A stretch of DNA of 64,000 nt from Archangiaceae bacterium (GTDB lineage: Bacteria > Myxococcota > Myxococcia > Myxococcales > Myxococcaceae): positions 1 through 64,000 of the forward strand of contig JAACJQ010000101.1 of NCBI GenBank assembly GCA_016879935.1, written 5' to 3'. The position numbers were made by a program, and so were the translations under genes. Position 1 is the first letter of the stretch. Every line of letters begins with the position of its first letter. The notes beneath the pieces were generated by a model that had not been told where the DNA came from, searched no databases, and saw only the letters and a list, made by a program, of their open reading frames with translations. Below are positions 1 through 64,000 of this stretch, in pieces.

Positions 1-350
1 GCGATCTCGCCGCTCAGATCTGCAAAGCGGCTCCGACGCGTGGGCAGGTCTGCAAACCCTCTCGAAACGACTGCACTGGCGTCGACACGTACTGCAAACC
101 TTCCGGCAGCGGCGACACGGGAACCTGCACCGGTCCGGCGGCGATCAACGAGCCCTGTGCCGTGCGCCTCGACCCCGACACCACCGTCAGCATTCCCTGC
201 GCGACCGGCTGGTGCGACACCACGAACACCTTCACCTGCCGCCCGCCCAGCAAGTCGCTCGGAACCGTCTGCACCCAGGACGCCGAGTGCATGTCGGGTC
301 GCTGCGCCGTTCAGCAGGATCGCAGCCTCAAGTGCACGGAAGCCTGCTGA
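1..350 (+). CDS. C-terminal part of a Cys-rich secreted-type protein (truncated by window edge)
   Basis: The reading frame is open from base 3 and ends with TGA at 348-350, giving about 115 residues with no start inside the window. Cysteines recur in short spaced pairs (for example C-x9-C and C-x6-C patterns, then C-T-Q-D-A-E-C-M-S-G-R-C near the end). That resembles the Dickkopf-type or EGF-like Cys-rich modules common in myxobacterial outer-membrane lipoproteins. No enzyme motif is visible. The N-terminus, and so any signal peptide, lies outside the window. The real-gene call is good because frame and composition are consistent; the function is unknown. Confidence 0.7.
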   Translation, partial: DLAAQICKAAPTRGQVCKPSRNDCTGVDTYCKPSGSGDTGTCTGPAAINEPCAVRLDPDTTVSIPCATGWCDTTNTFTCRPPSKSLGTVCTQDAECMSGRCAVQQDRSLKCTEAC

Positions 351-442
351 TTCACGGGCGTTCCGCACGGTTTTCGAAGTGCTGTCATCAAGCATCGGGG
401 TCGACGCATTGAAGCAACATGAGCGTCGATCAGGAGGGGTCC

Positions 443-2686
443 ATGAACGTCACGAGTGAGCTGCAGACGGTGACCATCTACCGCGAGGGTGCGGTGTGCA
501 CGCGGCGCGCGAAGGCGGAGCGTGTCGGGACCGAGGTGCGCGTCGTGGGGCTGCCGCTGAGCCTGGTGGCGGGCTCGGTACGCGGCCGGGTGCTGACGGG
601 CCCCGTCGGGCTGCGCGTGCTCGACGTGCGCCCGGGCTTCGACGTGGAGTTCGGCGACGCCGTCGACGAGTCGGCCGAGGTGAAGGCCCGTGACGCCGCG
701 AAGGTCGAGGTCGTGAGGCTCGAGCTGCGCTTCAACCGCTACGACGCCGAGCTGCGCGAGCTGCAGACGCTCAAGCCCCTGCCCTTCGAGCCGAAAGAAG
801 GAGACGCGCCGCGGGCGGCACCGGTCGAGGCCACCCTCGCGATGACGGCCTTCGTCGACGAGCGCATGAAGCAGCTGCTGGTCGACAAACGCGCCGTCGA
901 GAAGGAGCTCAAAGACGCGCGCGACGAGCTGCAGCTCCGCGAGCGCCGCCTGGCCGAAGCGTCTGCCGAGAAGCGGAACTCGAAGGCGAAGGTGACGCGC
1001 GCGATCGTGCTGTCGATGTCGCACGCGGCCGAAGGGCCGATCGAGCTCGAGGTCGAGTACCAGGTGCCGGGCGTGCGCTGGGTGCCCAACTACACGCTGC
1101 GGCTCGAGAAGGGCTTCGTGGGTGGCAAGCTGCGCATGCGCGCGTCGGTCGCCCAGAACACCGGTGAAGACTGGAAGGGCGTTTCGCTCTCGTTGTCGAC
1201 CGCGACGCTGCTCCGCCGCACCGACGTGCCCGAGCTCAAGTCGTTGCGCATCGGAAGAACCCAACCGCCTGCGCCGAAGCCGGGGTTCCGCGCGCCTCCG
1301 CCGGGGCTCGACGAGCTGTTCGCCGGGTACGACGCGATAAGCCGGCCCCTGCCTCCTCCGAAGTTCGAGCCACCGCCGCCCCCTCCACCGCCAGTGCGAC
1401 GGCAGGCGCCGCAGGTCTATCAGGAGAAGAAGAAGCTCGACACGGAGGTGCTGGAGCAGGCCTCCGAGCCCGCGCCCGAGATGGATGCGCCCATGAACCA
1501 TCGCACTCGAAGTGCGGCCGTCGCCGGCCCCGCCAAGCCGATGGCGCCGGGCGCGATGCCGATGCCCTCCGTTGCAGCGCCGATGATGCCCCCCATGCAG
1601 GCGATGCCCAAGCGCGGCGGCGGCGGCGTGTTCGGTGGCATGGCCCGCGCGGTCGGTGGTGCCGTGGGCGCCGTCGGCGCAGTCGCCGCGAGCGCGGTGA
1701 TGTCACGAGACGAGGACGAAGGTGGAGCCGACGGCTTTGCCGATGCCCTCTCCGAGGAGTCGCCGACCGGCAGCCAGTACGCGCCGGTGATTCCCACCTT
1801 CACGCCTGCAGAGGGGCTGCTCGACTACGACCGCCTGCGTATGCCCGGGGCCGAGGTCGCGGGCGCGCGTGGAAAGCTCTCGCAGGTCTCGGAGTTCGAC
1901 GCCGTCTTCGCCGTCGGCGTGACGGTGCAGGTCGACGTGCTGCTCGCCGTCTTGAACCTCTGGCAGCAGCGCACCTCGATGGTTCACGCGCTCCCCTTGC
2001 CTCCGCGCTGCACGATGGTGGCGTCGTTCGACGCCTTCGACTTCCGCTACGACTGCGTGGCGCCGGTCGACGTGCCCTCGACGGGCCAGTGGAGCACGGT
2101 GCCGGTGATGGAGTGCCAGGTGGGGCTCACGCCGCAGTACGTCTGCGTGCCCGCCGTCGAGCCGAAGGTGTACCGCACGCTCGCCATCTCGAACGCGTCG
2201 ACGACCGCGCTGCTCGCGGGCCCCGTCGAGGTCTCGGTTGGCGACGAGTTCCTCATGACGACGACGATGCCCGCGATTCCGCCCGGCGCGAACACGGAGC
2301 GGCTGGGGCTCGGCGTCGAGGAGGCCATCAAGGTCGCGCGAAAGACGAACTTCGCCGAGACGACGGGTGGATTCCTTGGCGGCTCGACGGTGCTCAAACA
2401 CGACGTCGACATCGAGGTGAACAACCGCCTCGCCAGTGCCGCCAACCTCGAGGTGCGCGAGCGCGTGCCACAGGTGCCGCTCTCGGAGAAGGACATCAAG
2501 GTCGAGGAGGCCGAGGTGAAACCTGCCTGGGGCAAGGTCGCCGGCCCGGTGGACGGCGTGGTGACCGAAGGCCTGAGGCGATGGCACGTGACGGTGCCAC
2601 CTGGTGGGCGCACGACGCTGACCGCTTCGTTTCTGGTGCGCATTCCGGCCGACAAGATGCTCGTCGGCGGCAACCGGAGGAACTGA
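443..2686 (+). CDS. DUF4139/DUF4140 mucoidy-inhibitor-like protein, 747 aa
   Basis: The N-terminal ~100 residues (TIYREGAVCTRRAKAE...) match the DUF4140 pattern. They are followed by a Glu/Arg-rich coiled coil (about 105-190) and a long beta-rich DUF4139-type region to the end, containing the family phrase GVRWVPNYTLRLE. Between them lie an insert with Pro runs (about 280-340) and a Gly/Ala/Met-rich stretch (about 365-430), unusual for the family. I chose ATG 443 over ATG 419 because AGGAGG (432-437) sits 5 bases before 443. The family was named for MuiA-like mucoidy inhibitors and its biochemical role is not established. A second family member starts 2 bases after this stop, so the pair is cotranscribed. 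No signal peptide is visible. Confidence 0.85.
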   Translation: MNVTSELQTVTIYREGAVCTRRAKAERVGTEVRVVGLPLSLVAGSVRGRVLTGPVGLRVLDVRPGFDVEFGDAVDESAEVKARDAAKVEVVRLELRFNRYDAELRELQTLKPLPFEPKEGDAPRAAPVEATLAMTAFVDERMKQLLVDKRAVEKELKDARDELQLRERRLAEASAEKRNSKAKVTRAIVLSMSHAAEGPIELEVEYQVPGVRWVPNYTLRLEKGFVGGKLRMRASVAQNTGEDWKGVSLSLSTATLLRRTDVPELKSLRIGRTQPPAPKPGFRAPPPGLDELFAGYDAISRPLPPPKFEPPPPPPPPVRRQAPQVYQEKKKLDTEVLEQASEPAPEMDAPMNHRTRSAAVAGPAKPMAPGAMPMPSVAAPMMPPMQAMPKRGGGGVFGGMARAVGGAVGAVGAVAASAVMSRDEDEGGADGFADALSEESPTGSQYAPVIPTFTPAEGLLDYDRLRMPGAEVAGARGKLSQVSEFDAVFAVGVTVQVDVLLAVLNLWQQRTSMVHALPLPPRCTMVASFDAFDFRYDCVAPVDVPSTGQWSTVPVMECQVGLTPQYVCVPAVEPKVYRTLAISNASTTALLAGPVEVSVGDEFLMTTTMPAIPPGANTERLGLGVEEAIKVARKTNFAETTGGFLGGSTVLKHDVDIEVNNRLASAANLEVRERVPQVPLSEKDIKVEEAEVKPAWGKVAGPVDGVVTEGLRRWHVTVPPGGRTTLTASFLVRIPADKMLVGGNRRN

Positions 2687-2688
2687 AC

Positions 2689-4203
2689 ATGAAGCTCGAT
2701 CACGTGATCGTCATGGAAGACCGCGCGCAGGTGGAGCGTCGCGGAACGGTTTCGCTCGCAGGAGGCATCTCGACGGTGGAGCTGCCCGGCTTCCCGCTCG
2801 TGGCCGTCGATCGATCGCTCTCGGTGGAAGCGACGGGCGCGACGGTGCACGAAGCGCGGCTGGTGCGCCGCTGGAAGCAGAAAGAGAAAGGCGGTCTGCC
2901 CGCAGACGCGAGCGAGCTGCGCAAGCGGGTGCAGACGTTGATCGACACCCAGTACACGCACGACTCCGATGTCTACCGGCTGACGACCCGGCGCGAGGCG
3001 CTGAGCGTCGCGCGGCAGGCGCTGCTGCAGTCGATGGGGCAGCGGGTCGGTTACGGCGAAGCCGACGTGGCGACGTGGCAGACGCAGCTCGAGGCGTTGT
3101 CGGCGCAGCAGCGCGAGAACGACGAAGCCGTACGCACCGCTCAAGCGGCGGTCGACTCGGTGAAGCGCGAGCTGCAGGCGACGCGACAGGCGCTGGCGCT
3201 GGCCGAGGAGCGCGTGGAGGATCTCGAGTGTTTCCTCTCGCTCACGCTCGAAGGCCAGGGCGAGGTGGCGGTGCGGGTCAGCTACCTGGTGCCGTGCGCA
3301 GTCTGGCGGCCCGCGTATCGCGCGACGCTCTCGGGTGAGCAGGTGCTCTTCGAGTCCGAAGCGGTGGTGTGGCAACGCACCGGAGAAGCGTGGAACGACG
3401 TGCAGCTCGAGTTCTCGACGGCGCGCCCGACGCTCGGCACGACGCCGCCAACGCTGGTCGATGACTGGTTGTCGCTGCGACCCAAGACGTCGGTCGAGAA
3501 GCGCGTGGTCGACGTGACCGTGCGTGAAGAGGTGATTCAGACCGCCGGAGAAGTGTCGACGACGGTGCCCGAGCTGCCAGGGCTCGATGACGGTGGCGAA
3601 GCGCGGCTGATCACGGCTCCGGCGCGATCGACGGTTCCCAGTGATGGCCAGCCCCACCGCGTTCCACTCGGCCGCTTCGAGGCGAAGGCGACGCTCGAGC
3701 TGGTGTGTCCACCGGAGTTCTCTCCCCTCGCCTTCACCGTCGCGCGGTTTCCCAACGCGGGGAGCTCGGTACTGCTCGCAGGGCCGGTCGATCTGATCCG
3801 CTCCGCCGGCTTCGTGGGTCGCTCGCAGGTCTCGTTCACCGCGCCTCAGGAGACGTTGAAGCTCTCGTTCGGCAGTGAAGACGGCGTTCGCGTGACGCGC
3901 GTGGTGGACGAGAAGGTCGACGAGGCGCGGCTCACCGGGCGCAAGACGACGAAGAAGATCGTCACGCTGCACGTGTCGAACGCGAGCCGCGAACCGAAGC
4001 GGCTCAATCTGGAAGAACGGCTGTTCGTCTCCGAGGTGAAGGAGGTCGAAGTGCAGGTGCTCCAGAAGGAGTGCGACCCCGCGCCGAACACCGTGTCGAA
4101 GGACGGCATCGCGCGCATGGAGATCGCGCTCGGCCCCAACGCGACGAAGAAGGTGAAGTTCGTGTGGGAAGTGAGCGCGGCGAGCAAGGTCGCAGGGCTC
4201 TGA
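2689..4203 (+). CDS. Second DUF4139-family mucoidy-inhibitor-like protein, 504 aa
   Basis: This is a paralogue of the upstream gene without its low-complexity insert. It has an N-terminal beta domain (about 1-85), a heptad-like Gln/Glu/Arg-rich coiled coil (about 90-185) and a C-terminal DUF4139 region beginning near VRVSYLVPCAVWRPAYRATL. ATG 2689 follows GGAGG (2676-2680) with 8 bases between, and the upstream gene stops at 2686, so translation is probably coupled. The two proteins share architecture but differ clearly in sequence, which suggests a heteromeric pair rather than a recent duplication. The family assignment is strong; the molecular function is unknown. Confidence 0.85.
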   Translation: MKLDHVIVMEDRAQVERRGTVSLAGGISTVELPGFPLVAVDRSLSVEATGATVHEARLVRRWKQKEKGGLPADASELRKRVQTLIDTQYTHDSDVYRLTTRREALSVARQALLQSMGQRVGYGEADVATWQTQLEALSAQQRENDEAVRTAQAAVDSVKRELQATRQALALAEERVEDLECFLSLTLEGQGEVAVRVSYLVPCAVWRPAYRATLSGEQVLFESEAVVWQRTGEAWNDVQLEFSTARPTLGTTPPTLVDDWLSLRPKTSVEKRVVDVTVREEVIQTAGEVSTTVPELPGLDDGGEARLITAPARSTVPSDGQPHRVPLGRFEAKATLELVCPPEFSPLAFTVARFPNAGSSVLLAGPVDLIRSAGFVGRSQVSFTAPQETLKLSFGSEDGVRVTRVVDEKVDEARLTGRKTTKKIVTLHVSNASREPKRLNLEERLFVSEVKEVEVQVLQKECDPAPNTVSKDGIARMEIALGPNATKKVKFVWEVSAASKVAGL

Positions 4204-4206
4204 TCT

Positions 4207-4497
4207 TCAGGCGAGGCCGAGCATCAGGGCCCACGCCGTCACGAAGAGCGACAGCGGGAAGACGCTCCACACCAGCCATCGCGGACGACCATCGGCGATG
4301 GCGACGACCGCGCACGCGAGCGAGACCAGCGCGAGCGCAAGCGAGAGAATCGCGCTGAGGTCGCGGTCCAAAGAGCCGGTCCAGAGGTTGCGCGCCGACC
4401 ACGCGAACACGAGCACCGAAGCCACGCTGAAGACCACGGCTCCGGAGGCGGCGACCATTCCTCGACGCATGCGCTCCCTGGTGAACAGCCGGAGCAC
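4207..4497 (-). CDS. Small membrane protein with three predicted helices, 96 aa
   Basis: A basic N-terminus (RERMRRG) is followed by three hydrophobic segments, about residues 12-34, 48-67 and 72-94. That gives a compact inner-membrane protein with no soluble domain. The start is uncertain: GTG 4497 gives 96 residues, and ATG 4470 (behind AGGGAG) gives 87. It converges on the DUF4139 pair, with 3 bases between the stop codons. No family is recognised. The hydrophobic pattern supports a real gene, but its size lowers confidence. Confidence 0.6.
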   Translation of the reverse strand: MLRLFTRERMRRGMVAASGAVVFSVASVLVFAWSARNLWTGSLDRDLSAILSLALALVSLACAVVAIADGRPRWLVWSVFPLSLFVTAWALMLGLA

Positions 4498-4713
4498 CTC
4501 CGTGGCGCGGCCACGGAGCCGGGGTGCATGGACAGATCATACTCCGGGACTCGTACCGACCCCTTCGGCGCGCATCGGATCAGGCTCGGGGACGGGCCAC
4601 GGACGATGATCGGACCTGCACGGGCCTTTCCGCGGTCGCCGGCCAAGGCACCTCGACCGGGAGCGGTCACGCCCTCGCTGAGTTTGGAACACCGGAAGCG
4701 CTACGCTCGCTCC

Positions 4714-5451
4714 ATGTTCCGCCGATTTTTCATGCTGCTCGGGCTCGCTGGCTGCCAGACGTTGGCGCCAGCGACCACTCCCGCGAGCCACGAGCCCGCC
4801 ATCGACACGGCCTGTCTCGACCGCGCCCGCAACGGAACGCTGCTGTCTTCGCTACCCAAGAAGCTCGGCGCCTTCGAGCTCTCGTCGAAGAACGGAACCA
4901 CCTTCACCCTTCACCGCACAGGTCGGCCGTTCACCGAGGCCGAGGGCAAGACGCTGTGGGAACAGCTCGGCGCGGCGAGCCCGCTTCGAGGCCTGAGCAG
5001 CGGCAGCTCGGCGATGTACAGCATCGACAAATGCCCTGGCATCGCTGACGGCGGTTGTCTGACCTTCTCGATCCATCTCTGCCAGACGAGCCTCGAGACG
5101 ATCGTCGCCGACCTCGACGCCGCATCGAAACACGCGCCCGACGCCGAGCTCTTCGTCACCCTCACCGCGCACGAGGCTGGTGGCCCCGGGTGCAAAGACG
5201 GCCCGCGCTGCACGCCGACGCCGCACTACTCGACGAAAGAAGAGCACTACCGATCGACGCGCCTTCGCAACGCGATTCCGAAGTGGAGCGCCGGCGCGTG
5301 CCGTGACGACGGCGACTGCGAGGGCGGCGGAAACGTCTGCCAGTCCTGGTACCTGCGCGGCAACGCCGAGCTCGCCATCGCGATCGAACACAGCCAGCCG
5401 ACCTTCTGCGGCTGCATCGAGAGGCAGTGCATCTGGTTCACTCAGGAGTGA
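4714..5451 (+). CDS. Lipoprotein of unknown function, 245 aa
   Basis: The N-terminus (MFRRFFMLLGLAGC) is a lipoprotein signal with lipobox L-A-G-C, lipidated at Cys14. The frame is open further upstream, but the signal peptide fixes the start at ATG 4714. The mature part holds about a dozen cysteines, including a C-terminal cluster (C-R-D-D-G-D-C...C-Q-S-W and C-G-C-I-E-R-Q-C). This suggests a disulfide-rich exported protein. No enzyme motif was seen. It lies 2 bases upstream of the VOC-family gene, so the two are probably cotranscribed. Confidence 0.75.
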   Translation: MFRRFFMLLGLAGCQTLAPATTPASHEPAIDTACLDRARNGTLLSSLPKKLGAFELSSKNGTTFTLHRTGRPFTEAEGKTLWEQLGAASPLRGLSSGSSAMYSIDKCPGIADGGCLTFSIHLCQTSLETIVADLDAASKHAPDAELFVTLTAHEAGGPGCKDGPRCTPTPHYSTKEEHYRSTRLRNAIPKWSAGACRDDGDCEGGGNVCQSWYLRGNAELAIAIEHSQPTFCGCIERQCIWFTQE

Positions 5452-5453
5452 CG

Positions 5454-6014
5454 ATGGACTTTCACCACTTCGAGCTGCGAACGACCGATGTCGCGGCCGC
5501 ACGGAAGTTCTACGAGGCAGTGCTCGTCTCGCCGCTCGAATCGCTCATCACCGAGTTGCCCGCGGTCGCCCGAGCGCGTGGCGCTCCAGCGCACTGGTTG
5601 GGCCACCTGCACGTCGATGACCTCGAGCGAACGGTCGCCGCATTCCTCGAAGCAGGCGCCGAACGCCTCGGGCCTGCACGAACCACCGACGACGGCGCGC
5701 CAGTCATCGGCCTTCGTGATCCCTTCGGAGCGGCGGTCGCACTGACCTCACGCCCAGTTCGCGCGACGGTGCGTGCCCGACCGATGCACCTGAGCCACGA
5801 CCCCGAGCGGGCGCGACGGCTCTACGCCCTCGACGCGACGTTTCTTCCCATCACCGACGCGACGATCCACGCGCAGTGGGTCTTCCCCATCGTCGTGACG
5901 AACTTCGAGCAGACCATCGACCGCATTCGAAGGCTCGGCGGTGACGTGCTGATCTCGCCAGCTGGCGCGTACGCGCACGATCCGCAGGGTGCGGCGTTCG
6001 CCGTGACGGGTTAG
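5454..6014 (+). CDS. VOC superfamily (glyoxalase/bleomycin-resistance-like) protein, 186 aa
   Basis: The opening MDFHHFELRTTDVAAARKFY is the first strand-helix unit of a vicinal-oxygen-chelate fold. A second half-module follows near WVFPIVVTNFEQTIDRIRRLGG, so the protein holds two beta-alpha-beta-beta-beta repeats. The first half keeps H5 as a possible metal ligand, but other ligands cannot be assigned with certainty. AGGAG (5443-5447) precedes ATG 5454 with good spacing. VOC proteins include glyoxalases, dioxygenases and resistance proteins; the substrate here cannot be predicted. Confidence 0.8.
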   Translation: MDFHHFELRTTDVAAARKFYEAVLVSPLESLITELPAVARARGAPAHWLGHLHVDDLERTVAAFLEAGAERLGPARTTDDGAPVIGLRDPFGAAVALTSRPVRATVRARPMHLSHDPERARRLYALDATFLPITDATIHAQWVFPIVVTNFEQTIDRIRRLGGDVLISPAGAYAHDPQGAAFAVTG

Positions 6015-6018
6015 CGGC

Positions 6019-6690
6019 TCACGACGCGGGCGGCGGCTCTTTCGGCAGCTCGGCAGCGACCTCGGGCTTCGGTGCTTCGGCCTGAGCCTTCGCCATGGCC
6101 GCAGCGATGGCGGCCTGCCGACGGCTCCAGAACCAGTACGCCGTGTATGCGCCCAGCAACCCCACCACGATCATCGACCCGTCAGTGCTCGCAGGTGGGC
6201 GTGGCGGCGGCGGCGGAACGGGCGTGCGCTCCATCACGTCGGGCGTCAGCTCGGAGGCCCTGGTGAACACCATCACTTCGCTCACCGAGTACATGCGATC
6301 GCCACCTTCAGCGGTCAGTCGCAGGTACCTCGCCTGGCCCTTGAGCGTCGTCGTCGTGCGCGTGCGCAACCCGGCCAGCGCGTCTTGCGGCGCGCGCCAG
6401 AGCGGCTGAAAGAAGTTCCCGTCGACCGAGCTCCACAAGATGAAGTCGTCGTTGTTGTCGCCCTGAATCAGCGCGGCTTCGATCGGGTACGTCTGGCCGA
6501 GGTCCCACTCGAGCACGCCGTCGGGCGCGATGATGGCGGCCAGCTGCGAGTCCCACGGAGCGCCTTCGTACTCACCCTTCGCATCACGCACGACCGTGGA
6601 GCGTTGAACGCCCTGATCCTTGCGCACCTGCGCCGAGGGCAACAGCCCGGGAGACGCTCCCACCACTGCCAGCAGCACGACCGAGATCAT
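6019..6690 (-). CDS. Exported discoidin-like (F5/8 type C-like) protein with C-terminal membrane anchor, 223 aa
   Basis: A short hydrophobic signal (MISVVLLAVVGASPGLLP) precedes one discoidin-like beta-sandwich at about residues 30-145. Its pattern is typical: an opening S-x-x-x-D-x-x-x-G-APWDS segment, VLEWDLGQTYPIEAALIQGDN in the middle, and ARYLRLTAEGG near the end. A Pro-rich hinge, a transmembrane helix (about 172-190) and a charged Ala/Lys/Glu tail follow. The likely role is binding glycans or surface polymers at the envelope. The gene converges on the VOC gene, with 4 bases between the two stop codons. Confidence 0.75.
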   Translation of the reverse strand: MISVVLLAVVGASPGLLPSAQVRKDQGVQRSTVVRDAKGEYEGAPWDSQLAAIIAPDGVLEWDLGQTYPIEAALIQGDNNDDFILWSSVDGNFFQPLWRAPQDALAGLRTRTTTTLKGQARYLRLTAEGGDRMYSVSEVMVFTRASELTPDVMERTPVPPPPPRPPASTDGSMIVVGLLGAYTAYWFWSRRQAAIAAAMAKAQAEAPKPEVAAELPKEPPPAS

Positions 6691-6784
6691 CGGCGCGACG
6701 CTCTAGCCTCAATGGGGCCCCATCGTCGACGCTCCTCTCGGCGGTCGCGTGTCATTTCGGTTCCGGGTTCCGCCCGGGTAGGCG

Positions 6785-8395
6785 ATGGTGTGCGCACCAC
6801 TGATGGCTCAGACGCTCGGGAAGTACACACTCGTCCGCAAGCTGGCGACCGGAGGCATGGCCGAGGTCTTCCTCGCGCGCTCCGACGGCCCCATGGGCTT
6901 CCAGAAGAAGCTCGTCGTGAAGCGAATTCTCCCGCACTTCGGAGAGGACCAGAACTTCATCAACATGTTCCTGTCGGAGGCGCGGCTCGCGGCCGAGCTG
7001 AACCACCCGAACGTGGTGCAGATCTTCGACTTCGGGCAGACCGACGGCACCTACTACATCGCGATGGAGTTCATCGACGGGCCGAACCTCCGCGCGCTCA
7101 ACAAGGCGGCGCGTGAGACCGTCGGGCCGATCTCCCTGCCGCTGTGCGCCCGCATCATCGCGCTCGCTGCGGAAGGCCTCGGCTACGCGCACGATCTGAA
7201 GAACCAGGCCGGCCAGCCGATGAACCTGGTGCACCGCGACATCTCGCCCGACAACGTGCTCGTCTCGCGCAACGGCGCGGTGAAGGTCGTCGACTTCGGC
7301 ATCGCCAAGGCCAGCACGCAGCCGCACCTCACGAAGAGCGGCGTCATCAAGGGCAAGCTCGCGTACATGCCGCCCGAGCAGCTCGCGCGTGAGCCGCTCG
7401 ATCGCCGCGCCGACGTCTTCGCGCTTGGCGTGGTGCTCTACGAGCTCGTCTGTGGCGCGATGCCGTTCGACGCGACGAGTGAAGTCAGCATCATTCAGGC
7501 GATCATGGGCAGCGAGCCCCTCGTGCGCGCGAGCAACAAGCGCAACGATCTGCCGCCTGCGCTCGACGCGATCATCTCGAAGTGCCTCGAGAAGGACGTG
7601 ACCAAGCGGTACCAGAGCTGCCGCGAGTTCCAGATGGATCTCGAGCGCTTCATCGCGTCGACCGGAGAGGTCGTCTCGGTGGCCGACGTCGGCAAGCTGG
7701 TCGAGCACCTCTTCCCAGAGGACCACGAGGTCACGCTCCAGAACGTGCTGCCGCCCGGGGGCATTCAGCTCGATCGCACGCACCCCTCGTCGGCTTCGCA
7801 GGAGCGGCTGGCGCCCCCCGTGCCCACCCAGGCCGGCACCGGCATGTCGGCGACGACGCTCAAGCCGATCGACACCGGCTCACACGGGGCCTCGAAGTCG
7901 AAGGGGCCGCTGTTCGCCGGCCTCGGCCTGGGCGCGATCGCCATTGGCGTCGGGGCCTACCTCGCCCTCAAGCCGCCTCCCCCGCCGCCGAAGGTCGACC
8001 CGTTGCCGCCTCCCGTCGTCACGCCGCTGCCGCCGGTCGTGGCTGTCGTCGACGCAGGCGCTCCGGAGCCCATCGTCGACGCAGGGGCTGCGGTGGTGGT
8101 GGCCGAGATCGACGCGGGCGCGCCAGTCGTGGTGGCCGAGGTCGTCGATGCCGGCTCGAAGGTCGTCGCGCCGGTGGCGAAGATGGGGCGAATCGACTTC
8201 CGCATTCGCCCAGTCGGCCGCGTCTACCTCGACGGAAAGTTCCTCGGCGAGACGCCGCTCGGAAAAGAGATTCCTGCGAGCCTCGGCGTTCACACCATCA
8301 AGGTGATCGAGCCCGGCTCGAACAAGACCATCGAGAAGAGCTTCACGGTGAAGCCGGGCACCAACCCGTTCACCCACAACTTCAACCTGGAGTGA
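6785..8395 (+). CDS. Membrane-anchored Ser/Thr protein kinase with PEGA-like tail, 536 aa
   Basis: This is a Hanks-type kinase. Visible motifs are the Gly-rich loop ATGGMAEVF (21-29), catalytic Lys46 in VVK, HRD 150-152 with D152 as catalytic base, and DFG 170-172, then APE-like PPEQ. The kinase domain ends near 295. After a linker there is one transmembrane helix (about 375-396), a Pro run, repeats of VDAG, and a C-terminal PEGA-like domain (about 463-536; GRVYLDGKFLGETPLGK) that would face the periplasm. An internal ATG at 6803 is an alternative start. The gene leads a compact operon; the next gene begins 2 bases after its stop. The stimulus and substrates are unknown. Confidence 0.93.
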   Translation: MVCAPLMAQTLGKYTLVRKLATGGMAEVFLARSDGPMGFQKKLVVKRILPHFGEDQNFINMFLSEARLAAELNHPNVVQIFDFGQTDGTYYIAMEFIDGPNLRALNKAARETVGPISLPLCARIIALAAEGLGYAHDLKNQAGQPMNLVHRDISPDNVLVSRNGAVKVVDFGIAKASTQPHLTKSGVIKGKLAYMPPEQLAREPLDRRADVFALGVVLYELVCGAMPFDATSEVSIIQAIMGSEPLVRASNKRNDLPPALDAIISKCLEKDVTKRYQSCREFQMDLERFIASTGEVVSVADVGKLVEHLFPEDHEVTLQNVLPPGGIQLDRTHPSSASQERLAPPVPTQAGTGMSATTLKPIDTGSHGASKSKGPLFAGLGLGAIAIGVGAYLALKPPPPPPKVDPLPPPVVTPLPPVVAVVDAGAPEPIVDAGAAVVVAEIDAGAPVVVAEVVDAGSKVVAPVAKMGRIDFRIRPVGRVYLDGKFLGETPLGKEIPASLGVHTIKVIEPGSNKTIEKSFTVKPGTNPFTHNFNLE

Positions 8396-8397
8396 GC

Positions 8398-9282
8398 ATG
8401 CTCCGCTCAATCATCGTCGCCGTCGTGGTGGCGACCTCAGCCGTGGCGTCGGCGCAGCAGTCTGCCGAGGTCACCAAGTACCTGCAGGCCACCATCGCGC
8501 TCTACGAGAACCTCGAGTACGCGAAGGCCCTCGCGCAGGTGCAGAAGGCCAAGGCCAAGGCCAAGACGCCCGACGACGAGGCGCGCTGCGAGGTGCTCGA
8601 GGCCATCGTGCTCGCCGACATGGGCAAGGACGAGAAGGCGACCAAGGCGTTCCAGTCGGCCTTCTCGTTCGACCCCGAACTCAAGCTGCCGGTGGCTGTC
8701 GCTCCGAAGATCACCGCGCTCGCCGAGAAGGCGCGCGAGCAGGTGAAGAAGATGCTCGCGCCCACCATCGCCGCGCAGAAGGCCGACGAAGAGAAACGGC
8801 TCGCCGAAGAGAAGGCGAAGGCCGACGCCATCAAGGCCGAAGAGGACAAGCGCCGAGCCGAAGCGGTGGCCCAGCAGCAGAAGGAAGAAGACGATCGGCG
8901 CAAGGCCATGCAACCGCCTCCCGCGGTGGTGAAGAGCGGGCCCCGCCTGCGATCGCTCTCGTGGATTCCGGGCGCCGTCGGCCTGCTCGGTGCCGGCGTC
9001 GCGACCGCTGCCTTCGTGAGCGCCTCGGGCAGCTACAACAGCCTGGTGATGGGCATGTCGCTGACGCCCGCGCAGGCACTGGCAGCTCGCGACGGCGGCA
9101 AGACGATGGCGCTCATCGGGTGGATCTCCTCGGGCGTCGCGGTCGCTGGCATTGGCGCGGCGGTGGTGATGTTCCTGATGGGGAACGGTGATGCCGCACC
9201 ACCGGTGAGCGTCACGCTCACGCCGCAGGGCGCGTCGGTGTCGGTCTTCGGCAGCTTCGACGTGGCGGAGGTGGTGCGATGA
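8398..9282 (+). CDS. Exported coiled-coil protein with C-terminal hydrophobic segments, 294 aa
   Basis: The signal peptide MLRSIIVAVVVATSAVASAQ is followed by a helical TPR-like region (about 25-110). A Lys/Glu/Ala-rich coiled coil comes next (about 120-178, EEKRLAEEKAKADAIKAEED), then two hydrophobic segments near 195-215 and 240-260 and a short Val/Thr-rich tail. GGAG (8389-8392) precedes ATG 8398. Myxobacteria often place such proteins directly after PEGA kinases. A scaffold linking kinase and envelope is an inference only. The end overlaps the next gene by ATGA. Confidence 0.82.
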   Translation: MLRSIIVAVVVATSAVASAQQSAEVTKYLQATIALYENLEYAKALAQVQKAKAKAKTPDDEARCEVLEAIVLADMGKDEKATKAFQSAFSFDPELKLPVAVAPKITALAEKAREQVKKMLAPTIAAQKADEEKRLAEEKAKADAIKAEEDKRRAEAVAQQQKEEDDRRKAMQPPPAVVKSGPRLRSLSWIPGAVGLLGAGVATAAFVSASGSYNSLVMGMSLTPAQALAARDGGKTMALIGWISSGVAVAGIGAAVVMFLMGNGDAAPPVSVTLTPQGASVSVFGSFDVAEVVR

Positions 9283-10559
9283 AGCGGCTCGGGCTGGCAG
9301 TGGGCGTCATCGGAGCGATCGCTTCGACCTCGGCCTGTTTCGACTTCGATGGGGCCTACGCGAGCTACTGCGCCAGGAACGGCTGCGCCGATGGTGGCTC
9401 GGGCGGCACCGGTGGAGGCTCGACCGCAGGCGGCTCGACGGCAGGCGGCTCGACCATGGCCGGTGGATCGGCGGGAGGCTCGTCGGCTGGGGGCTCGGCA
9501 GGAGGCGCGACCGCCGGTGGAGCGGCGACGGCCGGCGGGGCTGCGGGCGGGAGCGCTGGAGGCTCGGCGGTCGACGCAGGCGTCGATGCGGGCACCCCCG
9601 ATGCGGGCGTGATGTGCGTGGGCGTGCCGTTCTGCGTGCACCGGCAGACCCAGCGCACCGACTTCAAGAGCGCCGACGCCGTGTTCGGGACGACGCTCGA
9701 CAACGGCGGCGCCCTCTTCTCGCGCTACGGCACCATGCGCGGCACGATCTGGGTCTCGCACGGCGCTGACGGCACGCCGTCGACCGGCACCAGCCGCTTG
9801 TTCACGGGCGGGAACCCGCCGATGGACGTGATGGGCCAGACGAACAACGTGAACGATCTGATCCTCATCACCGAGAGCGATCTCATCACCGCGCGAATCC
9901 AGCGAGTGGTCGACGGAGGTCTGCCTCAGGTCCGCTACAGCGGAATGTGCTCGGGCATGTCGGTGACGGCCAACGCCTTCGATCGCGTCGGGAACAAGAT
10001 CGTGATCGGCGGTGACGACGATGGCCTGTGCGAGTTCGACCTCGGCACGGGGCAGTTCACGCTGATTCAGCCCGAAGGCCCGGGCAGCTCGCGGGTGAGT
10101 GACATCTACATCAGCCCCGGCAACGAGATCTTCTGGACCACCACCGACGGCTACATCGGCAAGGTGGGCGTGGGCCGCATCACCGGTCAGATCGACCCGA
10201 ACGGCATGGTGGCCATCGACGGCCTCGACGGAGACAACGTCTGGGCCATCGGAGACCAGGGCATCGTCACGACCCGCAACCTCGACGGCGGCTTCGACAC
10301 CGTGACGACCCTCGCCGCTCGCGCGTACTCGCTGCGGGTGACGAGCGACGGCATCTTCGTGGGCACCTTCGGCGGCATTGCGCACAAGACGCGCTTCACC
10401 GACGGCGGCTTCGAGCTGTTCGGACTGCCCGTCGACCCGTCGCACCGAGTCTGGGGCCTTGCCGGTGGGCCCGGAGCGCTCCACCTCGTGGGCGACGAAG
10501 GCCCCTTCAGCAACCCGAACCAGGCCTTCTTCTTCACCCTCATTCCCCGCACCCAGTGA
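9279..10559 (+). CDS. Gly-rich-linker lipoprotein, beta-propeller-like, 426 aa
   Basis: ATG 9279 overlaps the upstream stop as ATGA, so translation is coupled. The signal MKRLGLAVGVIGAIASTSAC ends in a probable lipidated Cys20 with a weak lipobox. A low-complexity GGS/GGA linker (about 40-100) and VDAGVDAG follow. The C-terminal ~315 residues hold short beta-strand units with Asp-Gly turns (FTDGGFELFGLP, VVDGGLPQVRYS), consistent with a propeller-like repeat fold. The globular part clearly resembles the next protein from CVGVPFCVHRQTQRTD to the shared end LIPRTQ. It is an outer-membrane lipoprotein of unknown ligand. Confidence 0.82.
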   Translation: MKRLGLAVGVIGAIASTSACFDFDGAYASYCARNGCADGGSGGTGGGSTAGGSTAGGSTMAGGSAGGSSAGGSAGGATAGGAATAGGAAGGSAGGSAVDAGVDAGTPDAGVMCVGVPFCVHRQTQRTDFKSADAVFGTTLDNGGALFSRYGTMRGTIWVSHGADGTPSTGTSRLFTGGNPPMDVMGQTNNVNDLILITESDLITARIQRVVDGGLPQVRYSGMCSGMSVTANAFDRVGNKIVIGGDDDGLCEFDLGTGQFTLIQPEGPGSSRVSDIYISPGNEIFWTTTDGYIGKVGVGRITGQIDPNGMVAIDGLDGDNVWAIGDQGIVTTRNLDGGFDTVTTLAARAYSLRVTSDGIFVGTFGGIAHKTRFTDGGFELFGLPVDPSHRVWGLAGGPGALHLVGDEGPFSNPNQAFFFTLIPRTQ

Positions 10560-10564
10560 GCGCG

Positions 10565-12091
10565 ATGCGAACAGTCCTCGCGCTGTGCGCCAGCCTCGTG
10601 CTGGGGGCTTGTGGACCATCGAAACCGCTCTGCAGCGCGAGCACCTGCAACGGCTGCTGTGACTCGGCCGGTGACTGCCGGTCGGGCTTCGAATCGTCCG
10701 CGTGTGGAACACGTGGTGCCGCGTGCGTCACGTGCTCGGTGACCGAGTCGTGTTCGTTCGCGCGGTGCGGGCCATCGACTGGCGCTGGCGGCGGCTTTGC
10801 GGTCGGTGGCGGCGGGGCTGCTGGGGGCTCGTCTCAGGCCGGAGGAACGGCGCTCGCTGGCGGCGCTGCGAGCGCGGGCGGCAATGCCACGGCGGGTGGT
10901 GCTGGGTTCGCGGGCGGAACGGCGACGGCGGGCGGAACAGGGACTGCGGGCGGAACTGCGACTGCGGGCGGAACAGCGACTGCGGGCGGAACAGCGACTG
11001 CGGGCGGCACAGCGACTGCGGGCGGAACAGCGACTGCGGGCGGCACTGCGACTGCGGGCGGCACTGCGACTGCGGGCGGCACTGCGACCGCGGGCGGCAC
11101 TGCGACTGCCGGCGGCTCGGCTGGCGGAGCGGCGCTGTCGTGCGTTGGAACGCCGTTCTGCGTTCACCGCTTCACGCAGCGAACCGACTACCGCGTCCCC
11201 GATGCACTCGTGGGCGCAGGCATCGACGACGCCGCCGCGGTCTTCTCCCGATTCTCGCCGGTGGGCTCGCTCTGGACGAGACATGGCACCACGTCGGCCG
11301 TCTCGGCCGGTACTGCGACAGCCTTCTCGATTGGCACGGCCCCCTTCGAAGCGGCGACAGGCACTCCGGGCGACTTCGTCATCATCACCGAGAGCAACCT
11401 CATCACCGCCCGCCTCGTTCACGTCGTCGACGGCGGCGTGGCGCGAGTCGCCTCGATGGGCACCTGCCAGGGCGGGGCCTTTCTCGCGAACGCGCTCGCC
11501 CGCGTCGGGAACCGGGTGGTGCTGGGCGGCTACGACGAGAGCCTCTGCGACGTGAACCTCGCGACCGGAGCCACCACCCTGCTCCAGGCCGAGACCTCGT
11601 CGAACAACGCCTTCGTCAACGACGTGCACGTGACGAGCAACGGCGACGTGTACTGGGCGACCTCGGACGGGTACGTGGGCCGACTGGGCGCTGGTCGCAT
11701 CACGCAGCAGCTCGACCCGAGCGGTATCGTCGGCATCGACGGCCTGCCGGGCGGAACGATCTGGGTCGTCTCCGATCAGGGCTACGTCACCACGATTCAC
11801 CCCGATGGCGGCGTCGGCGGCACGCAGGATCACTCGGGCCTGCTCGGCCGCGCGTACTCGCTGAAGGTCACCACCGACGGTGTCTTCATCGGCGCCTTCA
11901 ACGGCATCGGGCACCGCACCCGCTTCACCGACGGAGGCTTCGAGCTCTTTCCCCTGCCCCTCAGCAGCACCGCGGTGCGCGCGTACCTGATCGATGGTGC
12001 GCCGGGCGCGGTTCACGTCGCCGGCGATCAGGGGCCCATCAACGCGCCCACCGACGCCTGGTTCTTCTCCCTCATTCCCCGAACCCAATGA
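10565..12091 (+). CDS. Paralogous Gly-Thr-Ala repeat lipoprotein, 508 aa
   Basis: MRTVLALCASLVLGAC is a clear lipoprotein signal (lipobox L-G-A-C). A Cys-rich segment follows (about 20-65), then a long linker in which GGTATA recurs about 11 times, and a globular domain paralogous to that of the preceding gene. Shared markers are CVGTPFCVHRFTQRTD, ITESNLITAR, FTDGGFELF and the end SLIPRTQ. I preferred ATG 10565 to GTG 10556 because it starts the signal peptide. The next gene overlaps the stop by ATGA. The repeat linker probably holds the globular head away from the membrane. Confidence 0.85.
   Translation: MRTVLALCASLVLGACGPSKPLCSASTCNGCCDSAGDCRSGFESSACGTRGAACVTCSVTESCSFARCGPSTGAGGGFAVGGGGAAGGSSQAGGTALAGGAASAGGNATAGGAGFAGGTATAGGTGTAGGTATAGGTATAGGTATAGGTATAGGTATAGGTATAGGTATAGGTATAGGTATAGGSAGGAALSCVGTPFCVHRFTQRTDYRVPDALVGAGIDDAAAVFSRFSPVGSLWTRHGTTSAVSAGTATAFSIGTAPFEAATGTPGDFVIITESNLITARLVHVVDGGVARVASMGTCQGGAFLANALARVGNRVVLGGYDESLCDVNLATGATTLLQAETSSNNAFVNDVHVTSNGDVYWATSDGYVGRLGAGRITQQLDPSGIVGIDGLPGGTIWVVSDQGYVTTIHPDGGVGGTQDHSGLLGRAYSLKVTTDGVFIGAFNGIGHRTRFTDGGFELFPLPLSSTAVRAYLIDGAPGAVHVAGDQGPINAPTDAWFFSLIPRTQ
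10910..11110 (+). repeat. 18-bp tandem repeat (about 11 units) encoding GGTATA
   Basis: The unit is close to GCGGGCGGAACAGCGACT and is repeated head to tail about 11 times. Most variation is synonymous (GGAACA / GGCACT). It lies in frame within the lipoprotein linker, so unit gain or loss would change linker length without a frameshift. Confidence 0.9.
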
Positions 12092-12378
12092 GCAAGGCCA
12101 TGAACAAGACGCCTCCGCTGATCATCCTCGCCTTCCTCGTCGGCTGCGTGACGACGGCGCTCTTCAACGTGCCGCGCGCGCGGGCCGACTCCGCGAACCT
12201 CACGCGCTGGGAGCACTGGTGCGTCGACGTCGACGGCGTGCCCAAGAACGCCGATCTCGAGAAGGCCGGGGCCGAGGGCTTCGAGCTCGTCTCGGTGTCG
12301 TTCCGCCCGCCGGTCGTGCAGAACGGGAACTCGGTCGGCGGCGGCGCGACGTACCTCTGCTTCAAGCGCCCCCGCTGA
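12088..12378 (+). CDS. Small exported DUF4177-like protein, 96 aa
   Basis: ATG 12088 overlaps the upstream stop (ATGA). A hydrophobic N-terminal segment (about 8-25, ending FNVPRARA) could be a signal peptide or anchor. The rest, from LTRWEHWCVDVDG through ADLEKAGAEGFELVSVSF, follows the DUF4177 pattern: a strand, a helix, then G-A-E-G-F/W-E-L-V. Two cysteines remain in the mature part. It is the last gene of the kinase-lipoprotein operon. DUF4177 proteins have no assigned activity. Confidence 0.75.
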   Translation: MSKAMNKTPPLIILAFLVGCVTTALFNVPRARADSANLTRWEHWCVDVDGVPKNADLEKAGAEGFELVSVSFRPPVVQNGNSVGGGATYLCFKRPR

Positions 12379-12574
12379 GCTTCCCAGTTCGACTCTCGCC
12401 TCCGCTCCCCACATTCGCTGTGGCGATGGAGCAGCCGACGCGATGGAGCCACCGCTCAGGCGAGCTTCGTCTTCGTCTCACGACGTTCCCAGTTCGACAC
12501 GACGAAGCCCCATGAGCGGGCCCTTTTCGACGGGCACGGCTCACGAGGCCTCTGTCACTTCAGACTGCGAGACT

Positions 12575-12691
12575 TCAGTACTTGCCCTTCGCCTTGCGGG
12601 CGCGCACGCGGCGGCGCTTGAGCGCGGCCTTCTTCACCTTCGCGCGGTTCTTCAGCTTCTTCTTCGAGCGGTTCGACTTCACGGCAGGCAT
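12575..12691 (-). CDS. Very basic 38-residue protein, possible ribosome-associated peptide
   Basis: The ORF runs from ATG 12691 to TGA 12575. It encodes 38 residues, of which about half are Lys or Arg (MPAVKSNRSKKKLKNRAKVK, then a second basic half ending in KGKY). AAGGAGG lies 6 bases before the ATG on the coding strand, one of the best ribosome-binding sites in the window. There are no acidic residues and no cysteines. Size, charge and the divergent position next to prfA suggest a small ribosomal or RNA-binding protein. I cannot match it to bS22, bL37 or THX by eye. Confidence 0.75.
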   Translation of the reverse strand: MPAVKSNRSKKKLKNRAKVKKAALKRRRVRARKAKGKY

Positions 12692-12799
12692 GGGTGCCCT
12701 CCTTGGGTGTAGAGACTGGGGCCCCTTCTCTCAGAAACCCGCCCGATTCCCAAGAACGACCTCACGGTTCTCTGAAACCCGTGTAAGAGCCGCCTCGTT

Positions 12800-13866
<1,067 letters not shown>

Positions 13867-13870
<4 letters not shown>

Positions 13871-14745
13871 GCGAGACGACGCCCCCCGAGAACGGGACGA
13901 TTCGCCGCGTGCTCGACTGGACGAAGGGGCACTTCGAGAAGCAGCAGATCGACGCCCCCCGGCTCACCGCCGAGATCCTGCTCGGCCACGTGCTGAACCT
14001 CACCCGCGTAAAGCTGTTCATGGATCTCGATCGCCCGCTCACGAAGGAAGAGCTGGCCACGTACCGTGCGCTCATTCAGCGCCGCCTCGGCTTCGAGCCG
14101 ACGCAGTACCTCGTCGGCTTCAAGGAGTTCTACGGCCGCCGGTTTTCGGTCGATGCTCGCGTGCTCATCCCCCGCTCCGAGACCGAGCTGCTCGTCGAGG
14201 GCGTGCTTCAGGCGATTCCGAAAGACGCGCCGGCGCGGGTGCTCGATCTGTGCACGGGCTCGGGCTGCATCGCGATCTCCATCGCGGCCGAACGTCCACT
14301 CGCTTCCGTCTGGGCGACCGACGTGAGCCCCGACGCGCTGGCCGTCGCGAAGCAGAACGCCGAAGCGCTGGGCGTCGACGGCCGCGTCACCTTCTTCCAG
14401 GGCAACCTGTTCGAGCCCGTTCCGAAAGACGCCACCTTCGACGTGATCGTCTCGAACCCGCCGTATGTGCGCCTCGACGAGCTGCCGGGCCTTCAGAAAG
14501 AAGTGCAGAAGGAGCCGAAGCTCGCGCTCGATGGTGGGGTCGACGGGCTCGTGGTCATCAGGCCGCTGGTCGTGGCTGCGATGCCGCGCCTCAAGGCTGG
14601 CGGCACACTTGCACTCGAGATCTCAGATGACCAGGGAGCCGCAGTGAAGACGCTCCTCGACGCCGCTGGAGCCGTCGACACCCGCATCGTGAAGGATCTC
14701 GCCAGGCTCGACCGCATGGTCTTCGGTCGCGCGAAGGCGAGCTGA
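13867..14745 (+). CDS. prmC: Release factor glutamine N5-methyltransferase PrmC
   Basis: PrmC transfers a methyl group from SAM to the Gln of the GGQ motif of RF1 and RF2. The N-terminal helical domain (about 1-100) contains the family phrase [15 protein letters not shown]. The Rossmann methyltransferase domain has motif I DLCTGSG at 127-133 and the catalytic NPPY at 197-200. The length of 292 residues is normal. GTG 13867 overlaps the prfA stop by 4 bases. Confidence 0.96.
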
Positions 14746-14755
14746 AAGAAAAGCC

Positions 14756-16027
14756 ATGGACGCCATCGTCATCACCGGCAACGGCCCCCTGAAGGGCGAG
14801 ACCTACGCCTCGGGCGCGAAGAACGCCGCGCTGCCCATCATCGCCTCGGCGCTGCTCGCTCCCGGAGAGCACACCTTTCGCAACGTGCCCGGCCTCGTCG
14901 ACGTCAACACCATGTTCAAGGTGCTCGACACCATGGGCTGCGAGTCGACGCGCCTCGAAGGCAAGAAGAAGGACATCGTCACCATCAAGGTGCCGACGAA
15001 CGTGAACCCCGAGGCGCCGTACGACCTCGTTCGCACGATGCGAGCGTCAGTGCTCGTGCTGGGCCCGCTCGTCGCCCGCTACGGCCGCGCCCGTGTCTCG
15101 ATGCCCGGCGGCTGTGCCATCGGTGCCAGGCCCATCGATCAGCACCTCAAGGGCCTCGAGGCGCTCGGCGCCGAGATCGAGCTGAACGAGGGCTACGTCG
15201 AGGCCCGCGCGAAGCGGCTCAAGGGCGGCGTCGTCACCTTCGATCTCATCACCGTCACCGGCACCGAGAACATTCTCATGGCGGCGGTGCTCGCGAAGGG
15301 CCGCACGCTCATCGAGAACGCCGCGAAGGAGCCCGAGGTCGAAGAGCTCGCCCGCGTGCTGAACAAGATGGGCGCGCAGATCTCCGGCGCCGGCAGTGAC
15401 GTGATCACCATCGACGGCGTCGACGAGCTGCGGCCGGTCGATCACGCGATCATCGCCGATCGCATCGAGGCGGGAACGCTGCTGGTCGCGGCGGCGATCA
15501 CCGGCGGAGACGTGCTCGTGCGTCACGCCGTGCCCGAACACCTCGAGGCCGTGCTCCAGAAGCTGCGCGCCACCGGCTGCACGGTGACGGCCGAAGACGG
15601 CGGCATTCGGTGCAAGGGCCCCTCACGCGTGCAGCCCGTCGACATCAAGACGCAGGAGCACCCCGGCTTCCCCACCGACATGCAGGCGCAGCTGATGGCG
15701 CTGCTCGCCACCTCGGGCGGCACGTCGGTGATCACCGAGAACATCTTCGAGAACCGCTTCATGCACGTGGCCGAGCTGCGCCGCATGGGCGCCGACATCA
15801 CGGTCGACGGGCACACGGCGGTGGTGCGCGGCAAGCCACGGCTGTCGGGCGCTCCGGTGATGGCGACCGATCTTCGCGCCTCGGCCTCACTCGTGCTGGC
15901 AGGCCTGCACGCCGAGGGGAAGACGAAGGTTGGCCGCGTGTACCACCTCGATCGCGGCTACGAAAAACTCGAGAAGAAGCTCAAAGGGCTCGGCGCCAAC
16001 ATTCGGCGCGTCAAGGACACCGCCTGA
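14756..16027 (+). CDS. murA: UDP-N-acetylglucosamine 1-carboxyvinyltransferase MurA
   Basis: MurA adds enolpyruvate from PEP to UDP-GlcNAc, the first committed step of peptidoglycan synthesis. The start [24 protein letters not shown] carries the conserved Lys22-Asn23. The catalytic Cys is at 120 in [13 protein letters not shown], the residue that fosfomycin attacks in Cys-type enzymes. The length of 423 residues matches the family and the alternating repeat structure runs to the end. It follows prmC by 10 bases. Confidence 0.96.
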
Positions 16028-16144
16028 CATGTGCGACCAGGGCTCCGACGCAATCGCCCGAGGCTGCATGAATGGCGGTTGCTTCCCGTTGGATCACGTC
16101 AGTAGCATGACGACTTCCACCCCTCACAGGAGCTGAAAGTCAAA

Positions 16145-16543
16145 ATGGATTGCCCCGGCTGCGGCGTCGAGATGGTCGACCTCAAGGAAGACGATCTGAC
16201 GCTTCGCAAGTGCGGCGAGTGTGGCGGCTTGTGGGTCGATGTTTCCGACCTCAACCGCATGCTGCTTCACAACAACCTGCCCGGCCTCGAAGCCCTGGGC
16301 GGCAAGGTCGACCCCGAAGCGATGAGCGGACAGTGCCCTGATTGCCTCGTCGACCTGTTGCGGGTCGTCGGCGGCGATAAGGCCAACCCCATGTCCTACG
16401 ACACCTGCGAATCGTGCGGTGGCGTGTTCCTCGAAGAGCGGTTCAAAGACGCCGCCGACGCGAAGGACGCCGAGAAGGGAATCGTGGAGTTCTTCCGCGG
16501 CTTCTCGGGCAAGGCGAAGAAGAAGGCTGCCGCCGGCGCCTGA
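16145..16543 (+). CDS. Double zinc-ribbon (zf-TFIIB-like) protein, 132 aa
   Basis: Two C-x2-C...C-x2-C ribbons are visible. The first is MDCPGCGVEMVDL...LRKCGECGGLWVD (about 3-35) and the second CPDCLVDLLRV...YDTCESCGGVFLEERF (about 64-102). Both carry the C-G-G-[LV]-[WF] signature of the small bacterial zf-TFIIB family. A Lys/Ala-rich tail follows. AGGAG lies 12 bases before ATG 16145. Such proteins are cytoplasmic metal-binding proteins of unknown role. Confidence 0.85.
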   Translation: MDCPGCGVEMVDLKEDDLTLRKCGECGGLWVDVSDLNRMLLHNNLPGLEALGGKVDPEAMSGQCPDCLVDLLRVVGGDKANPMSYDTCESCGGVFLEERFKDAADAKDAEKGIVEFFRGFSGKAKKKAAAGA

Positions 16544-16561
16544 CGCTTCACCCACTCCTGC

Positions 16562-16589
16562 ACTCGCCGAGTCCAGCGACCCGGCGAGT
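16562..16589. terminator. Candidate bidirectional hairpin between convergent genes
   Basis: ACTCGCCG and CGGCGAGT form an 8-bp inverted repeat with a 12-base loop, 18 bases past the zinc-ribbon stop and 19 before the end of the convergent gene. There is no U tract on either strand, so function is uncertain. Confidence 0.35.
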
Positions 16590-16608
16590 TCAACCCCACC
16601 TCAGCGAC

Positions 16609-17154
16609 TCAGGCCTGCGCACCCATCGATTGGGCAGCGCTCGTCTCGGCGTGCGCCATCGGGTTCGTCAGCTCGAGCCAGTGGTTGTTGCCCCAGTTGC
16701 TGTCCCACAGCGTGTGGCCGGCGTCGGTCTCGAGCTCGAACCAGTACTCGAGCAGCTTCGCCGTCTCGGGCAGGTTCAGCGCGGGCGCGAGCCGCAGGAG
16801 CGGGCCGTTCTCGGAGCGGGCCGCGACGACCAGCGAGGGCAACGTCTCTCCATCGAGGCGCGCGTGCATGGTGATGCGGGTCAGCTTCGCGTCGGCGTGC
16901 TGCGGGTGGGTCGGGTCCTTCCAGTACGAGACCTCGAGAGTCGCGCCCGCAGGAATGCGCGTGGCCGTCACCTGTCCGCCAGCCAGCTTCTGCGTCAGCA
17001 GCGTGAACCCCGTGCCCAGGTTGAGCGCGTAGAGGTGCTCGGGCGTCTTGGCCGCCGCCGCCTTCGGAGTCACGGGTGCCGTCTCGGCCTTCTTCTTCGC
17101 TGCCGGGCGCTTCGCCGTCGTGGTGGTGGCTTTGGTCGTCTTCTTGGTGGTCAT
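16609..17154 (-). CDS. Protein with basic Ala/Lys/Thr N-terminus and carbohydrate-binding-like domain, 181 aa
   Basis: The first ~40 residues (MTTKKTTKATTTTAKRPAAK) are histone-H1-like and disordered. The remaining beta-rich domain ends in a motif LWDSNWGNNHWLEL that resembles the W-D-N-x-G-x-N signature of CBM21/25/53-type starch-binding folds. ATG 17154 is preferred over the 14-codon upstream extension, since AGGGGG precedes it. No signal peptide is visible, so a cytoplasmic glycogen- or polymer-binding role is possible but unproven. Confidence 0.65.
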   Translation of the reverse strand: MTTKKTTKATTTTAKRPAAKKKAETAPVTPKAAAAKTPEHLYALNLGTGFTLLTQKLAGGQVTATRIPAGATLEVSYWKDPTHPQHADAKLTRITMHARLDGETLPSLVVAARSENGPLLRLAPALNLPETAKLLEYWFELETDAGHTLWDSNWGNNHWLELTNPMAHAETSAAQSMGAQA

Positions 17155-17300
17155 GGGAATCCCCCTGGGACTGCGCGGTTTGGGCGTCGCATACACCAGA
17201 CGATCGCTGCTGAAAGCCCCCTGCTCGCAGACGTCAACAGAACGTCACCCGTGGGATGGAAACGGGCATGGGAGGGCAGCTGTGAGATGCTGAACGGCCC

Positions 17301-17732
17301 ATGACGGAGCGCTCCTGGACGAAGCTGTGGAAGGCGGCCGAAGCGGCTCGCCGTCGCGCGTACGCGCCGTACTCGAAGTTTCACGTCGGAGCCGCGATCG
17401 AGTGCGACGACGGCTCCATCGTGTCGGGCTGCAACGTCGAGAACGCGAGCTACGGGTTGACCGTCTGCGCCGAGCGCAACGCCATCGGCGCGATGGTGCT
17501 GCAGGGCAGGAAGCCCAAGCGCGTGTCGATCGTCGTCGATCACGTTCGCCCCGTGCCGCCCTGTGGCGTGTGCCGCCAGGTGCTGGCCGAGTTCGCGGAA
17601 ATGAACGTCGAAGTGCGCTCGAAGACGCTCGACGGCCAGGAGCTGAAGACGACCGTGGGCGAGCTGCTGCCTTTCGCGTTCACCAGCGCGTTCCTCGACG
17701 AGGCGAAGCCGAAGACGAAGAAGCAGCGCTAG
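17301..17732 (+). CDS. cdd: Cytidine deaminase
   Basis: This enzyme deaminates cytidine and deoxycytidine to uridine forms in pyrimidine salvage. The tetrameric-type zinc site is complete: C-A-E at 56-58 (TVCAERNAIGAM) and P-C-G-V-C at 87-91 (RPVPPCGVCRQVLAEF). The N-terminal substrate segment YAPYSKFHVGAA is also present. The length of 143 residues is slightly above the usual ~130, with a basic C-terminal tail. Its stop overlaps the convergent gene's stop by a few bases. Confidence 0.95.
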   Translation: MTERSWTKLWKAAEAARRRAYAPYSKFHVGAAIECDDGSIVSGCNVENASYGLTVCAERNAIGAMVLQGRKPKRVSIVVDHVRPVPPCGVCRQVLAEFAEMNVEVRSKTLDGQELKTTVGELLPFAFTSAFLDEAKPKTKKQR

Positions 17733-18253
17733 CCGCGCAGCCCCGCGAGCGTATTCGCCGCAACCTCACGACACGGCGCGACGAGCTGGCCCATCGCGGC
17801 TTCGAGCTGCTGGGCCGCCTCGGCCTGCAGGCCCACCACCGACATGAACGAGAGCAGATCGATCGCCGACGCCTGCGCACGCACGGTCGGGCGGTGCAGC
17901 GCCGAGACGATGTTCGCGAACGCCCACGACAGCGGGCGACAGACGCGCGTGACCTCGGGGGTGATGAGGAACGGCCCCGGGTACTGCGACTGCGTTCCCA
18001 CCACGCACGCGAGCGCGAAGAGCACCTGATCGTCGTTGGGTGAGCGCGCCTCGGGCAACATCATCACCAGCGTGCGTGCCAGCGCCTCGAGCACGTCGAC
18101 CGGCTGTTCGTGATCGAGCCAAACCTCGAGGAAGTCGGCGAACGGCTCGGGGTGTGGGTCGCTGGCGAGACCGCGCACCGCGGTCAACACGCGCGTCGAC
18201 GCAGGCAGGCGGCTCCAGTCGAAGCGGCTCAGCTCGAGTTCCCAGGGCCTCAC
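17729..18253 (-). CDS. Unrecognised protein translationally coupled to the sigma-54 activator, 174 aa
   Basis: GTG 18253 overlaps the stop of the upstream regulator gene as GTGA, which decides the start ([20 protein letters not shown]). The sequence is predicted mainly helical, with Leu/Ala-rich segments and no cysteine motif, signal peptide or membrane helix. I recognise no family. Tight coupling suggests it modulates, or is needed together with, the regulator. Confidence 0.7.
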
Positions 18254-19890
18254 GCGGCAGGCACCACGTCGTGTCCCGCCGTCTGGTACTGCTTGAGCTT
18301 TCGGAACAGCGTCGCCTGCCCGATGCCCAGCCGTTCGGCGGTTCGCGCCCGATTGCCTCGCTCCGCAGCCAGGGTCGAGAGAATGGCCGAGCGCTCCAGC
18401 TCTTCGAGCGTCTGCCCCGGCTGGCCTGGGAGCGTCGTCACCACGGGTCGCACGATCTCCTCCGGCAGATCGTCGAGCTGCAGGGTGCGGCGATCGGCGA
18501 GCACGGCCGCGCGCTCCATGGCGTTGAAGAGCTCGCGCACGTTCCCCGGCCACGGGTACTCGAGCAGCTTGCGGCTCACCTGCGGCGACAGCTCCTTCGG
18601 TGGCAACTTCGATCGGCTCGTCGCCTCCATCAGCGCGACGCGGGCGAGCGGCACGACGTCTTCTGGCCGCTCCCGCAGCGACGGAACTTTGAGCGCCACC
18701 ACGCGCAGACGGAAGAGGAGATCTTCTCGAAAGCGCCCGGCCTTCACCTCGGCCTGCAGATCGCGGTGCGTCGCGGCCACGAGGCGCACGTCGATGGCGC
18801 GCGTCTTGTTCTCCCCTACCCTGCGCACCTCGCGTTCCTGCAGCACACGCAGCAGCTTGGCCTGCATCGACAACGGCAGCTCGCCCACCTCGTCGAGGAG
18901 CAACGTGCCGCCGCGCGCCGACTCGAAGAGGCCCGCACGATCGGAGACCGCGCCCGTGAACGAGCCACGCGCATGGCCGAAGAGCTCGCTCTCGATGAGC
19001 GATTCAGGCACCGCCGCGCAGTTGATGGCCACGAAGGGGCCGCCCTGCCGCCGGGAGGACTCGTGAATGAGCCGCGCGATGCGCTCCTTGCCCGAGCCGC
19101 TCTCGCCGTTGAGCAGCACCGTCGCGTCGACCGCCGCCACCCGCCTGGCCTGCGAGACGAGCAGCTTCATCGCGTCAGAGCGCGTCACCAGCCCAGACTC
19201 GTCGTCGGCCAGCCGCTCGAGCTCACGGCGCCGCTCGAGCAGGCGCTTGTCGACGCGCTTGAGCGACGTCTGCAACGACTTCATCGCCTCGTTGAGACAA
19301 TCGCTCTCGTAGAAGGCGAAGAACGGGCGCGTCGCTTCGTCCCAGTCCTCTTTGTAGCGGCCCACCATGCGGCAGACGGGGTCGCCCTTTCCGCGGCATG
19401 ACGTCTCGAGGCAGTAGATCGTGCGGCCGTTGACGAACGAGAGGTAGCCCGACGCGAAGGCGGTGAGCGACCAGCACACGCACTCGTCGGACTTGCCGTG
19501 GTGGAGCAGGTGCTGCTCGGCCTCGTAGCTGTCGGGCCACACCGCTTCCGCGAAAGGCGTGGGAACCGTCGCTTCTTTCTCGCTGACGGGCTCGAAAGTG
19601 ACCATGCCCAGCAGCCGGTGCAGCCGGCCGCCGGCGATGCGCCACTCGCGCTCCTCGTCCCACGGAATCGCCGTCTTCATCGCCTCGGCGACGCGCCAGC
19701 CGTGCGAGTAGCCAAAACGCGTGAGAATCGCCCGCGCGCCCGCAGCGCCGAAGGTCGTGATGAGCTGCTGCCGCAGCAGGCCCAGCGCCACCGCGTCCAT
19801 CAACACCACCCGCTCGCCCGCGAAGGTGAGCACCCCACCGGTGGGCTCGAACTCGAGCACGTCGCTCAGCGTCAGTTGCTGCGTTCGCAT
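18250..19890 (-). CDS. Sigma-54-dependent activator with XylR-N and V4R sensor domains, 546 aa
   Basis: Domain order: XylR_N-type region (about 12-100, [21 protein letters not shown]), V4R domain (about 120-180, with C136, C139, C160, C165 and C173 in the [12 protein letters not shown] pattern), and a linker helix. The AAA+ domain has Walker A GESGSGKE 262-269, sigma-54 loop GSFTGA 309-314 (canonical GAFTGA) and Walker B DEVGEL 333-338. A Fis-type HTH closes the protein ([20 protein letters not shown]). XylR/DmpR relatives sense small, often aromatic, effectors through V4R. The gene is divergent from pirin, whose upstream region carries a matching sigma-54 promoter. Confidence 0.92.
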
Positions 19891-19897
19891 GTCTGCA

Positions 19898-19932
19898 TCT
19901 CATATTGAGAGCCATCTGATTTCAAGTTGAGA
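19898..19932. promoter_or_regulatory. Twin operator-like sites (candidate upstream activating sequence)
   Basis: TCTCATATTGAGA (19898-19910) is a perfect inverted repeat with 5-bp arms. TTTCAAGTTGAGA (19920-19932) matches it at 10 of 13 positions. The sites are exactly 22 bp apart, about two helical turns. They begin 7 bp upstream of the activator's start codon and lie about 80-110 bp upstream of the predicted sigma-54 transcription start. They are proposed as binding sites of the activator's Fis-type HTH. Confidence 0.55.
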
Positions 19933-19983
19933 GTCGATAGCCCTCGCCGCCCGGGTGGGCGAACGCTTCCGCATCTATACGGG

Positions 19984-19999
19984 TGGCACGGCTGCTGCT
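19984..19999 (+). promoter_or_regulatory. Candidate sigma-54 (-24/-12) promoter for the pirin gene
   Basis: TGGCACGGCTGCTGCT matches the consensus TGGCACG-N4-TTGC[AT] at all but one fixed position. The invariant GG and GC are separated by exactly 10 bases. Transcription should start near 20010. The site lies between a sigma-54 activator gene and the divergent pirin gene, which makes a chance match less likely. Confidence 0.65.
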
Positions 20000-20108
20000 C
20001 TGAACCCGGTGCATGAACACCACACGACGCACCATGCTTCTGGGGACCGCTGGGCTGGCAGGGTGCCGGCTCATGCCCTCGGCGGAACGGCGCGAGGAGA
20101 ACACGACC

Positions 20109-20807
20109 ATGATGACGATTCGAAAAGCCGAAGCGCGCGGCGGGGCCAACCACGGCTGGCTGAACACGAAACACACCTTCTCGTTCGCGGACTACTACGA
20201 CCCCAAACACATGGGCTTTCGCAGCCTGCGGGTGATCAACGACGACCGCGTCACGCCGGGCATGGGCTTCGGCACGCACCCGCACCGCGACATGGAGATC
20301 ATCTCGTACGTGCTCGAGGGCGGCCTCGCGCACAAGGACTCGATGGGCACGGGCAGCGTGATCTCGCCCGGTGACGTGCAGCGCATGAGCGCGGGCACGG
20401 GCGTGTACCACTCCGAGTTCAACGCCTCGAAGGTCGAGCCCGTTCACTTCCTGCAGATCTGGCTCATGCCCGACGAGCAGGGCGTGACGCCCGGCTACGA
20501 GCAGAAGACGTTCGCCGACGCCGAGAAGCAGGGCCGGCTCAGGCTCGTCGCGTCTCCCGACGGCAGCGACGGCTCGGTGCGCATTCACTCGAACACGCGG
20601 CTCTTCGCAGGGCTGTTCTCGAAGGGAGAGCGCAGCGAACTTCAGCTCGCGAACGGCCGGCACGCCTGGGTGCACGTCGCGCGCGGCGAGGTGCAGGTCA
20701 ACGGGCAGACGCTGAAGGAAGGCGATGGCGCGGCGTTGTCGAACGAAGCAGCGGTGAAGCTCGAAGGGGTCAGCAGCGGCGAAGTGCTGGTGTTCGATCT
20801 CGCGTGA
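20109..20807 (+). CDS. Pirin family protein (YhhW-like), 232 aa
   Basis: The sequence from MTIRKAEARGGANHGWLNTK through FGTHPHRDMEIISYVLEG follows E. coli YhhW, a bicupin with quercetin 2,3-dioxygenase activity in vitro. Metal ligands are the cupin-1 His residues in THPHRD, plus YHSEFN. The start is debatable. ATG 20109 follows GAGGAG (20094-20099) by 9 bases and gives 232 residues, close to YhhW's 231. ATG 20013 would add 32 residues resembling a Tat/lipoprotein signal (TRRTMLLGTAGLAGC), but it has no ribosome-binding site and lies at the predicted sigma-54 transcription start. Confidence 0.88.
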   Translation: MMTIRKAEARGGANHGWLNTKHTFSFADYYDPKHMGFRSLRVINDDRVTPGMGFGTHPHRDMEIISYVLEGGLAHKDSMGTGSVISPGDVQRMSAGTGVYHSEFNASKVEPVHFLQIWLMPDEQGVTPGYEQKTFADAEKQGRLRLVASPDGSDGSVRIHSNTRLFAGLFSKGERSELQLANGRHAWVHVARGEVQVNGQTLKEGDGAALSNEAAVKLEGVSSGEVLVFDLA

Positions 20808-20861
20808 CGCGTTGGAGTGAACCGGCTGAGGTGGGCGACTCCCCGCAGCCGGAGCCCACGC

Positions 20862-21824
20862 ATGAACACGACCGAAGCTGCAGCAACCGCACGCGAAGTG
20901 CTCGCGATGCGGCAGACCCTCGCCGCCACCCAGCCCTCGCTCGATCGGGGCCTGCGCGTGGCGGTGTTCCTCGGCACCTGGTTCTTCGCCGTCGTCGCCG
21001 GTGTGTTGATCGGCGGGCTGATTGGCAGCGGGCCAGGCGCGAGCGCGGGCCTGGTGATCGGCATCATGCTCGGTGCCGTGCTGGCGGCGTGGGCGAGCCA
21101 GGTCATTCGCGTCGCCGCGCAGTGGGAGCGCGCCGTGCTGCTCAGGCTCGGCAAGTTCAAGGAGGTCAAAGGCCCGGGGGTGATCTTCGTGTTCCCCGTG
21201 CTCGACAACGTGCGCATCATCGACACGCGCCTGCTGACCATGTCGATTCCGCACCAGCAGGTGATCACCCGCGACAACGTGCCAGTCACCATCGACGGCG
21301 CGCTCTTCTTCGAGGTGCGCGACCCCGAGAAGGCGTGCATCTCGGTGCAGGACTACCGCAGCGCGATCATGCAGTACGCACAGGCCTCGCTGCGTGACGT
21401 CGCCGGCCAGATGAGCCTCGACGAGCTGCTCTCGGAGCGCGACAAGATTCAGGCGCAGATCGCCAACGTCGTCGAGAGCCGCTCCACCGCCTGGGGCATT
21501 CACGTCGAGGCCATTCGGCTGCTCGACATCAACATGCCCGAAGATCTCAAGCGCATGATGTCGCGGCAGGCGTCGGCCGAGCGAGAGAAGCGCGCCACCA
21601 TCACGAAGGCCGAGGGCGATCGGGAAGCCGCCCTCAACCTCGCCGCCGCTGCGCACACCATGGCGGCGAGCCCGGGTGCCATGCAGCTGCGCACGCTTCA
21701 GTCACTCGATGGGCTTGGGTCGTCACCGTCGAACACGGTCGTGCTGGCCGTGCCCGTCGAGGTGCTCGAGCTGGCGAAGTCTCTCGCCGGTCGCGTCACG
21801 CAGACCGTCGACGCCGCGAAGTAG
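20862..21824 (+). CDS. Slipin (stomatin/SPFH band-7 family) membrane protein, 320 aa
   Basis: A cytoplasmic N-terminus is followed by a long hydrophobic hairpin (about 32-80) and the SPFH domain from about 85 to 240. Markers are WERAVLLRLGKFKEVKGPGVIFVFP and IDTRLLTMSIPHQQVITRDNVPV, typical of bacterial slipins. A Glu/Lys/Arg-rich coiled segment follows (REKRATITKAEGDREAALNL). GGAG (20850-20853) supports ATG 20862. Slipins form membrane microdomain assemblies and often pair with an NfeD protein, which is absent here. It follows pirin by 54 bases. Confidence 0.9.
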   Translation: MNTTEAAATAREVLAMRQTLAATQPSLDRGLRVAVFLGTWFFAVVAGVLIGGLIGSGPGASAGLVIGIMLGAVLAAWASQVIRVAAQWERAVLLRLGKFKEVKGPGVIFVFPVLDNVRIIDTRLLTMSIPHQQVITRDNVPVTIDGALFFEVRDPEKACISVQDYRSAIMQYAQASLRDVAGQMSLDELLSERDKIQAQIANVVESRSTAWGIHVEAIRLLDINMPEDLKRMMSRQASAEREKRATITKAEGDREAALNLAAAAHTMAASPGAMQLRTLQSLDGLGSSPSNTVVLAVPVEVLELAKSLAGRVTQTVDAAK

Positions 21825-21832
21825 CCGGCGCC

Positions 21833-22735
21833 TCAGGCCGTCTGCTTCTTCGGCGGCAGGGGGATCAACATCGACACCCGCTTCTGGTGCTCGGCGTAGT
21901 GTGGCCGGCGCGCGAGGCTGCGCTTCTCGGCCATTGGAATGCTGGCACCCGCGAAGAGCACCACCATCGAGATCCACCCCGCCGCCGCCCACCACGGAGC
22001 TCCCGCGGCGACGCCGAAGAGCCACAGGCCGACCCAGAACGAGATCTCACCGAAGTAGTTCGGGTGACGCGACCAGGCCCACAGGCCCACGTTGCAGATG
22101 TCGCCGTCTTCGCGTTTGGCCCGCCGGAAGTTCCGCAGCTGCTCGTCGGCCACCGTCTCGATGATGATCGCGCCGAACGTGACGACGGCCGCCAGCCCAT
22201 CGATGAGCCCGAACGCCGGCCCTGACTCGACGAGCGCGGCGTAGAGCGGCAGACAGCCCAGCCACACCATCACCGTCGGGAAGTAGTGAAGGCCGAAGAA
22301 GCTGGTCAGCCAGTAGAGCTTTCCCGTCTTCTTGCGGAAGTCGACGTAGCGCCAGTCTTCGTGCTTGAGCCCCTGCCACCCGCGCGCCCAGTTGAAGGTG
22401 AGGCGCACCGCGTAGAACGTGACGAGGCCGAGCGCGACGAGCTGGCGGGCGTCGACGTGACGCGCTTCTCCGGGGCCGAACACGAGCCACGCGCCGATGA
22501 TCGCGGGCGCGACCGACCAGTACGGGTCGTAGAAGCTCGTGTTGTCGTTCGCGAACGAGAAGAGGAACACGGCGATCGTCGCAGCGGAGTCAGCCGCGAG
22601 GATCTTCCACAGCGGGTGCCAGTCGGCCGGGCACACCCGCAGCACCGCCGCGGCCACGACGAGGCCAGCCACGTACGCGACGGTGACCAGGGCAAACCCA
22701 CTCCAGGGACGCTTCTCGACGACCGGCGAACTCAT
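21833..22735 (-). CDS. DUF1295 family membrane reductase-like protein (steroid 5-alpha-reductase clan), 300 aa
   Basis: The protein is polytopic with about six to seven hydrophobic segments. Family markers are SFYDPYWSVAPAI, a conserved R-x-x-x-N-W-x-R-G-W-x-G motif (RLTFNWARGWQGLKHEDWRY) and the C-terminal LWAWSRHPNYFGEISFWVG. The R-H-P-N-Y-F-G motif is the shared NADPH/substrate region of the steroid 5-alpha-reductase and isoprenylcysteine methyltransferase clan. DUF1295 proteins are presumed lipid or terpenoid reductases. The gene converges on the slipin. Confidence 0.9.
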   Translation of the reverse strand: MSSPVVEKRPWSGFALVTVAYVAGLVVAAAVLRVCPADWHPLWKILAADSAATIAVFLFSFANDNTSFYDPYWSVAPAIIGAWLVFGPGEARHVDARQLVALGLVTFYAVRLTFNWARGWQGLKHEDWRYVDFRKKTGKLYWLTSFFGLHYFPTVMVWLGCLPLYAALVESGPAFGLIDGLAAVVTFGAIIIETVADEQLRNFRRAKREDGDICNVGLWAWSRHPNYFGEISFWVGLWLFGVAAGAPWWAAAGWISMVVLFAGASIPMAEKRSLARRPHYAEHQKRVSMLIPLPPKKQTA

Positions 22736-22767
22736 GCGCGGCCGTCTAGTGCGTCAGGCGGTTCGGG

Positions 22768-23223
22768 TCACGTGCGCTTGCGCGGCGCAGCCTTCTTCTT
22801 CTCGGCCACCATCGCCCCTTCGGGCACCTTCCCCAGCAGATCGGCCAGCGCGTTCATGCCGTCGGTCACCGTGAAGACGCCCACTACCTTCTGGTTCGCG
22901 TTCACCACCACGGCGCTGCCGAGCTTGTGCTTGGCCATGTGGCGCGCACAGACCTCGAGCGGCGTCGTGGAGGCGACCGTGTACGGCGACTGCGACATCG
23001 CCTCTTCGATGGGCACGTCGTCGGCCTTCACTCCGGCCATCGAGTTGACCATCTGAATGTCGCGGTCGCTGACGATGCCGACGAGCTGGTTGCCGTCGAG
23101 CACCGGCAGGTGGCGAATCTTGTACGCCTTCATCATGTTCGCCGCGTCAGACAACGAGAGTGACACCCCGATGCTGTGGGGCGTCGCCGTCATGTAGTCC
23201 TGCACGAGGATGGTCTGGGACAT
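22768..23223 (-). CDS. Two-CBS-domain protein, 151 aa
   Basis: A tandem CBS pair fills the protein. Repeat 1 (about 5-62) reads MTATPHSIGVSLSLSDAANM...VGIVSDRDIQM; repeat 2 (about 72-130) reads MSQSPYTVASTTPLEVCARH...VVGVFTVTDGM. Both end in the usual G-[IV]-[VF]-[ST]-[DV]-x-D. The C-terminal tail is Lys/Arg rich (EKKKAAPRKRT). Such stand-alone Bateman modules bind adenine nucleotides and regulate partners. ATG 23223 is preferred, although no good ribosome-binding site precedes it. Confidence 0.9.
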   Translation of the reverse strand: MSQTILVQDYMTATPHSIGVSLSLSDAANMMKAYKIRHLPVLDGNQLVGIVSDRDIQMVNSMAGVKADDVPIEEAMSQSPYTVASTTPLEVCARHMAKHKLGSAVVVNANQKVVGVFTVTDGMNALADLLGKVPEGAMVAEKKKAAPRKRT

Positions 23224-23340
23224 GTGGGGAAGTCGCAGCAACCCGCGAGCCACGCCGCTCCCTCGGGAGCCGTCAGCCGCTCACGCAAGACGTGCGGCGC
23301 GACGTTCAACCGCGCGGAGCCCCGTGCGTGGTTTTCGCCT

Positions 23341-24267
23341 TCACGAGAACAACGGCGCGAGCTTTCCGACGAGATCGAGATCCATCGGCTCGAGCTCGAG
23401 ATCGCCCGCCAGCACGGCCATCTGCGCGTCCTTGCGGCCCTTGAGCAGGTCGCCGAAGTCGGCGGCCGAGCAGCGCACCGTCAGCCTCGGGTCGCCCTCG
23501 AGGCCCTCCGAGATGAAGTCCTTCGAGCGGGTGAGATCGGCCGTCCACTGGCCGCCATCGTCACCGGTGATGTCGAGGTGAATGACGCCGGCGACGGCCT
23601 TGCGCACCTCGGGGTGTTTGCCCAGCTTCGCGTCGAAGTCCTTCGTGATGATCTTCTCGATCTTCGACAGCTTCTTCGGCACCGGCTTCTTCGCCTTGCC
23701 GACGGTCTTCTTCGCCTTCGGCTTCTCGTCGGGCTCCGCCACACCTTCCGGCTTCACCGCCGCGGCCTTGCTCTTGCGAAATGCGTTGAAGCGCTCCATC
23801 GAGAAGAGCTTCGAGCCTTCGTCACGGGCCAGCTCGAAGACCTTGCGCAGCTGCTCCTTCGGCATGCCGGGGTTCTTGAAGTACTCCATGGCGACGCGCC
23901 CGATGGCCCAGTTCATCGCGAACGCCGCGGGCACGGTGAGCAGCGCGCCGACGACGGGCAGCAACGCCTTGATGCCCTGCCGCGCCAACATGCCTGCGCC
24001 GGCCACGGTGCCCAGCTCGAGAATGAGCGACTTCGCGTCGGCCTGGGTCACCTTGCGCCCGTAGACGTGCCCCACCGTCATCACCATGCCCGTCTGCATG
24101 GGCAGGCTGAGCACCGCGTCGGAGAAAGGAATCGGAGACACGGCGACGACGGCACAGCCGTAGCTGGCCATGTTCACGACGTCGCGGGCGGCCTTGTCGC
24201 GCTGGGCGACGGGCACCTTGCTGAAGTCCTTCTTGCGAATGTCTTCGAGGGTATCGAGCCAGGACAT
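23341..24267 (-). CDS. DUF697-like membrane-associated protein fused to an SCP2-like domain, 308 aa
   Basis: Residues about 20-140 carry a DUF697-like hydrophobic helical region (GAGMLARQGIKALLPVVGAL, with FAMNWAIGRVAMEYF). A Lys-rich hinge (about 175-205, KPKAKKTVGKAKKPVPKKL) leads to a C-terminal SCP2/sterol-carrier-like domain (about 215-300, ITGDDGGQWTADLTRSK...VLAGDLELEPMDLDL). SCP2 domains bind lipids, so lipid handling at a membrane is a reasonable inference. The start is uncertain: ATG 24267 has no clear ribosome-binding site. Confidence 0.72.
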   Translation of the reverse strand: MSWLDTLEDIRKKDFSKVPVAQRDKAARDVVNMASYGCAVVAVSPIPFSDAVLSLPMQTGMVMTVGHVYGRKVTQADAKSLILELGTVAGAGMLARQGIKALLPVVGALLTVPAAFAMNWAIGRVAMEYFKNPGMPKEQLRKVFELARDEGSKLFSMERFNAFRKSKAAAVKPEGVAEPDEKPKAKKTVGKAKKPVPKKLSKIEKIITKDFDAKLGKHPEVRKAVAGVIHLDITGDDGGQWTADLTRSKDFISEGLEGDPRLTVRCSAADFGDLLKGRKDAQMAVLAGDLELEPMDLDLVGKLAPLFS

Positions 24268-24305
24268 GTGGCCACTGTAACCCGCGAAGACGGCGCGGCG
24301 TTCCC

Positions 24306-24896
24306 TCAACGGCGGAACTTGCGGCCGATTGGATCTTTCGGGCGCTGCATGCCCTGCGGCACCACGATGCGGCCGTTGCGCTCGAAGTCTTCACGCAGCA
24401 CCAGCCGGCCTTCTTTCACTTCGCGCGCGGCGTCAGGCCCGATCCACGAGCCCTTCGGGTCTCCCTTGCGGAAGGTCTTCGTGAGCCACGCGCCGATCTC
24501 GAGCACGCGCGCGCGGAAGGCGGCGGGCGCAGCGTTCTTCCGGCCCGTCTGCTCCGTCACGTCGAGCTCGGCCCAGAGCTGACCCGACAGCAGCTCGTCG
24601 TCTTCGTTGCGGGCGCTGCGCTCCCAGAAAAGGACGGGAGAGCGAACCTCGTCGATGCGCCAGAACCCCTTGTCGGGGCCGCGTTTGATCGCGTCGACGT
24701 GCGCGGGGCCGAGATCGCTGGCCACCAGGTACACGTCGCGCTCGGGTAGCTGCGCAATCGTCTCGACCGAGAGCCTGAAGGTCTTCCAGTCGGGAGGCAC
24801 GCGGCGCGGGTAGACCTCGAAGACGTTGCGCGCGAGCACCCGCACGAAGGCCTCTTCGTCGGTCGGAGTCATGAACGTGTATTGCTGGTGAGCCAT
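24306..24896 (-). CDS. Unrecognised cytoplasmic protein, 196 aa
   Basis: The protein begins MAHQQYTFMTPTDEEAFVRV. It is charged, lacks a signal peptide or membrane helix, and contains a Trp-bearing central segment (FWRIDEVRSPVLFWERSARN). Codon use and third-position GC match the neighbours. The stop lies 38 bases upstream of the DUF697-SCP2 start, so the two may be cotranscribed. I assign no family. Confidence 0.7.
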   Translation of the reverse strand: MAHQQYTFMTPTDEEAFVRVLARNVFEVYPRRVPPDWKTFRLSVETIAQLPERDVYLVASDLGPAHVDAIKRGPDKGFWRIDEVRSPVLFWERSARNEDDELLSGQLWAELDVTEQTGRKNAAPAAFRARVLEIGAWLTKTFRKGDPKGSWIGPDAAREVKEGRLVLREDFERNGRIVVPQGMQRPKDPIGRKFRR

Positions 24897-24950
24897 GGCC
24901 GACGGCAAAAGCACGTCGGCGCACCCGTCACAAGGTTACGCTCGACCTTC

Positions 24951-26408
24951 ATGAACGACGCGCTCAGGAACCGCATCTTCGAGCTTCGCGATCTCGCGGG
25001 AGTCATCAACCTCGCCACGTGGGATCAAGAGACGTACATGCCGAAGAAGGCCGAAGCAGTGCGCGCGGCCCAGCTCGGCACGCTCCAGGGCCTGTACCAC
25101 GAGCGCCTCGTCGACCCGCGACTTGGCGAGTGGATCGAGCGTGAGACGCCGGCGACTCCCGATGAACGCGCGATGCTGCGCGTGCTGAAGCGTGAGCGTG
25201 AACGCGCCGTGCGCCTGCCGTCGCGGCTGGTGAAGGCGATCGCCGAGGGGCAGGCCCACGCACTCAGCGCCTGGCGAGAAGCGCGCACGCAGCGCTCGTT
25301 CAAGGTGTTCCAACCGAAGCTCGAGGTGCTGGTGAACCTGCGGCGTGAGCAGGCCGACGCCCTGGGCCACGACGGTGAACGCTACGACGCGCTGCTCGAG
25401 AACTACGAGCCGGGCATGAAGGTCGCGCGTCTGACGCCAGTGCTCAGCTCGCTGGTGAAGAAGCTCGAGCCGCTGATCGCCACCATCGAAGCGCGGGGCC
25501 CGAAACGAGACGCGCTCGCAGGCAAACGGTTTCCCGTCGAGGAGCAGTGGGCGTTCACCATGGAGCTGCTGCCAGCCATGGGCTTCGATCTCGAAGCTGG
25601 CCGGCAGGATCGTTCGATTCACCCGTTCTCGAACGGCCTCGCGCCGACCGACGTGCGCCTCACGACGCGCGTCTTCGAAGATCAGCCCTTCTCGGCGATC
25701 TTCGGCACACTGCACGAGGGCGGACATGGCCTGTACGAGCAGGGCTTCTCACCCGATCACTTCCGCACCCCGCTCGCCCAGTCGCCATCGATGGGCCTGC
25801 ACGAGTCGCAGTCGCGGCTGTGGGAGAACCTGGTGGGCCGCAGCCGCCCGTTCTGGACGTTCTTCTTCCCGAAGCTCAAAGCGCGCTTCCCGTCGCAGCT
25901 CGCCGACGTCTCGCTCGACGACTTCCTCGCCTCGGTCAACAAGGTGGAGCGCAGCTTCGTGCGCGTCGAAGCCGACGAGGTCACCTACAACCTGCACATC
26001 GCGCTGCGGTACGAGCTCGAGCTGGGGCTGGTGCGCGGGAGTCTCTCGGTCGCCGAGCTCGAAGACGCGTGGAACCAGAAGACGAAGGCGTTGCTCGGCC
26101 TCGAGGTGAAGCAGCCAGTCGAAGGCGTGCTCCAGGACATTCACTGGGCCTGGGGCGAGTTCGGCTACTTCCCGACGTACGCGCTCGGCAACCTGTACGG
26201 CGCCACGTTGTTCGCGACCGCGAGGCGCGAGCTGCCCTCGCTCGACGACGAGCTCGCGCGCGGCCATCTGCTCGGCTTGCTGGGGTGGCTACGCGAGAAG
26301 ATCCACCGCCACGGCTCGCGGCTCGACGCTGAAGAGCTCGTTCGTCAGGCCACTGGCCACGGCCTGCGTGACGACGACTTCATTGCCGGCCTCACCACGC
26401 GCTACTGA
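24951..26408 (+). CDS. M32 family metallocarboxypeptidase, 485 aa
   Basis: This is a zinc carboxypeptidase (Taq-type). The metal motif H-E-x-x-H appears as HEGGHGLYEQG (about 256-260). The downstream family motifs HESQSRLWENLVGRS and GVLQDIHWAWGEFGYFPTYALGN are both intact. The N-terminus LATWDQETYMPKKAEAVRA is typical, and the length fits the ~500-residue family. ATG 24951 is the first codon matching the family N-terminus. The enzyme removes C-terminal residues from peptides in the cytoplasm. Its stop overlaps the convergent kinase gene. Confidence 0.93.
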   Translation: MNDALRNRIFELRDLAGVINLATWDQETYMPKKAEAVRAAQLGTLQGLYHERLVDPRLGEWIERETPATPDERAMLRVLKRERERAVRLPSRLVKAIAEGQAHALSAWREARTQRSFKVFQPKLEVLVNLRREQADALGHDGERYDALLENYEPGMKVARLTPVLSSLVKKLEPLIATIEARGPKRDALAGKRFPVEEQWAFTMELLPAMGFDLEAGRQDRSIHPFSNGLAPTDVRLTTRVFEDQPFSAIFGTLHEGGHGLYEQGFSPDHFRTPLAQSPSMGLHESQSRLWENLVGRSRPFWTFFFPKLKARFPSQLADVSLDDFLASVNKVERSFVRVEADEVTYNLHIALRYELELGLVRGSLSVAELEDAWNQKTKALLGLEVKQPVEGVLQDIHWAWGEFGYFPTYALGNLYGATLFATARRELPSLDDELARGHLLGLLGWLREKIHRHGSRLDAEELVRQATGHGLRDDDFIAGLTTRY

Positions 26409-28288
26409 GGCAGCACTTCGGTGATGTCCTTCGTGAGCTTGATGATCTCGCTCTTCTGCGCCGAGGTGAGCTTGCCGTTCTTGCGCAGCTTCTGAATCTG
26501 CCGAATGCGGTCGACCGCCGCGATGGCCTTCTTCACCTTGGGCGCGTTCGGGTCGAAGCCCGCGGCGGTCGCGACGGTGACGAGCTCTTCCTTCGACGGC
26601 AGATCGTTGAAGTCTTCGTCGGTCAGGTCGGCGTCGTCGATGGTCTCGTCGGGGTCGGGCTTCGGGTCGAGCTTGAGGCTGTCGTAGATCTCGTGGCCGT
26701 TGGGGTCGAGCTGCTCACCGTTCGCGGCGGGCGCGCTGCCCTTCGGCGGCACGGGAACCTTCAAGTCATCGAGGACCTTCTGGGCATCGACGACCGGCTG
26801 CTCCACCGCAGGCGGCTCATCCTTCTTCGACTGGAACGAGTCGGACATCGAGCCGATGCCCAGACACATGCAGCAGAGCCCGACGAGTCCACCGCCGATG
26901 ATCGCCACCCACTTCAGCGTGCTCGAGCCGCTCGACGGAGCCTGTGGTGGTGGAGCCTGATACTGCGGCGCCATACCCACCGGTGACTGGTACTGCGATG
27001 CCATTCCCACCGGCGTCTGCTGCTGCGGTGTCTGCCCCGTCGGCCCCGGAACGACCCAGCCCTGCTGCTGCGCGGGCGTGACGGGCACGGAAGGAACGGG
27101 AACGTTCGACGCAGGCGCGGCCGGCGTCGGGTTCACCGGAGTTGGCTGAACGCGCGCGGGCTGAACGGGCTGAGGCGTGGGCTGCCTCGCAGCAGGAGGA
27201 GGCGGCGTCGAAGGCCTCGCCTCGGGCATCGGCGTGGCGCGTTGAGGCACCGCGGTCTTGCCCGTCAGCATCGAGTCGACCTCGAGCGGAGGCTGCGGCT
27301 TGTGCGCGCCCATCGTCGCCCGCGGCGGAATTGGCGTGTTGCCCGGCAGCGGCAGCCCCATCGCGCCGCGGAGCGCATTGCCGAACTCCTTCGCCGAACC
27401 CCAGCGCTGCTCTTTCTCTTTCGCGAGCCCCACCATCACGGCGTCAGCCAGCGGCTTCGGCACGTTCGCGGCGACGAGGCTCAGGTGCGGCGGTTGCTCG
27501 GTGCGCACCTTCACGATCAGCCCGGCGTAGCTCTCGGCGTCGAGCGGCAGGCGGCCCGACAACAGCTCGTACATCATCACCGCGACCGAGTAGACGTCGG
27601 CGCGGGCGTCGACCGAGCGTGCGTCGAAGAACTGCTCCGGCGCCATGTACGAGGGCGTGCCCATGGCGACGCCCGTCATCGTCAGCCCGCTGCCGCCTTC
27701 GCTGTGCATCTTCGAGATGCCGAAATCGAGCAGCTTGACGAAGTCTTTGTCGGTGCCGCGGTCGTCGACCTTGCGCACCACGAAGGCGTTCGCCGGCTTC
27801 ATGTCGCGGTGAACGATGCCCTTCTTGTGCGCCGCCTCGAGGCCGTCGAGCACCTGCAGGCAGAGCAACACCACGCGCATCGGAGGCAGCGGCGCCTGCT
27901 GCACCGCCAGCTCCTTCAGGTCGACGCCTTCGAGCAGCTCGAGCGCCAGAAACGGCGTGCCGTCGGGGCCCTGCCCTGCGTCCAGCACGCGCACGATGTG
28001 ATCGCTGCCCACTGCCGCTGCGGCGCGCGCCTCTCGAAGAAAGCGCTCCACCATCTGCGGGTCTGCGCCGAGCTGCGCCTTGAGCACCTTGAGCGCCACC
28101 ACCGAGTCGGTGTGCACGTGCCTCGCTCGGAACACCGAGCCGAACCCACCGGCGCCGAGCAGGCTCTCGACCTGATACCGATCGAGCCGCTGGCCGATGG
28201 GCCCGGGCTGCGTCATCGAGTCACCCGTGCGCGGGCAGTTCGGCGTGCCAGGCGGATGGGGCGAACCACAGTGCTGACACGGCGTCAT
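26402..28288 (-). CDS. Ser/Thr protein kinase with N-terminal zinc-binding-like motif, 628 aa
   Basis: The N-terminus has C4, C7, H11 and C18 in a ribbon-like arrangement (MTPCQHCGSPHPPGTPNCP). The kinase domain spans about 38-300: Gly loop GAGGFG 45-50, Lys67, HRD 160-162, DFG 188-190 and APEQ. A Pro/Gln-rich linker (about 330-465) leads to one membrane helix with a CCMC motif near its end, then an acidic extracytoplasmic tail (about 500-628) predicted helical. ATG 28288 follows AAAGGA, whereas upstream in-frame codons lack support. The target is unknown. Confidence 0.92.
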   Translation of the reverse strand: MTPCQHCGSPHPPGTPNCPRTGDSMTQPGPIGQRLDRYQVESLLGAGGFGSVFRARHVHTDSVVALKVLKAQLGADPQMVERFLREARAAAAVGSDHIVRVLDAGQGPDGTPFLALELLEGVDLKELAVQQAPLPPMRVVLLCLQVLDGLEAAHKKGIVHRDMKPANAFVVRKVDDRGTDKDFVKLLDFGISKMHSEGGSGLTMTGVAMGTPSYMAPEQFFDARSVDARADVYSVAVMMYELLSGRLPLDAESYAGLIVKVRTEQPPHLSLVAANVPKPLADAVMVGLAKEKEQRWGSAKEFGNALRGAMGLPLPGNTPIPPRATMGAHKPQPPLEVDSMLTGKTAVPQRATPMPEARPSTPPPPAARQPTPQPVQPARVQPTPVNPTPAAPASNVPVPSVPVTPAQQQGWVVPGPTGQTPQQQTPVGMASQYQSPVGMAPQYQAPPPQAPSSGSSTLKWVAIIGGGLVGLCCMCLGIGSMSDSFQSKKDEPPAVEQPVVDAQKVLDDLKVPVPPKGSAPAANGEQLDPNGHEIYDSLKLDPKPDPDETIDDADLTDEDFNDLPSKEELVTVATAAGFDPNAPKVKKAIAAVDRIRQIQKLRKNGKLTSAQKSEIIKLTKDITEVLPQ

Positions 28289-28435
28289 CGAAGCGTCCTT
28301 TGAGGTGTCAGGAATTTCCTCGCGGCGAACCGTACCGTGAGCCAACGCCGCTGGGTGCAAAATGGCTTTGGCCTCCTCGCGACGAACAAGGAACGCCTGC
28401 ATTGCGCCCCGCTGGTGCTAAGCGCCGGAGCGATC

Positions 28436-29986
28436 ATGAGCGCAGCGGAGACACTGGCCCCCGAGACAGGCGCACCGACGAGCCCTCCGTGGAAACTGCT
28501 CGCTGCGCTCGCTCTGCTGCCGCTGCTCGAGACCGTGTTCCGCATGGGCCGGCTGCACCCCGACGAGGTGTTCCAGTCGCTCGACCCGGCGATGAACCGC
28601 GCCTTCGGCTACGGCGTGCTCGCGTGGGAGTGGCAGGTCGGCCTTCGCAACTGGTTCGTTCCGGGCGTGTTCTCGTACCTGCTCCGGGCCGCCGAGACGT
28701 TCGGCGTTCACGACGTGCAGGCACGGCGGTTCGTGCTCGCGTTGCCGCAGTTCGGGCTGCAGGTGGCGATGCTCGCGGCCGTGTGGAGACTGGCGGCGCG
28801 GCGAATCGGCCCGGTGCTCGCGCCGTGGGCGGTCGTCTTCATCGCGCTCAACCCGCTCGTCATCTTCTTCGGCTGCCGCGCGATGAGTGAGTCGTTCAGC
28901 GCAGCGTTTCTCGTCTGGGGCCTCGAGCGCCTCGACGCGAAAGAGTCGAACGAAGGCTGGAAGACGGCGTTCCTCGCGGGCGTGCTGCTCGGCTTCGCGC
29001 AGGTGACGCGCTACGGCTCGGCGGCCTTCATCGCGCCGACGCTGGTGTTCCTCGCGGCGACGAAGCGGTGGCGGGCGCTCGCGTTCTGCACGGCGGGCGG
29101 CGCATTGATCGCGCTCGGGCTGGGCGTGCTCGACTGGCAGACGTGGGGCACCCTGCCGAACGCGCGCTGGGGCGGCTGGTGGCACTCGTTCCAGGAGTAC
29201 GTCGACTACAACCTCATTCAGGGCAAGTCGGCGAGCTTCGGCACGAGCCCCTGGTACTCGTACGTCACGCGGCTCTTCGCGCCCGTGGGCCTCGTCGGTC
29301 TGGCGCTCTGGCGCTGGAGCCGCGCGCGCGTGTGGCTCTTCGTGGTGCCGGCGCTCGTGTATTTCGTCTCGGTCAGCGCGACCCCGCACAAAGAAGATCG
29401 CTTCCTCTACCCGATGCTGGTGCTGCTCTGTGTCGCCGGCGCGCCCGCGATGGCCGAGCTCGCTGCCGCAGCCTTCGGTCGGCTCAGCGAAACACCCGCC
29501 ACGTGGATGAAAGGGGCGCTCGGGAAAGCGCTCGTCGGGTTGGTGGTGCTCCTCACGCTCGCGCCGGCGGTTCCCGCGTTGATGCCGCTGGGCAGCGTTC
29601 CCGCATGGGCGCGAACCGGATTTCTGCCGGAGCGACCAGAGCTGTTCCGGCTCACCACCCGCGCGAGCCGCGAAGGCACGGGCCTGGTGGTGATGAACGA
29701 AGGGCTGTGGGGTTCGGGGGGCTCGTTCTGGTTCAACGGCAGCAACCTGATGTTCCGCCCGCAGGAGCGCGGCGCGACGGCCGATCACTGGTGGTGCACC
29801 TGCGACTTCCCCGAGGAGCAGTGCTTTCAGGCGGCGCGTCAGCTGCCAGCGCTGAACCGCATCATCCTCATGGCGCCGATCGAGCCCGATCGCTTCGCCC
29901 ACGCGAAACAGCTCTTCGAGCAGGCCGGCTTCTCGTTGGCCGATCAAGACGGCGAAGGCTTCTATTTCGTGCGCGGGAAGATCTGA
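28436..29986 (+). CDS. GT22-like (Alg9/PIG-B-type) membrane mannosyltransferase, 516 aa
   Basis: This is a GT-C fold protein with about ten membrane helices. The first luminal loop has the catalytic H-P-D-E (RLHPDEVFQSLDPAMNRAFG), followed by GVLAWEWQVGLRNWF, as in eukaryotic GPI mannosyltransferases and Alg9/Alg12. The later ATPHKEDRFLYPM corresponds to the conserved HKE-x-RF motif. GGAG before ATG 28436 supports the start. The enzyme should take mannose from a polyprenyl-phosphate donor and act outside the cytoplasmic membrane. The acceptor is unknown. Confidence 0.85.
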   Translation: MSAAETLAPETGAPTSPPWKLLAALALLPLLETVFRMGRLHPDEVFQSLDPAMNRAFGYGVLAWEWQVGLRNWFVPGVFSYLLRAAETFGVHDVQARRFVLALPQFGLQVAMLAAVWRLAARRIGPVLAPWAVVFIALNPLVIFFGCRAMSESFSAAFLVWGLERLDAKESNEGWKTAFLAGVLLGFAQVTRYGSAAFIAPTLVFLAATKRWRALAFCTAGGALIALGLGVLDWQTWGTLPNARWGGWWHSFQEYVDYNLIQGKSASFGTSPWYSYVTRLFAPVGLVGLALWRWSRARVWLFVVPALVYFVSVSATPHKEDRFLYPMLVLLCVAGAPAMAELAAAAFGRLSETPATWMKGALGKALVGLVVLLTLAPAVPALMPLGSVPAWARTGFLPERPELFRLTTRASREGTGLVVMNEGLWGSGGSFWFNGSNLMFRPQERGATADHWWCTCDFPEEQCFQAARQLPALNRIILMAPIEPDRFAHAKQLFEQAGFSLADQDGEGFYFVRGKI

Positions 29987-29996
29987 GCGCCAACGC

Positions 29997-30028
29997 AAAG
30001 AGCCGCTCCGTTTCGGGAGCGGCTCTTC
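29997..30028 (-). terminator. Bidirectional intrinsic terminator after SRP RNA / mannosyltransferase
   Basis: AGAGCCGCTCC and GGAGCGGCTCT form an 11-bp perfect stem around a 6-base loop, followed by TTT on the minus strand and TT on the plus strand. It ends the serS-tRNA-tadA-SRP unit and also lies 10 bases past the mannosyltransferase stop. Confidence 0.8.
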
Positions 30029-30039
30029 AGTTCATTCGT

Positions 30040-30135
30040 TCAGCGAGGAGGACGGCCAGGACACACGCGAAGTAACGCTACCGTTGCTTCCTTCCGGACC
30101 TGGCGGGGTTCACGGCCCCGCGTTGCCCTGACCAG
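30040..30135 (-). ncRNA. ffs: Bacterial small signal recognition particle RNA (4.5S type)
   Basis: On the minus strand the diagnostic apical helix sequence CAGGTCCGGAAGGAAGCA is present, with its GGAA tetraloop and the asymmetric loop that bind Ffh. The flanks CAGGGCAACG and CGCGTGTGTCCTG can pair to form the long hairpin. The RNA targets nascent membrane and secreted proteins to the membrane together with Ffh and FtsY. Ends are approximate. A strong terminator follows 12 bases downstream. Confidence 0.92.
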
Positions 30136-30159
30136 AAGTTGTTCGAGACACTCTACCAG

Positions 30160-30246
30160 CGGAGAGGGTGGGATTCGAACCCACGAAACCCTTTCAGATT
30201 TACACGCTTTCCAGGCGTGCGCCTTCGACCGCTCGGCCACCTCTCC
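30160..30246 (-). tRNA. tRNA-Ser(GGA)
   Basis: The cloverleaf has a 7-bp acceptor stem GGAGAGG/CCTCTCC, discriminator G, anticodon loop CTGGAAA (anticodon GGA), T-loop TTCGAAT, and the long class-II variable arm expected for serine. CCA is not encoded. Confidence 0.96.
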
Positions 30247-30278
30247 AAGGCCCGGCGAATCAAAGCCGGTGGGACATG

Positions 30279-30365
30279 CGGAGAGTTAAGGATTCGAACC
30301 TTAGATACCGTTACCGGTATGCCTGATTTCGAGTCAGGTGCCTTCGACCACTCGGCCAACTCTCC
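30279..30365 (-). tRNA. tRNA-Ser(CGA)
   Basis: The acceptor stem is GGAGAGT/ACTCTCC with discriminator G. The anticodon loop CTCGAAA gives anticodon CGA, and the long variable arm pairs ATACCG with CGGTAT. CCA is not encoded. It sits 5 bases downstream of tadA on the same strand. Confidence 0.96.
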
Positions 30366-30370
30366 AGTAC

Positions 30371-30847
30371 CTATTCAGTTGTCTTCTTCGCCTGCCGCAA
30401 CGACTTGAAGAAGTCCTTCAGCACGACACTGCACTCGTTGCCAAGAACTCCGCTCGACACCTCGACCTGGTGGTTGTGACGGCTGTCACGAACCAGGTCG
30501 TACAGCGACCCGACGGCACCTGCTTTGGGGTCTGACGCGCCAAACACCAGCCGCCCCACCCTCGCCTGCACCATCGCGCCGGCGCACATCGCGCACGGTT
30601 CGAGCGTCACGTACACCGTCACGCCCAACAGTCGCCACGCGCCGACCGACTCGGCTGCACGCCTCATCGCGATCAGCTCTGCGTGAGAGAACGGGTCTCT
30701 GTCGATCTCCCGGCGATTCAGCCCGGTTCCGATCACCACGCCGTCTTTCACCGCGACGGCACCGACGGGAACTTCACCGAGCGAGGCTGCTTCGTGCGCC
30801 AACTTCAGCGCCTGATGCATGAACTGCTCGTCGAGTTCGCTCGTCAT
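30371..30847 (-). CDS. tadA: tRNA-specific adenosine-34 deaminase TadA
   Basis: TadA converts A34 to inosine in the ACG anticodon of tRNA-Arg, so one tRNA can read CGU, CGC and CGA. The zinc/catalytic motif H-A-E is at 55-57 (DPFSHAELIAMRRA) and P-C-A-M-C at 84-88 (TLEPCAMCAGAM). The length of 158 residues is typical. The gene lies 20 bases downstream of the tRNA-Arg(ACG) gene that encodes its substrate and upstream of tRNA-Ser(CGA), all on one strand. Confidence 0.96.
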   Translation of the reverse strand: MTSELDEQFMHQALKLAHEAASLGEVPVGAVAVKDGVVIGTGLNRREIDRDPFSHAELIAMRRAAESVGAWRLLGVTVYVTLEPCAMCAGAMVQARVGRLVFGASDPKAGAVGSLYDLVRDSRHNHQVEVSSGVLGNECSVVLKDFFKSLRQAKKTTE

Positions 30848-30867
30848 CGCACTTGCGAGGCCTGATG

Positions 30868-30941
30868 CGCTCCCTGGAGGATTCGAACCTCCGGCCTTTG
30901 GATTCGTAGTCCAACGCTCTATCCAGCTGAGCTAAGGGAGC
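30868..30941 (-). tRNA. tRNA-Arg(ACG)
   Basis: The 74-base cloverleaf has acceptor stem GCTCCCT/AGGGAGC, discriminator G, and anticodon loop CTACGAA (anticodon ACG, A34 being the TadA target). The short variable loop and TTCGAAT T-loop are standard. CCA is not encoded. tadA is immediately downstream. Confidence 0.96.
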
Positions 30942-30962
30942 TTTGCGACTTGCGACCTGGTG

Positions 30963-31049
30963 CGGAGAGAGAGGGATTCGAACCCTCGATACCCTTACGA
31001 GTATACAGGTTTAGCAAACCTGCGCCTTCAGCCTCTCGGCCATCTCTCC
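30963..31049 (-). tRNA. tRNA-Ser(GCT)
   Basis: The acceptor stem is GGAGAGA/TCTCTCC with discriminator G. The anticodon loop TTGCTAA gives anticodon GCT, which reads AGC and AGU. The long variable arm pairs ATAC with GTAT. CCA is not encoded. Confidence 0.96.
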
Positions 31050-31110
31050 ACAACGAAAGCTGTCAAAGAACTGCACTCCGACTTCGACTTCGTGCTGCGA
31101 CTGCACCCCA

Positions 31111-31197
31111 CGGAGCAGGAAGGATTCGAACCTTCGGAAGCCTTTCAGCTTCTGCGGTTTTCAAGACCGCTGCCTTCAGCCACTCGGCCACTGCTCC
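31111..31197 (-). tRNA. tRNA-Ser(TGA)
   Basis: The acceptor stem is GGAGCAG/CTGCTCC with discriminator G. The anticodon loop CTTGAAA gives anticodon TGA, and the long variable arm pairs GAAGC with GCTTC. CCA is not encoded. It is the first tRNA downstream of serS. Confidence 0.96.
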
Positions 31198-31323
31198 TGC
31201 TGACCGAACGCCTCGCCGGTACTGCATCCTGACTCCGGCGCCCTTCGCCCCTGACGAACTGCGCGTCGAGGGGCGCCCCTGCTATCGCAAGGCGTTTGGC
31301 GACGCAACGAGCTTTTGTTGGCT

Positions 31324-36973
<5,650 letters not shown>

Positions 36974-37146
36974 GGAGCTCCTTGTGGCGCAGACGCTCGC
37001 TTTTGCACCAAGCCGCGCGAGGTTACCCCGCGTCTCGCGTTGGCGGAACTTGCAGTATCGGTGTGCGACATCCAGTGGTGGCGCATGGCCGACCCCACGC
37101 TTCGCCGGGCTGGAAGTGGGAAGTGGCCGTGCTATGCGCGGCGCCG

Positions 37147-37866
37147 ATGTCTGCCGCCGACCCGCACCTGAGCGTCGTCATTCCGGTCTACAACGAAGAG
37201 GCCATCGTCGAGTCGGCGGGCCTCGAGCTCGCCAAAGGACTCAGCGAGCGCGGTTGGGACTACGAGATCATCTTCGCCGAGAACGGCTCCCGCGATCGCA
37301 CGCCCGAGATCCTCGAGCGCATGACGAAGGAGCACCCTCGCCTGAAGTGGTTTCACAGCGAGACGCCCAACTACGGCTCCGCGCTCAAGGCCGGCATTCT
37401 CAAGGCACGCGGCGCGCTCGTGGTCTGCGACGAGATCGATCTCTGTGACCTCGTCTTCTACGACCAGGCCGTGCCGCGGCTCGAGCGTCGTGAGGCCGAT
37501 CTCATCGTCGGCTCGAAGGCTGCGCGGGGCGCGAGCGATCGTCGGCCGATGGTGCGGCGGGTCGCGACGCGTGCACACAACGGGCTGCTCCGCGTGGCGC
37601 TGGGCTTCAAGGGCACCGACACGCACGGCCTCAAGGCGTTTCGCCGCGAGAAGCTCTTGCCCGTCATCGACAAGTGCGTCGTCGACATGGACGTGTTCGC
37701 CTCGGAGTTCGTGGTGCGCGCGTGGCGTGAAGGCCTCGAGGTTCGCGAGATCCCCATTCAGTTGATGGAGAAGCGCCAGCCCTCGATTCACCTCTTCAAG
37801 CGCGTGCCCAACGTGCTCAAGCAGGTCGCGCGCCTCGTCTACGTGATCCGCGTTCGCGGGCAGTGA
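37147..37866 (+). CDS. GT2 family glycosyltransferase, dolichol-phosphate-mannose-synthase-like, 239 aa
   Basis: The N-terminus LSVVIPVYNEEAIVES is the GT-A/GT2 signature. It is followed by IIFAENGSRDRTPEIL and an acidic D-E-I-D-L-C-D segment in place of the usual D-x-D. There is no C-terminal membrane domain, as in bacterial DPM1-type enzymes. The likely reaction is transfer of a sugar, possibly mannose, from a nucleotide donor to polyprenyl phosphate. I chose ATG 37147 by family alignment. It could supply the lipid-linked donor required by the GT22-like enzyme of this window; that link is inferred. Confidence 0.85.
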   Translation: MSAADPHLSVVIPVYNEEAIVESAGLELAKGLSERGWDYEIIFAENGSRDRTPEILERMTKEHPRLKWFHSETPNYGSALKAGILKARGALVVCDEIDLCDLVFYDQAVPRLERREADLIVGSKAARGASDRRPMVRRVATRAHNGLLRVALGFKGTDTHGLKAFRREKLLPVIDKCVVDMDVFASEFVVRAWREGLEVREIPIQLMEKRQPSIHLFKRVPNVLKQVARLVYVIRVRGQ

Positions 37867-38700
37867 TCACGGCGTCGAGCGGAACGGGCCCTTCAGGTCT
37901 TCGGGCACCTCTCCGTCGAAGGTGAGCACTTCGCCGTGCCCCTTCTTCGACGGGTCGTTCGAGAACGTCGGCGAGAACTTCTTCCCTCCGACTTCGAAGA
38001 GCAGCTTGCTGCCCTGCACGTCCCACTTGCCTTCGAGCGACTTCGGCTGCGCGCGCGCGGTGTCGTAGGGCTCGAACGAGTAGCGGAAGGTGCCGTCGTA
38101 GTGCAGCGCGAGGAAGCGATCGGGCCCGCCCTCGTAGCCGGCGAACCAGGTGCCCATCAGCGCCTGCACGTTCTTGTCGTACTTGAGCTTGGTGGTGAGC
38201 CACTGGCCATTGAGCGCCTTGCCGTCCGAGACGAAGACGATGTCGGTGATGCAGACCGGCTGATCGGGATCTTCGGCGGGGAACTGATCACGAATCTCGA
38301 GCGAGAGGCGCGTGGTGGTGAAGGGCTTGTCGAAGACGATCAGCTGCTGACCGCGTTTGTCTTCGAGCGTCACCAGGTGCGTCTGTTTGCCGGCCGCGAA
38401 CACCAGCTTGTGGGCGCGCGCGAACTCGCCCCAGGTGCTCTCGTTGAAGTTGTTGCCGGTGGTGATGCGCACCTCGTCGATCTTCGTCGGAGACGTGAAG
38501 CCGAAGGTGAGCAGCTCGTTGAGCGGGTCTGAGGTGGTGCTGCACCACGCAGTGCCGTCACGCGCGTCGAGCAGGTTGAGCGGCTGATACAGCGTGGGCC
38601 GTGTGTCTTTCTTGAAGTAGCCGGTCGCCTGCGCGAACCCGACTCCACCAGCGAAGGCGGGCGTCGAGAGCAGGCTGAGCACGAGGAGTGCGCGTCGCAT
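37867..38700 (-). CDS. Secreted discoidin-like (NADase-type glycan-binding-like) protein, 277 aa
   Basis: The signal peptide is MRRALLVLSLLSTPAFAGG. A discoidin-like beta-sandwich (about 30-165) contains LLDARDGTAWCSTT, LTFGFTSPTKIDEVRITTGN and the closing VCITDIVFVSDG. A C-terminal ~110-residue beta domain follows (MGTWFAGYEGGPDRFLALHY). Only two cysteines are present, probably disulfide-bonded. ATG 38700 starts the signal peptide. The gene converges directly on the GT2 gene. Binding of an extracellular glycan is the most likely role. Confidence 0.8.
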   Translation of the reverse strand: MRRALLVLSLLSTPAFAGGVGFAQATGYFKKDTRPTLYQPLNLLDARDGTAWCSTTSDPLNELLTFGFTSPTKIDEVRITTGNNFNESTWGEFARAHKLVFAAGKQTHLVTLEDKRGQQLIVFDKPFTTTRLSLEIRDQFPAEDPDQPVCITDIVFVSDGKALNGQWLTTKLKYDKNVQALMGTWFAGYEGGPDRFLALHYDGTFRYSFEPYDTARAQPKSLEGKWDVQGSKLLFEVGGKKFSPTFSNDPSKKGHGEVLTFDGEVPEDLKGPFRSTP

Positions 38701-38793
38701 GGGGGCACTCTCTCGTTTTCGCACCCAAGGATCCACATCGCTGGAACACCGGCGTCGTTTGGGCTGTTCGGGCTTTGTGGCATGAGGCCGCGC

Positions 38794-40548
38794 ATGACTC
38801 AGGTTCGATCGTCGGTGGTGGCGGTGCTCCTCGCGAGTGTCGTCGCGTGCTCGAAGTGTGACGACAGCGCGACGGCGGTCGACGCCGGCCCGGTCGACGC
38901 AGGGCCGCAGCAGCTCACCGAGCTCGAGCCGAACGAGTCGGCCGAGAAGGCGTTGGTGATCGATCGCACGTCGGTCGTCGAGGCGACGATGGGCGCCGAC
39001 CCGCAGAAGCCCGACGAAGACTGGTACGCGCTCAAAGCGGCCCTCCCCCGCACGGTCGATCTGCAGGTGAGCGCGCCCATGGGTGGCGACGTGGCGGTCG
39101 AGGTGATCGACGCGACGAAGACCGTGCTCGCATCGGTCAACGCCGCCGGCCCCGGCGCGGCCGAACGTGTGCCAAACCTCGACGTGTCAGGCACGGTGTT
39201 GGTGCGGGTCGTCACCATGAAGAAGGGCGTGGGCGGCGCGTACACCCTGACCGCGATCTTTCGCGAACGGCAGCCTGGCTTCGAGCTCGAGCCCAACGAT
39301 CGCCGCGTCGACGCCACGCAGGTGCAGCTCGGGCAGGCGGTCTCGGGCTTCATCGCGCACCCCGGTGACGTCGATCTCTTCCGCTTCGAATTGCCGACGC
39401 CTGCCGAAGAAGTGCCGGTCGCCGTGGAAGACGCCGGCGACGTGGACGCGGGCGAGCCCGTCGATGCAGGCATGCCTGTCGACGCTGGGGCGGGCCCCGA
39501 GCTCAAGACCGCGCTGCGCGTCGACGTGAGCGCCGTCGAAGGCGTGTCATTCGACCTGCAGCTGCTCACCGAGGCCGAGGCCGTGCTCTTTCAGGCGAAG
39601 TCGCGTGAGTCGTCGGGGCTCTCGCTCCGCAACGTCGGCGTGCGGCAGTCCGATCGCGTGCTGTACGTGGCGGTTCGCAGCGCTCCAGTGTCGGCGGCGA
39701 AAGACGCGAAGAAGGGCTTCAACGTCGACCGCTCGTACACGCTCACCGTGGTGCCCGAAGAAGCCGGAGCGACGGCTGAGTACGAGCCGAACGACGAGCT
39801 CGGCAAGGCCACCGATCTTCCGCCGAACAGTTACCGCGAAGGCTTCATCAACCCGCGTGGCGACACCGATCACTTCAAGCTCACCACCGACGGCCCGAGC
39901 ATCGTTCGCGTGCAACTCGGTGGCGTCGAGAAGGTCGATCTGCAGCTCTCGGTCGTGCGGCCAGTCGAGGGCAAACCCGACGAGGTGATCCTCAAGGTGA
40001 ACGAGGGCGGCACGAAGGAGCCGGAGCTGCTCAACAACGTTCGGTGCGACGGGGTGTGTTGGTTCCGCGTCGAGGGCGTCGCGCGCAAGGTCGACGGCAA
40101 GTGGGTGAAGGAAGACGAGAACCCCGATCAGGCCTACCGCCTCTCGAACACGGTCGTTCCCGATGACGGCACCGAGGAGCGCGAGCCCAACAACACACCC
40201 GACGCCGGCACCCCGCTCTCGTTCGGCAAGGCCGTGCGAGGCACGATCTACCCGAAGAAGGACCTCGACTACTTCGCGCTCGATCTTCGCGATCGTCAGG
40301 TGAAGACGCCGATCGCCGCGCAGCTGATCGGCGTGCTCAAGGTCGACGTCGGCCTGTACCTGCACCGCGTCGAAGAAGACGGGAAGCTGACGTTGGTGCA
40401 GACGAGCGACAGCGCGAAGGGCGACAAGCCCGAGTCGATTCGCTTCTCGGTCGAGCCCGGCCTCTACCTGTTCGAGGTGCGCGACGTGAAGAACCGCGAG
40501 TCGAACTTCCAGGACAGCTACCAGCTGACGGTGGACGAGGGCGACTGA
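38794..40548 (+). CDS. Lipoprotein with four EPN[DE]-type repeats (PPC-like), 584 aa
   Basis: The signal MTQVRSSVVAVLLASVVAC ends in the lipidated Cys19, followed by a VDAGPVDAG linker. Four modules begin with LEPNESAEKA, LEPNDRRVDA, YEPNDELGKA and REPNNTPDAG, each followed by a G-x-I/F-[NHY]-P-x-x-D-x-D-x-F strand. This is the pattern of bacterial pre-peptidase C-terminal (PPC) beta domains. A VDAG linker also interrupts module 2. GAGG before ATG 38794 favours this start over ATG 38782. No protease domain is attached. nadA begins 27 bases downstream. Confidence 0.82.
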   Translation: MTQVRSSVVAVLLASVVACSKCDDSATAVDAGPVDAGPQQLTELEPNESAEKALVIDRTSVVEATMGADPQKPDEDWYALKAALPRTVDLQVSAPMGGDVAVEVIDATKTVLASVNAAGPGAAERVPNLDVSGTVLVRVVTMKKGVGGAYTLTAIFRERQPGFELEPNDRRVDATQVQLGQAVSGFIAHPGDVDLFRFELPTPAEEVPVAVEDAGDVDAGEPVDAGMPVDAGAGPELKTALRVDVSAVEGVSFDLQLLTEAEAVLFQAKSRESSGLSLRNVGVRQSDRVLYVAVRSAPVSAAKDAKKGFNVDRSYTLTVVPEEAGATAEYEPNDELGKATDLPPNSYREGFINPRGDTDHFKLTTDGPSIVRVQLGGVEKVDLQLSVVRPVEGKPDEVILKVNEGGTKEPELLNNVRCDGVCWFRVEGVARKVDGKWVKEDENPDQAYRLSNTVVPDDGTEEREPNNTPDAGTPLSFGKAVRGTIYPKKDLDYFALDLRDRQVKTPIAAQLIGVLKVDVGLYLHRVEEDGKLTLVQTSDSAKGDKPESIRFSVEPGLYLFEVRDVKNRESNFQDSYQLTVDEGD

Positions 40549-40575
40549 GCCAGCGGCTTGGGTTACGAAGCGCCC

Positions 40576-41493
40576 ATGGACCTCGAGGCCGGGATTCAGC
40601 AGCTCAAGAAGGACCTCAACGCCGTCATTCTCGCGCACTACTACCAGGAGTCGGAGATTCAGGACGTCGCCGACTTCGTGGGTGACTCGCTCGCGCTCGC
40701 GCAGCAGGCCGAGAAGACGAAGGCCGACGTGATCGTCTTCTGTGGCGTTCACTTCATGGCCGAGACCGCGAAGATCCTGAACCCGGGCAAGCTCGTGTTG
40801 CTGCCCGATCTCGCCGCTGGCTGCTCGCTCTCCGATCGCTGTCCACCCGGCCCGTTCAAGGCCTTCAAGGACAAGCACCCCGATCACTTCGTCGTCACCT
40901 ACGTGAACTCGTCAGCGGCGGTGAAGGCGTTGTCGGACGTGATCGTCACGAGTTCGAACGCGGTGAAGATCGTCGACCGCATTCCGAAAGACCGGAAGAT
41001 TCTCTTCGCGCCCGATCAGCACCTCGGCCGCTACGTGATGAAGCAGACGGGCCGCGACATGGTGCTGTGGCCGGGTGCCTGCATGGTGCACGAGATCTTC
41101 AGTGAGAAGCGGCTCGTGCAGCTCAAGGTCGAGCACCCCGACGCCGACGTGATCGCGCACCCCGAGTGTGAAGCGCCGGTGCTCGCGCTCGCCGACTACA
41201 TCGGCTCGACGAAGCAGCTGCTCGAGTACACGCAGTCGAGCGCGAAGCAGAAGTTCATCGTGGTGACCGAGGCCGGCATCATTCACCAGATGCAGCTGAA
41301 GAGCCCGGGCAAGACCTTCGTGCCGGCGCCGCCCGACAATGGCTGCGCGTGCAACGAGTGCCCGCACATGCGGCTAAACACGATGGAGAAGCTCTACCGC
41401 TGCATGAAGGACAAGACGCCCAACCTCGATCTCGCCCCGCCGCTGCGCGAGGCCGCGTATGCGCCGCTCAAGCGCATGCTGGAGTGGAGCTGA
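40576..41493 (+). CDS. nadA: Quinolinate synthase A
   Basis: NadA condenses iminoaspartate with dihydroxyacetone phosphate to quinolinate in de novo NAD synthesis. The start ([20 protein letters not shown]) carries the family A-H-Y-Y-Q motif. The three [4Fe-4S] cysteines are visible in [20 protein letters not shown] and a C-terminal CACNECPHM segment. The length of 305 residues matches the short NadA type. Neither nadB nor nadC is in the window; the gene lies instead in an apparent operon with zinc-ribbon proteins. Confidence 0.95.
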
Positions 41494-41495
41494 GC

Positions 41496-42032
41496 ATGTA
41501 CCAATTCATCTCGAAGCCCGCGTGGACGCTGGTCGACGCGAAGAAGGGCGACCTGCCGCCCGAACCGTACGTGGCGCTCCAGAGCCCCGCCGCGTCACCG
41601 GAGATCTTCTCGAAGGCGCTCGCGCGCGTGGAGTACCGCACGGGCACACTGGTCGCGCGCATCGAAGAGGCGACGGCCGGCGCGAAGGGGCAGGTGCCGG
41701 TGTTCAAGCCCCCCAACGATCTGCCCGCGCTGCTGCGTACGGCCGATCAACTGCTCACGGTCGCCCGACAGCAGGCTGGAGCGCGGGCGAGCGTGTGGCG
41801 CTGCACGTGTGGCACCCGCTACGCCGTTCCCTTCTCGCTGATGCGGCCGGTGTCGATTCGCTGCGAGCGCTGTGGCCACACGCTCGATCTCGACCCGACC
41901 GCGGCGGGCGAGTCTCACATCGCCGACCCGATCACGGCCGAGGTGAACGAGTACCGCAAGGCCGTGTCGGCGCTCTTCCGAGAGGCGATGGCGCGCGGCT
42001 GGCCGGTGCTGGTGTCGAAGGTGGAGTCGTAG
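41496..42032 (+). CDS. Unrecognised protein with a C-terminal-half zinc ribbon, 178 aa
   Basis: ATG 41496 lies 2 bases after the nadA stop. A helical N-terminal half contains SPAASPEIFSKALARVEYR. A zinc-ribbon-like segment has C-x-C (WRCTCGTRYAV) and C-x2-C (IRCERCGHTLDL), near residues 102-130. A short helical tail follows. No membrane segment is seen and the function is unknown. Confidence 0.75.
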   Translation: MYQFISKPAWTLVDAKKGDLPPEPYVALQSPAASPEIFSKALARVEYRTGTLVARIEEATAGAKGQVPVFKPPNDLPALLRTADQLLTVARQQAGARASVWRCTCGTRYAVPFSLMRPVSIRCERCGHTLDLDPTAAGESHIADPITAEVNEYRKAVSALFREAMARGWPVLVSKVES

Positions 42033-42038
42033 TCTTCG

Positions 42039-42836
42039 ATGCGCCGAAGCACCCTCGATCTCATCCGCTGTCCGTCGTGCAACGCGGGCAGTCTCGTTCC
42101 TGACGACGACATCGCAGAGCCCGCGCTCATCTTCGGGCCGGTGCGCTGTCTGGGGTGCCGCTCGACGTGGGCGGTGCACGAAGGCCTCATCGATCTCGCG
42201 CCCGATCGCCAGAAGGTGAAGGGCCTGCAGCAGGCCATGGAGCTGCCGTGGGTGGCGCGTTCGTGGGAGCGCTACGTGCGGCCAGCCGTCGACGCGGTGC
42301 TGACGCGCGGGCAGCTCGATCGCGACAGCGAGTACGTGGCCATGCGCTCGATGCTGGGCACGCCGAACGGGCCGGTGATCGATCTCGGCTGCGGGCCGGG
42401 GTTGTTCCTCAAGAAGCTCGTGCGCGATCTGCCGAACGTGAGCGTGATCGGCGTCGATATCTCGCGGCCGATGATCGAGGAGGCGATGGCGCAGTTTCGC
42501 GAGCTGCAGCTTGCCGCCGATTTCGTGCGCGCCGAAGCGCCTCCCCTGCCCTTCTTGAACGCGTGTCTCGGCGGAGTGCTCGCGAGCGGCATGGTGCACT
42601 TCGTTGAAGATCTCGGCGGCCTGTTGACCGAGGCGCGCCGAGCCCTGAAGCCGCGCGGCAAGTTCGTGGCGAGCACGTATGACTCGTCCGGCCCCGCGAA
42701 GCGGCTGCATCAGAGCGCCGGGCTGTTTCCCCGCAGCGAAGACGAGCTCAAGCGCGCAGCCGAGGGCGCCGGGTTCATCAAGTTCGAACGCATTCGCACC
42801 GGGCCAGTGATGGTCTGGAGCGCGGAGCTTCCATGA
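42039..42836 (+). CDS. Class I SAM-dependent methyltransferase with N-terminal zinc ribbon, 265 aa
   Basis: The N-terminal Trm112-like ribbon has C-P-S-C (11-14) and C-L-G-C (37-40). The Rossmann methyltransferase core has motif I VIDLGCGPGLFLKKL, acidic loop VIGVDISRPMIEEA and a Methyltransf_11-type segment LASGMVHFVEDLGGLL with ALKPRGKFVAS. The ribbon-plus-methyltransferase layout resembles RlmA-type rRNA enzymes and ubiquinone-type enzymes; the substrate cannot be set. The last bases overlap the next gene (ATGA). Confidence 0.87.
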   Translation: MRRSTLDLIRCPSCNAGSLVPDDDIAEPALIFGPVRCLGCRSTWAVHEGLIDLAPDRQKVKGLQQAMELPWVARSWERYVRPAVDAVLTRGQLDRDSEYVAMRSMLGTPNGPVIDLGCGPGLFLKKLVRDLPNVSVIGVDISRPMIEEAMAQFRELQLAADFVRAEAPPLPFLNACLGGVLASGMVHFVEDLGGLLTEARRALKPRGKFVASTYDSSGPAKRLHQSAGLFPRSEDELKRAAEGAGFIKFERIRTGPVMVWSAELP

Positions 42837-43108
42837 TGAGCATCGGGCTGGGTGAGCTGTTGGTGATCGCGGTGATTCTGGCGATGCCTGTGCTCGCCGT
42901 TCTCGGCATCGTGCTCCTCGTGAAGGGCACGAAGGACAAGACGAACCTGGGCATCAACTTCACGATCCCCAGCGCGTGCCCGAAGTGCGCGGCTCCGTTG
43001 CCCGCCGTGCGGGTGCCGAAGAACTTTCGCCAGATGATGTTCGGCGGGTGGACCTGCTCGGGCTGCGGGGTCGAGCTCGACAAGTGGGGCCGCGAACTCA
43101 CGAAGTGA
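42833..43108 (+). CDS. Small membrane protein with cytoplasmic zinc ribbon, 91 aa
   Basis: One N-terminal membrane helix (about 6-30, LLVIAVILAMPVLAVLGIVL) is followed by a ribbon with C-P-K-C (49-52) and C-S-G-C (75-78). ATG 42833 overlaps the methyltransferase stop. It closes the run of nadA, a ribbon protein, a methyltransferase and this gene. Confidence 0.75.
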   Translation: MMSIGLGELLVIAVILAMPVLAVLGIVLLVKGTKDKTNLGINFTIPSACPKCAAPLPAVRVPKNFRQMMFGGWTCSGCGVELDKWGRELTK

Positions 43109-43318
43109 GCGGAGCCGGAGTCATCTGGGTTCCTCCGCCTTCCAAGGTCGGACTCGTTCGAGGGCGCAGACGGGTTCGTCCGAAAGCACGAGACTGTGAT
43201 CGCACTGATCACCGTCCCATCGGGAGCGGTCGACGCGCCTGCGGCAACACGATCTCACTCGCTGAACTCAGCGTTCGAGCGGCTTCAGATCGAAAACTGG
43301 TTGGGGTGACCGACCCGC

Positions 43319-43600
43319 TTAGATGAAGACGCCGCCACGAGCATCGTGACGAGCGGTCTCAGGCAGGCGGGTCTTCTCGGAGCTGCCCTTCAGCGACTCG
43401 AGCATCGTCGGCTTGGCGTGCGCTCCACAGTTCTTGCACTTGCACTGACCGCGGGGGCACGTGCAGTCCGCCGCGCTCTTGCAGTTGCAGGTGGCCGAGG
43501 TGCGCTCACCCAGCATCGGGCGATCAATCGGAGACGCGAACGCGAATGAGGCAAAGCCCATCGAAACCGCAGCAACCTTGATGAACGATGACGTGCGCAT
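43319..43600 (-). CDS. Secreted Cys-rich metallothionein-like peptide, 93 aa
   Basis: The signal peptide MRTSSFIKVAAVSMGFASFAFA is followed by a compact cluster of eight cysteines, C-N-C-x5-C-T-C-x4-C-K-C-x2-C, at about residues 38-58. The C-x-C density recalls bacterial metallothioneins. Unlike them, the protein appears exported, and its 35-residue tail is Cys-free. The coding-strand ribosome-binding site AAAGGA precedes ATG 43600. Extracellular or periplasmic metal binding is likely but unproven; disulfide bonding is an alternative. Confidence 0.72.
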   Translation of the reverse strand: MRTSSFIKVAAVSMGFASFAFASPIDRPMLGERTSATCNCKSAADCTCPRGQCKCKNCGAHAKPTMLESLKGSSEKTRLPETARHDARGGVFI

Positions 43601-43690
43601 GAGGCGTCCTTTCTCCGACTGGTGTGCGACCTACATCACCCCCGAGGTGCTTGCCAAGTGCAGCCAAAGCAAAGAAGGTCCGCCGCCTTC

Positions 43691-45244
43691 GTGACGCCCG
43701 CCCTGCTACGCCTGACGCCAACCCACTGGGCCTGGATTGTGGCCTTACTCTGCGGGGTTGCGCCGCTGTTCGCGACCCAGGCCCTGCCGCTCGTCGACCT
43801 GCCGCAGCACCTGCACCTCATCTCGGTGCTGCACCGCCTCGACGATCTCTCAACGCTCTTCCCCGACGTCTTCGAGCGTCGCGTTCAACTGACGCCGTAC
43901 CTTGGCTACTACTACGTCGTCTCGTGGCTGAACTGGCTCCTGCCGCTCGAACTCGCGAACCGGCTCTTCCTCGCCGCGTACGTCGCGGGTCTGCCGCTCT
44001 CGCTCGCGTTCCTGCTCAAGACGCTCAAGCGCCCGACGTGGCCTGCGCTGCTCTCGATTCCCTTCGCGTACGGAGACAGCTTCGCGTGGGGCTTCTTGAA
44101 CTACTGCACCGCGCTGCCGCTCGCGTTCCTCACCTGCGCGTTCTTCGTGCGCACGATCGAAGACGCGCCCAGGCGACGGAATTGGGCCATCGCGCTCGGA
44201 GCCGCGCTCGTCTCGGTGCTCCTCTTCCACGTGCAGGTGTTCGCCTGGCTCGGCGTCGCCCTGCCCTTCCTGCTGCTGACGACTCCGGCCCCCGAAGGCG
44301 TGAAGCACTGGAGGTCGCGCGTGCCCGCGATTCTCGGCGTGCTCCCAGGTGTGCTGCTCTTCATCGCGTGGATCGGGCTTCGCGTCGGTGAGCCGGCGGA
44401 GATCGCTCCGGGCCAGCCGTGGAAGTCGTGGGGCCCGATGCTGTCGAAGGAGAACCTCGCGTGGAAGACGTTCGATCAGAACCGCGACGAGTTCCTTCCG
44501 ACGCTGGGCAACATGCTGCCCGATGGCAGTGATCAGCTCGCGGTGAAGGTCGCCTTCGCGCTCGCGGTGCTGGGCGTCGTGCTCGCGCTCGCCACGGGTC
44601 GTGATCAGAAAGACGGCGTCGTAGCGCGCTGGAGAATCGTCGGGCTCGCGGGGCTCGGCGTGCTGCTCTACTTCGCGCTGCCCTTCGATATTCGCGGGTA
44701 CATGTACTACCTGAACACGCGCTACGCGCACCTCGCGGCCGCGCTGATCGTCGCGTGTGTTCCCCCACTCAAGAAGGAGTGGACCGATCGCACGGTGTGG
44801 CTCGGCGTCGCGCTCGCGGCGCTGACGGCCTGGCCGCTGTGGAAGGGCTTCAAGGAGTTCGACGCCGAGTCGAAGCCGCTCGCCGAACTCGCCGCCGATG
44901 CTGCTGCGAAGCCGCGCGTGATGGGCCTCGTCTTCGCGCCGGGCTCTCGCGTGATGACGCACCCCGTGTACCTGCACGCGTCGACGGTCATCGCTCGCGA
45001 ACGTGGTGGCCTCACGAACTTCTCGTTCGCGCTCACGCCGCACTCACCGCTCAAGTACCGCGGAGAGCCGCCGCCGACGTTCCCCAGCGAGTGGGACCCG
45101 CGGCCCTGGTCGCAGTACGCGAGCAGCTACGATCACTTCCTGGTGCGGGGCGTTCACCCCTCGCAGCTCTTCGGCGCGCGGCTCGACTCCGACTTCTTCA
45201 TCGCCGGCCAGCGCGGAGACTTCTTCCTCGTTCGAAGGCGCTGA
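43691..45244 (+). CDS. Polytopic GT-C-like membrane protein, 517 aa
   Basis: About ten hydrophobic helices are spread over the protein, with an early non-membrane loop ALPLVDLPQHLHLISVL where GT-C glycosyltransferases carry their acidic catalytic motif. A soluble C-terminal ~110 residues follow. I chose GTG 43691, since the 23 upstream in-frame codons are charged and precede no signal. A role as a polyprenyl-phosphate-sugar-dependent glycosyltransferase is plausible by layout, not by a decisive motif. Confidence 0.75.
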   Translation: MTPALLRLTPTHWAWIVALLCGVAPLFATQALPLVDLPQHLHLISVLHRLDDLSTLFPDVFERRVQLTPYLGYYYVVSWLNWLLPLELANRLFLAAYVAGLPLSLAFLLKTLKRPTWPALLSIPFAYGDSFAWGFLNYCTALPLAFLTCAFFVRTIEDAPRRRNWAIALGAALVSVLLFHVQVFAWLGVALPFLLLTTPAPEGVKHWRSRVPAILGVLPGVLLFIAWIGLRVGEPAEIAPGQPWKSWGPMLSKENLAWKTFDQNRDEFLPTLGNMLPDGSDQLAVKVAFALAVLGVVLALATGRDQKDGVVARWRIVGLAGLGVLLYFALPFDIRGYMYYLNTRYAHLAAALIVACVPPLKKEWTDRTVWLGVALAALTAWPLWKGFKEFDAESKPLAELAADAAAKPRVMGLVFAPGSRVMTHPVYLHASTVIARERGGLTNFSFALTPHSPLKYRGEPPPTFPSEWDPRPWSQYASSYDHFLVRGVHPSQLFGARLDSDFFIAGQRGDFFLVRRR

Positions 45245-45263
45245 CCTTGTAGATTCCACCGTC

Positions 45264-46322
45264 ATGAGCGACTTCCTCTCGATGACGGCGGCACAGGTCG
45301 AAGCCCTTCCCGAAGCGAAAGCGGCCGAGGTGCTCGCGGCGTGGGTGAAGGCGAAGCAGACGTCACTGCCCGAAGCGCTGGTGCAGTCCAAGTCGAAGCC
45401 GCACGCGAAGCTCGCGAAGAAGGCGCTCTACCAGCTCAAGTCGGGTGGAGCCGCCGTCGCCGACGTGAAGCCGGCCACCACCGACACCGTCGCGCCGCTG
45501 CCCTCGAAGGAAGACGACGCGATGCTGGGCACGATGTCTCCCGTGCTGGGCACTGGCGATCGCGCGCTCTTCTTCGCGCGCCCGCTGCGCAACGCCGGCG
45601 GCATCGAGATCTACCAGGCGATCATCAGCGACGAGTTCGGCATCGTGCAGTTCGATCGCGCGCAGACGAACCGCGCGACCTACCGCACGCGCATCAAGGA
45701 GCTCCGCGCGCAGACCGACATGTCGCTCGTCTTCGTGCCGCTCGAGCGCATCGTCGAAGAGCTCGGCCGCGCGATGACGCTCAACGATCGCAGCCGCACC
45801 AACATCCCCGCCGAGATGGCTGACGGCCTCACCCGCCTCGGCGTGGTGCCGCTCGACCCCGACTGGAAGGTGCCTCCGCTCGAGAGCGGTGACGCGAAGG
45901 CCATCGCAGCCTCCGCAAAGCTGCATGACGAAGCCGAGATCAAGCAGTGGATGCCGCCCGAGAAGGACCTGACCGCGATGGCCGATCACGCCGCCGAGGT
46001 GAAAGACGACGCCGCGAAGCAACAGGCGAAGGCGGCCGAGCTCGCTGCTGCGTTCTTCACGCCCGCGCTGCGACAGATCTACGGCCGCCGCGTCTGGTCG
46101 ATGGGCGAGCTGTTCGAGGCGACCAACCGCGCCGAAGCCGCAGCGCTCGCTCGCGCCACCGCGCGCCACGTCTTCCACACAGCCGAGGGCTCGCCCTTCG
46201 CCACGCAGCTCTTCGTGAAGGCGTTCGAGCTGGCCTCGAAGCCCAACCCGGCCGACCTGCTGAAGGATCTGCTCGCCAAGGCGCCGGCAGCTCCGAAGCT
46301 GGCAGCGCCCGAGCTGAAGTAG
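45264..46322 (+). CDS. Unrecognised cytoplasmic protein, 352 aa
   Basis: ATG 45264 begins MSDFLSMTAAQVEALPEAKA. The N-terminal ~75 residues are helical and Ala/Lys rich. The centre is mixed alpha/beta (LFFARPLRNAGGIEIYQAII), and the C-terminal third is helical. No signal, membrane helix or metal motif is visible. It lies 19 bases after the GT-C-like gene. No family recognised. Confidence 0.78.
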   Translation: MSDFLSMTAAQVEALPEAKAAEVLAAWVKAKQTSLPEALVQSKSKPHAKLAKKALYQLKSGGAAVADVKPATTDTVAPLPSKEDDAMLGTMSPVLGTGDRALFFARPLRNAGGIEIYQAIISDEFGIVQFDRAQTNRATYRTRIKELRAQTDMSLVFVPLERIVEELGRAMTLNDRSRTNIPAEMADGLTRLGVVPLDPDWKVPPLESGDAKAIAASAKLHDEAEIKQWMPPEKDLTAMADHAAEVKDDAAKQQAKAAELAAAFFTPALRQIYGRRVWSMGELFEATNRAEAAALARATARHVFHTAEGSPFATQLFVKAFELASKPNPADLLKDLLAKAPAAPKLAAPELK

Positions 46323-46362
46323 CGCCTCACCGCGGGGCTTCAGCTGAAGACGTCACGGCAGT

Positions 46363-46965
46363 TCAGCGCAGCTTCGAGACGGTGTTGCGGTTGCCGTTGC
46401 TCGACACCTTCGGGTTCTTGCCCTTCGCACCAGCCGCCCACTGAATCTGGTTGGAGTCGCCGTTCGCGGTGATGGCCTGAACCGAGTCGATGGTGATGCG
46501 GTTGCGCGCGCCGTTGACGTGCAGGTCCTTGCAGGGCCCGTGGAACGTCAGCACGTTCGAGTCTCCGTTGACGATGATCTGCTGATCGGCGCCGCAGGTG
46601 TGCTCGAGCGTGCGGCTGTCGTCCTGAATCACCAGATCCTCGTCGTCATCACCGACCTCGGTCGCGGGTGCCGGCTGCACGACGACGGCTGGTTGGGCTG
46701 CGGGCGCAGGTGCATTCACCGTCACCGTTCCCGGCTTCGTCTCGACGCGCACCGCCTGGCCGTCGGTCTGCACCGTCGTCTGCCCCGCCTTGACGTTCAC
46801 CTTCCCCGACTTTCCGGTCTTCACCGACGTGCCCTGAGCGTTGACCTGTACGGCAGTGCCTCCGGTCTCGACCTGCACCTCGCCGGAGCCGGTCTGAACC
46901 TTCACCTGCTGCGCGAGCGCGACCGTCGACGTGAGGAAGATGAGAGTGACGAAGAGAGTCCGCAT
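46363..46965 (-). CDS. Secreted DUF3060-like protein, 200 aa
   Basis: The signal peptide MRTLFVTLIFLTSTVALAQ is followed by a Val/Thr/Gly-rich strand repeat (about 20-85; V-Q-T/V-E-T patterns) and an acidic linker. The C-terminal DUF3060-like module (about 120-200) has ladder-type N-G-D-S-N and N-G-x-x-N turns (VNGDSNVLTFHG, ANGDSNQIQW). Two cysteines flank the first ladder. It is probably an exported parallel-beta protein. The ligand is unknown. Confidence 0.8.
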   Translation of the reverse strand: MRTLFVTLIFLTSTVALAQQVKVQTGSGEVQVETGGTAVQVNAQGTSVKTGKSGKVNVKAGQTTVQTDGQAVRVETKPGTVTVNAPAPAAQPAVVVQPAPATEVGDDDEDLVIQDDSRTLEHTCGADQQIIVNGDSNVLTFHGPCKDLHVNGARNRITIDSVQAITANGDSNQIQWAAGAKGKNPKVSSNGNRNTVSKLR

Positions 46966-47029
46966 GGCATGCCTCCGGTGGGGTTCCCGACAAAGGGTGC
47001 CACCCTCGACGACGCCGGTGTGAACTTCT

Positions 47030-48364
47030 TCACGACTCGAAGACGGTAAGCCACCCGTCGGCTTGCACGCCCTCGTTCGCCAGCGGCACGGGCTGGTCGT
47101 GCTCGTCCAAAACCGTGACTTCGATCAAGGCGCCGACGGGCCGAACGAGCTCGATCGTGAGTGGCTCGATCAACTGCGCCAGCGAGGTCGAGGCGATGAT
47201 CGGCGACTGGCCTCGAACGCGCACGGCCACCCTCCAGGCGCGGTACGGCGGCGCGCTGCCGCGGTTGTGAAGCAGCACCTCGAGGCGATTCTGCGAGCGA
47301 ACGACCTGATGAACGTACGGCCGCGTGCCCGACAGCGAGAGGTACTCGTCGACGGCCGGCCGATACGCCGCAGGCACGGGCCGGCTCTTGTTGTTGATGA
47401 ACGAGACGTGGTGCTCGAGCGCCCACTTCATGAGCCACCGCACCTGCGCGACGTCGTAGCCGAGCACACCCCACGCGCTCATCTCACCGCACGTCTCCAC
47501 CGCGACCGGAGCCCGCTTCCACGCCTCGAACGCGCCTGCCTTCTCGAGCTGCTGCTCGTAGAAGTCGTCATGGTGGTTCCAGCCCTGGCGAAGGTCGCCC
47601 CAGCAATCGGCTCTCCACCCGAAGCCGAGCGCGAGCGCTTCTTTCAGCGGAGCGCCGTCGTCTTCGACCGCGCCGATCTGCATCAGTACCGGCGTGCGTT
47701 TGAACGCCTTCGAGAACGCCTGGAAGATTCGCGTGCGCGCGCTGGCCGAGGGCATCGCGGTGCCTGCGTTCGCGTAGGCCCACTCGCCCGCGTCTCCGAC
47801 GAACCCGATGTCGACGTGATCGAGGCGTTCATCGCCGTCGTAGCGGGCGCCGAGCGCAGCCACCGTGCGCTCCATCGCCTCGAGGAACTGCGGCGAGTCG
47901 TAGTCAGGGCTGAAGGAGCGCGCACCGTCTCTTCGTGCGCCCCAGCTGCCTCCTTCAATCCACTCTGGCACGCGTCGAGCGCCGCCCTCTTCGGGCATCA
48001 CGCGAAACGCGAAGCGTTGGCCGTCGGCCGTGGCGCTCTGCATCGCGGCGTCGATCAGCTCGAAGCGCACCGCACCGGCGGCGGGCTCGAGCTCGTTCCA
48101 CCAGAAGCGGTCGTAGCGAACGGGGGAGCGCGGGTGTTTGTCAGCAGACAGCGCCGAGCCGGTGGTGTGGAAGCTCGTGAAGCCGTGGCGCGCGTCGGGG
48201 AGTATCGCGTTCGACTCCACGCCGCAGAAGGTGTCGGCGCCGGCGACGCACACTGGCAGTGATGGTCTCGACGACAGGGCGCCCGGCTCGAGTCGATGAC
48301 CGACGGGGGCCTCACGACAGCCCACGGCCAGCGCTCCCAACAGCAGCAGGTGTCTCACGCTCAC
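47030..48364 (-). CDS. Lipoprotein resembling DUF4832-type glycoside-hydrolase-like proteins, 444 aa
   Basis: GTG 48364 starts a lipoprotein signal (MSVRHLLLLGALAVGC). The upstream frame stays open but would overlap the kinase gene. The body looks like a TIM-barrel glycoside-hydrolase relative: FTSFHTTGSALSADKHPRSP early, RYDRFWWNELEPAAG, and a long central region with DIGFVGDAGEWAYANAG and an E/D-rich WGVLGYDVAQVRWLM. A C-terminal beta-sandwich follows. It is probably attached to the outer membrane and acts on a polysaccharide; catalytic residues are not assignable by eye. Confidence 0.75.
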   Translation of the reverse strand: MSVRHLLLLGALAVGCREAPVGHRLEPGALSSRPSLPVCVAGADTFCGVESNAILPDARHGFTSFHTTGSALSADKHPRSPVRYDRFWWNELEPAAGAVRFELIDAAMQSATADGQRFAFRVMPEEGGARRVPEWIEGGSWGARRDGARSFSPDYDSPQFLEAMERTVAALGARYDGDERLDHVDIGFVGDAGEWAYANAGTAMPSASARTRIFQAFSKAFKRTPVLMQIGAVEDDGAPLKEALALGFGWRADCWGDLRQGWNHHDDFYEQQLEKAGAFEAWKRAPVAVETCGEMSAWGVLGYDVAQVRWLMKWALEHHVSFINNKSRPVPAAYRPAVDEYLSLSGTRPYVHQVVRSQNRLEVLLHNRGSAPPYRAWRVAVRVRGQSPIIASTSLAQLIEPLTIELVRPVGALIEVTVLDEHDQPVPLANEGVQADGWLTVFES

Positions 48365-48401
48365 CCCAGACCGACACCGCGGCGCTGGAAAACGGAAAAC
48401 G

Positions 48402-50468
48402 TCACAGACAGGGCACGTCGATGGTGACGCCGTCACGAGACGCCGGAATGTCTGGCGAGATCTCGAGCGTGCGCGGCTTCTGCTTCTTCTTCGGGGGGCA
48501 CACGTAGCGAACGCCGACTGGCCCGGGAGGCAGCTCGACCGCAGCGCCCAGCGCGATCGCCGTGCCCGCGACCGTCACCTTCGTGCCCGCCTGCCCACGG
48601 AACGTCACCTTCACGATCGAAGGTGGCGGCGGAGACTGCACGGGCTCCACGGCCTTTGGCTTCTCGGCGACGGGCTTCTGAACGGGCTTCGGCTTCGCGG
48701 ACGATGGCCAGAAGGCCCAGGTGAGCAGCCCGACGGCGATCACGCCGAGCGCGATGATGAACCCCACGGCCACGCGCCGGTTCCGCGTGACGGCGCTGTC
48801 TTCGAAGCTCGCCATGTCGACGGTGGCGATGTGATCTTCGATGTCGAACGACTCTTTCGCGCGCTTCTGCTGCGTCGAGGTCTGGCGGCGGGGCCGCGAG
48901 GGTCGCTGGGGCCCGGGGTTCTGAGGAATGGGCAGCTGGTTCGCCGTGCGATCGTCGCGCTCGCGTGGGTCCCGCGTCGGCCCCGTCACGTCGTCAGGAA
49001 TGGGCGGGGGCGGCCTTCGCGTCGGCGGCACGAGCAGCTTCTGGGGCGGTGGCTGCGAGACGGTCGAGACCGAGGGATCACTCGGCACGTCGTTGATTGG
49101 CGGGTGCTCGCCCGTGGGCTCGAGAAACGCGACCACGTCACCCGTCTTCATCTCGGTCGGGCCAGACAACGAGATGCGGGTCGGGCCGAACTCCATCGAG
49201 TCCTTCTCGAGCACGGGCGCGAGCGTGGGCTCACTGCGGCCGATGTTCGTGCGTTCGGGTTCGAACGAAGGGTCGATCGGAGGCAGGGTCGGAGCCGAGA
49301 TGCTGGGCGCCTGGAACGGCGCGGTCGCGATCGCGTCGCGGCCCGCCTTCGGCTTGATGGGCTCGGTGATCTGCGGCTCTTCACGCACCGGCGGGCCCGG
49401 CTTCTCGGCTGCCTTTCGTGGGCTCACCGCGCCGGGGATCGAGACCGTGCGATCATCGTCGTCATCGCCGAGCTTCTGGAGCTTCTTCTTCGGCAGCGGC
49501 GGCGCGGGAATGGTCGGCTGCGCCTGCGTCTGCGCGTTGGGCGGCACGTAGACGCTGGTGCGCTCGTCGTCGTCGCCGAAGAGGTCGGCCATGTACTGGC
49601 CGACGTCGTCTTTCGTGGTGGGCGCCTCGACCTGAATGAAGCCGTCGAGCGCGGCGCGAATCTCTTCGGCCGACTGGTAGCGCTTGTCGCGGTCCTTCTC
49701 GAGGCACCGCATGATGATGCGCGAGAGCGAGATCGGGTAGCCGGGCACCACCGTGTGCGGCGGGTCGGGGTCCTCCATCCGAATGGAGTAGATCACCGCC
49801 TCGGTGGTGTTCCGATAGAACGGGCTCTTCCCGACGGTGAGCTCGTACAAGAGCGTTCCGAGCGCGAAGAGATCGGCGCGGTGATCGAGCCGGTCTTGCG
49901 TGAGCTGCTCGGGTGCGAGGTAGAGGAACTTGCCCTTGATGACGCCCGGCTTCGACCGGCTCATCCACGCGGTGGCCTTGGCGATGCCGAAGTCGACGAG
50001 CTTCACGTCGCCGCGGTAGCTGACCATGACGTTCTGCGGGCTGACGTCGCGGTGAATGATGCCGAGCGGCTTACCGTCGGTGCCCGGCCGCTGGTGGGCG
50101 TGGTGAAGGCCCTCGCAGAGCCGCGCGATCACCCACGCGCCGATGCCGGGCGGAATCGGAGACTCGCGCTCCTGCTCCTTCAGCAGCACCTTGCGCAGGT
50201 CGATGCCGTCGACCCACTCCATCGAGATGAAGGTCGAGCCGTCGAGGCGGCCGAGCTCGAAGACCTCGACGATGTTCGGGTGGTGCAGCTGCGCTGCGAT
50301 GCGCGCCTCGTCGAGGAACATCTTGAGGAACTCCACCTCTTCCGCGAGGTACGGGAGAATTCGCTTCAAGACGACCATGCGGTTCGAGCGCGTGTCCTTC
50401 GCGAGGTAGAGCTCGGCCATGCCACCGACCGCCAGCCGCTTGAGCAGCAGGTACGGGCCGTAGGGCAC
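48402..50468 (-). CDS. Membrane-anchored Ser/Thr protein kinase, 688 aa
   Basis: The kinase domain fills residues 4-275: Gly loop AVGGMAELY, Lys35 in VVLK, HRD 139-141, DFG 159-161 and APEQ. A long Pro-rich, phosphorylatable-looking linker (about 300-560) leads to one membrane helix (about 577-598, VGFIIALGVIAVGLLTWAFW) and a small C-terminal beta domain. The start is GTG 50468; an in-frame stop lies 11 codons upstream and no ATG is available. Its stimulus is unknown. Confidence 0.93.
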   Translation of the reverse strand: MPYGPYLLLKRLAVGGMAELYLAKDTRSNRMVVLKRILPYLAEEVEFLKMFLDEARIAAQLHHPNIVEVFELGRLDGSTFISMEWVDGIDLRKVLLKEQERESPIPPGIGAWVIARLCEGLHHAHQRPGTDGKPLGIIHRDVSPQNVMVSYRGDVKLVDFGIAKATAWMSRSKPGVIKGKFLYLAPEQLTQDRLDHRADLFALGTLLYELTVGKSPFYRNTTEAVIYSIRMEDPDPPHTVVPGYPISLSRIIMRCLEKDRDKRYQSAEEIRAALDGFIQVEAPTTKDDVGQYMADLFGDDDERTSVYVPPNAQTQAQPTIPAPPLPKKKLQKLGDDDDDRTVSIPGAVSPRKAAEKPGPPVREEPQITEPIKPKAGRDAIATAPFQAPSISAPTLPPIDPSFEPERTNIGRSEPTLAPVLEKDSMEFGPTRISLSGPTEMKTGDVVAFLEPTGEHPPINDVPSDPSVSTVSQPPPQKLLVPPTRRPPPPIPDDVTGPTRDPRERDDRTANQLPIPQNPGPQRPSRPRRQTSTQQKRAKESFDIEDHIATVDMASFEDSAVTRNRRVAVGFIIALGVIAVGLLTWAFWPSSAKPKPVQKPVAEKPKAVEPVQSPPPPSIVKVTFRGQAGTKVTVAGTAIALGAAVELPPGPVGVRYVCPPKKKQKPRTLEISPDIPASRDGVTIDVPCL

Positions 50469-50602
50469 GGCGTTCTGGGGGCCTTCCGTGGCGATGCGTC
50501 ACTCCCCTGCGTCGAAGGGCTGAAGCCTAGCCTCCCATGGGGCGTTGCGTGATTTCGTTGACGGGTCGCGATGGGAGGGCCGCTGTGAAATGGTCCGCCT
50601 CC

Positions 50603-51367
50603 ATGCCCCCGCTCTTCTCCCGCGTCGCGCTCGCGACCGTTCTGTTCGCCTTCCCCGCATCGGCCCACTTCTGGCTCGAAGCACCACCCGCCACGTTCGA
50701 TCAGGCCGCGCCGTACGGAGACCCGCAGAAGACGGCGCCCTGTGGCCCGACGGGAGCCGGCACGCCGACGAACGCGGTCACCACGGTGACGGCCGGCGAC
50801 ATGGTCTCGATTCGAATTCGCGAGACGATCTTCCACCCCGGGCACTACCGCGTCGCGCTCGGGCTCAACGGGCCCGGCGATCTGCCCGCGGCTCCCCCAG
50901 TGACCCCGACCGGAACCGACGCGTGCGCGAGCACGACGATTCAGGGCACGCCGGTGTTCCCGGTGATCGCCGATGGGCAGCTTCGGCACTCCATGCAGTT
51001 CGGCGGCGCGCAGACGTTCTCGGTGCGCATTCCCGAAAACGTGAGCTGCACCAACTGCACCCTGCAGGTGCTCGAGTTCATGTCGTCACACGGAGCGCCG
51101 TGCTTCTACTACCACTGCGCGACCCTCACGATTCTGCCCCGCGACGCAGGCAGTGGGGCCGTCGACGCGGGCACGATGACAGGTGATGCAGGAACGACGA
51201 ACGACGCAGGGAGCGGCGCACCCATCGCCGACGCAGGGCACGTGCATGACGTCGATGGCGGCGTCGACCCGATGCAGATGGGTGGCTGCGGCTGCACTTC
51301 GGTGAGCGCGGCCCCGTTGCTGCTGATGCTCGCCGCCCTGTTCGCGTTGTCGTTTCGCCGGGCCTGA
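50603..51367 (+). CDS. LPMO-like (SCE4755-type) secreted protein with MYXO-CTERM tail, 254 aa
   Basis: The signal peptide ends FAFPASA, and the next residue is H22, so cleavage gives an N-terminal histidine, the hallmark of copper lytic polysaccharide monooxygenases. The mature domain (about 22-175) has further His residues (PGHYRVAL, RHSMQFGG, YYHCATL) and paired cysteines. A Gly/Asp/Ala linker leads to GGCGCTSVSAAP, a hydrophobic helix and a final F-R-R, matching a MYXO-CTERM sorting tail. It is likely a cell-surface oxidative polysaccharide-active protein; the activity is inferred. Confidence 0.82.
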   Translation: MPPLFSRVALATVLFAFPASAHFWLEAPPATFDQAAPYGDPQKTAPCGPTGAGTPTNAVTTVTAGDMVSIRIRETIFHPGHYRVALGLNGPGDLPAAPPVTPTGTDACASTTIQGTPVFPVIADGQLRHSMQFGGAQTFSVRIPENVSCTNCTLQVLEFMSSHGAPCFYYHCATLTILPRDAGSGAVDAGTMTGDAGTTNDAGSGAPIADAGHVHDVDGGVDPMQMGGCGCTSVSAAPLLLMLAALFALSFRRA

Positions 51368-51384
51368 TCTCGCCGAGGCCCGGC
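51357..51384. terminator. Candidate bidirectional hairpin between convergent LPMO-like and dehydrogenase genes
   Basis: GCCGGGCC (51357-51364) and GGCCCGGC (51377-51384) form a perfect 8-bp stem with a 12-base loop containing the LPMO-like stop codon. Only weak A/T follows on each strand. Confidence 0.45.
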
Positions 51385-51387
51385 AAA

Positions 51388-52239
51388 TCAGTACTTGTAG
51401 AAGCCCTCGCCCGACTTCTTCCCGACCTTCCCGGCGCGCACCATCTTCTTGAGCAGCTGCGGCGGGCGGAACGTCGGGCTGCCGGTCTCGGCGTAGAGGT
51501 ACTCCGCGATGGCGAGGCGAACGTCGAGGCCCACGAGATCGCCCAGCTCGAGCGGCCCCATCGGGTGGCCGTAGCCGAGCTTCATCGCGCGATCGATGTC
51601 CTCTGCCGACGCGACGCCCTCTTCCAGCATGCGCGTCGCCTCGAGCCCCAGCGCCACGCCGAGCCGTGACGAAGCGAAGCCCGGCGAGTCCTTCACGACG
51701 ATCATCTCTTTGCCGAGCACCGCGCCGTACGCCTTCGCGCGGGTCACCGTCTCGTCGGTCGTCTGAAACGCGCGCACCACCTCGAGCAGCTTCATGAGGT
51801 GCACGGGGTTGAAGAAGTGCAGGCCCACGACGCGCCCGGGGTTCGTCGCGGCCGCCGCGATCTCGGTGAGGCTCAGTGAGCTCGTGTTCGACGCGAGGAT
51901 CGTATCGCTCGGGCAGATCGCCGAGAGCTGCTTGAACAGGTCCTGCTTGAGGCTGAGCTTCTCGGGCGCGGCCTCGACGACGAGGTGGCATTGCGAGAGC
52001 GACTCGAGGAAGTCGGCGGTCGAGATGCGGGCGAGCGTGGCGTCGCGGGCCTCGGGCGTGACCTTCTTCTTCTCGACGCCGACGGCGAGGTTCTTCTCGA
52101 TCTTCGCGCGCCCCGCCTCGGCGGCGGCTTTCGTCACGTCGTAGAGCACCACCTCGAAGCCGGCCTGCGCCGAGACGTGCGCGATGCCGTGGCCCATGGT
52201 GCCGGCGCCGATGACTCCCACTGCTTTCGCGTTGCTCAT
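51388..52239 (-). CDS. 3-hydroxyacyl-CoA (3-hydroxybutyryl-CoA) dehydrogenase, 283 aa
   Basis: It oxidises 3-hydroxyacyl-CoA with NAD, or runs in reverse. The NAD-binding GVIGAGTMGHGIAH is at 8-21, the family signature HFFNPVHLMKLLEVV is present, and the C-terminal SGEGFYKY is diagnostic. The length of 283 residues fits stand-alone short enzymes. AAGGAG precedes ATG 52239. It lies 13 bases downstream of enoyl-CoA hydratase, so the pair performs consecutive beta-oxidation steps. Confidence 0.94.
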   Translation of the reverse strand: MSNAKAVGVIGAGTMGHGIAHVSAQAGFEVVLYDVTKAAAEAGRAKIEKNLAVGVEKKKVTPEARDATLARISTADFLESLSQCHLVVEAAPEKLSLKQDLFKQLSAICPSDTILASNTSSLSLTEIAAAATNPGRVVGLHFFNPVHLMKLLEVVRAFQTTDETVTRAKAYGAVLGKEMIVVKDSPGFASSRLGVALGLEATRMLEEGVASAEDIDRAMKLGYGHPMGPLELGDLVGLDVRLAIAEYLYAETGSPTFRPPQLLKKMVRAGKVGKKSGEGFYKY

Positions 52240-52252
52240 GCTCTGAACTCCT

Positions 52253-53002
52253 TCAGCCCTTCTTCTTCTTCTCGAGGAAGGCGGTCATGCGTTCGCGCTT
52301 CTCGGCGGAGTCGAACAGCAGCGCCTGGGCCAGCCGCTCGACCGGCTCGGCGTGCTGCTGCCGCGACAGCGCGTTGAGCGTCACCTTCGCGACCTGCACC
52401 GCCAGCGGTGAGTTCTTCGCGATCTGCAGCGCGATGTCCTTCGCGATCGACAGCGCATCGGAGTCGACGAGCCGCTCGAACAGGCCATACGAGAACGCCT
52501 CCTCGGCATCGAGGATTCGGCCAGTGAAGATCAGCTCCTTCGCGTGGCCGAAGCCCACCACCCGTGGCAGCCGCCAGGTGCCGCCTGCGCCCGGGAAGAT
52601 GCCCAGCGACACCTCGGGCATGCCCACCTTCGCGGTCTTCGACGCCACCCGCAGATCGCACGAGAGCGCCAGCTCGAGACCGCCGCCCAGCGCGTAGCCG
52701 TCGATGGCCGCGATCACGGGGCGCGGAAAGTCTTCGAGCTTCTGGAACAGCCGCTGGTTGATGCCGAAGAACGCCTCGCGGTGCGTGCGCTCCTTCAGCT
52801 CGGCGATGTCAGCGCCACCCGCGAAGGCCTTGCCGCCCGCGCCCGAGAGCACGACGGCGCGCAGATCCTCACGCTCGGCCCAGGCGTCGAGCGTCGTGTG
52901 CAGCGCGTCGATGAGCTCGCGATTGATCGCGTTGCGCACCTCGGGCCGGTTGAGCTCGAGGTGGCCGATTCCGTCAGCGATGGAGGCGTTGAGAACGCCC
53001 AT
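52253..53002 (-). CDS. Enoyl-CoA hydratase/isomerase family protein, 249 aa
   Basis: Crotonase fold: the oxyanion-hole segments are KAFAGGADIAEL and GYALGGGLELALSCDLRVAS, and a catalytic-type Glu is in MPEVSLGIFPGAGGTWRLPR. The length is normal. ATG 53002 lies 3 bases after the stop of the upstream lipoprotein gene, so it may be cotranscribed with it. It likely hydrates trans-2-enoyl-CoA for the adjacent dehydrogenase. Confidence 0.93.
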   Translation of the reverse strand: MGVLNASIADGIGHLELNRPEVRNAINRELIDALHTTLDAWAEREDLRAVVLSGAGGKAFAGGADIAELKERTHREAFFGINQRLFQKLEDFPRPVIAAIDGYALGGGLELALSCDLRVASKTAKVGMPEVSLGIFPGAGGTWRLPRVVGFGHAKELIFTGRILDAEEAFSYGLFERLVDSDALSIAKDIALQIAKNSPLAVQVAKVTLNALSRQQHAEPVERLAQALLFDSAEKRERMTAFLEKKKKG

Positions 53003-53005
53003 CGA

Positions 53006-54148
53006 TCACTGCACCGAGCCCTGCAACTCGGTGCACTCGGTCGGGTACAGCACGTAGGTGAACTGGTTGTTCGCGAACGGCACCGAGCCGGCGTCGCGGG
53101 CGCTCCCGCAGTTCGCGTTCCCGATGCAGGGCGCGTGCGTGTACGTGTCCCAGATGCCCGTGAGGCCGTTGGGGAACGTCACGGTGCCGCCGTCGGCGGC
53201 GATCGCACGCCAGTCGCAGCGCACCGAGCCGCCGTCGCGCGTCTCACCAAAGGTGAAGAAGTTGTCGACGAGAATGCCGCCCGTGATCTCGAAGCCGTTG
53301 TAGCCGCTGATGCCGCCGTCGACGCCGATGCGCGTGAGCGGGAGCGGCGTGGCGTTGGTGAGCGTGACCGGGCCGGGAATGAAGACGCGCGTCGAGGCGA
53401 GCTCGGGGTTGGGCCGCGAGGTGCCGTTCATCGAGTTGCCGAAGCCCGGCATCGCCGTCACCGGCTGCGTCGAGAGCCCGCCGTCGACGACCTCGATCAC
53501 CAGAATGCCGCCGTCGTTGCGCACGGCCGAGCTGCAGCCTTCGCCGAGGTGACGACGGTACCCGTAGCGATCCCACGTCGAGAACTGCGACTGGTAGAAG
53601 CCGCGAACGTTGACCAGCTCGCCGACTTGCGGCGTGTAGGTGCGCGGCAGATCCGTGTAGTCCTTTCGAATCCAGAGGCCCTGGCGGTTGTCGCGGGTGT
53701 CTTGCACCCAGAAGTACGCCTGGTGATCGCCCATGCCGCCGATGTTCACCTCGTCGATGGCGGCGATGACGACATCGCGAACCTCGACGTAGTCCTGACA
53801 GATGCGCGCGCACTTCGCGGCGGCGATCGAATAGTCCGAGCCGTTCCAGCCGAAGCCGTTGGGGCAGATGCCGCCATCGGAGGTCGTGCCTCCGCCCGTC
53901 GCCGAGCCGCCGCCCGTCGCGTTGCCGCCACCCGTCGCGTTGCCGCCGCCGGTCGCGGTGCCACCTGCACGACCACCAGCCGTCGAACCGCCACCAACTG
54001 CCGTTCCGCCACCCGAGCTGCTCGAGCCACCGCCGGTGAGGAGCGTCGTGCCCCCGCCCTTGCCGCCATCAGTTCCCGAGGGCCGAACCGGGCACGCCGA
54101 GAACACCGAGAGGACCACGCTCGCCATCAACAGGGTACGCATCATCAT
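53006..54148 (-). CDS. Lipoprotein with Gly/Ala/Thr repeat linker, 380 aa
   Basis: The signal MMMRTLLMASVVLSVFSAC gives a probable lipidated Cys19. A low-complexity linker follows (about 25-90) in which ATGGGN-type hexapeptides repeat. A ~280-residue globular region then contains a D-H-Q-A-Y-F-W-V-Q-D segment and six cysteines. The exact start among three consecutive ATG codons is unclear. I recognise no catalytic motif. It lies upstream of, and nearly touches, the enoyl-CoA hydratase gene. Confidence 0.8.
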   Translation of the reverse strand: MMMRTLLMASVVLSVFSACPVRPSGTDGGKGGGTTLLTGGGSSSSGGGTAVGGGSTAGGRAGGTATGGGNATGGGNATGGGSATGGGTTSDGGICPNGFGWNGSDYSIAAAKCARICQDYVEVRDVVIAAIDEVNIGGMGDHQAYFWVQDTRDNRQGLWIRKDYTDLPRTYTPQVGELVNVRGFYQSQFSTWDRYGYRRHLGEGCSSAVRNDGGILVIEVVDGGLSTQPVTAMPGFGNSMNGTSRPNPELASTRVFIPGPVTLTNATPLPLTRIGVDGGISGYNGFEITGGILVDNFFTFGETRDGGSVRCDWRAIAADGGTVTFPNGLTGIWDTYTHAPCIGNANCGSARDAGSVPFANNQFTYVLYPTECTELQGSVQ

Positions 54149-54273
54149 GGAGCAACCGCTTCTTTCGTTGAGCCGGCACGGCCTGCCAACCCGGTGGATT
54201 TTCCCGACCGCGACTTCTAGGAGGCGCGGCTGTACACGAGGCCCTCCAGCCCTTCAAGACACGGAGTCATCAC

Positions 54274-55302
54274 ATGCGCGCAGTCGGTTTCACCAGACAC
54301 GGCGGCCCCGAAGTGCTCGAAGTCATTGAGCTGCCGACGCCCGAACCGAAAGCGCGTGAGGTGCGGGTGAAAGTGAAGGCGGTTGCGCTCAATCACCTCG
54401 ACGTCTGGGTTCGAAAAGGGTGGCAGGGCCTCAAGCTCCAGCTGCCGCACGTGCTGGGCGCAGACATCTCGGGCGTCGTCGACAAGGCCGGCGCCGAGGT
54501 GCTCGACCTCGAGCCGGGCACCGAGGTCTGCGTGAACCCTGGCGTCTCGTGCGGCGTCTGCGAGCGCTGCCTCAAGGGCGAAGACAACCTCTGCCGTCAG
54601 TACACGATCCTCGGAGAGCACATTCGTGGCGGCTACGCCGAGTACGTCTGTGTGCCGCGCCAGAACATTCTGCCGAAGCCCAAGAAGCTGTCGTTCGAAG
54701 AGGCCGCGTGTCTGCCGCTCACGTTCCTGACCGCGTGGACGATGCTGGTGCGGCGAGCCCAGCTTCAGGCCGGCGAGACGGTGCTGATTCACGCCGCGGG
54801 CTCGGGCGTCGGCAGCGCAGGCATTCAGATCGCGAAGCTGCTCGGCGCGAAGGTGATCGCCACGACGTCGACCGAAGAGAAGGCGAAGAAGGCCCTGCAG
54901 CTGGGCGCGGATCACGTCATCAACTACGCGACGCACGACTTCGTCGACGAGGTGAAGAAGCTCACCAACAAGAAGCTCGTCGACGTGGTGTTCGAGCACA
55001 CCGGCGCCTCGACCTGGGACAAGTCGATCGCGTGTCTGCCGTACGGCGGGCGACTCGTGACGTGCGGCGCGACCGCCGGCGGCGACGTGAAGCTCGACCT
55101 GCGCGTGCTCTTCTACAAACGCATCTCGCTGCTCGGCTCGACGATGGGCTCGAAGGGCGACCTGTTCCGCGTCATGCAGCTCGTCGACGAAGGAAAGTTC
55201 AGGCCGGTGCTCGATCGGGTGCTGCCGCTCGAGAAGGCCGCCGAGGCGCATGGCCTGCTGAGCGATCGCAAGTCGTTCGGGAACGTGGTGCTGACGCCAT
55301 GA
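54274..55302 (+). CDS. Zinc-type MDR alcohol dehydrogenase / quinone oxidoreductase-like protein, 342 aa
   Basis: This is a GroES-like plus Rossmann MDR enzyme. The structural-zinc lobe is intact ([15 protein letters not shown]). The NAD(P) site [20 protein letters not shown] is clear. The catalytic-zinc ligands appear lost: the usual Cys position reads LNHLDVW and the usual G-H-E reads GAD. That points to a quinone-oxidoreductase-like reaction rather than alcohol oxidation. Its end overlaps the thiolase gene (ATGA), linking it to acyl-CoA metabolism. Confidence 0.88.
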
Positions 55303-56492
55303 ACGACTGCTTCGTGGTGGACGCGGTGCGCACGCCGATCGGGAAGCTCCGCGGAGCGTTGAAAGACGTTCGGCCCGACGATCTCGCGGCGCTGGTGATT
55401 CGCGCGGTGGTGGAGCGCACGAAGCTCGACACATCGACGATCGACGAGCTGTACCTGGGCTGTGCGAACCAGGCCGGTGAAGACAACCGCAACGTCGCGC
55501 GCATGGCGGCGCTGCTCGCCGGGCTTCCCCAGTCGGTTCCGGCCGGCACGGTGAATCGCCTGTGTGGCTCGGGGCTCGAGGCGATCATTCAGGGCGCGCG
55601 CATGATTCGGCTCGGTGAAGCCGATGTGGTGATCGCTGGCGGGGTGGAGTCGATGACCCGCGCGCCGTGGTCGATGCCGAAGCCGGCCGACGGCTTTCCC
55701 AGCGGCAAGCTCGAGGGCTACGACACCGCACTCGGCTGGCGGTACCCGAACCCGAAGCTGGCGGCGATGTTCCCCCTCGAGCAGATGGGTGAGACCGCCG
55801 AGAACGTCGCGGAGCAGTGGAAGATCGCGCGCGACGACCAGGATCGGTTCGCCCTCGCCTCCCATCAGAAGGCCGTCGCTGCCCAGAAGGAAGGCCGCTT
55901 CGCCGCCGAGCTGGTGAACGTCGAGCTCGCCCAGAAGAAAGGAGCGCCCATCGTCGTCTCGCAGGACGAGCAGCCGCGCGCCGACTCGTCGCTCGAGAAG
56001 CTGTCGAGCTTGAAGGCCGCGTTTCGTGACGGGGGCTCGGTCACCGCAGGCAACTCGTCGTCGCTCAACGACGGCGCGTCGGCCGTGGTGTTGATGAGTG
56101 AGCGGGCGCTGAAGGGCCGGGAGCCGCTCGCCCGCTTCGTCTCGAGCGCAACCGCCGGCGTCGATCCCCGCACCATGGGCATCGGGCCTGTTCCTGCCTC
56201 GAGGAAGGCGCTCGCAAAGGCAGCATGGGACGTCGGCTCGGTCGAGCTCATCGAACTCAACGAAGCGTTCGCAGCGCAGTCCCTCGCCTGCATTCGTGAA
56301 CTCGGTCTCGACGAAGCGAAGGTGAACGTGAACGGTGGCGCCATCGCGCTGGGTCACCCGCTCGGCATGTCGGGCGCGCGCATCACCGCCACCCTGCTCC
56401 ACGCCATGAAGGCGCGCGGGGCCAAACGGGGCCTGGCGTCGATGTGCATCGGCGTGGGTCAGGGAATCGCGGCCTGCTTCGAGCGGCCGTGA
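55299..56492 (+). CDS. Acetyl-CoA acetyltransferase / 3-ketoacyl-CoA thiolase, 397 aa
   Basis: Thiolase fold with nucleophile Cys89 ([11 protein letters not shown]), the NEAFAAQ motif, G-H-P-L-G-M-S-G and the second active Cys in [14 protein letters not shown] 55299 overlaps the upstream stop. The length of 397 residues is typical. It either condenses two acetyl-CoA or cleaves 3-ketoacyl-CoA, and it complements the hydratase and dehydrogenase encoded 2-3 kb away on the other strand. Confidence 0.95.
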
Positions 56493-56572
56493 ATGAAAGC
56501 TGGTTGTGTCCGTCGCGAGGCGTGCCCAGAGTCCGCGGCGATTCGTTCCACCCAACCACAGGAGTGCATTCC

Positions 56573-57187
56573 ATGATGAAGCGTCTGATCCTCGCCGTTG
56601 CCGTGTTGTCCTCCCTCGCGTTCGCCGACGACAAGAAGGGCGAAGAGAAGGGAAAGAAGGAGAAGGAGATGCCCGCCGCTGCCGCGCCCGCCGCCGCCGG
56701 TGAGAAGGCCGACCCGAAGGCCGCGAAGGCCGCCCGCGAGGAGAAGAAGAAGGCGAACAAGGCGAAGGCCGAGGAGCGCAAGAAGGCCGCGCAGGAAAAG
56801 TCGAAGGCGGCGAAAGACGGCGCGAAGGCGAAAGTCGACGCGGTCAAGGCCGAGCACAAGACGAAGACCGAGGCCGTGAAGACCGAGTGGAAGGCGAAGA
56901 TCGACGCCGCGAAGGAAGCGGCCAAGAAGGCGGGCGAGGAGGCGAAGGCGAAGAAGGACCCCGCGTCGAAGGCGGCCGAGGCGAAGGCCAAGGCCGAGCT
57001 GAAGAAGACCGAAGCGCTCGCGAAGGTCGAGTCGTCGAAGGCTGCGGCGATCGCGGCGAACGCGCAGGCAAAGGCTGAGGCTGACGCGAAGCTCGAGCAG
57101 GCGATGGCGGGCGCAGAGGCCGACGCCGAGAAGGCGAACGCCGACGCCGAGCGTGAAGCGGCCGACGCTGACGCCGACGCCGAGTAA
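56573..57187 (+). CDS. Exported Lys/Ala/Glu-rich helical protein, 204 aa
   Basis: The signal peptide MMKRLILAVAVLSSLAFA is followed by about 185 residues made almost entirely of Lys, Ala, Glu and Asp. They form a continuous charged helix or coiled coil ending in ADADADAE. AGGAG (56560-56564) supports ATG 56573. Composition is histone-like, but the signal peptide places it outside the cytoplasm. It may be a periplasmic spacer; no function is assigned. Confidence 0.8.
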   Translation: MMKRLILAVAVLSSLAFADDKKGEEKGKKEKEMPAAAAPAAAGEKADPKAAKAAREEKKKANKAKAEERKKAAQEKSKAAKDGAKAKVDAVKAEHKTKTEAVKTEWKAKIDAAKEAAKKAGEEAKAKKDPASKAAEAKAKAELKKTEALAKVESSKAAAIAANAQAKAEADAKLEQAMAGAEADAEKANADAEREAADADADAE

Positions 57188-57207
57188 TCAGCCCAGAGTC
57201 GCCGTTC

Positions 57208-57245
57208 GAAGGCCGCGCCCAGTCACGGGGTGCGGCCTTCTTCGT
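57208..57245 (+). terminator. Intrinsic terminator after the Lys/Ala-rich gene
   Basis: GAAGGCCGC and GCGGCCTTC form a 9-bp perfect stem with a 15-base loop, followed by TTCTTCG, starting 20 bases after the stop codon. It overlaps the 3' end of the convergent gene. Confidence 0.65.
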
Positions 57246-58326
57246 TGGTGCCAAGGAACAGGCGGAGCCGCTCGACCTCCTCGTCGAACGAGCGACGAAA
57301 CGCGACCCCGCCGGGCGGCTTGCCCGACACGAAGCCCGGCTGCACGTCGAGCACGCCGTCGGCGACCTTCGCGTTCGCCCAGCCCACCACCTGATCTCGC
57401 CACAGCATCGGCATCGCGTAGTACCCGAGCTTTCGTTTCGGCGCGGGCGTGTAGGCCTCGAAGCGGTACGTCCACCCGAAGAAGATCTCGAAGCGCTGGC
57501 GATCCCACACGAGGGGATCGAAGGGGGCGAGGAGCTTCACCACGTCGTCGACCTCGCCGCCTCGCACCGCCTCACCTTGCGGCAGAAACCAGTCGACGCC
57601 ATCGATCCGATGACTGGGGAGCCGCCGCTTCGCGCGAGCCAGCGCTGCTGTCCGAAGGTGGCTCCATTGAGGAACACCGCCGCGCAGGTAGCTCAGGAGC
57701 TTGCTCAAGCTCGTGGCGGGCAGCGGCGCATACTTGTTCACCACCGCGTCGATGAGCGCGTCGTGCGCCGCGAGCGGATCGGCCGGTGGCTTCGTGGGCT
57801 CGCGAACGGCGTAGAGCCGAATGCCGCCCTCACGACGCGCGACCCGCAGCAGTCCGCGATAGTGCAGCCCGTCGAGCAGCTGCGTACTCACGTTCGAGCG
57901 GCCTCCGAACCAGTTGGTCGCCTTGCCGAGCCCGAGCGCTGTTTCGAGCTCACGAGGGTGCACGACGCCGCGCGCACGCACTGCCTCGAGCACCAGGTTC
58001 GCCTTGCGCCACTGCGCTTTCGTCCACTCCCGGCGAGGCGTGCGCGGGTGCATCAGGGCGTGGAGCTCACGCGTCACGAAGCCAGCGTTGACGAAGAAGT
58101 CTTCTTCGATGGGCAGCGTCGGGTACTTCCGCTCGAGATCACCCGCGCGATAGCCGACGACACGGTGACGAAGCGTCAAGTCCTGCGCGCGCGCCGGTGC
58201 CCGAATCGGGTCGGCCTGCACGAACCCGAGCCGAGTGAGGGCTCGAGGCAAGCTCGTGGGGCGGAAGAACGTGCGCGAGAGCGCGAACCGCCGCACGTCG
58301 GCCAGCGATGGAGGTAAACGCGCCAC
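57223..58326 (-). CDS. YcaQ-like winged-helix (HTH_42) protein, 367 aa
   Basis: The start PSLADVRRFALSRTFF... matches the YcaQ/AlkX family N-terminus, followed by LGFVQADPIRAPARAQDLTL. The later LAPFDPLVWDRQRFEIFFGW and GYYAMPMLWRDQVVGWANAK are hallmark segments. Family members unhook DNA interstrand crosslinks or glycosylate-damaged bases. GTG 58326 (GGAGG 3 bases upstream) is preferred; the longer open frame upstream overlaps a different gene. The end carries the terminator of the facing gene. Confidence 0.85.
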   Translation of the reverse strand: MARLPPSLADVRRFALSRTFFRPTSLPRALTRLGFVQADPIRAPARAQDLTLRHRVVGYRAGDLERKYPTLPIEEDFFVNAGFVTRELHALMHPRTPRREWTKAQWRKANLVLEAVRARGVVHPRELETALGLGKATNWFGGRSNVSTQLLDGLHYRGLLRVARREGGIRLYAVREPTKPPADPLAAHDALIDAVVNKYAPLPATSLSKLLSYLRGGVPQWSHLRTAALARAKRRLPSHRIDGVDWFLPQGEAVRGGEVDDVVKLLAPFDPLVWDRQRFEIFFGWTYRFEAYTPAPKRKLGYYAMPMLWRDQVVGWANAKVADGVLDVQPGFVSGKPPGGVAFRRSFDEEVERLRLFLGTNEEGRTP

Positions 58327-58369
58327 GAGCCTCCAGTACTCCGAAGCCCTGCGCCTTCGCGAGTGCCGT

Positions 58370-59665
58370 CTACTGGAGATTGGCTTCGAGCTTCTTCGCC
58401 TCGGCCACCATCGGGTGGTTCGGCGGGGCGTCGCGGATGATGGCGTGCACCAGCTCGAGGGCCTGCTGCTTCTTGCCCAGCCGCGTGAACGCGAGCGCGG
58501 TGTTGTACGGCACGCGCCACTCGTTCGCCGGAGCGAGCTTCGCCGCCCGCTGGAGCAGCGTGAGGGCCTCGCCGTACTTCGCGGCGACACTGCCCTCGAG
58601 GAACGAGGTCGCGAGGTTCACCAGCGGCCGCCAGTTGTCCGGCGCAGCGTCGATGGCCTTGCGGTACGCCGCCTCCGCCTTCTCGGGCAAAGGCACTGCC
58701 GCGTAGAGGTTGCCGAGCACGAAGTGCGCTTCCCACTGCGCGGGGTTCTTCTCGAGCAGCTGCTTCGCCACGCGCTCGGCCTTCTCGAAGTCTCCGACGA
58801 GCATCGACAGGTTGGCGAGGTTCAGCCACGCCTGCTCGTGCTGCGGCGCCACCTTCAGCTCCCGCTCGAGGTACGCCACTGCGCCCGGGGCATCGTCGAG
58901 CATCATCGTCGCAGCGAGCGCCTTCTCGAGCAGCGCGGGGTGATCGCCGCACGCCTTCAGGCCGAGGTCGAGCATGTCGCGCGCGGCCTCGAACTCCTTC
59001 AGCTCGAAGAGCACGTCGCCCAGCGTGGCCCACGCGTCGACGTTCTTCGGCGCAAGATCTTTCGCCTTCTCGAGCGCCCGCAACGCCAGCCGGTGTTGCT
59101 TCCCAACGCGATACGCGAGCCCCAGAAAGAGGAAGCCGTCGGGGTTCGTCGGAGCCAGCCCCGTCGCCTGCGTGAGCGCGGCGACGGCCTCTTGCGCCCT
59201 GCCCTGCGACGCGAGGAACCGGCCGAGGTTGAACTGACAGAGGAACGAGTCGGTCGCCAGCTCGGCGCCCTTCTTCATGGCGTCGAGCGCCAGCTCGTTC
59301 TCGTTGAGGCTCTCGTGCACGAGGCCGACGAGCGTCCACCCGAGGCCGTGACGCGGAGCGAGCCGCACCGCCGCCATCGCGTGCACCTTCGCGGCGTCGA
59401 GCTGGCCGGTGAAGAGCGCCACCCGCGCGAGGCCCTGGTACGCCTCGGCGACCGACGGGTTTCGCTCGAGCACGGCTTCGTAGAGCGTCGCCGCCGAGTT
59501 CACGTCGCCCGCCGCCAGCTTCGCGTCGGCCGACTGCAACTTCGCCAGGGAGTCGGCGCGAGAGCCCTTCGCCTCTTCGTCTTCGCGGAAGAGCTTCTTC
59601 GCCTCGTCGTAGGCGCCAGCCTTCAGCGCTCGTTCGGCTCTTTGAAAGCGATCGGAATCGGCCAT
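58370..59665 (-). CDS. TPR-repeat protein, 431 aa
   Basis: About ten tandem 34-residue TPR units run nearly end to end, with typical W/L/G/Y/A/F/A/P positions, such as AEAYQGLARVALFTGQLDAA and WLNLANLSMLVGDFEKAERV. No signal peptide or membrane helix is visible, so it is likely a cytoplasmic scaffold. ATG 59665 lies inside the 3' end of the upstream gene, giving a 43-base overlap. Confidence 0.85.
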   Translation of the reverse strand: MADSDRFQRAERALKAGAYDEAKKLFREDEEAKGSRADSLAKLQSADAKLAAGDVNSAATLYEAVLERNPSVAEAYQGLARVALFTGQLDAAKVHAMAAVRLAPRHGLGWTLVGLVHESLNENELALDAMKKGAELATDSFLCQFNLGRFLASQGRAQEAVAALTQATGLAPTNPDGFLFLGLAYRVGKQHRLALRALEKAKDLAPKNVDAWATLGDVLFELKEFEAARDMLDLGLKACGDHPALLEKALAATMMLDDAPGAVAYLERELKVAPQHEQAWLNLANLSMLVGDFEKAERVAKQLLEKNPAQWEAHFVLGNLYAAVPLPEKAEAAYRKAIDAAPDNWRPLVNLATSFLEGSVAAKYGEALTLLQRAAKLAPANEWRVPYNTALAFTRLGKKQQALELVHAIIRDAPPNHPMVAEAKKLEANLQ

Positions 59666-61344
59666 GGGGACCACAGCATCACCATTGGGGGAGTGAAGAA
59701 AGGAGGAGTCAACCGGACGAACTCACGCGGAATCGACGGCGTGGGAGAGGGAGGGTGCAGCCAGCGTGAAGCCCAACGCGCCGTCTTGCCGACCGCCGCC
59801 GTCGCGTCCCAGAAGTCGACCTTGCCGTCGTGGTTCACGTCGGCTGCGTTCTTCACCAGCTGGCCGATCTGCCGAACGTCGATCTCGACCGTCGCGGAGC
59901 CACCGAGGCCGACGCCGAGCGCCGCTCCGACGCTGCCGCCGATCTTCAGCTTGCCGTCTTCGTAGCCGATGATGCCCGAGGCCCGCGCTTCGGCGCCCGC
60001 GCTCGCGTAGCCGCTGGCCACCACCGCGAAGGGCCCAGCCGAGAAACGAACTTCGCCTTCGATCTTCGCGACCGCCGAGGCGCCGACTTCACCCTTCGCG
60101 ATGGCCGTCGGCGGATCGATGGTGACCTGCACCGTGCCAGTGGCTTCGGCGACCGCTTCAGCCGAGGCGCGCGCGTGGCCGTCGACCGCTGCGTTCATCT
60201 CGACGCCGCCGATGGTCACGCTCTGCGTCTGCGCATGGCCGTTGACTTCAGCCTCGACCGACACGCCGACCTTCGCGTTCACCGAAGCGTTGAGGCCGTT
60301 GAGATCGAGACGCCCCTGCGCGTCGACGCTCGCCCGCGCTTCGGCCTTCACCCGCGCGTCGTAGCTCGCCTCGCCGAACCGGCCCGAGACGCGGCCAGAC
60401 GTCTGCGCGGTGACGCTCGCGACCGCTTCACGGCTGAACTGCCCGCTCACGCTCTTGCCGTCGAACTGCGCGCTCTGCTGGCCGCTCACGCCGTACTTCG
60501 CGACGACCGAGCCGTGTTCACCCTCGGCGAGCGTCTTCTCGTGCATGCGCGAGGGGTCGACTTCTCCCGACCACTCCGCGGGCTCGAGGCCCATCCAGTC
60601 GAGCACCTTGCCGGCGCGCTCGGAGATCTTGTCGGCCCGCGCGGCGATCTTCGACGCATCGGCCTCGCGCTCGTGGAGCACGCTCTTGTTGACGCTGGTG
60701 CCCTTCTTCCAATCGGCGCCACCGCCCAGCGTGAAGATGCCGTCTTCGTACGTGGTGGACGACGCGGTCTCGAGCTCCGACCCGTTCGCCCGCTTCTCGT
60801 TGCGCGTCACCGTCTGCTCGCCCTGCTGCCGAACGGTGGTGACGTCAGAGGCCGTGTGCACGTTGCCGCGCGAGTCGCTCGACTTCGAGTGCGTGGCGCG
60901 GCGGGTCGCGTTCTCGACCGTCTGCTCGCGGCGGTCTTTCGTGATGCCGTAGACGTCGGCGCTCTTCGTGGTGACGGTGGTGCGCTCGGTGTCACCCTTC
61001 TGCGAAATGGTCTCGAGGCGCGAGTCGCTCGAACGGCGGCCCAGCATGTCGGTGCGCTCGGTGAACTCGCTCGAGGTGTCGCGGCCGGGGCGGGTCGTCT
61101 GCTTCGAGTACTCGAGCGTCGACTCGAGCAGCTTGCCTTCCGACTTCGTGAGCGTCTGGTTCGTCTCGACGCCGTGGCGCTGCGACGACTTGCGCTTCGT
61201 GACAGTGCCGTCTTCGGCCGTCGTCACCTCGGCCGAGGTCGACTTCTCGAGGCGGGCCACGTCTTGCGCGAGCCGCTTCGACGCGGCCCGCTTCTCGGCC
61301 GCCGCCGTCTTCGCCGCCTTCGCCCTGGAGTTGACCCGAACCAC
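59623..61344 (-). CDS. Repetitive beta-rich protein with EF-hand and basic N-terminus, 573 aa
   Basis: GTG 61344 follows AAGGAG by 6 bases. Residues 1-60 are Lys/Ala/Arg rich, and 60-235 are Ser/Thr/Arg/Glu rich with T-x-R-x patterns. Residues about 270-500 alternate small and polar residues in many short strands (VSGQFSREAVASVTAQTSGR; IGGSVGAALGVGLGGSATVE). An EF-hand-like loop D-V-N-H-D-G-K-V-D-F-W-D follows near 515-527. The Pro-rich tail overlaps the next gene. There is no signal peptide. The layout resembles N-terminal regions of large exported effectors, but the function is unknown. Confidence 0.75.
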   Translation of the reverse strand: MVRVNSRAKAAKTAAAEKRAASKRLAQDVARLEKSTSAEVTTAEDGTVTKRKSSQRHGVETNQTLTKSEGKLLESTLEYSKQTTRPGRDTSSEFTERTDMLGRRSSDSRLETISQKGDTERTTVTTKSADVYGITKDRREQTVENATRRATHSKSSDSRGNVHTASDVTTVRQQGEQTVTRNEKRANGSELETASSTTYEDGIFTLGGGADWKKGTSVNKSVLHEREADASKIAARADKISERAGKVLDWMGLEPAEWSGEVDPSRMHEKTLAEGEHGSVVAKYGVSGQQSAQFDGKSVSGQFSREAVASVTAQTSGRVSGRFGEASYDARVKAEARASVDAQGRLDLNGLNASVNAKVGVSVEAEVNGHAQTQSVTIGGVEMNAAVDGHARASAEAVAEATGTVQVTIDPPTAIAKGEVGASAVAKIEGEVRFSAGPFAVVASGYASAGAEARASGIIGYEDGKLKIGGSVGAALGVGLGGSATVEIDVRQIGQLVKNAADVNHDGKVDFWDATAAVGKTARWASRWLHPPSPTPSIPREFVRLTPPFFTPPMVMLWSPWPIPIAFKEPNER

Positions 61345-61417
61345 GCAGATCTCCTTGAAGAACCCTCAGGAGAATAATCGCCCAGCCGGGTGGGATGTTG
61401 TGCGCCGAGAAACCAGC

Positions 61418-62074
61418 TCATTTTACATCTGACGAGGAGAGCCCAACCCCAGCAGCCAGTTGGAGCACCTCGGCGACCAGGGCATCGGCACGCGCTCCGT
61501 GCCCCCAGACCTCGACGTCGAGCTCGTTGGTGGCCACCACGTCGGTGCGCTCATCCATCACGCAGACGCCGCTGCCATCAGCCAGCCTGAGGATCATGCC
61601 GGTCTGGTACTCGTTCAGATCGACCCTGAGGTGAATGGGCTCGGAGCCGGGGCCGAGCGTGTCGAGGGCCGCTTTGAAGGCGGCACCGCGGGTCGAGGGC
61701 GAGACGCTGAGCCGGCGGGTGACGAGCGGCTCGGGCGTCGTCTCGGCGATCACCCAGTCGAGGTACTTGCCGAAGCCGCGCTCGACTGGAACCTCGAGCA
61801 CCTCGGGCACCTGATACGGGTGCAACGACTTCACGCGGGCGATGAGGCGCTCCACCAGCGCGGCCTGCGTCTTCATGACGAGCAACACCTCGGGCTCGTC
61901 GTGAATCGTGCCTTCCCAGCGGTAGATGGAGCGGATCTTCGGAATCAGGTTCGCGCAGGCGATGAGGCGCTCTTCGACGAGCGTGCGCCCCAGCGTTGCG
62001 GCGACGGGTTCATCGGGAGCCGTCACCAGCACCACCCGAACCGAAGGCTCGACGGCCTTCGCCTTCTTTCCCAC
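61418..62074 (-). CDS. cutA: CutA-like protein with ~100-residue C-terminal extension, 218 aa
   Basis: Residues about 12-112 are a CutA1 domain: VLVTAPDEPVAATLGRTLVE, CANLIPKIRSIYRWEGTIHDEPEVLLVMKT and SLHPYQVPEVLEVPVERGFGKYLDWV. CutA forms trimers and is linked to divalent-cation tolerance. A second domain of about 100 residues (TRRLSVSPSTRGAAFKAALD) is not part of the ~110-residue classical protein and is unrecognised. GTG 62074 overlaps the stop of the upstream gene by one base. Confidence 0.88.
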   Translation of the reverse strand: MGKKAKAVEPSVRVVLVTAPDEPVAATLGRTLVEERLIACANLIPKIRSIYRWEGTIHDEPEVLLVMKTQAALVERLIARVKSLHPYQVPEVLEVPVERGFGKYLDWVIAETTPEPLVTRRLSVSPSTRGAAFKAALDTLGPGSEPIHLRVDLNEYQTGMILRLADGSGVCVMDERTDVVATNELDVEVWGHGARADALVAEVLQLAAGVGLSSSDVK

Positions 62075-63264
62075 TACAGCTTCACCTCGGAGGTGACGTT
62101 TCTTCCATCACTGAGCGTGACGACGACCTTCGCGACGACGCCTCTGACTCGCTCGGCGGCGCCCACGTCGAAGTGCAGGCCGTGATCTCCGACCTCGTGG
62201 GCCACGCTGCGCTGAGGTTGATCTGGCAGGTAGACGGCGGCGGCGGCGAAGCGATCCTGGCGACGGGGTTGAACCACCACCTGGACACGCTGCTTCGTGC
62301 GGAACACTAACAGCTTGAACTCGGTGCGCTCCTCGACGACCTCGGGAGCCTCTCTCGCCGTGCGCTCGACGGGCAGCTGCAGCACCGGAGCAACCTTCAT
62401 CACGGGCTCGTCCTTCGTCAGCGCTGCGATCTCGAGATCGCCCTCTTCCATCGCCTTGAGCGCCAGCATCAGCTCGGGGTCGCTCTCGGCGGCTTTGCGA
62501 ATCGCGTCAGCGTCGGCGTTGCTGGCCATTCCAAGGTCGAAGCGAAACAACTCGTCGAACCCGAACCGCCGCGTGCGCTTCTGCATCACCAGCTCGTGGG
62601 CCGCCTGGGCGCCTTTCGGGAGGCTGCCGCGGGCTTCACCACCGAGCACCTTCACCACCAGGTCGTGCTCGAGACCCGACTTCTCCGACAACCACCACGC
62701 GGCCGCGCGCCGCTCGGTGTCCAGAATCGCCAGCTCGTCACGGCGATCGGCGTTGAGCGCGGTGAGGCGGGTACAACACCTGCGGGCCAGCTCATCGGCG
62801 GCGGCGAGCTCGTGATTCAACCGCCCCAGCACAACCGTGGCGCCTGGCCGGCCCTTCGTACCCATTCGCTCGAGTGAGACTCGCGCAGACTCGAGCCGGT
62901 CGCGCGCCATCAAGGCCTGCATCGCCCACGTCGTCAGCGTCTTGCCGTCGGCGTCACTCTCGGGAATCGCGGCGTCGACGGCTTGATCGGCAGCGCGCTC
63001 GACCCGCGCCCGTACTTCGGCCGCTTTCACGCCATCGGCCCACGAGGAGAGACCCTTCTCGGGGAGCGCCGCGAGCGCCGCGTCGATGAGCTTCTCGTCG
63101 CAGGGCACCTTCGCGCGCCGACGGAGCAGATCGCCCGCGGCCTCCAGCATTCGTCCCACCACCGGGGCCGGGTCTCCGGGTCGACTCGCCGCTTCAAGCT
63201 CCGCTCTCAACGACTCGAGTTCTGCGATGCGGGCCTGATACTTTTCGATGGGCGAGACGGTCAC
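62074..63264 (-). CDS. Unrecognised helical protein encoded with an ECF sigma factor, 396 aa
   Basis: GTG 63264 follows GGAGGAGCAGCC and overlaps the stop of the sigma-factor gene by 4 bases. The first ~330 residues are helical with many Ala/Arg/Glu. The last ~70 are beta-rich. A paired CC occurs at RRCCTRL. No membrane segment is visible, so it is not a classical transmembrane anti-sigma factor. Position suggests a sigma-factor partner or regulator, but this is unproven. Confidence 0.75.
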   Translation of the reverse strand: MTVSPIEKYQARIAELESLRAELEAASRPGDPAPVVGRMLEAAGDLLRRRAKVPCDEKLIDAALAALPEKGLSSWADGVKAAEVRARVERAADQAVDAAIPESDADGKTLTTWAMQALMARDRLESARVSLERMGTKGRPGATVVLGRLNHELAAADELARRCCTRLTALNADRRDELAILDTERRAAAWWLSEKSGLEHDLVVKVLGGEARGSLPKGAQAAHELVMQKRTRRFGFDELFRFDLGMASNADADAIRKAAESDPELMLALKAMEEGDLEIAALTKDEPVMKVAPVLQLPVERTAREAPEVVEERTEFKLLVFRTKQRVQVVVQPRRQDRFAAAAVYLPDQPQRSVAHEVGDHGLHFDVGAAERVRGVVAKVVVTLSDGRNVTSEVKL

Positions 63265-63914
63265 GGCTGCTCCTCCTTGCGTGCTTCGAGCACGTACGAC
63301 TTGAGCCACGCCTGCGCGCGGCTGACACGTTTGTACGAGTTGACGACGGTGATGCCGAGCTGACGGGCGACCTCTTCGTGATCGTCCATGTCCTGGTGGT
63401 GGTACAGATCCCACGCGGCGGCCTCGTTCGGGTGCTCTTCCTGGAGCTTCCTGAACGCGGCCCAGTACTCTTCGTTCGCTTCTTTGGCCTCGGCCTTCGC
63501 CGCTGAGAAAGCGACGGCGCGGTTGGCTTCGGCAAGCGACTCTTCCCGCTCGTCCTCTTCGTCTCCGCGCGGGCCTTCGGCCAGCTCTTCACGCTGGCGG
63601 CGATACCGATCGATCGCGCAGTGCTTCACGATGCGCAGAAAGAACGTCTTCGGCGAGGCGGCCTTGCCCGGCATCTGCTCGGACACACCGCGAAACTGAT
63701 CGAGCCCACGAGACATGAACTTCGCGGCGGCGTCTTGAAACACTTCGTCGACGTCGTCCGGGGAGCCCCTCATGAACGCGCCCTGAACGCGCCGAATGAC
63801 GGTGGTGGAGGGGTCTCTCCAGCGAAAGACGAGCTCTCCAAGCTGCTTCTTGAAGTCGCGGCCTTCGGCTTTACGTTTCGAAATGTCGGCGAAGAGTTCG
63901 TCGTCGTTGAGCAT
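63261..63914 (-). CDS. ECF-type sigma-70 family RNA polymerase sigma factor, 217 aa
   Basis: Sigma region 2 appears as DDVDEVFQDAAAKFMSRGL and KTFFLRIVKHCAIDRYRRQR, with the region-2.4 RYRR edge. An acidic linker (GDEEDEREESLAEANR) separates it from region 4 (DHEEVARQLGITVVNSYKRVSRAQAWL), an HTH. ATG 63914 is preferred over the upstream 14-codon extension. It leads a three-gene operon with the 396-residue protein and CutA. The 86 bases upstream to the window edge hold no clear gene. Confidence 0.88.
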   Translation of the reverse strand: MLNDDELFADISKRKAEGRDFKKQLGELVFRWRDPSTTVIRRVQGAFMRGSPDDVDEVFQDAAAKFMSRGLDQFRGVSEQMPGKAASPKTFFLRIVKHCAIDRYRRQREELAEGPRGDEEDEREESLAEANRAVAFSAAKAEAKEANEEYWAAFRKLQEEHPNEAAAWDLYHHQDMDDHEEVARQLGITVVNSYKRVSRAQAWLKSYVLEARKEEQP

Positions 63915-64000
63915 GGGCGAAGGCCGTCGACCATAGCCGCTCTGACGAACCCCCAAACCAATTCCTGACTGTGCTCAATCAGGAGTGGGATCAGGCACTT

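Follow-up and report, generated by a model that had tools for sequence, protein, structure and literature searches.

A conserved kinase, TPR and small-protein gene block with a variable lipoprotein slot: a candidate cell-envelope signalling unit in relatives of predatory myxobacteria

Myxobacterial genomes encode very many Ser/Thr kinases, most of them without known inputs. An architecture to which such enzymes can be compared is that of the PknB/PrkC (PASTA) kinases, i.e., a cytoplasmic kinase domain followed by a membrane helix and an extracytoplasmic sensor-like domain. A link between an outer lipoprotein and a kinase pathway is described for the Rcs system, where, according to PMC9907809, the outer-membrane lipoprotein RcsF reports to IgaA in the inner membrane, which in turn controls a kinase phosphorelay.

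The first of these arrangements is probably shared by a kinase encoded in the stretch of DNA analysed here (the window, 64,000 nucleotides of a 9.5-Mb genome assembled in 445 contigs), where it opens a block of five genes. The genomes hosting this block belong to uncultured relatives of predatory myxobacteria; the 15 named records in which it was found are all metagenome assemblies. The kinase is retained together with two envelope proteins across changing gene neighbourhoods, and some lineages have gained, duplicated and partly exchanged a propeller lipoprotein inside the unit, which points to a conserved core for signalling whose outer part can be exchanged. Defined candidate partners can thus be put forward for a single membrane kinase, with the core told apart from a lineage-specific component. 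As assumed in a preliminary description of the locus, the unit appears to be uncharacterised: literature searches on its domains gave no description, nothing was found that joins the PEGA domain, threonine kinase and Myxococcus, and the passages of PMC6213207 that were searched mention neither PEGA nor TPR nor lipoprotein.

Layout and products of the gene block

Five open reading frames on the plus strand between positions 6785 and 12378 of the window encode, in this order, a Hanks-type Ser/Thr kinase (6803–8395, the frame opening at 6785), a TPR-like protein (8398–9282), the lipoproteins LipoA (9279–10559) and LipoB (10565–12091, alternative GTG start at 10556) and a small DUF4177-like protein (12088–12378, second in-frame ATG at 12100). 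These coordinates confirm the common strand and the gene order of the preliminary description; the tight spacing was likewise found, in corrected form, as one 2-base gap followed in 5′ to 3′ direction by three 4-base overlaps. A GGAG motif just upstream of the kinase stop codon (8389–8392, +), likely the ribosome-binding site of the TPR gene, occurs at 12 of the 14 loci displayed (exceptions L113 and L115), and the TPR stop codon overlaps the following start at 13 of 14 (exception L112), with or without a lipoprotein gene. A promoter scan of the locus revealed no sigma-70-type site, which counts against reading the block as a signalling unit, and terminator-like sites were at chance level (3 found vs. 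2.7 expected).

The kinase matched Pfam Pkinase with 138 bits (cut-off 31.7; E = 4.2e-40), and the catalytic residues Lys40, HRD (144–146) and DFG (164–166) are invariant in its alignment (A4, 13 rows, one of them N-terminally truncated). The start at 6803 yields MAQTLGKY, an opening also present in the orthologues L107 and L109. A hydropathy scan gave a single strong membrane segment (residues 374–396; 7904–7972, +). A Val-rich spacer at residues 433–455, within the DAG/Pro-rich linker, also scores in hydropathy. The predicted periplasmic tail carries a PEGA-like stretch (8219–8356, +), whose PF08308 match of 17.1 bits lies below the Pfam cut-off of 20.8, although PEGA was matched at E ≤ 0.1 in 13 of 13 orthologues scanned (best 2e-7). 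The earlier designation as a PEGA-tailed Ser/Thr kinase is consequently firm for the kinase domain, and for the tail we prefer the term PEGA-like. An identity as PASTA kinase (NCBIfam NF033483) was rejected, with 258.5 bits against a cut-off of 450 and the kinase domain alone matching.

The second product had been described as an exported coiled-coil protein. Both the signal peptide and the coiled coil were recovered, the latter as a charged stretch. A region resembling TPRs is conserved as well (YENLEYxKAL), and the C-terminus adds two hydrophobic segments (alignment A3 and hydropathy). TPR_2 reached 16.1 bits in the window protein (Pfam cut-off 27) and was recognised in 14 of 15 orthologues (E ≤ 1, lowest value 5e-5), so that the protein is better described as TPR-like. 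From these features we infer an exported protein anchored by a C-terminal membrane hairpin. Against a strict unit, TPR relatives are widespread (114 of 145 genomes of the order), and a kinase match lies within about 1.5 kb at only three of 13 TPR loci outside the core (L064–L076).

The small protein combines an export signal, featuring a conserved G-C (LxGC-like) and an AxA motif, with a beta-alpha-beta domain. WEHWC, FRPP and CFKR, and with them two domain cysteines, are invariant in its alignments (A1, A5). Its DUF4177-like character is borne out by the family, since PF13783 recognised eight of its 16 members (E ≤ 5, lowest value 9.6e-4), and not by the window member itself, which gave no match. 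The structure model is weak (pLDDT 77, pTM 0.48); the PDB search with it returned no relative at E ≤ 0.001, a result that at this pTM is no proof of absence. More remote relatives of this protein occur in eight genomes (L159–L165 and L095); the 10–11 kb read around them contained neither a kinase nor a TPR match, which again speaks against a signalling unit.

Distribution of the core among Myxococcota

The small protein was matched in 18 of 145 genomes of the order and, when used as a profile, in 26 of 195 genomes of the phylum Myxococcota. Counting only matches at E < 1e-30 to this profile, and leaving out ten weak ones, the set with the core block comprises 16 genomes, all of them in the family of the window: seven in genus g1, five in g16 and one each in g18, g13, g2 and g3. 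Each of the 16 has, next to the small gene, the TPR gene and the kinase gene or at least its tail. In two of them (G004 and G089) the kinase domain is located on another contig, and in G001 the break between contigs C257 and C318 runs through the block, inside the lipoprotein linker; an apparently chimeric ORF of 872 residues is also seen in G001. One further genome, G093, carries the kinase and TPR genes close to the end of a contig and gave no match to the small protein.

The flanks of the block vary by genus: prfA-prmC-murA in g1, genes for 2-oxoglutarate dehydrogenase E1/E2 and a cold-shock protein in g16 (read by eye), tatA/tatC-like genes in G018, and others elsewhere. The same block in 16 genomes with differing flanks argues that its association exceeds chance, and the notion of a conserved, tight unit in which every product has predicted extracytoplasmic parts is upheld. 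Kinases with a PEGA-like tail followed by a TPR relative, with no small-protein match beside them, occur in G015, G110 and at a contig edge of G010, and the two genes are convergent in G121 and divergent in G009. Such pairs in other genomes indicate that the kinase-TPR pair may predate the full block.

With regard to the lipoproteins, the 16 genomes fall into two halves. The seven g1 genomes and G023 of g18 carry a lipoprotein gene between the TPR gene and the small gene, which adjoin each other in the remaining eight (G007, G008, G018, G021, G089, G090, G091 and G092). The preliminary description had taken the lipoproteins as core partners, a view against which it set a conserved kinase lacking them in close relatives; half of the core genomes present just this picture, an objection that touches the lipoproteins and leaves the TPR gene and the small gene unaffected. 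A five-gene core is therefore rejected. The proposed search of other Myxococcota for the gene set accordingly recovered the core of kinase, TPR and small genes in 16 of the 195 genomes, and an intact lipoprotein pair only in the window. The kinase-domain tree, with seven of ten inner branches open, does not separate gain from loss of the lipoprotein outside g1.

Lipoproteins between the TPR and small genes

LipoA consists of a signal with a CFDFD start, a Gly-rich linker and a C-terminal domain (9612–10556, +), and LipoB is its paralogue (C-terminal domain 11138–12088, +). Putative lipoboxes, read by eye, are TSAC in LipoA, LGAC in LipoB, LAGC in L113 and LTGC in L120. The two had been introduced as paralogous repeat-linker lipoproteins, which holds for about 319 C-terminal residues with 48% identity; the N-termini are unlike. 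LipoB has no CFDFD start and carries in its place a 54-residue Cys-rich module (10610–10771, +) that is absent from LipoA, and its linker is encoded by an 18-bp tandem repeat of 14.3 copies (10859–11116, +; Tandem Repeats Finder score 313). The N-terminal signature of LipoA recurs in L107, L108, L109 and, diverged, in L113.

The model of the C-terminal domain is all-beta (pLDDT 74, pTM 0.78; residues 64–111 unreliable). Foldseek retrieved 997 PDB chains with it at E ≤ 0.001, and in VIA-align 981 of 981 chains reached Z ≥ 8 (best Z 21.1); the top ranks were taken by virginiamycin B lyase and WD40 propellers. The domain is hence predicted to be a beta-propeller, carried on a flexible linker. In a search of 60 genomes (the own genome and relatives), most lower-ranking matches were set aside by query range as low-complexity linker matches; those spanning the domain came from the own genome and all six genus mates, and G018 contributed a fragment of 135 residues. 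The lipoprotein of G023 is strongly diverged (28.6% identity over 168 residues), and it occupies the same slot and shares the linker and a CFNFDAAYxxYC-type start. Across five locus pairs, dN/dS was below 1 for every gene, and each time the propeller had the highest dN (0.105–0.608 vs. 0.002–0.090 for prfA). The propeller is constrained, yet it is the fastest-changing gene of the block.

The Cys-rich module of LipoB is by no means restricted to this locus. At E ≤ 0.001 it has 72 matches in the own genome and 27 to 71 in each of the six genus mates. Outside the genus the counts are lower, with 18 and 9 for two further genera from the family, and 6, 9, 0 and 0 for four genomes that belong to other families. 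In 20 module-bearing stretches of the own genome that were read, the module mostly follows a signal-peptide-like stretch and mostly precedes a Gly-rich linker and a varied C-terminus. Since this head is repeated across the genome, LipoB is best read as a shuffled protein.

LipoA is more similar to the protein of L108 (61% identity) than to LipoB, and the propeller tree leaves both copies unplaced. LipoA is the orthologue and LipoB an extra copy. Given that two intact copies occur in the window alone and each of the six genus mates has one, the pair represents a local elaboration. A second copy may also have existed elsewhere in the genus. At L109 (G006), 151 bases separate the lipoprotein gene from the small gene, and just upstream of the latter they include a 31-bp match to a lipoprotein 3′ end, stop codon included. 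Against the 3′ end of the window lipoA gene it gave the best score, 21, which was reached by none of 1,000 shuffles; for five other references, the corresponding counts were 8, 5, 0, 1 and 3 of 1,000. We read this match as a probable relic of a second lipoprotein copy, and together with the window pair it places duplication and loss in this slot within one genus. A duplication confined to the window lineage with two equal copies was rejected in view of the identities, the unplaced tree and the relic.

A candidate envelope signalling unit and its relation to known systems

We consider it an even call that the block encodes a cell-envelope signalling unit made of a three-gene core (kinase, TPR and small protein) and an optional outer lipoprotein. 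According to the predicted topology, the kinase domain would face the cytoplasm, and one membrane helix and a Pro/Ala-rich spacer would lead to the periplasmic PEGA-like domain, through which the tail could act as sensor. The exported TPR protein would be held in the inner membrane by its C-terminal hairpin, with its TPR/coiled-coil domain facing the PEGA tail, and could either keep the kinase in the active state or release it from that state. Conserved linkage and predicted topology are the grounds on which a kinase-TPR complex is proposed, and the small protein may be a periplasmic accessory of it. In g1 and g18, the propeller lipoprotein on its long flexible linker would contribute, at the outer face, an input or output particular to the lineage; its position and gene coupling make it a candidate for feeding the kinase, and the signal could run in either direction.

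Alternatively, the lipoproteins could be passengers from an expanded, shuffling repertoire of surface-type proteins that have settled in an expressed operon and stand outside kinase signalling. Their absence from half of the core genomes would fit such an origin, as would the N-terminus of LipoB with its 72 genomic matches, the rank of the propeller gene as the fastest-evolving of the block and the relic left in L109 by a lost second copy. Against it stand their persistence in seven of seven g1 genomes, their recurrence in strongly diverged form, with the same slot and N-terminal signature, in G023 of another genus, and the overlapping starts that are mostly kept; we regard this explanation as somewhat unlikely, yet as a serious rival. 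A bolder version of the signalling unit is a core with an exchangeable receptor slot, in which propeller ectodomains are gained, duplicated, re-headed from the genome-wide Cys-rich lipoprotein heads and lost. It is unlikely as it stands; if true, related species would pass different outer cues to one kinase. Less likely still is an envelope assembly or quality-control machine in which the TPR and small proteins handle cargo, with the lipoprotein among their clients, while the kinase does no more than tune the process: components with TPR domains and small exported proteins frequently serve in assembly or as chaperones, and the core occurs without the lipoprotein, but apart from the latter no cargo gene is conserved beside the core across neighbourhoods, and the kinase is retained in every genome with the small protein.

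For the signalling unit itself, the occurrence of none, one, two, or one lipoprotein plus a relic offers a natural comparison on the question of Ser/Thr kinases in bacteria receiving input from a lipoprotein on the outer side.

In relation to known systems, the small protein resembles DUF4177 (PF13783) in its W-E start, the G-x-E-G-W/F-E-L-V motif and the F-K-R-P end, and differs by its export, an extra FRPP...GGGA stretch and the two invariant cysteines. The lipoprotein C-terminal domain shares its predicted fold with virginiamycin B lyase and WD40 propellers (Z about 21), whereas sequence identity is about 10% and the window lipoprotein carries its domain on a low-complexity linker. Unlike the PknB/PrkC kinases, the window kinase has a PEGA-like tail, with no PASTA domain reported, and is coupled to genes for TPR and DUF4177-like envelope proteins. 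The likeness to the Rcs system is a functional analogy alone, i.e., an outer lipoprotein acting via an inner-membrane protein on a kinase pathway. In place of RcsF, IgaA and a histidine phosphorelay, the candidate components at this locus are the propeller lipoprotein, the TPR protein and a kinase of the Ser/Thr type.

The Cys-rich head and its repertoire

The Cys-rich module (window 10610-10771) at the N-terminus of lipoB, the probably shuffled paralogue of lipoA, had 72 matches in a genome-wide search of its own genome and none in Pfam or NCBIfam. In the 20 stretches of this genome read around copies of the module (L169-L188), it mostly forms the N-terminal head of signal-bearing proteins and is mostly followed by tandem linkers rich in Gly, behind which the C-terminal parts vary. 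Judged by sequence, the Cys-rich-headed proteins are a genus-wide modular repertoire of putative lipoproteins.

Possibly rearranged lipoproteins in genus mates

In G001, an 872-aa ORF (L077:2038-4656, contig C257) begins with an N-terminus and linker of the lipoA type but runs on into unrelated C-terminal sequence, by eye propeller-like and then cytochrome-like, and the usual lipoprotein-small gene-prfA order continues on contig C318. This ORF is either an assembly chimera formed at the repeat linker or a product of genuine shuffling. At the G006 locus, a probable 31-bp relic of the 3' end of a second lipoprotein copy lies within L109:9847-9997, directly upstream of the small gene.

Neighbours and distant relatives

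The divergent gene at window 6019-6690 (minus strand), encoding an exported protein of no recognised family, adjoins the operon in all loci of the window's genus reaching that far (L107, L108, L109, L120, L077), and none was seen at operon loci of other genera; both may share a promoter region. The small DUF4177-like protein has distant relatives, also exported, in other genera of the window's family (L095, L159-L165); they carry similar, FLAGC-type signals and showed no kinase linkage within the DNA read. Further upstream, two neighbouring plus-strand ORFs of 755 and 504 aa (window 419-4203) look like a paralogous pair and may resemble DUF4139-type proteins.
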